Source: Actinostola sp. cb2023
Lineage: Eukaryota > Cnidaria > Anthozoa > Actiniaria > Actinostolidae
Assembly (NCBI GenBank): GCA_033675265.1
Contig: JAUJYZ010000974.1
Span: forward strand, 533,501 to 597,500
Direction of reading: 5' to 3'
DNA length: 64,000 nucleotides
The first letter of the stretch is position 1. Each line of letters opens with the position of its first letter. A model generated the notes under the pieces. The model did not search any database. It saw only the letters and a list, made by a program, of their open reading frames with translations, and had not been told where the DNA came from. Positions 1 to 64,000 of the stretch are shown here, in pieces. The translations under genes were made by a program, and so were the position numbers.

Positions 1-1736
1 TCTTGTTTCATTGTTATATACACCTTACTCGAGGCTCGCGCCACATCCTTCAACATTCCTGGCCGCGTATAACTGGGCTTCAACTCTGTTTTCTTTGTAA
101 GACCAGTGAATGGTAGACTTATTAGTGTTTGGTGCATTGATATGAAGGGTCTTTGAACTAATCAGTAATATCTAGTCAATGATTGCACTACCACCATCGT
201 ACACTGGTGTTTTCCACCTTACAGTTACATACGGTGCTTTGATACCTGTGACAGTAATGTTGGGAGGTCCTGGAGGAGCTATATGATTGAGAATATTATA
301 CGATTTCCAATGGAGTATAGCCCTTCCAAAATGCGCAAAATTGGCCCAAAATAACGATTTCCAATGGACTATAGCCCATGCAAAATGCGCAAAAATGGAT
401 CAAAATAAGCATTTTTGATGGACTATAGCCCATGCACAGTGCGCCAAAACGGCCCAAAATGAGGATTTCTGATGGACTTTTGCCCATGCAAAGTGCGCAA
501 AAATGGATCAAAATGAGGATGTTGGATGGAATGTCGTATCCAACATCACCCAATAAATAAAGTCGCTGCAAACTCAACGTTTAAATCCGCGTCTAGATCA
601 ACAAACCCTCCAACATGTCAACAAGAAAAAATGGGACTGATCGAACTGATCTGGCCGCTAGAGATTGCATGGGGACTGATCGGATGGACGGACAGACAAA
701 CAGATCCATAGTTTTACCGGATAATTAAGCAAGGTAAATACTCATTTTCTTTTTCATCAGATAAGCTTCATCGCACTATGATTATTAAGAGTGATATATT
801 ATTGCATTAATATAACTGGGGTTTAGATTTTCGTGGAGTTCGCAACTCAAATGAACTTCTGTGATAAGATGTTTTCAATGTAAACGGAAAAGGAATCAGA
901 AAGAAATAGAAAAAGAAATTAGAGAAAGAAAAAGATCAGGAAAAATAATATAAAAAAAAGAAGAAATCGTGCCCGCACCGAGAGTCGATCCCTGGGTCGC
1001 TGGTTTCCAAATCCCAGCACTTAACCAGAGGACCACGTTAGTCAAGAAATTTCCATAACAATAACCGCTACACGATAGACTACTAAATTGACCCTCGAAA
1101 ACAATCGGAAGTACAGATAGCTGAAGTGGTACGGGGCAGTCATTTAGGACTAGGATACGACTGTTCCCTCCCTCTTTGACTACTTCGCTGATTGTGTACT
1201 ACCCGATAGCGCGGATGAGGCCGAAATCTTTGTCCTATACGTAACATACGGTGACTCGGCATTTAAGTCCGGGTGTATGGTCGATTTTTAGTGTTTTGCA
1301 TAAATTTCCGAAGAAGCGCGCGGGTTCGAGTCCCGGTGCGGTCATTTTTTTTTGAATTTTTTTTTCGCTGTTTATCCTTTTATTATTCTTTTTCTTTGCA
1401 CTTCAATTGATTTTCTTTAAATGTTTTGACAAAATCCGCTCAGTTTCAAAATGAAAATATTTTTCTACATGGGTACGATATTCTTTTGATTTTAAGGTTT
1501 GTTTACTGTAAACTTATTTTGAATGTTGAGGTTGATCGATTTGTCGTAATTTACTAAGGAACAACGCGTATATTGTGCAGTGAGATTAGGTTCCACTGCG
1601 AACCCAGTATTAACTCGCGTGCTCGCCTCTTTTACCACAGGAAGCCCATACATACGAAATATCGCTGTGGTGTCTCTATACCACAAATCAGTTTCAAATG
1701 GAATATATCTTGTTTCATTGTTATATACACCTTACT

Positions 1737-1990
1737 CGAGGCTCTGCGCGCCACATCCTTCAACATTCCTGGCCGCGTATAACTGGGCTTCAACTCTGTT
1801 TTCTTTGTAAGACCAGTGAATGGTAGACTTATTAGTGTTTGGTGCATTGATATGAAGGGTCTTTGAACTAATCAGTAATATCTAGTCAATGATTGCACTA
1901 CCACCATCGTACACTGGTGTTTTCCACCTTACAGTTACATACGGTGCTTTGATACCTGTGACAGTAATGTTGGGAGGTCCTGGAGGAGCT
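1737..1990 (-). pseudogene. Fibronectin type III exon relic (one per array unit)
   Basis: Read on the minus strand, this part of each unit translates to a typical FN3 start: PPGP, then N-I-T-V-T, then V-T-V-R-W-K-x-P, then Y-D-G-G-S-A-I-I-D. In another frame it carries the FTGLTKKTE segment, and then a terminal LYAARNVEGCGA. These match FN3 strand order: the Pro-rich linker, the B-strand Trp, the DGG turn, the tyrosine-corner region and the N-x-x-G-x-G end. A stop codon follows the D after DGGSAII and a frameshift separates the last strands, so it cannot be translated as a domain. Equivalent relics lie about 29-283 bp after each unit start, e.g. 30-280 and 3456-3709. I infer that an exon of an FN3 gene was captured before the array amplified. 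The donor gene cannot be identified here. Confidence 0.7.
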
Positions 1991-2009
1991 ATATATGATT
2001 GAGAATATT

Positions 2010-2255
2010 AACGATTTCCAATGGAGTATATCCCTTCCAAAATGCGCAAAATTGGCCCAACATAACGATTTCCAATGGACTATAGCCCATGCAAAATGCG
2101 CAAAAATGGATCAAAATAAGCATTTTTGATGGACTATAGCCCATGCACAGTGCGCAAAAACGGCCCAAAATGAGGATTTTTGATGGACTATAGCCCATGC
2201 AAAGTGCGCAAAAATGGATCAAAATGAGGATGTTGGATGGAATGTCGTATCCAAC
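2010..2255. repeat. 54-bp sub-repeat block within each unit (4 to 4.5 copies)
   Basis: Each unit contains four to four and a half copies of a 54-bp motif built around GATGGACTATAGCCCATGC and AAAATGCGCAAAAATGG. Because 54 is divisible by three and the minus strand lacks stops here, each block gives a ~93-codon frame with an 18-residue periodicity. I attribute this to repeat structure, not to a gene. The same motif, more diverged, continues just after the array at 18238-18480. Confidence 0.9.
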
Positions 2256-2688
2256 ATCACCCAATAAATAAAGTCGCTGCAAACTCAACGTTTAAATTCC
2301 GCGTCTAGATCAACAAACCCTCCAACATGTCAACAAGAAAAAATGGGACTGATCGAACTGATCTGGCCGCTAGAGATTGCATGGGGACTGATCGGATGGA
2401 CGGACAGACAAACAGATCCATAGTTTTACCGGATAATTAAGCAAGGTAAATACTCATTTTCTTTTTCATCAGATAAGCTTCATCGCACTATGATTATTAA
2501 GAGTGATATATTATTGCATTAATATAACTGGGGTTTAGATTTTCGTGGAGTTCGCAACTCAAATGAACTTCTGTGATAAGATGTTTTTTCAATGTAAACG
2601 GAAAAGGAATCAGAAAGAAATAATAGAAAAAGAAATTAGAGAAAGAAAAAGATCAGGAAAAATAATATAAAAAAAAAGAAGAAATGGT

Positions 2689-2761
2689 GCCCGCACCGAG
2701 AGTCGATCCCTGGGTCGCTGGTTTCCAAATCCCAGCACTTAACCAGAGGACCACGTTAGTC
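2689..2761 (-). other. tRNA-like (SINE-head-like) relic, one per array unit
   Basis: The minus strand reads TGGTCCTCTGGTTAAG (A-box and D-arm like), then an anticodon-arm-like GCTGG/CCAGC stem, then a degraded B box, GGGATCGACTC, and a tail ending CGGTGCGGGC. The anticodon loop would be about ten bases and the T and acceptor stems do not pair well, so it is not a working tRNA. The best reading is the decayed head of a tRNA-derived SINE or an ancient tRNA fragment. It recurs at the same place in every unit, for example 969-1041. Confidence 0.4.
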
Positions 2762-2995
2762 AAGAAATTTCCATAACAATAACCGCTACACGATAGACTA
2801 CTAAATTGACCCTCGAAAACAATCGGAAGTACAGATAGCTGAAGTGGTACGGGGCAGTCATTTAGGACTAGGATACGACTGTTCCCTCCCTCTTTGACTA
2901 CTTCGCTGATTGTGTACTACCCGATAGCGCGGATGAGGCCGAAATCTTTGTCCTATACGTAACATACGGTGACTCGGCATTTAAGTCCGGGTGTA

Positions 2996-3070
2996 TGGTC
3001 GATTTTTAGTGTTTTGCATAAATTTCCGAAGAAGCGCGCGGGTTCGAGTCCCGGTGCGGTCATTTTTTTT
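2996..3070 (+). promoter_or_regulatory. B-box (TFIIIC-type) motif followed by an oligo-T tract, one per unit
   Basis: GGTTCGAGTCC at 3041-3051 is a perfect match to the Pol III B-box consensus GGTTCGANTCC. It is followed about 12 bases later by a run of eight or nine T, which could act as a Pol III terminator. Upstream TGGTCGATTTT is a weak A-box candidate. No cloverleaf can be folded around it. The motif is unchanged in all ten complete copies, in the opposite orientation to the tRNA-like relic ~290 bp away. Whether it is transcribed or binds TFIIIC is unknown. Confidence 0.45.
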
Positions 3071-6000
3071 TCAGTTTTTTTTTTCGCTGTTTATCCTTTT
3101 ATTATTCTTTTTCTTTGCACTTCAATTGATTTTCTTTAAATGTTTTGACAAAATCCGCTCAGTTTCAAAATAAAAATATTTTTCTACATGGGTACGATAT
3201 TCTTTTGATTTTAAGGTTGTTTTACTGTAAACTTATTTTGAATGTTGAGGTTGATCGATTTGTCGTAATTTACTAAGGAACAACGCGTATATTGTGCAGT
3301 GAGATTAGGTTCCACTGCGAACCCAGTATTAACTCGCGTGCTCGCCTCTTTTACCACAGGAAGCCCATACATACGAAATATCGCTGTGGTGTCTCTATAC
3401 CACAAATCAGTTTCAAATGGAATATATCTTGTTTCATTGTTATATACACCTTACTCGAGGCTCTGCGCGCCACATCCTTCAACATTCCTGGCCGCGTATA
3501 ACTGGGCTTCAACTCTGTTTTCTTTGTAAGACCAGTGAATGGTAGACTTATTAGTGTTTGGTGCATTGATATGAAGGGTCTTTGAACTAATCAGTAATAT
3601 CTAGTCAATGATTGCACTACCACCATCGTACACTGGTGTTTTCCACCTTACAGTTACATACGGTGCTTTGATACCTGTGACAGTAATGTTGGGAGGTCCT
3701 GGAGGAGCTATATGATTGAGAATATTATACGATTTCCAATGGAGTATAGCCCTTCCAAAATGCGCAAAATTGGCCCAACATAACGATTTCCAATGGACTA
3801 TAGCTCATGCAAAATGCGCAAAAATGGATCAAAATAAGCATTTTTGATGGACTATAGCCCATGCACAGTGCGCAAAAACGGCCCAAAATGAGGATTTTTG
3901 ATGGACTATAGCCCATGCAAAGTGCGCAAAAATGGATCAAAATGAGGATGTTGGATGGAATGTCGTATCCAACATCACCCAATAAATAAAGTCGCTGCAA
4001 ACTCAACGTTTAAATTCCGCGTCTAGATCAACAAACCCTCCAACATGTCAACAAGAAAAAATGGGACTGATCGAACTGATCTGGCCGCTAGAGTTGCATG
4101 GGGACTGATCGGATGGACGGACAGACAAACAGATCCATAGTTTTACCGGATAATTAAGCAAGGTAAATACTCATTTTCTTTTTCATCAGATAAGCTTCAT
4201 CGCACTATGATTATTAAGAGTGATATATTATTGCATTAATATAACTGGGGTTTAGATTTTCGTGGAGTTCGCAACTCAAATGAACTTCTGTGATAAGATG
4301 TTTTCAATGTAAACGGAAAAGGAATCAGAAAGAAATAGAAAAAGAAATTAGAGAAAGAAAAAGATCAGGAAAAATAATATAAAAAAAAGAAGAAAAATGG
4401 TGCCCGCACCGAGAGTCGATCCCTGGGTCGCTGGTTTCCAAATCCCAGCACTTAACCAGAGGACCACGTTAGTCAAGAAATTTCCATAACAATAACCGCT
4501 ACACGATAGACTACTAAATTGACCCTCGAAAACAATCGGAAGTACAGATAGCTGAAGTGGTACGGGGCAGTCATTTAGGACTAGGATACGACTGTTCCCT
4601 CCCTCTTTGACTACTTCGCTGATTGTGTACTACCCGATAGCGCGGATGAGGCCGAAATCTTTGTCCTATACGTAACATACGGTGACTCGGCATTTAAGTC
4701 CGGGTGTATGGTCGATTTTTAGTGTTTTGCATAAATTTCCGAAGAAGCGCGCGGGTTCGAGTCCCGGTGCGGTCATTTTTTTTTCAGTTTTTTTTTTTTT
4801 CGCTGTTTATCCTTTTATTATTCTTTTTCTTTGCACTCAATTGATTTTCTTTAAATGTTTTGACAAAATCCGCTCAGTTTCAAAATAAAAATATTTTTCT
4901 ACATGGGTACGATATTCTTTTGATTTTAAGGTTGTTTTACTGTAAACTTATTTTGAATGTTGAGGTTGATCGATTTGTCGTAATTTACTAAGGAACAACG
5001 CGTATATTGTGCACTGAGATTAGGTTCCACTGCGAACCCAGTATTAACTCGCGTGCTCGCCTCTTTTACCACAGGAAGCCCATACATACGAAATATCGCT
5101 GTGGTGTCTCTATACCACAAATCAGTTTCAAATGGAATATATCTTGTTTCATTGTTATATACACCTTACTCGAGGCTCTGCGCGCCACATCCTTCAACAT
5201 TCCTGGCCGCGTATAACTGGGCTTCAACTCTGTTTTCTTTGTAAGACCAGTGAATGGTAGACTTATTAGTGTTTGGTGCATTGATATGAAGGGTCTTTGA
5301 ACTAATCAGTGATATCTAGTCAATGATTGCACTACTACCATCGTACACTGGTGTTTTCCACCTTACAGTTACATACGGTGCTTTGATACCTGTGACAGTA
5401 ATGTTGGGTGGTCCTGGAGGAGCTAGCTATATGATTGAGAATATTAACGATTTCCAATGGAGAACATTTTCCAAAATGCGCAAAATTGGCCCAAAATAAC
5501 GATTTCCAATGGACTATAGCCCATGCAAAATGCGCAAAAATGGATCAAAATAAGCATTTTTGATGGACTATAGCCCATGCAAAATGCGCAAAAATGGCTC
5601 AAAATGAGGATTTTTGATGGACTATAGCCCATGCAAAATGCGCAAAAATGGATCAAAATGAGGATGTTGGATGGAATGTCGTATCCAACATCACCCAATA
5701 AATAAAGTCGCTGCAAACTCAACGTTTAAATTCCGCGTCTAGATCAACAAACCCTCCAACATGTCAACAAGAAAAAATGGGACTGATCGAACTGATCTGG
5801 CCGCTAGAGATTGCATGGGGACTGATCGGATGGACGGACAGACAAACAGATCCATAGTTTTACCGGATAATTAAGCAAGGTAAATACTCATTTTCTTTTT
5901 CATCAGATAAGCTTCATCGCACTATGATTATTAAGAGTGATATATTATTGCATTAATATAACTGGGGTTTAGATTTTCGTGGAGTTCGCAACTCAAATGA

Positions 6001-9000
6001 ACTTCTGTGATAAGATGTTTTCAATGTAAACGGAAAAGGAATCAGAAAGAAATAGAAAAAGAAATTAGAGAAAGAAAAAGATCAGGAAAAATAATATAAA
6101 AAAGAAGAAATGGTGCCCGCACCGAGAGTCGATCCCTGGGTCGCTGGTTTCCAAATCCCAGCACTTAACCAGAGGACCACGTTAGTCAAGAAATTTCCAT
6201 AACAATAACCGCTACACGATAGACTACTAAATTGACCCTCGAAAACAATCGGAAGTACAGATAGCTGAAGTGGTACGGGGCAGTCATTTAGGACTAGGAT
6301 ACGACTGTTCCCTCCCTCTTTGACTACTTCGCTGATTGTGTACTACCCGATAGCGCGGATGAGGCCGAAATCTTTGTCCTATACGTAACATACGGTGACT
6401 CGGCATTTAAGTCCGGGTGTATGGTCGATTTTTAGTGTTTTGCATAAATTTCCGAAGAAGCGCGCGGGTTCGAGTCCCGGTGCGGTCATTTTTTTTTCAG
6501 TTTTTTTTTCGCTGTTTATCCTTTTATTATTCTTTTTCTTTGCACTTCAATTGATTTTCTTTAAATGTTTTGACAAAATCCGCTCAGTTTCAAAATAAAA
6601 ATATTTTTCTACATGGGTACGATATTCTTTTGATTTTAAGGTTGTTTTACTGTAAACTTATTTTGAATGTTGAGGTTGATCGATTTGTCGTAATTTACTA
6701 AGGAACAACGCGTATATTGTGCAGTGAGATTAGGTTCCACTGCGAACCCAGTATTAACTCGCGTGCTCGCCTCTTTTACCACAGGAAGCCCATACATACG
6801 AAATATCGCTGTGGTGTCTCTATACCACAAATCAGTTTCAAATGGAATATATCTTGTTTCATTGTTATATACACCTTACTCGAGCTCTGCTGCGCCACAT
6901 CCTTCAACATTCCTGGCCGCGTATAACTGGGCTTCAACTCTGTTTTCTTTGTAAGACCAGTGAATGGTAGACTTATTAGTGTTTGGTGCATTGATATGAA
7001 GGGTCTTTGAACTAATCAGTAATATCTAGTCAATGATTGCACTACCACCATCGTACACTGGTGTTTTCCACCTTACAGTTACATACGGTGCTTTGATACC
7101 TGTGACAGTAATGTTGGGAGGTCCTGGAGGAGCTATATGATTGAGAATATTATACGATTTCCAATGGAGTATAGCCCTTCCAAAATGCGCAAAATTGGCC
7201 CAACATAACGATTTCCAATGGACTATAGCTCATGCAAAATGCGCAAAAATGGATCAAAATAAGCATTTTTGATGGACTATAGCCCATGCACAGTGCGCAA
7301 AAACGGCCCAAAATGAGGATTTTTGATGGACTATAGCCCATGCAAAGTGCGCAAAAATGGATCAAAATGAGGATGTTGGATGGAATGTCGTATCCAACAT
7401 CACCCAATAAATAAAGTCGCTGCAAACTCAACGTTTAAATTCCGCGTCTAGATCAACAAACCCTCCAACATGTCAACAAGAAAAAATGGGACTGATCGAA
7501 CTGATCTGGCCGCTAGAGATTGCATGGGGACTGATCGGATGGACGGACAGACAAACAGATCCATAGTTTTACCGGATAATTAAGCAAGGTAAATACTCAT
7601 TTTCTTTTTCATCAGATAAGCTTCATCGCACTATGATTATTAAGAGTGATATATTATTGCATTAATATAACTGGGGTTTAGATTTTCGTGGAGTTCGCAA
7701 CTCAAATGAACTTCTGTGATAAGATGTTTTCAATGTAAACGGAAAAGGAATCAGAAAGAAATAGAAAAAGAAATTAGAGAAAGAAAAAGATCAGGAAAAA
7801 TAATATAAAAAAAAAGAAGAAATGGTGCCCGCACCGAGAGTCGATCCCTGGGTCGCTGGTTTCCAAATCCCAGCACTTAACCAGAGGACCACGTTAGTCA
7901 AGAAATTTCCATAACAATAACCGCTACACGATAGACTACTAAATTGACCCTCGAAAACAATCGGAAGTACAGATAGCTGAAGTGGTACGGGGCAGTCATT
8001 TAGGACTAGGATACGACTGTTCCCTCCCTCTTTGACTACTTCGCTGATTGTGTACTACCCGATAGCGCGGATGAGGCCGAAATCTTTGTCCTATCGTAAC
8101 ATACGGTGACTCGGCATTTAAGTCCGGGTGTATGGTCGATTTTTAGTGTTTTGCATAAATTTCCGAAGAAGCGCGCGGGTTCGAGTCCCGGTGCGGTCAT
8201 TTTTTTTTCAGTTTTTTTTTCGCTGTTTATCCTTTTATTATTCTTTTTCTTTGCACTTCAATTGATTTTCTTTAAATGTTTTGACAAAATCCGCTCAGTT
8301 TCAAAATAAAAATATTTTTCTACATGGGTACGATATTCTTTTGATTTTAAGGTTGTTTTACTGTAAACTTATTTTGAATGTTGAGGTTGATCGATTTGTC
8401 GTAATTTACTAAGGAACAACGCGTATATTGTGCAGTGAGATTAGGTTCCACTGCGAACCCAGTATTAACTCGCGTGCTCGCCTCTTTTACCACAGGAAGC
8501 CCATACATACGAAATATCGCTGTGGTGTCTCTATACCACAAATCAGTTTCAAATGGAATATATCTTGTTTCATTGTTATATACACCTTACTCGAGGCTCT
8601 GCGCGCCACATCCTTCAACATTCCTGGCCGCGTATAACTGGGCTTCAACTCTGTTTTCTTTGTAAGACCAGTGAATGGTAGACTTATTAGTGTTTGGTGC
8701 ATTGATATGAAGGGTCTTTGAACTAATCAGTAATATCTAGTCAATGATTGCACTACCACCATCGTACACTGGTGTTTTCCACCTTACAGTTACATACGGT
8801 GCTTTGATACCTGTGACAGTAATGTTGGGAGGTCCTGGAGGAGCTATATATGATTGAGAATATTAACGATTTCCAATGGAGTATATCCCTTCCAAAATGC
8901 GCAAAATTGGCCCAAATAACGATTTCCAATGGACTATAGCCCATGCAAAATGCGCAAAAATGGATCAAAATAAGCATTTTTGATGGACTATAGCCCATGC

Positions 9001-12000
9001 ACAGTGCGCAAAATCGGCCCAAAATGAGGATTTTTGATGGACTATAGCCCATGCAAAGTGCGCAAAAATGGATCAAAATGAGGATGTTGGATGGAATGTC
9101 GTATCCAACATCACCCAATAAATAAAGTCGCTGCAAACTCAACGTTTAAATTCCGCGTCTAGATCAACAAACCCTCCAACATGTCAACAAGAAAAAATGG
9201 GACTGATCGAACTGATCTGGCCGCTAGAGATTGCATGGGGACTGATCGGATGGACGGACAGACAAACAGATCCATAGTTTTACCGGATAATTAAGCAAGG
9301 TAAATACTCATTTTCTTTTTCATCAGATAAGCTTCATCGCACTATGATTATTAAGAGTGATATATTATTGCATTAATATAACTGGGGTTTAGATTTTCGT
9401 GGAGTTCGCAACTCAAATGAACTTCTGTGATAAGATGTTTTCAATGTAAACGGAAAAGGAATCAGAAAGAAATAGAAAAAGAAATTAGAGAAAGAAAAAG
9501 ATCAGGAAAAATAATAAAAAAAAAAGAAGAAATGGTGCCCGCACCGAGAGTCGATCCCTGGGTCGCTGGTTTCCAAATCCCAGCACTTAACCAGAGGACC
9601 ACGTTAGTCAAGAAATTTCCATAACAATAACCGCTACACGATAGACTACTAAATTGACCCTCGAAAACAATCGGAAGTACAGATAGCTGAAGTGGTACGG
9701 GGCAGTCATTTAGGACTAGGATACGACTGTTCCCTCCCTCCCTCTTTGACTACTTCGCTGATTGTGTACTACCCGATAGCGCGGATGAGGCCGAAATCTT
9801 TGTCCTATACGTAACATACGGTGACTCGGCATTTAAGTCCGGGTGTATGGTCGATTTTTAGTGTTTTGCATAAATTTCCGAAGAAGCGCGCGGGTTCGAG
9901 TCCCGGTGCGGTCATTTTTTTTTTTTTCAGTTTTTTTTTTCGCTGTTTATCCTTTTATTATTCTTTTTCTTTGCACTTCAATTGATTTTCTTTAAATGTT
10001 TTGACAAAATCCGCTCAGTTTCAAAATAAAAATATTTTTCTACATGGGTACGATATTCTTTTGATTTTAAGGTTGTTTTACTGTAAACTTATTTTGAATG
10101 TTGAGGTTGATCGATTTGTCGTAATTTACTAAGGAACAACGCGTATATTGTGCAGTGAGATTAGGTTCCACTGCGAACCCAGTATTAACTCGCGTGCTCG
10201 CCTCTTTTACCACAGGAAGCCCATACATACGAAATATCGCTGTGGTGTCTCTATACCACAAATCAGTTTCAAATGGAATATATCTTGTTTCATTGTTATA
10301 TACACCTTACTCGAGGCTCTGCGCGCCACATCCTTCAACATTCCTGGCCGCGTATAACTGGGCTTCAACTCTGTTTTCTTTGTAAGACCAGTGAATGGTA
10401 GACTTATTAGTGTTTGGTGCATTGATATGAAGGGTCTTTGAACTAATCAGTAATATCTAGTCAATGATTGCACTACCACCATCGTACACTGGTGTTTTCC
10501 ACCTTACAGTTACATACGGTGCTTTGATACCTGTGACAGTAATGTTGGGAGGTCCTGGAGGAGCTATATGATTGAGAATATTATACGATTTCCAATGGAG
10601 TATAGCCCTTCCAAAATGCGCAAAATTGGCCCAAAATAACGATTTCCAATGGACTATAGCCCATGCAAAATGCGCAAAAATGGTTCAAAATAAGCATTTT
10701 TGATGGACTATAGCCCATGCACAGTGCGCAAAAACGGCCCAAAATGAGGATTTTTGATGGACTATAGCCCATGCAAAGTGCGCAAAAATGGATCAAAATG
10801 AGGATGTTGGATGGAATGTCGTATCCAACATCACCCAATAAATAAAGTCGCTGCAAACTCAACGTTTAAATTCCGCGTCTAGATCAACAAACCCTCCAAC
10901 ATGTCAACAAGAAAAAATGGGACTGATCGAACTGATCTGGCCGCTAGAGATTGCATGGGGACTGATCGGATGGACGGACAGACAAACAGATCCATAGTTT
11001 TACCGGATAATTAAGCAAGGTAAATACTCATTTTCTTTTTCATCAGATAAGCTTCATCGCACTATGATTATTAAGAGTGATATATTATTGCATTAATATA
11101 ACTGGGGTTTAGATTTTCGTGGAGTTCGCAACTCAAATGAACTTCTGTGATAAGATGTTTTCAATGTAAACGGAAAAGGAATCAGAAAGAAATAGAAAAA
11201 GAAATTAGAGAAAGAAAAAGATCAGGAAAAATAATTAAAAAAAAAAAAGAAGAAATGGTGCCCGCACCGAGAGTCGATCCCTGGGTCGCTGGTTTCCAAA
11301 TCCCAGCACTTAACCAGAGGACCACGTTAGTCAAGAAATTTCCATAACAATAACCGCTACACGATAGACTACTAAATTGACCCTCGAAAACAATCGGAAG
11401 TACAGATAGCTGAAGTGGTACGGGGCAGTCATTTAGGACTAGGATACGACTGTTCCCTCCCTCTTTGACTACTTCGCTGATTGTGTACTACCCGATAGCG
11501 CGGATGAGGCCGAAATCTTTGTCCTATACGTAACATACGGTGACTCGGCATTTAAGTCCGGGTGTATGGTCGATTTTTAGTGTTTTGCATAAATTTCCGA
11601 AGAAGCGCGCGGGTTCGAGTCCCGGTGCGGTCATTTTTTTTTCAGTTTTTTTTTTCGCTGTTTATCCTTTTATTATTCTTTTTCTTTGCACTTCAATTGA
11701 TTTTCTTTAAATGTTTTGACAAAATCCGCTCAGTTTCAAAATAAAAATATTTTTCTACATGGGTACGATATTCTTTTGATTTTAAGGTTGTTTTACTGTA
11801 AACTTATTTTGAATGTTGAGGTTGATCGATTTGTCGTAATTTACTAAGGAACAACGCGTATATTGTGCAGTGAGATTAGGTTCCACTGCGAACCCAGTAT
11901 TAACTCGCGTGCTCGCCTCTTTTACCACAGGAAGCCCATACATACGAAATATCGCTGTGGTGTCTCTATACCACAAATCAGTTTCAAATGGAATATATCT

Positions 12001-15000
12001 TGTTTCATTGTTATATACACCTTACTCGAGGCTCTGCGCGCCACATCCTTCAACATTCCTGGCCGCGTATAACTGGGCTTCAACTCTGTTTTCTTTGTAA
12101 GACCAGTGAATGGTAGACTTATTAGTGTTTGGTGCATTGATATGAAGGGTCTTTGAACTAATCAGTAATATCTAGTCAATGATTGCACTACCACCATCGT
12201 ACACTGGTGTTTTCCACCTTACAGTTACATACGGTGCTTTGATACCTGTGACAGTAATGTTGGGAGGTCCTGGAGGAGCTATATGATTGAGAATATTATA
12301 CGATTTCCAATGGAGTATAGCCCTTCCAAAATGCGCAAAATTGGCCCAACATAACGATTTCCAATGGACTATAGCTCATGCAAAATGCGCAAAAATGGAT
12401 CAAAATAAGCATTTTTGATGGACTATAGCCCATGCACAGTGCGCAAAAACGGCCCAAAATGAGGATTTTTGATGGACTATAGCCCATGCAAAGTGCGCAA
12501 AAATGGATCAAAATGAGGATGTTGGATGGAATGTCGTATCCAACATCACCCAATAAATAAAGTCGCTGCAAACTCAACGTTTAAATTCCGCGTCTAGATC
12601 AACAAACCCTCCAACATGTCAACAAGAAAAAATGGGACTGATCGAACTGATCTGGCCGCTAGAGATTGCATGGGGACTGATCGGATGGACGGACAGACAA
12701 ACAGATCCATAGTTTTACCGGATAATTAAGCAAGGTAAATACTCATTTTCTTTTTCATCAGATAAGCTTCATCGCACTATGATTATTAAGAGTGATATAT
12801 TATTGCATTAATATAACTGGGGTTTAGATTTTCGTGGAGTTCGCAACTCAAATGAACTTCTGTGATAAGATGTTTTCAATGTAAACGGAAAAGGAATCAG
12901 AAAGAAATAGAAAAAGAAATTAGAGAAAGAAAAAGATCAGGAAAAATAATTAAAAAAAAAGAAGAAATGGTGCCCGCACCGAGAGTCGATCCCTGGGTCG
13001 CTGGTTTCCAAATCCCAGCACTTAACCAGAGGACCACGTTAGTCAAGAAATTTCCATAACAATAACCGCTACACAATAGACTACTAAATTGACCCTCGAA
13101 AACAATCGGAAGTACAGATAGCTGAAGTGGTACGGGGCAGTCATTTAGGACTAGGATACGACTGTTCCCTCCCTCTTTGACTACTTCGCTGATTGTGTAC
13201 TACCCGATAGCGCGGATGAGGCCGAAATCTTTGTCCTATACGTAACATACGGTGACTCGGCATTTAAGTCCGGGTGTATGGTCGATTTTTAGTGTTTTGC
13301 ATAAATTTCCGAAGAAGCGCGCGGGTTCGAGTCCCGGTGCGGTCATTTTTTTTTCAGTTTTTTTTTTCGCTGTTTATCCTTTTATTATTCTTTTTCTTTG
13401 CACTTCAATTGATTTTCTTTAAATGTTTTGACAAAATCCGCTCAGTTTCAAAATAAAAATATTTTTCTACATGGGTACGATATTCTTTTGATTTTAAGGT
13501 TGTTTTACTGTAAACTTATTTTGAATGTTGAGGTTGATCGATTTGTCGTAATTTACTAAGGAACAACGCGTATATTGTGCAGTGAGAGATTAGGTTCCAC
13601 TGCGAACCCAGTATTAACTCGCGTGCTCGCCTCTTTTACCACAGGAAGCCCATACATACGAAATATCGCTGTGGTGTCTCTATACCACAAATCAGTTTCA
13701 AATGGAATATATCTTGTTTCATTGTTATATACACCTTACTCGAGGCTCTGCGCGCCACATCCTTCAACATTCCTGGCCGCGTATAACTGGGCTTCAACTC
13801 TGTTTTCTTTGTAAGACCAGTGAATGGTAGACTTATTAGTGTTTGGTGCATTGATATGAAGGGTCTTTGAACTAATCAGTAATATCTAGTCAATGATTGC
13901 ACTACCACCATCGTACACTGGTGTTTTTCCACCTTACAGTTACATACGGTGCTTTGATACCTGTGACAGTAATGTTGGGAGGTCCTGGAGGAGCTATATG
14001 ATTGAGAATATTATACGATTTCCAATGGAGTATAGCCCTTCCAAAATGCGCAAAATTGGCCCAACATAACGATTTCCAATGGACTATAGCTCATGCAAAA
14101 TGCGCAAAAATGGATCAAAATAAGCATTTTTGATGGACTATAGCCCATGCACAGTGCGCAAAAACGGCCCAAAATGAGGATTTTTGATGGACTATAGCCC
14201 ATGCAAAGTGCGCAAAAATGGATCAAAATGAGGATGTTGGATGGAATGTCGTATCCAACATCACCCAATAAATAAAGTCGCTGCAAACTCAACGTTTAAA
14301 TTCCGCGTCTAGATCAACAAACCCTCCAACATGTCAACAAGAAAAAATGGGACTGATCGAACTGATCTGGCCGCTAGAGATTGCATGGGGACTGATCGGA
14401 TGGACGGACAGACAAACAGATCCATAGTTTTACCGGATAATTAAGCAAGGTAAATACTCATTTTCTTTTTCATCAGATAAGCTTCATCGCACTATGATTA
14501 TTAAGAGTGATATATTATTGCATTAATATAACTGGGGTTTAGATTTTCGTGGAGTTCGCAACTCAAATGAACTTCTGTGATAAGATGTTTTCAATGTAAA
14601 CGGAAAAGGAATCAGAAAGAAATAGAAAAAGAAATTAGAGAAAGAAAAAGATCAGGAAAAATAATATAAAAAAAAGAAGAAATGGTGCCCGCACCGAGAG
14701 TCGATCCCTGGGTCGCTGGTTTCCAAATCCCAGCACTTAACCAGAGGACCACGTTAGTCAAGAAATTTCCATAACAATAACCGCTACACGATAGACTACT
14801 AAATTGACCCTCGAAAACAATCGGAAGTACAGATAGCTGAAGTGGTACGGGGCAGTCATTTAGGACTAGGATACGACTGTTCCCTCCCTCTTTGACTACT
14901 TCGCTGATTGTGTACTACCCGATAGCGCGGATGAGGCCGAAATCTTTGTCCTATACGTAACATACGGTGACTCGGCATTTAAGTCCGGGTGTATGGTCGA

Positions 15001-16689
15001 TTTTTAGTGTTTTGCATAAATTTCCGAAGAAGCGCGCGGGTTCGAGTCCCGGTGCGGTCATTTTTTTTTCAGTTTTTTTTTTCGCTGTTTATCCTTTTAT
15101 TATTCTTTTTCTTTGCACTTCAATTGATTTTCTTTAAATGTTTTGACAAAATCCGCTCAGTTTCAAAAAATAAAAATATTTTTCTACATGGGTACGATAT
15201 TCTTTTGATTTTAAGGTTGTTTTACTGTAAACTTATTTTGAATGTTGAGGTTGATCGATTTGTCGTAATTTACTAAGGAACAACGCGTATATTGTGCAGT
15301 GAGATTAGGTTCCACTGCGAACCCAGTATTAACTCGCGTGCTCGCCTCTTTTACCACAGGAAGCCCATACATACGAAATATCGCTGTGGTGTCTCTATAC
15401 CACAAATCAGTTTCAAATGGAATATATCTTGTTTCATTGTTATATACACCTTACTCGAGGCTGCGCGCCACATCCTTCAACATTCCTGGCCGCGTATAAC
15501 TGGGCTTCAACTCTGTTTTCTTTGTAAGACCAGTGAATGGTAGACTTATTAGTGTTTGGTGCATTGATATGAAGGGTCTTTGAACTAATCAGTAATATCT
15601 AGTCAATGATTGCACTACCACCATCGTACACTGGTGTTTTCCACCTTACAGTTACATACGGTGCTTTGATACCTGTGACAGTAATGTTGGGAGGTCCTGG
15701 AGGAGCTATATGATTGAGAATATTATACGATTTCCAATGGAGTATAGCCCTTCCAAAATGCGCAAAATTGGCCCAACATAACGATTTCCAATGGACTATA
15801 GCTCATGCAAAATGCGCAAAAATGGATCAAAATAAGCATTTTTGATGGACTATAGCCCATGCACAGTGCGCAAAAACGGCCCAAAATGAGGATTTTTGAT
15901 GGACTATAGCCCATGCAAAGTGCGCAAAAATGGATCAAAATGAGGATGTTGGATGGAATGTCGTATCCAACATCACCCAATAAATAAAGTCGCTGCAAAC
16001 TCAACGTTTAAATTCCGCGTCTAGATCAACAAACCCTCCAACATGTCAACAAGAAAAAATGGGACTGATCGAACTGACTGATCTGGCCGCTAGAGATTGC
16101 ATGGGGACTGATCGGATGGACGGACAGACAAACAGATCCATAGTTTTACCGGATAATTAAGCAAGGTAAATACTCATTTTCTTTTTCATCAGATAAGCTT
16201 CATCGCACTATGATTATTAAGAGTGATATATTATTGCATTAATATAACTGGGGTTTAGATTTTCGTGGAGTTCGCAACTCAAATGAACTTCTGTGATAAG
16301 ATGTTTTCAATGTAAACGGAAAAGGAATCAGAAAGAAATAGAAAAAGAAATTAGAGAAAGAAAAAGATCAGGAAAAATAATATAAAAAAAAGAAGAAATG
16401 GTGCCCGCACCGAGAGTCGATCCCTGGGTCGCTGGTTTCCAAATCCCAGCACTTAACCAGAGGACCACGTTAGTCAAGAAATTTCCATAACAATAACCGC
16501 TACACGATAGACTACTAAATTGACCCTCGAAAACAATCGGAAGTACAGATAGCTGAAGTGGTACGGGGCAGTCATTTAGGACTAGGATACGACTGTGTTC
16601 CCTCCCTCTTTGACTACTTTTGATTGGACCCGATAGGATGAGGCCGAAACTTTGTCCTATACGTAACATACGGTGACTCGGCCCTGTAT

Positions 16690-16918
16690 CAAGGGAGACA
16701 TCAAAATTTTGTTTGTCGTCTTTTGTAGGCGTTTTTTGATTGTGTACTACCCGATTTTAGCGCGGATCAACAGGCGTTCCTAGCCGAAATCTTTGTCATC
16801 CGAGCTCGAGCAAACCGCTGACGTGAGAGTCCCGGAGGGGCGAGCCGACTTCGGTCCGAAGACACAACGCCTGTTTACGGGTGACATCGGCATTTAACAA
16901 AATTTTGGTGCTCCCTTG
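16690..16918. mobile_element. Inverted-repeat insertion in the tenth array unit
   Basis: Only this unit is ~214 bp longer than the others. The extra segment is bounded by CAAGGGAGACATCAAAATTT and, inverted at the far end, CAAGGGAGCACCAAAATTTT, which are good terminal inverted repeats. Inside are stretches also found in the normal unit (GATTGTGTACTACCCGAT, TAGCGCGGAT, GCCGAAATCTTTGTC) in the same order, interleaved with unique sequence. The site is therefore mosaic, not a clean insertion. Confidence 0.6.
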
Positions 16919-18237
16919 GGTGTATGGTCGATTTTTAGTGTTTTGCATAAATTTCCGAAGAAGCGCGCGGGTTCGAGTCCCGGTGCGGTCATTTTTTTTT
17001 CAGTTTTTTTTTCGCTGTTTATCCTTTTATTATTCTTTTTCTTTGCACTTCAATTGATTTTCTTTAAATGTTTTGACAAAATCCGCTCAGTTTCAAAATA
17101 AAAATATTTTTCTACATGGGTACGATATTCTTTTGATTTTAAGGTTGTTTTACTGTAAACTTATTTTGAATGTTGAGGTTGATCGATTTGTCGTAATTTA
17201 CTAAGGAACAACGCGTATATTGTGCAGTGAGATTAGGTTCCACTGCGAACCCAGTATTAACTCGCGTGCTCGCCTCTTTTACCACAGGAAGCCCATACAT
17301 ACGAAATATCGCTGTGGTGTCTCTATACCACAAATCAGTTTCAAATGGAATATATCTTGTTTCATTGTTATATACACCTTACTCGAGGCTCTGCCACATC
17401 CTTCAACATTCCTGGCCGCGTATAACTGGGCTTCAACTCTGTTTTCTTTGTAAGACCAGTGAATGGTAGACTTATTAGTGTTTGGTGCATTGATATGAAG
17501 GGTCTTTGAACTAATCAGTAATATCTAGTCAATGATTGCACTACCACCATCGTACACTGGTGTTTTCCACCTTACAGTTACATACGGTGCTTTGATACCT
17601 GTGACAGTAATGTTGGGAGGTCCTGGAGGAGCTATATGATTGAGAATATTATACGATTTCCAATGGAGTATAGCCCTTCCAAAATGCGCAAAATTGGCCC
17701 AACATAACGATTTCCAATGGACTATAGCCCATGCAAAATGCGCAAAAATGGATCAAAATAAGCATTTTTGATGGACTATAGCCCATGCACAGTGCGCAAA
17801 AACGGCCCAAAATGAGGATTTTTGATGGACTATAGCCCATGCAAAGTGCGCAAAAATGGATCAAAATGAGGATGTTGGATGGAATGTCGTATCCAACATC
17901 ACCCAATAAATAAAGTCGCTGCAAACTCAACGTTTAAATTCCGCGTCTAGATCAACAAACCCTCCAACATGTCAACAAGAAAAAATGGGACTGATCGAAC
18001 TGATCTGGCCGCTAGAGATTGCATGGGGACTGATCGGATGGACGGACAGACAAACAGATCCATAGTTTTACCGGATAATTAAGCAAGGTAAATACTCATT
18101 TTCTTTTTCATCAGATAAGCTTCATCGCACTATGATTATTAAGAGTGATATATTATTGCATTAATATAACTGGGGTTTAGATTTTCGTGGAGTTCGCAAC
18201 TCAAATGAACTTCTGTGATAAGATGTTTTCAATGTAA

Positions 18238-18623
18238 ATGGATCAAAATGAGCATATTTGATGGACTATAGCCCTAACCAAATGCGGAAAAATGGCACAA
18301 AATGACGATTTCTGATGGACTTTAGTCCATGGAAAATGCCAAAAATGGCCCAAAATGACGATTTCTAATGGCCTTTATTTAGTCCATGCAAAATGCGCAA
18401 AAATGGATCAAAATGAGCATTTTTGATGGACTATTGCCCATACCAAATTCGCAAAAATGGCCCAAAATGAGGATTTTTGAAGGTCAACTATTTCCCTCTT
18501 AGTTCATGGTGCCATCACAGCGGCCGGCGCAGGGGACATGCGCATTAGAAGCCACATTGTTTGACGTTTGAACGGCCAGCATTTTTAGACTTAATTGGGC
18601 CTTCCACAGGAAGCCCAAGTAAT
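18238..18623. repeat. Diverged 54-bp repeats and short unassigned spacer
   Basis: From 18238 to about 18480 there are four to five further copies of the array's 54-bp motif, clearly more diverged from each other than those in the array. 18481-18623 has no recognisable feature apart from a CCACAGGAAGCCC motif near 18604 that recurs elsewhere in the window. Confidence 0.7.
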
Positions 18624-19947
18624 TACCGTAGAATTCCGGTTATAAGCCCCCCTGGTTATAAGCCCCCCCTCCCCCGATTAAATGAGTCCACCTGTTTGCT
18701 AATATAAATTTCCTCCCGGTTATAAGCCCTCCCGGTAATAAGCCCCCCCCCCTCCCCTCCCCGGTTATAAGCCCCCTTCATTTACTCCTCCCCATACGGG
18801 GTACCATATACATGAAAATGAAAACGAATCCCTTGAGCATCTTTTCTATAATTGTCGTTTCGTTCAACCCTTTTGGTCTTCTTTACGTGAAACATTAACT
18901 AATGTCTATATAAATATGAATGTTTTAAGTTGTGAAGATATCATATTTGGTGTACTCTTTCAATACGGCAGAGCACGGTACCGTAACTTTCCCACTCATA
19001 CGAAAAGGACTGTATTGTTTACGATGATGACAATCAACTGAGCTGAAATAGATGGCAGCTTTTCTTTACTCGCAATCACGTGACATTTTTTATCCATTTC
19101 TTTTGAGGCTAATTATAATAAATTAAAAGATATTGTATGCGCGCATCTTTTTTGATGGGTTTCCTGTGGTAGAGTGCACAGAGTACGTCTTATGTACGTC
19201 TTTAATATTTCTGAAGACTCAAATATTATTAATCATATAATACTATTAGCAAAACAATATATATACTGATGTAAAATAAAAAAAATACTCCCAATGATAA
19301 AAATATTGATAAAGAAAATAAAACGTACTTCTCAAACAGAATACATAATAGCTAAAGAAAACAATATATTGAATAAGCATTATGAGAAATGGGGCAAACT
19401 ATTGACTCTTTAGAAAAACATATATGGTTCCTTTTTAGTATATTCTGTTGTACATATATTATAATAATTATATCATTGATCTTGCACATAATTTAAGCTG
19501 GTTGTTACATACCACTCTATTTTTTGTTTTTTGTTTTGTTACCTTCTAAATGTAATTGTATTTGTAGAGTAATATGTTAAAAAAATCACTGTACTCTTTA
19601 TTTATATCAATATTATCAAATGTACAATACATATTGTGATAATAAAAAAATTTAAATAAAAAAAAATAAAAAAATAAATAAAAAATAAAAATAAAATATA
19701 TATATATATACATGAAAACAATAATCAGGCAATTAGGTGTACGTACGTAGCAAACGAGGCTGATGGAGTCCATAATCGGGGGTACCGGTGGGGGTCGGGG
19801 GTGAGTGGGACCAGGAGCCCATGGTGGGGCTTATAACCGGGGATGGCGGATTTTCAAGCAATGAGCTACCGTATGCTACTCACCACAAAACCCTTACGAA
19901 GTTATATAAGCCCAGGGCTTATAACTTATAACCGGGATTCTACGGTA
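18624..19947. mobile_element. Non-autonomous foldback element, ~1.3 kb, TA-flanked
   Basis: The ends are mirror images: TACCGTAGAATTCCGGTTAT on the left and the inverse of TACCGTAGAATCCCGGTTAT on the right. Several internal copies of GGTTATAAGCCCCCC lie near the left end, with inverse copies near the right. The flanks fit a TA target duplication if the element proper begins CCGTAG. It encodes no transposase. Its AT-rich interior holds a LINE fragment, so it is composite. It ends about 180 bp before the TIMM10 start codon. Confidence 0.65.
18812..19412 (+). pseudogene. LINE retrotransposon ORF2 C-terminal fragment
   Basis: Plus-strand translation from about 18812 gives E-x-L-E-H-L-F-Y-N-C-R-F-V-x-P-F-W, the end of the zf-RVT region that closes many LINE ORF2 proteins, followed by DIIFG. 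After a ~200-bp interruption the coding sense resumes near 19200 with NHIILLAKQYIY, an in-frame stop, then IKRTSQTEYIIAKEN and KWGKLLTL before a stop. This is the extreme C-terminus of a LINE reverse transcriptase, broken by an insertion and an internal stop. The exact clade is not determined. Confidence 0.7.
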
Positions 19948-20128
19948 TACGATTCAAATAAATAATTTTCACTGAAATATTAGTTTGGGCTTCCTGTGTA
20001 CAAGTAGGTCAGCGGTATAGGAAAAAAAACAAAGATGGCGACTGTTGTGCGGGGGAAGCACGTGTGAAAAAAGCCGTCAAAAAACTAGGGATAAATAGCT
20101 TGTTCTTCCTTCAAAGTCAGCTTTAAAG
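19948..20128 (+). promoter_or_regulatory. TIMM10 upstream region and probable 5' UTR
   Basis: This is a short spacer between the foldback element and the TIMM10 start. It contains AAAGATGGCGAC at 20031-20042, a YY1-like AAGATGGCG motif often near transcription starts of housekeeping and mitochondrial genes. The ATG inside it opens an 11-codon upstream frame ending at 20067. No TATA box is apparent. The assignment rests on position and this motif only. Confidence 0.35.
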
Positions 20129-21549
20129 ATGGCCATGGATCAAGCAAAAGTAGATATGGTACAAAATCTGGAAATAGAGATGATGACGGACCTGTATAAT
20201 CGGTAAGAGTTGCTTTACTGTATGATGAGTGGCTTTGCAGGCGTTTTTAGTCCGGGTTTTAGTGTCGGTCCGACAAAACGCCTGCAAAGTGGACTATGTG
20301 AAATAGTTACACTCACATAAAACTGTATATTTCACATGTGTTAAATTTAACTCGGTTTGGAATATTGGACAACAAAAAATGCTACAGTGTAGTTCACGGC
20401 CTCTTTTGTAAAGATCGGGCTCCCTGTGGTACCGGGGCCATGCATATGATTTTATGATGTCAATTAATGGGATTAATACATGCATTAAAGATATACAGTG
20501 TATTTTCAACAACAAAAACCTACGGTGGCCCATAGGGGACACGCTGCAAATAAGACAAGTTGCTGCAAATAAGACGAGTTGCTGCAAATAAAAAACGAGT
20601 TGCTGCAAATAAGACGAGTTGCTGCAAATAAAACAAGTTGCTGCAAATAAAACGAGTTGCTGCAAATAAAACGAGTTGCTGCAAATAAGACGAGTTACTG
20701 CAAATAAGACGAGTTGCTGCAAATAAAACGAGTCGCTGCAAATAAAACGAGTCGCTGCAAATAAAACGAGTTGCTGCAAGTAAGGTCATAAAACACTGCG
20801 CGCGCAGGGTGCGAGCGAAGACTGGGTTCGACGACTCATGCTTGGTAGCCTAGCCATCCACTTTTCCTCTATGTTTTGTACTGGATGTGGAGGAAATATT
20901 ACTCTCTTAGATGCAAACTTTTGTCCTTCCTGTGGGACACAAGTCAACAAAGATTCGAATAAAAGTCTTTTGGGAGCACAGAAACACCCAAGTTACGTTG
21001 AATTTAAGAAACGAAAAGAAGTTGACAGAACGTCAAAGTTCAAGAACAAGAAATCAAGGCTTGATTAATTGATATCATCGTGCAAGACGTTTATACCATA
21101 CAAGTTGGAATGATGGCCTCGAGAGATGGTGATTTAAAGATTCAACGAGGTAGCAGTCTTCTTATTAAAGTGTCGCCATGTGTCAGCTATGAGACAATAC
21201 ATTTCTTGAAATCTGAGACAAAGAACTAATAACAACATAATTTTCAGGGATTTGGTACTTTGTAAATATAGTGAATGATGTACATTTTGTTGTACATTGT
21301 GCATGTACATATAACTTTGTTAAAGATCTAGAGTTATTTAATATTATAAGTTAAGCCTGGTTCATACTAGGTGACATAAATGCAAAATACACCTTTGCAT
21401 TAGGTTTTATGTTATCATTGTGGACATCACAGCGTAATGGCATAACAGGATTAGTGACATAATATATTTTAAAGCATAACAACATAAAACATCTACATAA
21501 GTTTATATAATTATTGCTATTGTGAACCAGCTTTATTGTCCAGTTCCCT

Positions 21550-21582
<33 letters not shown>

Positions 21583-24500
21583 ACTTGACCCATGTTTGGG
21601 TATAGGGGTGCCGCTGAGGGTTTGAAAACCTGACCCTGTTTAGGACAAAAAAAAACTAAAATACCTACCCTGTCTAGGTCAAAAAAAATCTAAACACTGT
21701 TTAGGGCAAAAAAAGTCTAAAATACCTACCCTGTCTAGGACAACACACTCTATTTTAAGACCCTGTTTAGGACAAAGGACAACATACACATGTAGTCTTC
21801 TTTTACACAATTTTAACGCGTTTTATGTTGATCGATGAGTGCTAAAGACAGGCGAAGCTCGGATCTCAGATAAATGGCTAAATACCGGATAAAACCATAT
21901 TTAACGACGACAATCGTACATTTCCATACCCTGTTTAGGACAGATTCACATAAAATTATATACCCTGTTCAGGACAGAGAGGCCAAAACCATACCCTGTC
22001 CAGCGGCACGTCCCCGTATAGTCCATATATGGGAGTACCCCCCCCCCCCCCCCCCCCCCCGGGTCCAGTTCCAGTTATTGTAAAAATGTTTTATAAAGAA
22101 CACATTCTTTGTTCCTGTTCTCATGGCAAAATCAACACAATATAGTACATTATCCCTCCCGCTGACTCATTAGCATTAAGGTATGGGATGAGACTCCCTG
22201 TCGAGCAATACGACAAAGAGCACATAAGTGCTAATTTTGTCAACAAGAGGGTGGGTTGGGTGGATAGACTTCCACTCGCCATCTCAATCTTGGTGAACTG
22301 ACACATTTGCATAATTAATTCTACCTTATATACTGCTTATTACGTCATCGCACGGGATAATGAATATTCATGAAGTATGAATAGGTTTTTATTGATTACC
22401 AATTTACATAATTTACAATAGAAATCCAATATTATTTATGAATTGGAATTTTTGAGGCATAACAAATTATTAGCACTATTACTAAATAGTGACATTTCTA
22501 GAGTGCAGACAACAAAGGCATGAAAAAGTAGTAAACAATCAGTGCTAAATGGCACTAAACAATAGAAGACAAATAATAACTTTACACCATTTATAGTGCT
22601 ATTTAGTTAGTCAAATCTGTCAGTTTTTTTTGTCTGCACTCTATTGTTTTCTATTGTTTAATTGCTGCTATATATTTAGTACTAATTAGTGGAAATAATT
22701 ACACAAATTGCTCTGGGCAAAGACAAGTATTTCATTTTGCTTGTCTTACATAATTTATGATGTATATTTGTATCAAAATTCAATATTAAAATGTTCAAAT
22801 TTGTAATAGGTTAAATCTTTGAAAAAGGTCAAATGCATCTCCTTCATCAACTGCCATGTTCCACCTACTACATGTACTTTCTAAAATGTGTTCAAAATAT
22901 TCATGATGCATATCATCCTCTACATCAATCTGACAATCTCCTTCAACTTCCTTTATTTTATCTTGATACTGGGATAGTACAATCCATAGAACCTAACTGT
23001 TCTGGTAAAAAATATAAAATATCTGGAACTCCACTGCACTCACTGTATCATGCCTTGACTGCCATATGTAGTGACTGTTCCAGTGATCTCTGACCTTGTC
23101 GAGTTCATTTTGAATAATCTTTGAAAAGCAGAACCATAGACATTTCATGTGAAATTCATTTCCAAGCTCTAGCACACCTGACTGAACCATATCCTTAAAA
23201 AAGTCAATCCACCAGTTAGATCAACTTCTTCTGAAAGTTGCACAACATTTTCTGTCCTATAATCAGATCGGACTATTCTTGGGCATCCGCCACAATTTTG
23301 AACATTATCCAAATACAGTGTAGATGTTATCTTGGGATTGTTGTTGGATTTTACAAGCTCCAACCAAAGTATTCTTCTGCTATATCCACAAATGCATCCG
23401 TGAATAGGGAAGCCATAAGGTTTTAGCTTATTGTAACCTAAAGAAGAAAACACAGTTTATATCATCATCATAAATGAGTTCTTTAAAAACTAAATAAGTT
23501 TTACTATAAAAAATACTAAAAATTATAATATATAAATATTGTCAAATTTGATACATAAAAATCATGGTTACAATTCCAATCTTAATACGTATACACCTAT
23601 TTCAATAATAACGTTGTCGCGTTCAAAGCAACAAGCGTCAAGCCAAGACCAAAGTGAATGCTGGTTATGCCGCTGACAATTATTTAAATCACAATTATTT
23701 CTATGAGGACTAATTACAAAATGTGAACATTTTCACATGTTTGTTTGCGTATCACACTTCGTTCCATAGAAAATACGTCTGATTTCAATAATTTGCCAGC
23801 ACAAAACCAGCATTCACTTCGGTCTTGGCTTGACGCTTGTTGCTTTGAATGCGACAACGTTAGTTGAAATAGGTGTATACATAACAGTATGTTTCCATAT
23901 GGCCTCTCTGTCCTGAACAGGGTATATAATTTTATGTGAGTCTGTCCTAAACAGGGTATGATGCACGATTGTCGTCATTATAAGTATGGTTTTATCCAGT
24001 ATTTAGCCATCCGAGATCCAAGACATTTGCCAACGTGTTAAAATTATGTAAAATATAGTGTGTATTTGTACTTTGTCCTAAACAGGGTCCTAAAATATGA
24101 ATCTTTAGAGGTAACAGTGGCGTCAACTCAACCCAAACTCAGGGGGTTTCACTTGACTGGTGCATTACTACATGGCAATTTATTGATTATCCACAAGGTG
24201 TATAACTTTACATTAATGTATTAAGCTTAAGTCTTATATTTTTTTTATTATTTTTACTGTAATCAATCATGAAAGATACTGTCTGCGCAACTACTGGAGT
24301 ACTGGCTACTACAATTAACTCACCATCAATATGCCAGCAAAAACTAAGTCCACTTGAAACACAGTTCATTCGTCTAAGCCATCTCTTTGCCTTCTCTTCT
24401 ACTCCATTTGGATCGATTTCTTTCATTTAATAGCGTTTGAACCACGCTACGAGGAATATGCATATATGATGTTCTAACTGACTGAGGGGAGAGAGCGACT

Positions 24501-27500
24501 TGCTATCCAGTTACACCATGATGTTTGTTCAGTAAACTAACAATATCTTTGTAGCGATATCCTCGGTGAAAGTACATCTTAATAAACACAGTAATATCTT
24601 TGTTGACTTGTGAGGAAGGACAAAAGTTTGCATCTAAGAGAGTAATATTTCCTCCACATCCAGTACAAAACATAGAGGAAAAGTGGATGGCTAGGCTACC
24701 AAGCATGAGTCGTCGAACCCAGTCTTCGCTCGCACCCTGCGCGCGCAGTGTTTTATGACCTTACTTGCAGCAACTCGTTTTATTTGCAGCGACTCGTTTT
24801 ATTTGCAGCAACTCGTTTTATTTGCAGCAACTCGTCTTATTTGCAGCAACTCGTCTTATTTGCAGCAACTCGTTTTAATTGCAGCAACTCGTTTTTTATT
24901 TCCAGCAACTCGTCTTATTTGCAGCAACTCGTTTTTTATTTGCAGCAACTCGTCTTATTTGCAGCAACTCGTTTTTTATTTGCAGCAACTCGTCTTATTT
25001 GCAGCAACCCATCTTATTTGCAGCGTGTCCCCTATGGGCCACCGTAAAAACCCCTTAGCTAGGTTGCTCATAAATTAAAATGTACTAAGACGTTATTACT
25101 CGGGCTTCCTGTTGATTGCCTAAGTTTAAAAATGCAGTTTTTGTAATAATTATTTTCGTCATCATGAGCTGGTAGACATAGCGGAAAAACTGCAAAGCTG
25201 CTGTTTTCATACAGTTTTCATTAACTGGCAATGATACATCAAAAACTGCAATTGATACATTTGTGCTACCATTACTCAAAACTTGTGGCAAAATCTTATT
25301 AAGTTACAGTAAAGCTTCTCGGAGATATTTACAAAAACAATGTTTTTTCTGCTGATCAAAACATTACCTCTCCCAAAGTACAAGGCCTTATATCTCTGAG
25401 AGCCATTCACCGAATTTTGGTGGAATTTGATATTTTGTTATTTGAGCATAAAAGGGCTTCTATGCAAAATATTGAGCTTAACAACCTATATGTGTCCTTA
25501 TTAGAAGAGGCTATAAAACGTTATTCCGCTCTGCCGAGCTGGTATTAATTATTGTTGACTGTGGAAATTCTGTTTTACAGTCAATTGTGCTGTAATAGGC
25601 TAAAACTACTTCTGTATGATGATAGAAATAAGTTATTTAATAAGAACCCTGAGTGCACACTCCTAGAGCATCTTGTTAAAATAATCCATTGGCAGTACAT
25701 TGCATTGAAGTACATGTATGCTGTTGGCAGTACATTGCATTGAAGTACATGTACATGTACATGCTGTTGGCAGTACATTGCATTGAAGTACATGTATGCT
25801 GTTGGCAGTACATTGCATTGAAGTACATGTACATGTATGCTGTTGGCAGTACATTGCATTGAAGTACATGTACATGTATGCTGTTGGCAGTACATTGCAT
25901 TGAAGTACATGTACATGTATGCTGTTGGCAGTACATTGCATTGAAGTACATGTACATGTATGCTGTTGGCAGTACATTGCATTGAAGTACATGTACATGT
26001 ATGCTGTTGGCAGTACATTGCATTGAAGTACATGTATGCTGTTGGCAGTACATTGCATTGAAGTACATGTACATGTACATGCTGTTGGCAGTACATTGCA
26101 TTGAAGTACATGTACATGTATGCTGTTGGCAGTACATTGCATTGAAGTACATGTACATGCTGTTGGCAGTACATTGCATTGAAGTACATGTACATGTACA
26201 TGCTGTTGGCAGTACATTGCATTGAAGTACATGTACATGTATGCTGTTGGCAGTACATTGCATTGAAGTACATGTACATGTATGCTGTTGGCAGTACATT
26301 GCATTGAAGTACATGTATGCTGTTGGCAGTACATTGCATTGAAGTACATGTACATGTATGCTGTTGGCAGTACATTGCATTGAAGTACATGTACATGTAC
26401 ATGCTGTTGGCAGTACATTGCATTGAAGTACATGTACATGTACATGCTGTTGGCAGTACATTGCATTGAAGTACATGTACATGTATGCTGTTGGCAGTAC
26501 ATTGCATTGAAGTACATGTACATGTATGCTGTTGGCAGTACATTGCATTGAAGTACATGTACATGTATGCTGTTGGCAGTACATTGCATTGAAGTACATG
26601 TACATGCTGTTGGCAGTACATTGCATTGAAGTACATGTACATGTACATGCTGTTGGCAGTACATTGCATTGAAGTACATGTACATGTATGCTGTTGGCAG
26701 TACATTGCATTGAAGTACATGTACATGTACATGCTGTTGGCAGTACATTGCATTGAAGTACATGTACATGTACATGCTGTTGGCAGTACATTGCATTGAA
26801 GTACATGTACATGTATGCTGTTGGCAGTACATTGCATTGAAGTACATGTACATGTATGCTGTTGGCAGTACATTGCATTGAAGTACATGTACATGTATGC
26901 TGTTGGCAGTACATTGCATTGAAGTACATGTACATGTATGCTGTTGGCAGTACATTGCATTGAAGTACATGTACATGTATGCTGTTGGCAGTACATTGCA
27001 TTGAAGTACATGTACATGTATGCTGTTGGCAGTACATTGCATTGAAGTACATGTACATGTATGCTGTTGGCAGTACATTGCATTGAAGTACATGTACATG
27101 TATGCTGTTGGCAGTACATTGCATTGAAGTACATGTACATGTATGCTGTTGGCAGTACATTGCATTGAAGTACATGTACATGTATGCTGTTGGCAGTACA
27201 TTGCATTGAAGTACATGTACATGTATGCTGTTGGCAGTACATTGCATTGAAGTACATGTACATGTATGCTGTTGGCAGTACATTGCATTGAAGTACATGT
27301 ACATGTATGCTGTTGGCAGTACATTGCATTGAAGTACATGTACATGTATGCTGTTGGCAGTACATTGCATTGAAGTACATGTACATGTATGCTGTTGGCA
27401 GTACATTGCATTGAAGTACATGTACATGTATGCTGTTGGCAGTACATTGCATTGAAGTACATGTACATGTATGCTGTTGGCAGTACATTGCATTGAAGTA

Positions 27501-30500
27501 CATGTACATGTATGCTGTTGGCAGTACATTGCATTGAAGTACATGTACATGTACATGCTGTTGGCAGTACATTGCATTGAAGTACATGTACATGTATGCT
27601 GTTGGCAGTACATTGCATTGAAGTACATGTACATGTATGCTGTTGGCAGTACATTGCATTGAAGTACATGTACATGTATGCTGTTGGCAGTACATTGCAT
27701 TGAAGTACATGTACATGTATGCTGTTGGCAGTACATTGCATTGAAGTACATGTACATGTATGCTGTTGGCAGTACATTGCATTGAAGTACATGTACATGT
27801 ATGCTGTTGACAGTACATTGCATTGAAGTACATGTACATGTATGCTGTTGGCAGTACATTGCATTGAAGTACATGTACATGTATGCTGTTGGCAGTACAT
27901 TGCATTGAAGTACATGTACATGTATGCTGTTGGCAGTACATTGCATTGAAGTACATGTACATGTATGCTGTTGGCAGTACATTGCATTGAAGTACATGTA
28001 CATGCTGTTGGCAGTACATTGCATTGAAGTACATGTACATGTATGCTGTTGGCAGTACATTGCATTGAAGTACATGTACATGTATGCTGTTGGCAGTACA
28101 TTGCATTGAAGTACATGTACATGTATGCTGTTGGCAGTACATTGCATTGAAGTACATGTACATGTATGCTGTTGGCAGTACATTGCATTGAAGTACATGT
28201 ACATGTATGCTGTTGGCAGTACATTGCATTGAAGTACATGTACATGTATGCTGTTGGCAGTACATTGCATTGAAGTACATGTACATGTATGCTGTTGGCA
28301 GTACATTGCATTGAAGTACATGTACATGTATGCTGTTGGCAGTACATTGCATTGAAGTACATGTACATGTATGCTGTTGGCAGTACATTGCATTGAAGTA
28401 CATGTACATGTATGCTGTTGGCAGTACATTGCATTGAAGTACATGTACATGTATGCTGTTGGCAGTACATTGCATTGAAGTACATGTACATGTATGCTGT
28501 TGGCAGTACATTGCATTGAAGTACATGTACATGTATGCTGTTGGCAGTACATTGCATTGAAGTACATGTACATGTACATGCTGTTGGCAGTACATTGCAT
28601 TGAAGTACATGTACATGTATGCTGTTGGCAGTACATTGCATTGAAGTACATGTACATGTATGCTGTTGGCAGTACATTGCATTGAAGTACATGTACATGT
28701 ATGCTGTTGGCAGTACATTGCATTGAAGTACATGTACATGTATGCTGTTGGCAGTACATTGCATTGAAGTACATGTACATGTACATGATGTTGGCAGTAC
28801 ATTGCATTGAAGTACATGTACATGTATGCTGTTGGCAGTACATTGCATTGAAGTACATGTACATGTATGCTGTTGGCAGTACATTGCATTGAAGTACATG
28901 TACATGCTGTTGGCAGTACATTGCATTGAAGTACATGTACATGTATGCTGTTGGCAGTACATTGCATTGAAGTACATGTACATGTATGCTGTTGGCAGTA
29001 CATTGCATTGAAGTACATGTACATGTATGCTGTTGGCAGTACATTGCATTGAAGTACATGTACATGTATGCTGTTGGCAGTACATTGCATTGAAGTACAT
29101 GTACATGTATGCTGTTGGCAGTACATTGCATTGAAGTACATGTACATGCTGTTGGCAGTACATTGCATTGAAGTACATGTACATGTATGCTGTTGGCAGT
29201 ACATTGCATTGAAGTACATGTACATGCTGTTGGCAGTACATTGCATTGAAGTACATGTACATGTATGCTGTTGGCAGTACATTGCATTGAAGTACATGTA
29301 CATGTATGCTGTTGGCAGTACATTGCATTGAAGTACATGTACATGTATGCTGTTGGCAGTACATTGCATTGAAGTACATGTACATGTATGCTGTTGGCAG
29401 TACATTGCATTGAAGTACATGTACATGCTGTTGGCAGTACATTGCATTGAAGTACATGTACATGTATGCTGTTGGCAGTACATTGCATTGAAGTACATGT
29501 ACATGTATGCTGTTGGCAGTACATTGCATTGAAGTACATGTACATGTATGCTGTTGGCAGTACATTGCATTGAAGTACATGTATGCTGTTGGCAGTACAT
29601 TGCATTGAAGTACATGTACATGCTGTTGGCAGTACATTGCATTGAAGTACATGTACATGTATGCTGTTGGCAGTACATTGCATTGAAGTACATGTACATG
29701 TATGCTGTTGGCAGTACATTGCATTGAAGTACATGTACATGTATGCTGTTGGCAGTACATTGCATTGAAGTACATGTACATGTATGCTGTTGGCAGTACA
29801 TTGCATTGAAGTACATGTACATGTATGCTGTTGGCAGTACATTGCATTGAAGTACATGTACATGTATGCTGTTGGCAGTACATTGCATTGAAGTACATGT
29901 ACATGTATGCTGTTGGCAGTACATTGCATTGAAGTACATGTACATGTATGCTGTTGGCAGTACATTGCATTGAAGTACATGTACATGTATGCTGTTGGCA
30001 GTACATTGCATTGAAGTACATGTACATGTATGCTGTTTTTGCTCCAGCCACAGTCAAATTTGTCACGTGAACCTGAAGAACTTTCAATTATGGTGATCAT
30101 TATTTTTATGTATAGCATAGAATTATTGTTTTGAAAGTGTCTGTATAAACTGGCTCAACTTTGTATGAGAATGTCAGACTTGGACAGTGTCTGTATTAAG
30201 CAGGTGTTCGTTAAGTGACAATAAATTTAAGATTAAAGTATTTACATCTGATGGAGAAAGAAATGCAGCGTTCTTGTGCACTTTAGTCCCCTCAAATTCA
30301 GATGTAGTGTAGTGCGGAGAGATGGGACTGCCATTTTACGTAGACATTCAAGCCATTTTAATGTATTGCTATTCTTTTTGATCCTATAAAATGTCCTTGA
30401 AATATGGGCATCTTAGTGCCCTTGATGTTCCTATTTTAGATTGAGATACATGTAACTGTTAGGGATGTTTTTAATTATGTTGATGGTAACAAATTGCTTG

Positions 30501-30712
30501 TCTCTTGTAGGCTGACAAATGCTTGTCACAAAAAGTGTATATCTGTTAAATACAAAGAAGGTGATTTAACCAAAGGAGAATCTGTATGCCTTGACAGGTG
30601 TGTTGCAAAGTACTTGGAAATTCATGATAGAATTGGAAAGAAACTGACAACCATGTCCATGCAAGATGAAAAACTCATGAACCAGTTACAAGGGCAGTCG
30701 ACAGGAAAATGA
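20129..30712 (+). CDS. TIMM10: Mitochondrial import inner membrane translocase subunit Tim10 (two exons)
   Basis: Coding exons are 20129-20202 and 30511-30712, joined across a GT-AG intron of 10,308 bp that interrupts an Arg codon (CG/G). The 91-residue product is close to the 90 residues of human TIMM10. Exon 1 ends [12 protein letters not shown], matching the family's N-terminal helix. Exon 2 carries the twin CX3C motif, CHKKC and CLDRC, 16 residues apart, then [16 protein letters not shown] and SMQDEKLM. Family knowledge: Tim10 pairs with Tim9 as a hexameric chaperone in the intermembrane space, guiding hydrophobic carrier proteins to TIM22, with the four cysteines forming two disulfides. 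A second in-frame ATG two codons on is a possible alternative start. Identification is very secure. The odd feature is the huge, repeat-filled intron in so small a gene. Confidence 0.95.
20231..20291. repeat. Short inverted repeat in TIMM10 intron
   Basis: CTTTGCAGGCGTTTT is answered by its inverse, AAAACGCCTGCAAAG, across a ~30-bp loop with GTCCGG/CGGTCC. A similar GGCGTTTTT/AACGCC pair occurs inside the insertion at 16690-16918. It looks like a very small foldback element. Confidence 0.5.
20545..20785. repeat. Tandem repeat in the left terminal inverted repeat
   Basis: About twelve units of GCTGCAAATAAAACGAGTT, 19-22 bp each, differing mainly in the length of the A run. The inverse block is at 24765-25022 in the right arm. 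Unit number and order differ between arms, so the two blocks have changed independently since insertion. Frames running through them ([13 protein letters not shown] type) are repeat artefacts. Confidence 0.85.
20838..21229 (+). pseudogene. Zinc-ribbon accessory protein relic of the transposon
   Basis: An open frame of 76 codons starts inside the left terminal repeat. It encodes a zinc ribbon, CTGCGG then CPSCG about 15 residues later, followed by a basic segment ([14 protein letters not shown], then FKNKKSRL). After the stop, a shifted frame continues with [20 protein letters not shown] and ends at 21229. From memory of small cnidarian proteins, zinc ribbon + S-x-E-x-x-x-x-K-x-x-E/D-R + a V-x-V-G-I/M-M...LK-x-x-R-G domain form one family, so I read this as a single gene broken by a frameshift. 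Its head is nearly identical to that of the transposase in the right arm. Function unknown. Confidence 0.5.
21550..22062. repeat. Insertion bounded by poly-G and poly-C with CCCTGTTTAGGACA repeats
   Basis: A G run of about 31 at the left and a C run of about 22 at the right bound a segment with several copies of CCCTGTTTAGGACA or CCCTGTCTAGGACA. The ends are partly inverse (TGGGTATAGGGG; CCCCGTATAGTCCATA), as in a foldback element. A partial copy in inverse orientation is at about 23887-24105. It encodes nothing. Confidence 0.6.
22499..22643. mobile_element. 145-bp MITE with TAGAGTGCA termini (copy 1)
   Basis: It begins TAGAGTGCAGACAA and ends TTGTCTGCACTCTA. Terminal TA bases fit a TA target duplication as in Tc1/mariner-type MITEs. 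It has the same length as the elements at 35371-35515 and 47567-47711 and shares their first nine bases and AGTGCTATTTAG segments, but is diverged internally. Confidence 0.65.
22958..24706 (-). pseudogene. Integrase-core (DDE, rve-type) transposase, decayed
   Basis: Minus strand. It begins in the right terminal repeat at 24706 with a zinc ribbon, then [20 protein letters not shown], a DNA-binding HTH head. The middle is missing or scrambled. It resumes with [16 protein letters not shown] and WHIDG, a good GT-AG intron (24323 to 23438), then [42 protein letters not shown] and TEN. A frameshift leads to [34 protein letters not shown] and an end near 22958. The H-x-D-G, I-H-G-x-I-x-G-Y-S-R and R-x-D-x-x-T-E-N motifs are those of the integrase-like family found in cnidarians and fish. 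Stops, at least one frameshift, an internal loss and a two-residue-plus gap in the zinc ribbon (CPS then QVN, lacking CGT) make it a pseudogene. Confidence 0.75.
23590..23879. mobile_element. 290-bp MITE with TATACACCTATTTCA ends, inside the transposase intron
   Basis: Left arm TATACACCTATTTCA with GTTGTCGCGTTCAAAGCAAC is mirrored at the right end. Arms are ~75 bp with few mismatches. The outer ends match those of the element at 50073-50355. It lies in the intron of the relic transposase, so it inserted after that transposon. Confidence 0.75.
24765..25022. repeat. Tandem repeat in the right terminal inverted repeat
   Basis: About twelve units, inverse of the block at 20545-20785, with a somewhat different order of the A-run length variants. 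Confidence 0.85.
25047..25682. other. Intron spacer, no gene seen
   Basis: Intronic sequence of TIMM10 between the transposon and the minisatellite. TTATTACTCGGGCTTCCT near 25094 also occurs near 63336, and GGCTAAAACTACTTCTGTAT near 25600 occurs inverted near 63630, so part of it belongs to a dispersed repeat. No coding signal. Confidence 0.6.
25683..30035. repeat. 4.35-kb minisatellite, mainly 41-bp unit, in TIMM10 intron
   Basis: More than a hundred units of TGCTGTTGGCAGTACATTGC followed by ATTGAAG and one to three TACATG steps. Unit lengths are about 35, 37, 41 and 43 bp, differing by how many ACATGT steps are present. 41 is the common form. Point changes are very rare (for example TTGACAG near 27807 and ATGATGTTGG near 28788), so the array is young or well homogenised. 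It ends at TATGCTGTTTTTGCTCC. Confidence 0.98.
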
Positions 30713-31456
30713 ATACGAGTTTGTGGTTATCAAAACAATTTATTAGAAATGAATGTTGGAAGGTTTTAAACAATTAACCTACATGTACGAGAGATCTACA
30801 TGTACTGCTAAGGTTGATTGACTTTTAATTATTGACTTGTGAATGAAAAGTGTTCAAGCTTTGCTACTATGTATATTGTATTTCAATACTGTTAGAACAT
30901 TTTGTAATCAACTCTGACAATGCCAAGTATCTTGATCCTTAATTGTATTGAATTACTACTATTTTTAATATCTTTGAAGCATGACTATAAAACCATAATA
31001 CTTCCAAAACAACACCAGTCTAGACAGTGGGTAGGAATGATCCATATGTTCTATGGGTTCGGTGTGAACATCTGATGGATTTCTTACAATCTGACAATCT
31101 GGATCCAGGATAAAGTTGGGATAGGGGTGTGCCGTCTACATATCTTCCGTATCTGCTTCCATTGTGTCAGCTCTCACTACATCACTGATAACGTCCTACT
31201 GATTCTGACGCTAGCACGTATGAACCAGCCTTTAAGAATAATAAACTATATTTATATAGCACAATATCAAACAATTCAAAGCGCTTCACACAAAAAAAGA
31301 ATGACCTATAAACTATAGATTAAATGTCCTATAAGCTGAATGTCCTTTTAAACAAAAATGTTTTTAGCGCAATGCAGTGCAATGCAACTTAATAAACGAT
31401 CTATCTATTTTGGTAAGAAGTATCATTAAACTTAAATTTAAACTTATCTACATCTC
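30713..31456. other. TIMM10 3' flank
   Basis: Probable 3' UTR, then intergenic sequence. No clear canonical polyadenylation signal appears close to the stop; AATAAA at 31234 lies in a TTTATATAGC...AAGCGCTT segment (31225-31300) resembling a widespread invertebrate dispersed repeat, also seen at 55193-55262. No other gene is seen. Confidence 0.5.
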
Positions 31457-31643
<187 letters not shown>

Positions 31644-31862
31644 TTATGGTGTTTCGTTAAAAAAGATCCTGCTCTTTCCCCCATGTACAATAACAGGCTG
31701 TGTTAGAATGTCACACTGAGGATATTTTACTGACTTGCTCACACCATGTTTACAACACGAGTTGTGTCGTCTAAATCAACCCTACCACTTACGACTCCCA
31801 TGTCATGTTGTAAGCTATACTGATGTATGCGATGGTTGTAGCAAAAGTTGTACCGTGTAAAT

Positions 31863-31890
31863 GGTATTATTATTATTATTATTGTTGTTG

Positions 31891-31954
<64 letters not shown>
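31863..31954. repeat. (TTA)n microsatellite with a TTG island
   Basis: Trinucleotide run of TTA with four consecutive TTG units near its start. Confidence 0.95.
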
Positions 31955-32961
31955 GGGCCTTTACACATTGACGGCATGAAATTCAATTTTGAAAACCGCG
32001 AATGTTAACGTTCATACATGGGTACAAGCTGTTCTGTGGAGAAATAGAAGCTCCACAATTAATATGTCAGCCAGCTGGTTAAGTTACTATGGTATGTGTT
32101 CGGTGACCATTTGCTCAAACTGTTGTTCCGGCTGCAGATCAAACTTTTTTATGAATTAACTGAAACGCAATAGCATCAGTGTGAAAAGTGTGATTCCTTG
32201 TGGCTTAACCAAACAGCTCTTTTCCTATTTCCAAGGGGTGGCAATCTTTTACCCAAGAACATCGTGTAGAACGTGCGTGGGAAAATGAAAACGCCATGTT
32301 TTGTATGAGTTTTGCCATGTTTTGGCCGTCCAAGATGGAGGATTTCAGCGCGTTGTCCAAAGCAGATTATCGTTGTTTTAGCCAAGGATTAGCTGTAAAC
32401 TTGACAACAGAATCAATAAAGAACATATGTTACGATCCGTGAAACTGAGTTATATCTTTGCATTCCCAAAGTAACATTTTAGCAAGCCGGCCTCTGGAAG
32501 AGACGCATGCGCACCGATTCTTAGCCGCTCTGCCTCCGGCTGGGGCTACAAATATGATGGTAATCCTACACACTTGTTGATCGTTAAACTGAATGAAAGG
32601 GACTCCTTGTTCTTTTCGCACCTAAGACGCTGTCCACACTGAAACGCTAACCTACGTTTCCTATTGTTTCGGTAATGAGCTGATTGTTTTCGATTCCCTT
32701 GAGGATATAGAGCGATATGAAAACGATGCGTTTTCAAACGAAAATGAGTGTGGACGGGGCCCCGAGTGTCACAAAAGGCTAACACACAGGGACAGGATAA
32801 GAATAGGAATAAGCTTTAATTCTTTAGTAAAGATCGAATTTTTAAAACGCGCAGAAAGATCTCAGTCTGTGGCTTTGAAACTGATTCCCCAGATGTTCTA
32901 CGCATTTATAGCTAATAAAACCTCAAATACACTTGGGGGAGGCACGCTCTCAAACCTCGAG
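31955..32961. other. Intergenic, containing a small MITE at 32626-32763
   Basis: No coding sequence is recognised. Between 32626 and 32763, GCTGTCCACACT and GTGTGGACGGGG face each other as inverted ends around CGTTTTCA-type sequence, the form of a widespread animal MITE. The rest shows nothing I can name. Confidence 0.5.
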
Positions 32962-33658
32962 AATTACTCAAGTACATTAAGGCCTGGGTCTCAAACTTTT
33001 CAAAATGGCGGCCGCAATTCAAGAGGGGGTAGTCTAATTATTTCTCCTTGTAATATTTCTTCTTAACACTTTGGCAATTACAATATAGCCACGATGTTCA
33101 CAATTACACATGATAGTTTCCATGGAAACATGGAATGTGACCTTTGAACTCTAATTTAAATAATTAATATAAAAGCCTCCTGCATCATATTAAAGCGTTT
33201 TACTATGCAGGAAATTGTTATACAAGTGAATCAGAGTTAGTCCATAGTATATATATCAAATGAGGACAATTACAAATATTATCGGTAAGGCTGATTTAGG
33301 CTAAAATGAAATATGATACTTTCAATTTAAGATCATTTTAAAATATTTTTCTTCACCGTCCTCATTGGGATTATAAGTAATGACTTACCCCCTATTCATA
33401 TCCATAAAAATATCAGACATATGAAAACACTTTACTATAATGCAGAAGGCTTTTATAAAATTAGAGTTCAATTAGAGTTCAAAGGTCACATACCAAGTTT
33501 CCATGGAAACTGTTATGAATTTTTTGTTAAGGTCGTGGCTATATATTATTTGTCAAAGTTTTAAGGCAAAAGATTGCAAAGATAAGGAGAAAGACTACCC
33601 CCTCATCAAATAAACGGCAGCCATTTTGAAACCCAGGCCTTAATGCACTTGAGTAATT
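32962..33658. mobile_element. Foldback element, ~0.7 kb
   Basis: AATTACTCAAGTACATTAAG at the left is answered by the inverse of ACTTGAGTAATT at the right. Imperfect matching continues inward through GGCCTGGG, AAATGGCGGCCG/CGGCAGCCATTT, GTTTCCATGGAAAC and CTTTGAACTCTAATT, giving arms of about 180 bp. There are no open frames of note. Confidence 0.7.
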
Positions 33659-33855
33659 GAAAATTGAATTTCCAACGAATTTCCAAACTGTGGAAATGTC
33701 TAAAACTTTGGAAATTGAGGAAATTGAACCATTTTCCAACGGGAAAGCTACAATACAATACAATAACTTTAATTATTTATACACGATTAAAATTAAAGCT
33801 GAAAAGCTTGTGGGGTCGAGTGCAAAACAATGAGGTTTCTTTTCCCTCCTTCTCC

Positions 33856-34171
33856 CACAGGTAGCCCAAGCGCAGCATTTGTATAAGAGAATGTATGGGA
33901 ATTATTCAATGGTGGATTTTCAGCGTAAATATTGAATAAATGTTACTGTAACTTACTATGTGTCTTGAAGTAGTTCCTGCCAATGTCTGGAGCGAGTTTC
34001 AGATTTTTTCGGAATTTTTTCCCTCTGAAACTCGCTCCAGACATTGGCAGGAACTACTTCAAGACACATAGTAAGTTACAGTAACATTTATTCAATATTT
34101 ACGCTGAAAATCCACCATTGAATAATTCCCATACATTCTCTTATACAAATGCTGCGCTTGGGCTACCTGTG
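33856..34171. repeat. Perfect palindrome, two 148-bp arms and a 20-bp loop
   Basis: 33856-34003 is the exact reverse complement of 34024-34171 by direct comparison, with no mismatch or indel seen. The tips carry CACAGGTAGCCC and GGGCTACCTGTG. It lies about 200 bp upstream of the TATA box of the ShKT gene. Confidence 0.95.
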
Positions 34172-34368
34172 CTTCTCCTGGGCCCAGGACGACGAGGGGA
34201 AAAGAAACTCTGCCAGCAGGGAAACATAAAGTGTACGAAGAATTTCAGTGAAATCTGAAATCCTTTTACTGCCCACCCACCAAACCATGTGTACTCGAAG
34301 GAAGGCTATCGTGTAATATATCGTGTACAGATGGTATTGGTGTCATCTTCTTGGTCATTGTCAGCGCC

Positions 34369-34375
34369 TATAAAT
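34369..34375 (+). promoter_or_regulatory. TATA box of the ShKT-protein gene
   Basis: TATAAAT in CGCCTATAAATTTAGC, 104 bp before the start codon. This would place transcription initiation near 34400 and give a 5' UTR of about 80 bases. Confidence 0.5.
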
Positions 34376-34478
34376 TTAGCACAACTTCGGGGGAACTTGT
34401 TATTCATAACTTGAGTGTAACAACACAAGTACGTCGGGACACAACTTTGAAATTAAGAAACTCAGAGACGGAACGACA

Positions 34479-37400
34479 ATGGTTGGAATTGGAGCATCAG
34501 GAATCGTCATCACGATGATCTTTCTTGCATCTACTTCGGGCATGAAGTTATTTCAAGGTAGAGTGGATTTGAATAATTATAAGAATAGAACTGAGGCTTC
34601 CTTTACACTGTTTAGCCTGAGAAAACAGCTATACACTGTTTAGCCTGAGAAAACAGCTATACACTGTTTGGCCTGAGAAAACAGCTATACACTGTTTGGC
34701 CTGAGAAAACAGCTATACACTGTTTGGCCTGAGAAAACAGCTATACACTGTTTAGCCTGAGAAAACAGCTATACACTGTTTGGCCTGAGAAAACAGCTAT
34801 ACACTGTTTGGCCTGAGAAAACAGCTATACACTGTTTGGCCTGAGAAAACAGCTATACACTGTTTAGCCTGAGAAAACAGCTATACACTGTTTGGCCTGA
34901 GAAAACAGCTATACACTGTTTAGCCTGAGAAAACAGCTATACACTGTTTGGCCTGAGAAAACAGCTATACACTGTTTGGCCTGAGAAAACAGCTATACAC
35001 TGTTTGGCCTGAGAAAACAGCTATACACTGTTTAGCCTGAGAAAACAGCTATACACTGTTTGGCCTGAGAAAACAGCTCACTGTTTAGCCTGAGCAAACA
35101 GCTATACACTGTTTGGCCTCAGTACATAATAATTGTATTTATATATATATTATTATTATTATTTCATTCGTTGTAGACGAAATACTTCCCCTGACACAGG
35201 AACTGTCTGCCGATGCATCCATGTCATTCTACACTATGGGTCTCAAAGGTATATATATATACATGTATATATCAGCTCGCTTGGTCAATTCAAGAGAGAA
35301 ATTAACGGAATTTTATGATCATTTAATTCCCACACGGCAATCATGTAAAACAGTAACATATGATGTAACTTAGAGTGCAATTTAGAAAAGTGTGAAATAG
35401 TACTAACTTTAAATAGTACTAAATAGTGCTATTTCTATTGTTTTCTATTGTTTCATCAGTGCTATTTAGTACTAATTAGTTATTTAGTTTTCAAGCTTTT
35501 CTAAATTGCACTCTATTTTTTAATATTTTAGATAACCATTGTATTGTATTTATACTGATGAATTTACCGTGTTTATAAATAAACTTTATGTATGTATGTA
35601 TACATGTACATGTACAGTCTGTATATGTATATAAGTAGAATAGAGATAAATAGGTGCTAATGTTCAACGATGAACTCCCAATAAAAGGATCCTCCAGGAT
35701 TCACAGTCTACACTCCAATATGTATAAGTAGCATAAGGATTCAGTAGAAGAGGCAGGCAACTTCTGATTGTCCAACAAGTTTAATTTATTAAATTATTTA
35801 TTAATATTAATATTATTTATATTATTTATAAATTAAACTTGTTGGACAATCAGAAGTTGCCTGCCTCTTCTACTGAATCCTTATGCTATATATATAAGTA
35901 GAATAAGTAGAATAATAGTGGAGATCCAAGACAATCAACTTGTAACTGTAAAACTGTTTATTTGAACGTTTCGGCCATTCGGCCTTCATCAGCAAACTCT
36001 CTCTCTATATATATATATGGTGCAAATAGAATAGGACTAATTACAAGGTATCCTTTTAGAAAAAATGCTTACCGGTAGTATGTACTGGCCCGCTATGCAT
36101 TTTATTTCAGTCATTCGTTGTAGACGAAATGCTTCCCCTGAATGAGGAATCAGTGTCCGGAAATGTATCCATGCCGTCATTCAACTTCATTCTACAGTAT
36201 GTGCATGATCGCAAACTAGCATGTGTGTGTGTAGGCCAGGCCGCTCAGGCCCCGGTAGGATTCTCAATGGTCCATACTGAAAACAAACGGCCTCAGCCTA
36301 GTCCCAGGCGTTATCTCTCCTAACCGAGCGCGAAGCGCGAGACTCCCGAGGGGGCTTTCCGGTGACGTCATCAGAACCTCCCTCGTCGGTGAAAGCCTGG
36401 AACTAGGCTGAAACGGCCTCACACTGCACCTCGATCAGTCTGTTTGATGGAGTTGGTTTTGCCCTCAGTGATTCCAATTGTTCTTGAACTATTTGTGATT
36501 TTTTGAAAACATGAAAGTACGATTAATTAAAGCGTTATACTCTACATAATTCACAGTGTGCACAGACAAATATTCAAGCTGCTCCAGCAGAGTCAATGTA
36601 GATAAGATCAGTCGAAATGGCGGTTCTTGCAAAGGCATTGGCGTGAATGAAAATAAATGTCGAAAATCTTGCAATAATTGCCGTAAGTATTACTGGGGTT
36701 TGGAAAACTTTAGTAATCATCGATTATATATTTACAATTCAGCCGGCCTGGCTGTACGAAAAGTGACGGAATAGCGCGCTATCCCGCACCGGATAAGTCC
36801 TATCCAACGAGTAAAACTTATTGGCCCCTGCATCAGTTTTATCCGTTGGATAGCGCTATTCACCTTTCGCGCAACTGGGGCCTGATCTTAATCAATGGGA
36901 TCAGGGATCACAGAATATCTCACATTTCCAATGATTTTCACCGGCTGGGATCAGTCGTCAAAATTACACAAGCCTAAGCCTGGTCCCCACTAGCGACATA
37001 AGCACAGCACAAGCAACATACGCAGACTCAGTAAAGCCTGGTCCCCACTAGTGCGCGACATAAGCACAAGCACAAGCAACATACGCAGACTCAGTAAAGC
37101 CTGATCCCCACTAGCGACATAAGCACAAGCACAAGCAACATACGCAGACTCAGTAATGCATTGCTCATTAACGGTGCTTGTCTTTTGTCACACCTATTGC
37201 ATAAATGGTGTCAGGGCTGAGTCTGTGTATGTTGTTTGTGTTTATGCTTAGAGTGATTCCAATAAACCTGGGCACTACTAACTATACACCAATACACACT
37301 ATTAGACACTCACTCTTTTCTTTTCTTTTGTTCCTTTGCATCTAATAAACACTGACAGCTATTTAGTAGTGCCCAGGTTTATTGGAATCACTCTATGTCG

Positions 37401-40400
37401 CTAGTGAGGACCAGGCTTTAGTTATTTCGGCGGCCGGTGCGCATGCGATTTTATCCCGATTATATAACCTTTTATCAAGAAATCTGTGTTGCGAAAGGAG
37501 ACTGGGCACGAGTTTAGCGGTCACCCTGTGTTAGCTTTTCCAGTCTTTTTGGCCGTGTTACAAAATAACCGACAAAAAAACGTACTTTTAAGCGAAAAAT
37601 ATTTACAGGGATTCCAAATATGGTAAGTACAATGCCCAAATATGGAAGTATCATGATGATATCTGTGTTATTTTTAAATATAACAAAAGAACGTAATATA
37701 ATCGGGATAAAATCGCATGCACACCGACTAACCTTAACTCCGAACTGGCTTATTATTTGCTCATGCTCTAGGGAGTGGTCACGTGGTCTGACCTGAGGAA
37801 CGCGAGGAACGCGGTTGTAATGGGAAAAACTAATATTCTATTGTCGTTCTATCTATTGTTTTATGTGTTATTCATTATATTTTTATGAATATATTACATC
37901 AACTGCGTGATACCTAGCAACATCCCAGTTGTAATACCCTCTCGGTTGAATTCTTTGTTCTTTATCTTCATAACAGAGAGCCTTGCAACTCCTCAACTCT
38001 GTGAAAAATCCGCCCATGGTTGTTGTTGGAATAACGTACCAGCGTCAGGCCCCTATAAGCAGGGGTGTACGGGTAAGTATATAGACAAGTGGAGGACTGG
38101 GAGCGAGATTTTAGGATTCATTTAATTTTAAAATGTTCCAATTACAAGAAAAAGTAGGCTAGCATAGATCACAGGGAGACCTCCCTGCATAGATCTAGCA
38201 TAATGTCAGCCTATCCGGTGACGTCATGAGAATGCCAGCCTATCCGGTTGTGTCATCAGAACCTACCTCGAGATCTAGCGTTTACACAAAAGGCAAAACC
38301 ATGGATACTGTAGACTGTACTCATTCATTGAACAGCTTTTAATCATGCAACTTGTGTTGCACAGTGGATCACTGAATAAAGAAACAGCACCTTTTCGGGA
38401 CATATCGCTTACTACAGTACATCTGCCAAACAACTGCTTTCTGTTTTCATTTTGCCCCACAAACTCGTTGGCAGCAGCCACAACAAGGTCAATCTTGTCA
38501 GTCCTGTTCCTGTGCCACTCACAGTCAGTAGGACACAAAGCATTCATGAACGTCTTTGGATTCATTTTTAGTGTCAATTCGGATGCAATTTTGCATTTGA
38601 TTTCTTTGAATGGATTTCTTAACCAGAATTCTTATTTCTCAAACGGTGTCAAGACCGTCACACATTTTACTGATTTCATGGAATCAGCGACAGCTATCCA
38701 AAATTATTGGGCGCGTGCCCCCCTGGCCCCTCCCCCTGCTACGGGCCTGATGCGCCTATTAATAATTTTGCTATCAGATGCGGCGCTTAATCGAGGGAAG
38801 CGCTTAACTAGTTAGAAATATAACCATGTAACCATGGTAGCCAGGTAACAGTTTTCCAAACATCTCAACAATTACAAAGACATGAGTGTAATTTTTGCAG
38901 TTTTTAAATGTCTGAGGTTAAGTTGCTAATTGTCCAAACCCTCACAAACTCCTGAAAGACCCCTGAAACTTTTCTTAAATAGATTAATTCTAAAAACTCG
39001 CTCCCAGTCCTCTAATTACAAAAAATGTATGAATATAAAACTACCAAGCCTAAAGTAGAGAGTAAAGTAGAATCACATTTCTGGCTGTTGCATGACAGGC
39101 AGAAGTCCGCGATTTCAAACTTGCTAATCGATGAATGTATTTGTAGCTTGTCAAGATAGCGATGGCTTCAATAAACGGTGCGAAGAATACAAAGTGAGGT
39201 GCATGGAAAATAGTAGAGACGGTCGTTTTATTCGAACCAACTGCATGAAGACTTGTGGAAGGTGTGACAAGTAAGTATGAATTATTATTGTATTATTAAT
39301 ATGAAGTACACACAACTGACACATAAGACCGTGTGGTGCTAATCGCACGTGACATCACGGCGGCCGCCATGTTGGTGCCACATTTTGGAGAGTATGAAAT
39401 TTCCACATAATACTAGTCTATCCCAGGGGCGGATCTAGAGATTCTGAAAGGGGGGTGCACCACTAAGGGGCCGTAAGGCCCCTTCTGCTAGGGGGTGTGG
39501 GGCATGCTCCCCCAGAAAATTTTGAAATCTAGAAGCTCGAAAATGCGATTTCCATGCATTCTGGGAATCAAACATTGTCAAATGGTGGGGAAACGGGGGC
39601 AAATATGTATCGGGCCCAACTCGAAGGGGGGGGGGGGGGGGGGGGATACCGGCCCCCCATGTCCCCCCTTGGATCCGCCCCTGTATCCTGTACTATTTGT
39701 AATTTTCTTTTATCTTGATCAATTGGAGGAGGGGGAGTTGTGATCACGCTTCACGTGCCATTTTTTCGTAAATTCACGACTCAAAAGAATCATTTCACGC
39801 ACGTCTTTCTTGCAAATTCACGGATCACGGTTTTATCTTACGGTTATGAAGTGTTTTTCACGATTCACGGGCCATTTTTGGGCCAAATCACGCTTCACGT
39901 GTATCACCCCTTTGCTACCCGACAACATGGGGATTGTTTGCAGCCCAGCAATACGATACCTATTTCAGTCTAAAACAGCTCATGTACACCGCGCAGTTGT
40001 AGATTAATACCCGGAATTATGATACGATTTCAAAAAGGTCATTTTGTGAATACTGAAAAATTTATCTTGAGGGTATGGATGGGGGTATGCGATTGTCAGT
40101 AAACTACTAAATTTTAGGCCAATTGTCAGTTAACTACTAATTTGTCTAATTTTAATTAATTAACTTTCGTTTTATAAATGATAGATATTATAGGAAGGGA
40201 AGTACTAATTATCAAACAATAAGTAATAAAACCATTAAATATCACTCACTGACCTTTATAAGCAGGGGCGGATCCAGGTTTTTGTCAAACAGGGGGTTGT
40301 GTTGTGTGAGCGGCGAAACCGCGAAGTACTAGGGGGGTGTGGGGGCATGCCCCCCTGAAAATTTTGAAATCTACAAGCTCTAAAATGCAATTTTTCAGTA

Positions 40401-41706
40401 AAATGTTGAGTTTATTGGACATGAAATGAAATGACTGTCAGTGAAATGACTGTCAGTGCTTCAAGATGGCGGATCATGAATCAATGTCATGTCAATGAGC
40501 TTCGCCGAGAAGTCTACTATCAGATTCAATCAAGTGACATGCAGTATACACCATTCTGCTTTGTTTTATTACTCGTGCCCAGGCCGAAGGCCTCTGACGC
40601 TCGAACGTGGACCCATCATCACTAATTCTATAGAAGCTCAAAATAACTTTGACAATACCACTCAAGGCCGAGTCAAGAGTAGCCTGGTCAAGAGCGAACT
40701 GTTCATCAGCTCAGGTTACATTAATAATAGACACAAAAATGTGTCAATATTCCACCAGGTCTTAAGAGATTACAAGCTTAGATGACCTTAGATAGCGTGA
40801 CATTGAATACAAAGTCTAAATAAGCCTTTAGATCACTGTTTAGAAAATTATCATCAGTTCTAAGAACGATGGCAACAACAATTTTAAACTAAAATAATAA
40901 AATGTCAGTTAACTGTTAATTTTTCAATTGTCAGTAAACTACTAATTTCTGAGTCATTTGTCAGTTAACTACTAAATTTTAGGGCAAATGTCAGTTAACT
41001 GTTAACCCCATCCATACCCTCTTATCTTAGTATCCATTCTTCCATCCATCCCGGCATTTATCTATCCATCCATCCATCCTTCCATCCATCCAATTATCCA
41101 TCCATCCTTCCATCCATCCATTTATCTTAGTATCCATTCTTCCATCCATCCCGGCATTTATCTATCCATCCTTCCATCCTTCCATCCTTCCAATTATCCA
41201 TCCATCCATTTATCTTAGTATCCATTCTTCCATCCATCCCGGCATTTATCTATCCATCCTTCCATCCATCCAATTATCCATTCATCCATCCTTCCATCCA
41301 TCCATTTATCTTAGTATCCATTCTTCCATCCATCCCGGCATTTATCTATCCATCCATCCATCCTTCCATCCATCCATTTATCCATCCATCCTTCCATCCA
41401 TCCATTTATCTTAGTATCCATTCTTCCATCCATCCCGGCATTTATCTATCCATCCTTCCATCCATCCATTTATCTATCCATCCTTCCATCCATCCATTTA
41501 TCTTAGTATCCATTCTTCCATCCTTCCATTCTTCCATCCATCCTTCCATCCATCCCGGCTAACATGCTTAATATATTTTTACTAAAAGTAATGTGCTCCT
41601 GATTTATTAAATGTATTTATTTTTTGTTTTTTTTCTCGATTTCTACAACCTTTTGGCTAAAAAAGTTTTTAATTATTTATTGATTACTTTCAGCCGTAAG
41701 ATGTAA
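34479..41706 (+). CDS. Secreted protein with two ShKT domains and a Cys-Cys module
   Basis: Proposed coding exons: 34479-34557, 35177-35248, 36557-36682, 37977-38072, 39147-39270 and 41694-41706. Phases agree at every junction and all use GT-AG, giving 169 residues. Exon 1 is a signal peptide ([20 protein letters not shown]). Exon 2 is an acidic spacer ([15 protein letters not shown]). Exon 3 is one ShKT domain with six cysteines ending CRKSCNNC. Exon 4 carries [13 protein letters not shown]...GPYKQGC, resembling short CC-containing modules of papilin-like proteins. Exon 5 is a second six-cysteine ShKT domain ending CMKTCGRC. Exon 6 adds the last residues and a stop. ShKT domains occur in cnidarian toxins and in many enzymes and matrix proteins. 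Neither domain shows the Lys-Tyr pair of ShK itself, so channel block is not implied. A duplicate of exon 2 lies at 36124. Confidence 0.72.
34604..35119. repeat. 28-bp minisatellite in intron 1 of the ShKT gene
   Basis: About 18 units of GTTTRGCCTGAGAAAACAGC plus TATACACT, alternating irregularly between GTTTAGCC and GTTTGGCC. The penultimate unit has lost TATA. Confidence 0.97.
35371..35515. mobile_element. 145-bp MITE with TAGAGTGCA termini (copy 2)
   Basis: Ends are TAGAGTGCAATTTAGAAAAG and its inverse. It differs from the copy at 47567-47711 at only about three positions, so both are recent. Intronic in the ShKT gene. Confidence 0.85.
35730..35887. repeat. Perfect hairpin, two 60-bp arms
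   Basis: AGCATAAGGATTCAGTAGAA and the following 40 bases at 35730-35789 are exactly reverse-complemented at 35828-35887, around a 38-bp AT-only loop. Intronic in the ShKT gene. Confidence 0.93.
35966..35992 (-). other. Hammerhead-ribozyme-like core, probably a retroelement remnant
   Basis: The minus strand reads CTGATGA, then AGGCC-GAAT-GGCC, then GAAAC. This is the order of the hammerhead catalytic core (CUGAUGA, stem II hairpin, GAAA). There is one extra A before the four-pair stem, and I could not find convincing stems I and III. Penelope-like retroelements are known to carry hammerhead motifs in their terminal repeats and related sequences are widely dispersed. Activity is doubtful. Confidence 0.35.
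36124..36222 (+). other. Duplicate of ShKT-gene exon 2 (alternative or decaying exon)
   Basis: TCATTCGTTGTAG, ACGAAAT, then CTTCCCCTGA occurs both before and in exon 2 (35164 onward) and here (36111 onward). The translation [19 protein letters not shown] parallels [17 protein letters not shown]. The acceptor and entry phase are the same. A phase-compatible donor exists at GCAT/GTGTGT (end 36222), but it is weak, so it may be an alternative exon or a dying copy. Confidence 0.5.
36294..36410. mobile_element. 117-bp MITE with a 9-bp target duplication (Mutator-like)
   Basis: The ends are CAGCCTAGTCCCAGGC and the inverse of CAGCCTAGTTCCAGGC. AAACGGCCT occurs immediately before (36285-36293) and after (36411-36419), a clean 9-bp duplication typical of Mutator-type insertion. 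Confidence 0.8.
36769..36861. repeat. Short foldback repeat
   Basis: GAATAGCGCGCTATCC is opposed by GGATAGCGCTATTC, with CCGGATAAG...TTATCCG inside. Intronic in the ShKT gene. Confidence 0.6.
36977..37418. mobile_element. Nested MITEs: outer AGCCTGGTCC element split by an inner TA element
   Basis: The outer ends are AAGCCTGGTCCCCACTAGCG and its inverse. The left part is tandemly triplicated (~60-bp unit ending GCAGACTCAGTA). At 37251-37393 a 143-bp element with GAGTGATTCCAATAAACC ends is inserted between TA dinucleotides, splitting the outer right arm (GCTTA / TATGTCGC). An uninterrupted outer copy is at 62499-62606 and a second inner copy at 46623-46769. Confidence 0.85.
37435..37726. mobile_element. 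~290-bp MITE with CGGTGCGCATGCGATTTTAT ends
   Basis: Terminal inverted repeats of about 30 bp (CGGTGCGCATGCG, ATTTTATCCCGATTATAT) face each other at the two ends, with unrelated sequence between. Intronic in the ShKT gene. Confidence 0.7.
38275..38577 (-). other. Unrecognised coding-like fragment in ShKT-gene intron
   Basis: A minus-strand open frame of ~100 codons with eight cysteines (for example [34 protein letters not shown] and NTSCMIKSC). The composition looks protein-like and not low complexity, but I do not recognise the family and the plus strand is also open here. It may be a fragment of a mobile-element or retrocopied gene. Confidence 0.2.
39424..39683. mobile_element. 260-bp MITE with CAGGGGCGGATC ends and 5-bp duplication
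   Basis: CAGGGGCGGATCTAG at the left and the inverse of CAGGGGCGGATCCAAG at the right, with TATCC on both sides. An internal G run of about 20 lies near 39626. A truncated left half of a second copy begins near 40265. Confidence 0.8.
40069..41021. mobile_element. 953-bp element with GAGGGTATGGATGGGG ends and 7-bp duplication
   Basis: GAGGGTATGGATGGGG is inverted at the right end, and TTATCTT flanks both sides (40062-40068, 41022-41028). Subterminal repeats of TGTCAGTTAACTACTAA occur at both ends. There is no transposase. It contains the truncated CAGGGGCGGATC MITE. The 7-8-bp duplication would suit a hAT-like non-autonomous element, which is inference. Confidence 0.7.
41022..41570. repeat. 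Higher-order (ATCC)n array
   Basis: CATC/CTTC tetranucleotides are arranged in about five irregular higher-order units of ~100-125 bp, each containing TTAGTATCCATTCTTCCATC and CCCGGCATTTATC. Confidence 0.9.
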
Positions 41707-41819
41707 ACCAAGGAGGATCCATGATGTAACCTGAGGCCTTTAATTTAAAGAAACAGCAAAGCAAGCCAGTAGCAAACATATGGTTGAAGAAACAAATAAT
41801 AAGTTCTAGTAATGACAAA

Positions 41820-41825
41820 AATAAA
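41820..41825 (+). terminator. Polyadenylation signal of the ShKT-protein gene
   Basis: AATAAA 114 bases after the proposed stop codon, in AT-rich sequence. Confidence 0.5.
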
Positions 41826-43136
41826 ATAGTAATACATTACTTGTGTTGTCAGCTCGCGTCGTAAAAATCTGATCTTTTGGAACGGCATTTAGAGATATTA
41901 CAATGACCCTATGGCTTGCGTTTTGCTGATCAGAACACCGGAATAATCTTTAAATACAATAGTCCCTTTTCGCGTTCACAGATCCCGTTGTAAAACCGCT
42001 GTACTTATTGACATCAGACGCATTTGTACAGGGTTAGCCTCGAGTCAGTGTAAATTATTCACAAATATCAACAAGAACACGAAAAAATGTTGACATGAAA
42101 CAATAGAAACATTTTTGAATTGCACGGACTGTTTTCTGAATCGAGGCTAAAACCCTGTAGTAAATGCGTCTTTTATCATGGACAGCGGTCATCTCGTAAT
42201 GATACCACTACTCCCAGAATCCTTTTTGTAGCTTCTTTTGTTATCATTTAATTCACCCGAAATTCACCCCATACCTTGGTACTAAAAAACATTTGAATAA
42301 GGATTCTGGTAGTAGTGGTATCGCTACGTCATAAGGGGATTCGGGAATTGAAAGTATTTTTAAAACATCAGAAAATATTTGACACGAGAACTTTCTAGTT
42401 TACGACCGTGCATTCGTGCGCAATCACTTTTGTTCGGTGGGCTACCTGTAGTAAGGCTGTCCAGACATCTATTCAACCAATCACAGCGCGCAAAATCAAT
42501 GATTGCTCAACCAATCAGAATGCTTTCTACTTTCCACTGATACGAAAACGACTATAGTAGACACGGTCAGACACAGTATGTCGGTAGTTCGGTGACCTAC
42601 CCTGATTGTTTTACTGTAAGCTAGTGTATGTATATTATAAAGCTACAAAATATCCAAATATGAAGGCATGTCATCGATCGAACGAATATTTCCAGGAATT
42701 GTCAAAAATGAAAAAAGAAAACCCCGCCTATTTGACCTTAAATAGATGTGCATGCATATCCGATATATATAAGCATAATAAAAAGGAGGAAGTATTGGCT
42801 TTGGATAGAAATACGCTCAAATACGCATCACCTAAAGTTCTTACATCGATAATTACCAATATAGATATAGACGGAAATAATTTGTATTTTGCTGTTCACT
42901 TTTTGTTCAACTGAAAATCAGATGGCCGCAAGCAGTAGCTATAGCTATTCATTGTTAAATTACAATTCATAGCATTCAAACGAATTCGGGGAACATTAAC
43001 CCCATTTTTTATCTTGGTTTTCTACTCTATTACTCAAAATAATCTCGGTGCCGATTTTAAAGAAATTCTATCGACATTTCACAAATTTCACGATCGCCAT
43101 TTTGTTTCAGAACCGACTCGTAGCGCGGATCAAGAC
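41826..43136. other. Intergenic with two small foldbacks
   Basis: 42017-42170 is bounded by GACGCATTTGTACAGGGTTA and its imperfect inverse. 42195-42328 is bounded by GTAATGATACCACTACT and its imperfect inverse. An unassigned plus-strand frame lies at about 42660-42914. Otherwise I see nothing. Confidence 0.6.
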
Positions 43137-44554
43137 CATTCTCGTCCCCAGACCCTTCTCAGCTTTCTAACGAAAAATCGTAGGCTCTGGTAAGAGACAA
43201 ACCGGAAGACCCAGATTCTAGGTCGTCAGATATGCGCATGCTCAATATTTTATAACTTCCGGTGACAGAATTGATCAGAATTGTCGGACTTCAGCGAAGT
43301 ACGATGCTCTAGAAACCGACTTATTCTACAGCGGCATAGTATGAAGAATTTCGAGTTCATTCTACAGCCAGCAAGTGCGTGTATTAACTGAATTACAGTG
43401 AAATGTTCAAAATATAATTTTAATCACGGTAAATATAAAATCAAAAATATATTTAGCTAGATCTTCCGACGCTAGCTTGCGCTGGATATCTCCTCTACAA
43501 CCATTCCAATTGCAAATAAAGCATTTAATACACAAATAAAGCATTTATTCACTCAACGAACAAGAACAGACTGATCAGATCAAGACACCGACGCCCAAAA
43601 AGTGCTTGTTTTGAATAATAATTACATGTAATTAGGTTCGTTTTTTACCTTTCACATCACTGAAACTCTACAACGAGTTTGACGAACATAAACAAAGATT
43701 GATTTAGTATTCTTCCCACAGGATACGGCAAATCTTTGATCCATCAAATTAAAAGCTTAACGGTTGTTTTTTGAGTGGTCTTGGAAATGATCATTATCAC
43801 TACGATAATGGAGGAGCAGATATCCAAATAAGCCAGTTCACGCTGTCGGCCGCCATTTTGAATTGGGGCAAACTCGGCAAAAATTATAGAAATTTGGATC
43901 ACTTTGACTTGCCGTAACTCCGCTCGATTTCGTTGGATTTTTAAAAACTTACCATTTTAGAAAAGATATTTTCTTTGTTATTGATGTTCTATAATATGAT
44001 AGGTATTGGAAGGCTACAAATCGAGAAAAAAAGATTTTTGTTTTCAAAATAAAATGTTCGGCACGTGAATCATGCAAATTAGCTCGAAATTTTAAGATCC
44101 ATTCGTGAAAAGAAGATTGACTCGAAAAAGGTAGTTAAAACACCTACATTGGTCTTATTTTCAGCATGCCTGCTGATTATCGAAGTTTAAATTTTGAAAA
44201 TCCAACGAAATCGAGCGGAGTTACGGCAAGTCAAAGTGATCCATATTTCTATCAATTTTGCCGCGTTTGCCCCAATTCAAAATGGCGGCCGACAGCGTGA
44301 ACTGGCTTATTGGCAAATACAGGAATCCCATGTGCTGTGTTAAGGATGAAAGATGACTTAAAAATTACGGAAGACTTGAAAAGTGCCAAAATTCGTATTC
44401 TCTTTGCATATTATTGTAGTTGTGCATATTTGTCGCTAATTACGCATGGAATTATTTCGACCAATCAAATTGAGGCTTGAGACGTCTCTCAGTACCAGAA
44501 CCAGAGCCTACGATTTTTCGTTAGAAAGCTGAGAAGGGTCTGGGGACGAGAATG
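43137..44554. mobile_element. 1.4-kb element with a 10-bp target duplication (Mutator-like), hosting another element
   Basis: The ends CATTCTCGTCCCCAGACCC are inverted, and arms of about 65 bp include CTTCTCAGCTTTCTAACG. GGATCAAGAC is duplicated at 43127-43136 and 44555-44564. At 43827-44311 a second foldback element (AATAAGCCAGTTCACGCTGT ends, arms of more than 100 bp with CCGCCATTTTGAATTGGGGC) is nested. There is no transposase frame. Confidence 0.85.
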
Positions 44555-45142
44555 GGATCAAGACCGGTTTACACCGTTTTCCGGAAAACGTCAAAATGTC
44601 CAAAATAGCAGTAATATAGCTCTTGAATGTTTAATTTATTCATAAAAACTTGTTAAAGGTACAAAAACGGCCGGTTCGTAAAAAAGTTATCAGTTACTAT
44701 CAATATATAAGGCCAAATAACAAGCTACCCTTTAGAAAACGCGCTTTCAGCGGGCGAAAAAAAAAAAGGAATTTCGCGGGCTGAAATGCATTTGCAGCGC
44801 TCATTTTTTCAATAAATATTTCATTTGGCTAGCAGTAACTTACATTTTTTGCTGTATTTTGGCCTTATATATATTGACGATAATGATAATAATGTGACTT
44901 TTGGAGGGACATATTGTTTATTTGTGGCCCTAGCTTGTAGTACCATTTTCGCCCGAGCGAAGCGGGAAAAACAGTCATTCGCAAAACGGTCACATTTTTT
45001 ACTGGATCTCCGCGCCTGCGAACTGAATTCAAACAAGACCCTGGAGGGACATTAAACATTTATTAGAGTTTTATAACAATATAACAACAATTTATGTACA
45101 ATTTGCAGTCAACCTAAGTCGTGTTTTATTGTTTCAATAAGT

Positions 45143-46159
45143 TCAATCGGATCTTTTATACGGTTCACTGGCGTTGTCAAATTCGCAGAGATCGTTGTAA
45201 CAGAACATATTTTTGTTTTCGCATACTCCTATGCAGATTGAAGGGTCCACTTCGCAAGACATATGATACAGGTCACATTGATCAACTCTTTTGAACTAAA
45301 AACAGAAAAAAACAGTTTTGTTAGTTAATATTTTCTAGGGCTCTCTCAGCTCATTATAACTGAGTCTGTCAGCATGAGACTGGACCCTAGTGAATGATTG
45401 ACAACTTTCATGAGTGGATAATACAACAAGCCTTCTAACTGGTTCAAATATCTTTGGTTATTTAGCTTCAATTCACTTGACCCAAGTTAGTGGCGTGGTT
45501 ACGTTAACAGTTATGTAGGAAAATGGATGTGGCATCATTTCGATCAGTCATATATCGATGTTTTCCACTCTATACGTTACCCTCTCAGACATAATAATAA
45601 TAACTATAATAACATAATCTATAGAGCGCTATTAGTATGGGATGGAACTAATCACACAGAAACTAGTATAACAGACAGAAAAATGAGGTTAGAGCTTTTG
45701 AGGTCGATTATCGGCCGGCATAACTGAGGTGAAACGTAACCAGTTTGGGCTCCCTGTGTACTGACTGACAGGCGTTTTCTTCTGGTGCATATTTCGTTAC
45801 CAAATGCATCATTATATACTCATTATTTTTATTTATAATAATGAGTATATATTACATTGATAATTTAGTTTAGGGGGGGGTAGTTTTCGTAAATTAGTAA
45901 GGTTTGAACATTTTTTATGATTTGTATATAATTATTTCTAGTGTTGTGTAATGCGCATTTGATCATATTCAAATGTTAAAATGCGCAATATAAGCAATAA
46001 ACATTATTATTATTATTATTATCATTTTGTCTGTTCTACGTGCGTACTTACGAGATCGTCAAAGCTAAATCTTCGGTCTTTTAGCTTGTAATCGCTTGGC
46101 ATCGCTTGAATGACAACGACGACCACAACCAAGCAGATCAGGATCCCTTTGTAGTTCAT
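45143..46159 (-). CDS. Secreted cysteine-rich peptide precursor (two coding exons)
   Basis: Minus strand, exon A 46159-46052 and exon B 45295-45143, with a phase-0 GT-AG intron, 86 residues. Exon A is a textbook signal peptide: MNYKGILICL, six Val, then IQA. A basic/acidic pro-segment follows and ends in the dibasic FKR at the start of exon B. The predicted mature part is about 43 residues with six cysteines spaced C-x6-C-x6-C-x3-C-x6-C-x4-C and is followed by a second KR two residues before the stop. Signal, pro-segment, dibasic cleavage and compact Cys framework match cnidarian toxin or neuropeptide-like precursors. I do not recognise this Cys pattern as a named family, so its activity is unknown. 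AATAAA lies about 13 bases after the stop. An acceptor (TTTACTCAG) 17 bases before the ATG shows that an upstream 5' UTR exon exists. Confidence 0.7.
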
Positions 46160-46825
46160 CACGACGGGGAGGGGAACTGAGTAAATAAGACAGTACTTCA
46201 GTAATCATTAGTAGTAATTATGTCCCCATATAGCAATCTATTGAGTTTATCCTCGTGATTCGATCTCTTTACTGGCTAACTCCTTCTCTTACCCATTGAG
46301 AATGTCTGTGTATCACGGTAATTCCTAAATAATCCCACTGAAAGAACAGTCCTACTAAGAATTATCTATTTGTCAAATCGGACTAAATCCGGCGAACGCC
46401 TTTGCGAAAAATCAAAGTTTTAGCGCAATATATATATATATATCTAGCATATAAAAACCATCGCCGTGTCATGTGCATATTTGAGTCAAATGTCTTCTAC
46501 ACACTTGTAGAATTGATGTTTATGTTTTTGAATTGATGTCAGTTATTTTTGGTACAAAAACAAACAAACGATCGAATCAACGAACAAACGAATCAACGAA
46601 CAACATCTAACAAACAACTATCTAGTGGTTCCAATAAACCTGGGCATTACTTACAGACTATACACCAATACACACTATTAGACACTCACTCTTTTGTTTT
46701 CTTTTGTTCCTTTGCATCTAATAAACACTGACAGCTAATTAGTAGTGCCCAGGTTTATTGGAATCACTATAACTAAATACATAAACAAACAAATAAATAA
46801 ACAACAAAGTTACTGACAATAAAAC

Positions 46826-46903
<78 letters not shown>

Positions 46904-47500
46904 ACTAGAACTGAATTTCTAACCAGTTATAAAACGGCGCAAGGTCTTCGCTTTGGCTTGTTCTCGATACGAATTATATTATCCCTCTCTAGTGATAGCC
47001 GAACTGGAATAACTGAGTAAAAAATGCATGCTTAGCCTGTGACACTTATCTGACACTAGAATATTCGACTTTAGCCTTAATCCTCCTGGGGGTCTATGTT
47101 ATGAAAAAAATCAGATGATGATGATCGATGTTGATGACGATGATAATATAATTTAATAATGGTTCACCCTCAAATAGACCTATAAATCTCGATTCAGGTC
47201 GATAATCGGTTCAGACGGCTTCATGCAGCCCACCTCTACTATTAAACGACCACTTCTCTATAACGACCGGATTTTTTATCCCGGCCACCAAACACTGAAG
47301 TTCATGCCATTTATTCGGTTAGCTGAAAACCTCCCAACACCGGCCACCTCTACACACCGGCCACCTCTACACAACGACCACCTCTACACAACGACCACAT
47401 TGTACTTATTTTTCATTTTCTTGTAGGGAAATTAGCAAATGAAAAACTTACAGAATTCGAAAGAACATTTCCCCTTGTCTAACGGGCTTTTATAAGTCAT
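46160..47500. other. Intron/flank with MITE and microsatellite
   Basis: Probably 5' UTR intron of the cysteine-rich peptide gene. It holds a 147-bp TA-flanked MITE (46623-46769), a (TTA)n run (46826-46900) and short tandem CGGCCACCTCTACACAACGA repeats near 47338-47400. No coding sequence is seen. Confidence 0.6.
46623..46769. mobile_element. TA-flanked MITE, second copy of the element at 37251
   Basis: TTCCAATAAACCTGGGC at the left and its inverse at the right. The interior matches the 37251-37393 copy almost throughout (TATACACCAATACACAC, CTTTTGTTCCTTTGCATC). Confidence 0.85.
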
Positions 47501-49558
47501 TCTCATACTCATTAATTATTCATGAGGTAACCAGTACCTTGAAAGTACGGAAAGTACTGGCGATAGTAGAGTGCAATTTAGAAAAGCGTGAAATAGTACT
47601 AACTTTAAATAGTACTAAATAGTGCTATTTCTATTGTTTTCTATTGTTTCATTAGTGCTATTTAGTACTAATTAGTTATTTAGTTTTCAAGCTTTTCTAA
47701 TTTGCACTCTAACTGAAATTTTTTTACTGGAAAAAATTTTCGGTTACTCTCCCCAGTACTTATCATGAGGGACGATTAGAACTAATCGTCCCTCGTGACT
47801 GTACATGAGTTCTTATCCCTCATAGCATGTGTACATTTTGTCTGCGCATGCGTTTGGATTCAGATTTCAAAGTACCTATTTGCAACGATGTGCCAACCAC
47901 AGATCGATTGGCTGTTGAAACAAAACGTGTGAGAAGCCTTTGTGGGAATGGTTGGCACATTTACATCACAATGTTAATGTTTGTAAACATGAAGTATCGC
48001 TATTGTTTTGCAAAGTGCACTGCTGTGGAAGATTTTGTGAGCGATCTACGTCTCTAGAATGAAGTTTTAGAAAATCATTGAAAGGAAATCAATAGTTCGC
48101 CTACTTTTGTGGTGCTGTGGATATTTTTTTCCGTATAATGGAACAAAATCCGCCAAAACAAGGCAACATTCCTACGGAGAAGTCGGGTGAATGAGTGATA
48201 CTTGGACACTTCAAATCCACCGCAAAGCAAGAGGGACAATTTTTCAACTCCAACAAACAAGACCTTACGAAACTAGCATGAGTGAAGCAATAAATTACGG
48301 AAGAAAGTTACTGGGGGGTGAGCTGCTAAGAGAGGTTTTCTTATAATTTAGTTTGACACGTCACCAATTCAGATAAACGATTCGCAAACACAATGCTGAA
48401 TAAAAACTCAATGTGAATCAAACTTATATCAAACGGTTTACAGCTGATTCTAAGAAGTCCAAAAAAATTAAGAATTAAGCTATCCTTTACAATAAACTTC
48501 AACACATAGAGTGTTTGTAATATGGTATACACCAGCGATAAAAAATCAGTCAAAATCATAACAAATAGAGTGTACTGATACCATAGTACCAAAATAATAC
48601 GATCTCACATTGAGGGACAATTTTTCAGCTTAAAATAAGTTCTCGAATGCAAAGAATAAGCTTAGAAGAAGTCAATTTGTGCTATTTTCGGCTGGGGGGC
48701 TAGTTAATAAGTATTGTACTTTAAGTAGGAATGTTAGGAAAACACGTGCAAAAATGATAAATACCCAACTGAACCGAGCAAAATACTTGAGAATACTTGA
48801 ATGTAGAGAACTCAAATTCACAGAATGTGACCTTCAATGTGTCATTACTAACGTTCACTGTGAAGTATCTCTTGAAAACATCTTCGATGAGAATAAACCC
48901 AAAGGACAATGTAGCTGGTTTTAGGATAACTCCTTGTTTTGGCGGATTTTGTTCCTTGATATTTTATCATCTACGACCCTCATACGGAAAAAAATCATCT
49001 ACAGCAAAACAAAAGTAGGCATACTATTGATTTCCTTTCAAATATTTTCTTGAACATCATTCTAGAGACGAAGATCGCTCACTAAATCTCCCACCGCAGT
49101 GCAATTTGCAAAGAAAATGGCGGCAAATCACTTTCAAATCTGAATTCTAACGCATGCGCAGACAAAATGTATACATGTTATCCCTCATATAACAATCATT
49201 GGGACCTTGGACAGAGTAGAGACAATACAACTGTCCGAATTTGCTTTAATCTGAAAGCAGGCTCTACTTCATACTACTCAAGAGTCCAACACATGTGGGA
49301 TACGACGTCCTCGACTCTGCGCATGAGCAGAGCATATGCAAAGACTAGAATTCTTGCTTTTCCGGGCTAAAATCGTGGAACTCTTTATTTATTGCCTCAT
49401 TTTAGGTCATTGTGTAAAGGGAGAAAATTAGAAGAATTTTCTAGGCGAATTATTCAAGATATTTTCAGATAAATTGGCAAACAAAGATAATTGGCAAATA
49501 TTATTTTAAGTGAAGACATGACAAGCAGGTTGCATGTAATAATTAATGAGTATGAGAA
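47501..49558. mobile_element. ~2-kb foldback element
   Basis: The outer 20 bases, TCTCATACTCATTAATTATT, are exactly inverted at 49539-49558, with AGTCRT-like flanks on both sides. Long imperfect inner arms pair about 47815-48160 with 48935-49190 (shared ATTTTGTCTGCGCATGCG, CGGATTTTGTTCC, GATTTCCTTTCAA). The left side hosts the 145-bp MITE at 47567-47711. There is no convincing gene; the frames of 60-80 codons within it mirror each other across the fold. Confidence 0.7.
47567..47711. mobile_element. 145-bp MITE with TAGAGTGCA termini (copy 3)
   Basis: Nearly identical to 35371-35515, about three differences in 145 bp. It is inserted in the left flank of the larger foldback element. Confidence 0.85.
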
Positions 49559-50850
49559 GTCGTTCCAAAGCCTCGCCGGCCTACGTCTGCCGATCACGGC
49601 GCGCGATGTGGTGAGCACAAACTATACTCACGCGCGGCATGTGGCATGTGTGTGAAGCTCTACTAAAGACTTTCCCTCCCGGTAATGATAGATTACTGTA
49701 CATACAACAGCTGTAGTGTATGTCAATATCAGGCCTTGTATTCCGCATATGATGTCATCATATTGCATGTCAAGAAAACAAACTACAGTTGATCACACGG
49801 AGACTGGAAATCGCTGTCTCACCAGTATATATACACAAAAACCGATACAAAACAGTAGACTGGCTTATCATTTCTCCCTTAACTTGAAACTAATATAGAA
49901 TTGTGAAATATCTAAAAGTGATATATAGACGGTGAATGGAGTCCTCGAGTAATAGTAAACTCTTTGTTGAAACTCTCAGCCAAACATGTTCAAAATAGAA
50001 AAATATGTCTTTTCTTTTCAGATATATAATTATATAGTAGGAACAGCTGAGTTAGACAATAACTATCTTTGCTATACACCTGTTTCGAAAAAGGTTGTCA
50101 GAGAGAAAGGCGATAGGAGAATGGTGAATGGTCATTCTAAGACCAGATGATACTATAGATGTGTATGTATATGCAAATAACCTGACAATTTAGTTCATAA
50201 AGCTTTCAGTTGTACTTTGTAAGTTATTATTACGAAACCAAAATAGAATAATTTAAACTGACCAGCAGTCAACTTTGGTCTTAGAATAACCATTCTCCTA
50301 TCTCCTATCTCCTTTCTCCTTTCTCTCTGACAACCTTTTTTGAAATAGGTGTATACTTCATTACACTCGGTGCTTTTGAGCTCAGTATTGTTTGATCTCT
50401 AAAACTCAAGTTTTCTTTGTCAAGTTTCAAGAAGCCCTTGACAACATTTCTCGATCAGATTATGACAATGCCTTAATCGAGCTTTACCGGCTTTCGTTGA
50501 TTCGTTATAAAAAATAGCACAGTGAACTAGATCAATTAAAAAGGCTTAATTTGCCACCAACTATCGTCCTTTTTGGGAATGGTTATTATTATATTATAAT
50601 GGTAAGATAGACGGACGGATTGATTTGACAGAAAAAAACAGTTATCTGAAAAAGTAAATAATCTAGCTTCACTAGACTATACGTTCACTATAACTATCAC
50701 ACTACCTTGGACGAAGGCCGCAATATCCGTGTTTACATCAAGAAAATGTTTCTTTTTGAGATTAAGAGGTTTAAACTTTATAGTTAGTTGAGACTAATTT
50801 GGACGGGCTGGATTGACTCAAAATGACGAACAAAATACAACAAAACTTAC
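49559..50850. other. Spacer with one MITE
   Basis: Apart from the MITE at 50073-50355 I see no gene or named repeat. If the distal 5' UTR exon call is right, this is intronic to the cysteine-rich peptide gene. Confidence 0.5.
50073..50355. mobile_element. 283-bp MITE with TATACACCTGTTTC ends
   Basis: TATACACCTGTTTCGAAAAA and GGTTGTCAGAGAGAAAGG at the left are mirrored at the right, with imperfect inner arms (CCTATCTCC-type repeats). The outermost bases match the 23590-23879 element, although the interiors differ. Confidence 0.75.
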
Positions 50851-50938
50851 CTAGGTCTAGCGTAAAGCCTCGCTGAACAATATCTTCGAGGAGAGAAAGA
50901 ATTGAAGTGCAAAGCGCTGGATTTGTCAGGGTATTTAT
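50851..50938 (-). promoter_or_regulatory. Candidate TATA box and distal 5' UTR exon of the cysteine-rich peptide gene
   Basis: On the minus strand a TATA-like ATAAATAC (50931-50938) is followed by ~55-80 bases ending CTAG/GTAAGT at 50851, a strong donor. The next strong minus-strand acceptor I noticed is the one just before the start codon near 46176. Linking the two exons 4.7 kb apart is inference from signal order. Confidence 0.3.
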
Positions 50939-53659
50939 CGACATTTAGTAAGTAATGAGAAAAGCCCTTATCTATTATGTTTTATATTATTGACGTGCTT
51001 GTTTCCGTAAACGATTAATTAACATTCTTTATTTTCGCCCCAAACTGCCACTGAGTGGACGACTCGTACTAAGCACTATATCTTTATACCAAGAATATCA
51101 ACCTGAGTGAAGCTTAGTGTTTGGCCAGGAGGAATTACTCTCTTAATTGTGGGTTTGACATGACATGATAAAGAAGTTTTGCCACAGAGTTTCTCTTGGG
51201 CTCGTCCCGTTCTAAGGTACGACATGACTGTAGAACTCAGTATACGTATCGAACCGTAACAAAACTAACAATGCAGTTCTTGCTACTCAGCTATAGTTTT
51301 GTTGCCGGAAGATAAATTCATTTGAACTGACCGGAGGCCTGAAAACACATTAGCCACACTACTACTAGGCGAAAGTCTGGATGACTCAAACTTCGTAATT
51401 GAATTTCTACAGTCATTAGTTGATGTGGGGTCGTTGTGGGGATAATTTCAAACAATCTTCGAGTGTTACTTGATGCTTTGAGTCAGTGATGACCGACTTT
51501 AAAGGCCGGCTTTCTTGGCGTCAATTGTTCAGTAATCATGAGCTGAATAGAACCCTTAAGGGAATTCTGACATTCCTTTGTACACAGCCACGTTGACAAC
51601 AAAATGTTATCAGTCGCAGATCGAGAATTAAACTCTAAGTGATGGTTGTCCTTGAACCACGCGTGATTTCAGTCCAACTGATGCAAACTCCTTGCATGTC
51701 AGTTTTATGTCGTGTCTTGAACTGATGAATGAATGAATGAATGAAATGAATGAATGAATGAATGAATGAATGAATGAATGAATTGAAAAGAAGAATATAA
51801 TCAAAAGAAAACCAAGCTATCCAAAAATTGAGAATCGAAAAGCCGAAAGCTTGCTGTTTACTGATTGACCCTGATTATGAATGGAAGTCAAAAAGGCATC
51901 GAAAGATCAAATTAACGATGAACGGTTATATTTCCAACGCCAGTAACGATGGCCCTGAGGCACTGGGGATGTGAGTGTGTGGTCTTTTAATTTCTTTGGT
52001 CGATACAAAAACTTGATTACAATCCGATAAAAGAAAGAAATTACATCACTCGGCCATCAGGCTATCCTAGAATCGATTTTGCGCGACATATCTGTGATTT
52101 CATCGCTTGCTAATTCCTATAATGGTTTTAAAGCTTTTTTCTTGTTCTCCCAACAACCCACGATCGATCGATCGATTCTGCGTCAGACTTGTGAAAGATA
52201 GTTGTATTAATTTAACCATTATTTTCTTAATTTACAGGTATTAAAGTATATATAATAGTCTGTCATTTTGAAGCTCCGGCATTATTTACTACTATCACAT
52301 CTTACACACAAAAGAAGAAGAAGAAGAAGAAGATGAAGAAGAAGACGAAGAAGACGAAGAAGAAGAATTGGAAGGATATATGGAAATTGGAACTTTACTT
52401 ATGCATTCGGAGTTACCTTTGGTGACTTTAAGCCGAGTTTCTCATTGCGCCGGAAGCCAATTCTGCATGCTTTACGTGGTATCTGATCAGTGACCGTATA
52501 ATATACGGACCGCCCAAAGCATTGTTAGTTACTCTTTGAAGCATTTCTTATCTGCTTTAAAGATGAAGTGATAAGCTGCTAGCTTCCATTCATCTACAAT
52601 ATCAGTCAAAGCTCGTCAAAGCTAGCATCCATTCATCTACAATATAATCAAAGCTAGCATCCATTCATCTACAATATAATATCAAAGCTACTGAAGTTTC
52701 CCGTTGAGAATGAAGACATTACTCTGCACGCCGCTGCAGAGATTTTGCGTCGATAGCGGTCAGTGCAGCTTTATTACGTCCACTCTTCTTTGCCCGAGGG
52801 GAAGAAACCACATGACAAAAAATAACGTCCAATCATCTCGTCACTAATCAGAATCAAATTAATCTTAGCCTTGAGTAATCGTCGCCTTAGTAGTCAACGA
52901 TCAAATAAGAAAATCACTTGTTCGACTTTCCATTCTGAGGAGAAGGAAAATGTAGGAAAAGGAATGATTTCTATTTGTTGTTTCTTGTCTGTTCTTTCCT
53001 TTCGCTTGTGAGCGCAGCCAGCTGGCAACCTATTTGAGTGAATTTTAATTGTTCTGATCAAAACACCTCCCTGTTCTGACCCACTGTGAACCGCCATGCA
53101 GAACCGTGTCACCATGACAACTGCATGGTTTGTTATATAGCTAGAGCCATATTGACAGCTATCCAAGATTATGATATCGTATCGCTTAAGTTTCGGATGT
53201 TTTGAGATTTGCCACATCAGGAGCTCACCGTTAAGTACTTGTATGTACTGGTGATGCCAAGTGCAACACACTACTTCGGACCGCCTTGAGGACTGAACGC
53301 GTGCCTGATAAACATGTACTTAATCATTCAGTTATCTATAGAGGCACGTGACGTCGCTCGTAACTGAATGTGACTGTGAGTTCTTACGAATATCCCTTAT
53401 TGCATGCCTCCCGTATTTTATTCATGGCAACAAATCTATGTTTTATAGCAGACTACTGCAAGACAGTCCCTACTTTTTCGCCAAGAAGAACCACTCCCCT
53501 TACATATTTTCGTCTCGTCTCGTTCTCACGCGGCCCGATCGACTGACTCCGATAGAACTTCATTTGCAGGCTAGTTTTATAGTCGGTGTGCATGTGTGTG
53601 TTATGTGATGGTCGTGGAGAGTAATATTAACTGAGAAGTATATATAGAGTATATTAGAG
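50939..53659. other. Intergenic with simple repeats
   Basis: Contains a (GAAT)n run (51721-51782), a (GAA)n run with GAT/GAC interruptions (52312-52368) and three to four tandem copies of CTAGCATCCATTCATCTACA (52578-52691). A minus-strand frame at 52894-53271 (125 codons) is unrecognised and not supported by splice signals or domains. No gene is called. Confidence 0.6.
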
Positions 53660-54320
53660 TTTATAAAATAACTATGATCAGTAACGCGCGTTCTGATTGG
53701 CCAAAGAATGAGTGTTCCGCGTGCATGCTTTATGAGTCAGAGAGCACATGTTGACACGAGCGCGCAGCCAGATATTCAAACATTTTTGTAACGAACAAAA
53801 TTGAAAACTTGCCTTGAAAACTCGGCAGCTGTGCTCTATCGAGTTTTAGTAGAAACCAACCAGCATACTATCACGAATCCTGCAATCTGATTGGCTAACG
53901 TATACTCACTATCTATTGCGTGATAGATAGTGAGTAGCGAAAAAGACGGCTTTTTTAACAAATTACAAAACAAAGCGAAAAATCAATAAATATTCGGGTA
54001 TAAAATCGAAGGTAGTATGCTAGTTGATTTCTACTAAAACAATTAGACTGCTCGTTCTCGTTTTCTATGAGTCTATCGCAAATCCTGCAATCTGATTGGT
54101 TCGCTACTGGTGGTCTATATATAGATACCGAGTCGGAGGTAAACAAACAAAATGTCGGCTTCGTCGTCGCGTTTTGCTATTGGAGTTTCTCTACGAATTA
54201 TTTGTTTTTGTTATTTTCTACTGACCTACTGGATGGTTTATGCTAAAACAATTAGACTACTCGTTCCAGTCGTTTTCTATGAGGATAGTCAACTCGACGC
54301 TACGCGCCTTGTTGACTATT
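53660..54320. repeat. Cluster of dispersed CTGATTGG-type foldback repeats
   Basis: CCTGCAATCTGATTGG occurs at about 53879 and 54086, and AAAACAATTAGACTRCTCG at 54037 and 54245, with a GCGTTCTGATTGGCC relative at 53686. CACTATCTATTGCGTGATAGATAGTG (in two halves around 53908-53933) is a hairpin. These are copies of one dispersed family with a CCAAT-containing end. The 85-codon frame at 54152 overlaps these repeats. Confidence 0.6.
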
Positions 54321-54671
54321 GCCTAGAAGCAATGGTGGCAACGCCTCGTTCTTTTCCTCACACTTCTCTCCTCTTCTTCCAATTCCGGAACAAAGTACGC
54401 AGGAAGTGACGAGAGCACGAAAGAAGTATACAGCTGTATATGATTGTATATCATTTGTTAGCTCTTTACCAGTCTCTTCTTCCCTCCCCTTCATGAAGGC
54501 CTGGCGACGTAGTCACAATAATCTCGTGACTTGGTGTTTGTACGTTTAATTAAATATACAGACTAGTAAATGTAGGGGAATCGATGGTGACTATTTGTTA
54601 AATGTTCTTTGCAGTGTTCTTTGCATGGATGGGGTTCAAGAGTTCGTATTCTGGTTGAGATATAACATCAA

Positions 54672-63295
<8,624 letters not shown>

Positions 63296-64000
63296 GTAAG
63301 TCAGGCCTAGTAATTACTTTAAAAGAAGCCGCCTCATTATTACTCGGGCTTCCTTCCGGATGATCTTTAACCTGTAGAATTTTAGACCTTAACTTTGAAG
63401 TAATTTGACTGTGATGTGCATTTCAACAGTTTCATCGTGGGCAAACACCTCGAAAAACTTAACTATTTCAGCCAATCAAAACACTCGAACCCAGTCTTCC
63501 AACATTTGCCACAGATCCAAAAGCACGAGCTACTCCAATAACAACTAGACGCTCTACTAGCGTGAACTTGGGCTTCTTAATAAAGCTGTTTTGATAGATT
63601 TTAAATGTGAAACCTAATAGCTTGTATCATCATACAGAAGTAGTTTTAGCCTACATGTATTACTTGCAGAATTTAAGTCACTCGTTGTGTGACTCAGTAG
63701 AGCATGCATACGTAATTAGCTTCAACACTCACACTCCTAGCTGACAGCTGCATGGCGAAGCACATTTCGATTACCTTGCAAGAAACGATTTCACAAACTC
63801 AATAAAATTACGATCGAGTTCTTACTAAGCCACAGACATCTGTTAGAAATACACTTTCAGACAGAATTGCAAGGCCAAAAAGTATTCTCTAGGATATTTG
63901 CATATTTACTAAGCAGTATTAATGAACGACTCGACTGGCTCGAGCAAGGGAGCACGGCAAAATCCTTTTTGAATGCTGCTGGTGATTTGATTTATCGTTA
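63296..64000. other. HPS4 intron, no exon seen
   Basis: After the 63295 donor no further HPS4-like exon was found. TTATTACTCGGGCTTCCT (63336) and an inverse GGCTAAAACTACTTCTGTAT (about 63630) are shared with 25094-25620, indicating a dispersed repeat. Confidence 0.55.

Follow-up and report, generated by a model that had tools for sequence, protein, structure and literature searches.

An IS3EU-type transposon copy in a sea anemone genome and its two-gene relatives with a HECT-type partner of the transposase

The window analysed here, a stretch of 64,000 nucleotides from the sea anemone Actinostola sp. cb2023, holds a complete IS3EU-type transposon insertion at 20521-25046, with the ends TACGG..CCGTA. 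On the whole, we consider it probable that this insertion is a dead copy of an element whose intact members carry two convergent genes, one for the transposase and one for a HECT-type partner, and that the heads of the two proteins were matched by copying between the arms of the element.

The insertion in the window

The features of the insertion are as follows, with window positions and with the basis of each reading in brackets.

20515..20520, no strand: left target-site duplication AAAACC (exact match to 25047-25052)
20521..20954, plus: left terminal inverted repeat, including zinc-ribbon codons (arm alignment)
20543..20783, plus: 19-bp array, 12.6 copies of GCTGCAAATAAAACGAGTT, candidate transposase-binding sites
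20871..21068, plus: left gene, first frame, with the zinc ribbon (20871-20954) and then a basic segment; stop at 21066-21068 (sequence, open reading frames, arm alignment)
21074..21229, plus: left gene, second frame, start of the ubiquitin-like (V-x-V-G-M-M) domain (frame 2; comparison with the intact element L049)
22798..22992, minus: C-terminal fragment of the transposase (open reading frame; tblastn with protein P0001)
22993..23220, minus: fragment of transposase exon 2, second part of PF24764 (Pfam, tblastn, comparison with L049)
23169..23437, minus: fragment of transposase exon 2 with a PF24764 match, preceded by acceptor-like TTCTTCTTTAG (Pfam, splice-site reading)
24324..24426, minus: 3' part of transposase exon 1, ending at a donor-like G/GTGAGT, boundary G then GTGAGT (open reading frame, splice-site reading)
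24506..24673, minus: transposase start, a ribbon minus its fourth Cys and then the start of an HTH-like region (sequence, open reading frame, alignment)
24596..25046, minus: right terminal inverted repeat, including ribbon codons (arm alignment)
24761..25024, minus: 19-bp array, 13.6 copies (tandem-repeat detection)
25047..25052, no strand: right target-site duplication AAAACC (exact match to 20515-20520)

The arms are complementary over two long stretches, 20649-20931/24613-24895 (283 nt, 99%) and 20521-20633/24934-25046 (113 nt, 97%). In the full-length alignment the arms match from TACGGTGG at 20521 and 25046 as far inwards as ~20954 and ~24596, interrupted by gaps where the array lengths differ and by one of 6 bp on the right. 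Read towards the interior, both ends give TACGGTGGCCCATAGGGGAC, and the match ends after ...GTCAACAAAGAT left and right alike. Each side has the same layout, with the 19-bp tandem array followed by ~90 bp and then by an ATG and the zinc-ribbon coding stretch. Just inside the matched arms, the left side continues into codons of a Ser/Lys-rich basic stretch and the right side into the start of the transposase HTH-like region. This bears out the first-pass annotation in its claim that the inverted repeats extend into coding sequence with a ribbon start at each end, the aligned arms covering both heads. It had also read the right gene as an integrase-type transposase, which agrees with the two window pieces that match the rva_4 integrase-like transposase model PF24764 (E 1.4e-07 and 6.8e-08), and the left gene as a basic segment plus a V-x-V-G-M-M domain, both of which are seen, the domain after a frame break.

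Both genes are remnants. The right head (24673-24596, minus strand) equals the left head (20871-20954) except for 6 bp lost, where it reads CPSSQVNKD, and because of this loss the transposase-side ribbon is without its fourth Cys. The first frame of the left gene gives weak zinc-ribbon matches, PF13240 reaching E 1.2e-04, which is under its curated cut-off. The frame of this gene is broken between the basic stretch and the V-x-V-G-M-M piece, and in comparison with L049 the remainder of the ubiquitin-like domain, the CUE part and the HECT part are all missing. In the transposase, the NQRIE stretch with the catalytic Glu is absent before the fragment 22993..23220. Judged by its sequence, the window copy is dead and non-autonomous. 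An insertion after WHIDG in the transposase was also considered and was dropped, as the gap is bounded by donor- and acceptor-like splice sites; several database relatives (e.g. P0003, P0006 and P0007) moreover begin exactly at the following GYDKLKPYG.

Other repeats are found in and near the insertion. A nested repeat with poly-G/poly-C bounds and ACCCTGTTTAGGACA-type units lies at 21540-22070 and 23900-23960, and a 61-bp piece of it recurs in inverted form (98%) within the transposase intron. The same intron holds a small foldback at 23609-23862, with arms of 92 nt, 85% complementary and spaced by 70 nt. From ~600 bp right of the element, a long tandem satellite with a CTGTTGGCAGTACATTGCATTGAAGTACATGTACATGTATG-like unit occupies 25581-30154, and three minus-strand frames are open in it.

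Intact relatives and the HECT-type gene

The top-scoring database transposase, P0001, was used as a protein query against the anemone's own genome, giving 103 matches, and one of them, on contig C1027, carries the ribbon of the window family itself. The element in this stretch (L049) is 6513 bp long, with the same termini as the window element and a CCTGGT duplication on both flanks. Its right gene is a two-exon rva_4 transposase: exon 1 has the ribbon, the HTH-like region, WHIDG at its end and a GTAAGT donor, exon 2 has RSDCGTEN and NQRIE, and all three motifs are intact. The left gene begins with 44 residues identical to the head of the right gene, and goes on in a frame of 342 codons that encodes both the basic stretch and the V-x-V-G domain; after it, on the same strand, one frame encodes a CUE domain (above cut-off, E 1.7e-05) and another, of 384 codons, a HECT domain (E 2e-14). 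These frames are probably spliced into one protein, which is supported by the left protein of another family, on contig C1005, where it is a single uninterrupted frame of 721 codons. The transposase of that family matches PF24764 at 106.7 bits.

The order in the intact left protein is thus zinc ribbon, basic stretch, ubiquitin-like beta-grasp, CUE or UIM-like helix, and HECT. The V-x-V-G-M-M part has a predicted ubiquitin-like fold, and a predicted model shows a HECT fold with the catalytic cysteine in the C-lobe; sequence and model together place the left protein among those of HECT ubiquitin-ligase type. Its relatives in the protein database number 113, with Dendronephthya, Stylophora, Desmophyllum, Oculina and Paramuricea among their sources and two fish proteins among the weakest. 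Some coral relatives likewise carry an N-terminal ribbon. A strict ribbon is found in 7 of the 51 left-type proteins of at least 560 aa (among the 113 listed), and in some of the ribbon-less ones the called frame may leave out a first exon that is encoded apart. As a query of its own, the left head (94 aa) returned one candidate protein and no significant match. Among the database proteins, the transposase P0234 resembles the left protein over the head only (81% over 8%), and P0121, which is assigned to the Gammaproteobacteria bin DSY43, has the same sequence as the HECT protein of the present animal family. The longest contig is 4725 bases for each of the two, and they probably represent one contaminant host contig with both genes in a bacterial bin.

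The association of the two genes was then assessed over the genome. The C1005 left protein gives 105 matches in the own genome; 72 of these rows were used for pairing, the other 33 being read as further pieces of loci already included, and the transposase side consisted of the 102 loci listed, from 102 of 1006 candidates scored. Overall, 67 left-gene loci are obtained; for at least 32 of them a listed transposase lies no more than 12 kb away, and every one of these 32 pairs is convergent (tail to tail). For the remaining 35, the 102 listed loci include no transposase that close. Together with the position of the left gene inside the intact L049 and its 6-bp duplication, the convergence of all pairs upholds the earlier assumption that this gene belongs to the element and is not a host gene. 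From these sequence comparisons, an IS3EU element of two genes with a HECT-type partner can be firmly proposed. In the public collections, the transposase search gave two loci in genome_contigs and none in viral_contigs; their open reading frames, inspected by eye, include neither a left-gene partner nor a ribbon pair, and both loci were left out of the comparisons.

Sibling copies of the window element are abundant in the same genome. Its right end has 49 matches in the own assembly (G000, 424 Mb), some of which are pieces of one locus, and 18 of 20 fetched loci have both termini, with TACGGTGG..CCACCGTA ends as in the window. An exact 6-bp duplication of varied sequence flanks 18 of the 19 complete elements (these 18 loci and the window), L011 being the exception. 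Compared with L049, and counted at full coverage, all 19 elements miss the same three blocks: positions 800-4100 of the L049 element (the remainder of the ubiquitin-like domain, CUE and HECT), with left-side coverage stopping at 775 in every copy; positions 5205-5310, which include NQRIE at 5212-5226; and positions 5775-5925, in the middle of exon 1. This suggests that the 19 deleted copies are one deletion derivative multiplied in trans. In two of them, L011 and L020, the left frame is still unbroken into the V-x-V-G-M-M part, beginning inside the ribbon in L011 and directly after it in L020. Beside a copy of the window's family at L017, a second transposase-like match lies on the opposite strand (6669-7391 of the reoriented stretch), probably from another IS3EU family.

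Matched heads and their origin

The shared head was assessed in five autonomous families read at both ends, named here by their contigs C1027, C1005, C84, C1247 and C1067. C1027, the family of L049, has identical heads within the repeats. C1005 has a 504-bp repeat (91%) that extends into both genes, with heads identical at 34 of 43 residues (9 differ) and with the 300 bp upstream nearly identical. C84 and C1247 have ribbons on both genes, identical at 9 and 10 of 27 residues respectively, and within these two families the ribbons are no more alike than between families; the repeats of C84 end before the genes, while the left repeat of C1247 is hardly covered by the fetched stretch. In C1067 the ribbon is on the HECT gene only, and repeats of ~1.2 kb end short of both genes. 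Hence the repeats run into both ribbons in two of the five families, the ribbons differ in two, and one has a ribbon on the HECT protein alone. In addition, C947 and C14 show no ribbon beside the transposase start nor in ~0.7 kb upstream of the HECT-gene exon, where a longer intron is possible, and no ribbon is adjacent to the transposases of C581/C790, C430 and C1570. Among 120 transposases listed of 362 matches, 39 of the 91 with at least 360 aa have a strict N-terminal ribbon; the ribbon models score under the Pfam cut-offs. A small zinc ribbon thus often opens one or both proteins, with its codons beside or within the terminal repeats, and identical heads are a property of some families only.

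These results set bounds to the first-pass annotation, which had asked whether both genes always start inside the repeats and whether the ribbon is co-conserved at both ends. Among the five families, the former is seen in C1027 and C1005 only, and the latter is not borne out by the differing ribbons of C84 and C1247 or by C1067, where the left gene alone has one. Its shared head is present in the window family but is not supported as a general design, being seen in two of five families, and C1067, with a ribbon at one end only, is a relative of the kind that the annotation itself had named as counter-evidence.

How the heads became identical can be approached from the arms. In L049 these are identical in DNA from the terminus to just past the ribbon codons, save that one array is 57 bp longer. 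We compared the 5' and ribbon regions of the arms in 20 elements including L049. The mean difference is 0.95% within a copy; across copies it is 1.53% for left-right, 1.97% for left-left and 0.81% for right-right comparisons. The right-right value is below the within-copy value, so that conversion within copies is not the sole force. Single markers are consistent with occasional arm-to-arm conversion: the left arm of L027 has a 3-bp deletion elsewhere seen on right arms only and lacks 9 bp that are inserted in the left arms of its subfamily; an inserted GATCAGTGG is shared by L011 and L014, which have it on the left, and by L025, which has it on the right. Arm-to-arm gene conversion would account for the head identity in C1027, to which these patterns point short of proof.

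On a rival reading, the matched heads could be a passive by-product, in which the arms grow and homogenise by template switching or conversion, the ribbon codons are merely next in line, and the head of the ligase need not share the target of the transposase head. We give this account an even chance. It agrees with the upstream non-coding DNA of L049 being as identical as the ribbon codons, with markers of one arm type appearing on the opposite arm in some copies (L027; L025 against L011 and L014), and with an inner edge of the repeat that varies by family. Against it, the edge in the window family lies just past the ribbon in the aligned arms, and both proteins are ribbon-headed even where the repeat ends earlier (C84) or the ribbons differ (C1247); this class-level likeness in C84 and C1247 is beyond what recent copying explains.

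A purposeful, economical design, in which selection and the location within the repeat keep a single DNA-binding ribbon identical and both proteins use it to bind the same ends, seems unlikely to us. The full identity of the L049 heads, ending just past the ribbon codons, is what it would predict, but the ribbons differ in two of five families and the transposase ribbon is absent in one, and, as a strict ribbon marks 39 of the 91 long transposases (120 of 362 matches being listed), many seem to do without it. The differing ribbons of C84 and C1247 also argue against a required common binding partner.

It is very improbable that the left gene is a HECT gene captured from the host that has nothing to do with transposition. 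HECT proteins do belong to the normal protein set of hosts, and one of the weak matches is a fish protein annotated as a G2/M phase-specific E3 ubiquitin-protein ligase, but the gene occurs at 67 loci in one genome, at least 32 of them near a listed transposase and these 32 all convergent with it, sits inside a complete element with a target duplication (L049), and has relatives in several coral genomes, some sharing the N-terminal ribbon. The identical heads are best explained by copying from one arm to the other in some families, superimposed on a transposon of two genes that has an E3-type partner of its own.

For the element at work, the following course may be suggested. The transposase would bind the 19-bp arrays through its ribbon and HTH-like region and move the element by cut-and-paste, and the ribbon would act as a targeting module through which transposase and ligase reach a common DNA target or partner. 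The HECT protein, brought by its own ribbon to the same place or to the transposase, might there ubiquitylate either a host factor of silencing or repair or the transposition complex itself. Copying between the inverted arms would have passed through the 5' regions and the ribbon codons, giving the identical heads of the window family. More tentatively, and at rather long odds, a class of animal transposons could recruit a self-encoded ubiquitin ligase to its termini, one and the same repeat-encoded ribbon targeting transposase and HECT ligase, element-bound proteins (silencing factors, repair proteins or the transposition complex) being ubiquitylated during or after transposition, and conversion keeping the heads matched. 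With a ligase-like gene beside the transposase at many loci of one genome, a role of ubiquitin in transposition would become directly testable. The element is also a likely source of some uncharacterised HECT-domain proteins annotated in coral genomes, and it offers a clear natural case of coding sequence drawn into terminal inverted repeats.

Comparison with known transposons

The IS3EU/GingerRoot superfamily is described with TA..TA termini, usually 6-bp target duplications, and an integrase-like DDE transposase without the HHCC motif (Kojima and Bao 2023, PMC10045372). The elements studied here are alike in the termini (TAYGG..CCRTA), the 6-bp duplication and the integrase-like DDE transposase. 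They differ in the HECT gene, the ubiquitin-like domain, the zinc-ribbon head and the repeats that reach into genes, which the passages of PMC10045372 consulted do not mention for IS3EU/GingerRoot. In fungi, IS3EU elements have TAYGG..CCRTA termini and 6-bp duplications, and the TET-bearing families have an alpha-kinase gene oriented opposite to the transposase (PMC12730594), so that an accessory enzyme of opposite orientation is already known in the superfamily. The resemblance extends to termini, duplications and this orientation; the enzyme itself is an alpha-kinase (plus TET/JBP) in the fungal elements and a HECT-type ligase here, and the words 'ubiquitin' and 'zinc ribbon' are absent from the main text of PMC12730594 on fungal IS3EU. 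In the open-licence literature searched (titles and abstract starts, with Repbase entries outside its scope), neither IS3EU combined with HECT nor a HECT gene in a DNA transposon was recognised. Within this literature, a HECT-type partner in IS3EU is apparently unreported, whereas the oppositely oriented accessory enzyme is not new.

Transposons tied to the ubiquitin system are known elsewhere. Helitrons carry VTD or OTU deubiquitinases, in cnidarians too (PMC9741609), and share with the present elements a ubiquitin enzyme borne by a transposon; they are unlike them in being rolling-circle elements and in the enzymes being deubiquitinases. Ginger1 transposons carry OTU or Ulp1 protease domains, and the authors of PMC2836005 propose that the ubiquitin pathway acts in transposition. 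Like the elements here, Ginger1 is an integrase-type transposon tied to the ubiquitin/SUMO system. The target duplication of Ginger1 is of 4 bp and CCGG-/CCGT-specific, while that found here is of 6 bp and varied; and the Ginger1 domain, fused to the transposase, removes ubiquitin or SUMO (PMC2836005), while the gene here is separate and resembles an enzyme that attaches ubiquitin. Besides YPYY and GPY/F motifs, the Ginger1 transposase is marked by an H2C2 zinc finger; no such finger was among the Pfam matches of the window pieces and the C1005 transposase, a scan alone being no proof of its absence. Ubiquitin-removing enzymes are thus known in several transposons, and the protein described here appears to be built to attach ubiquitin instead.
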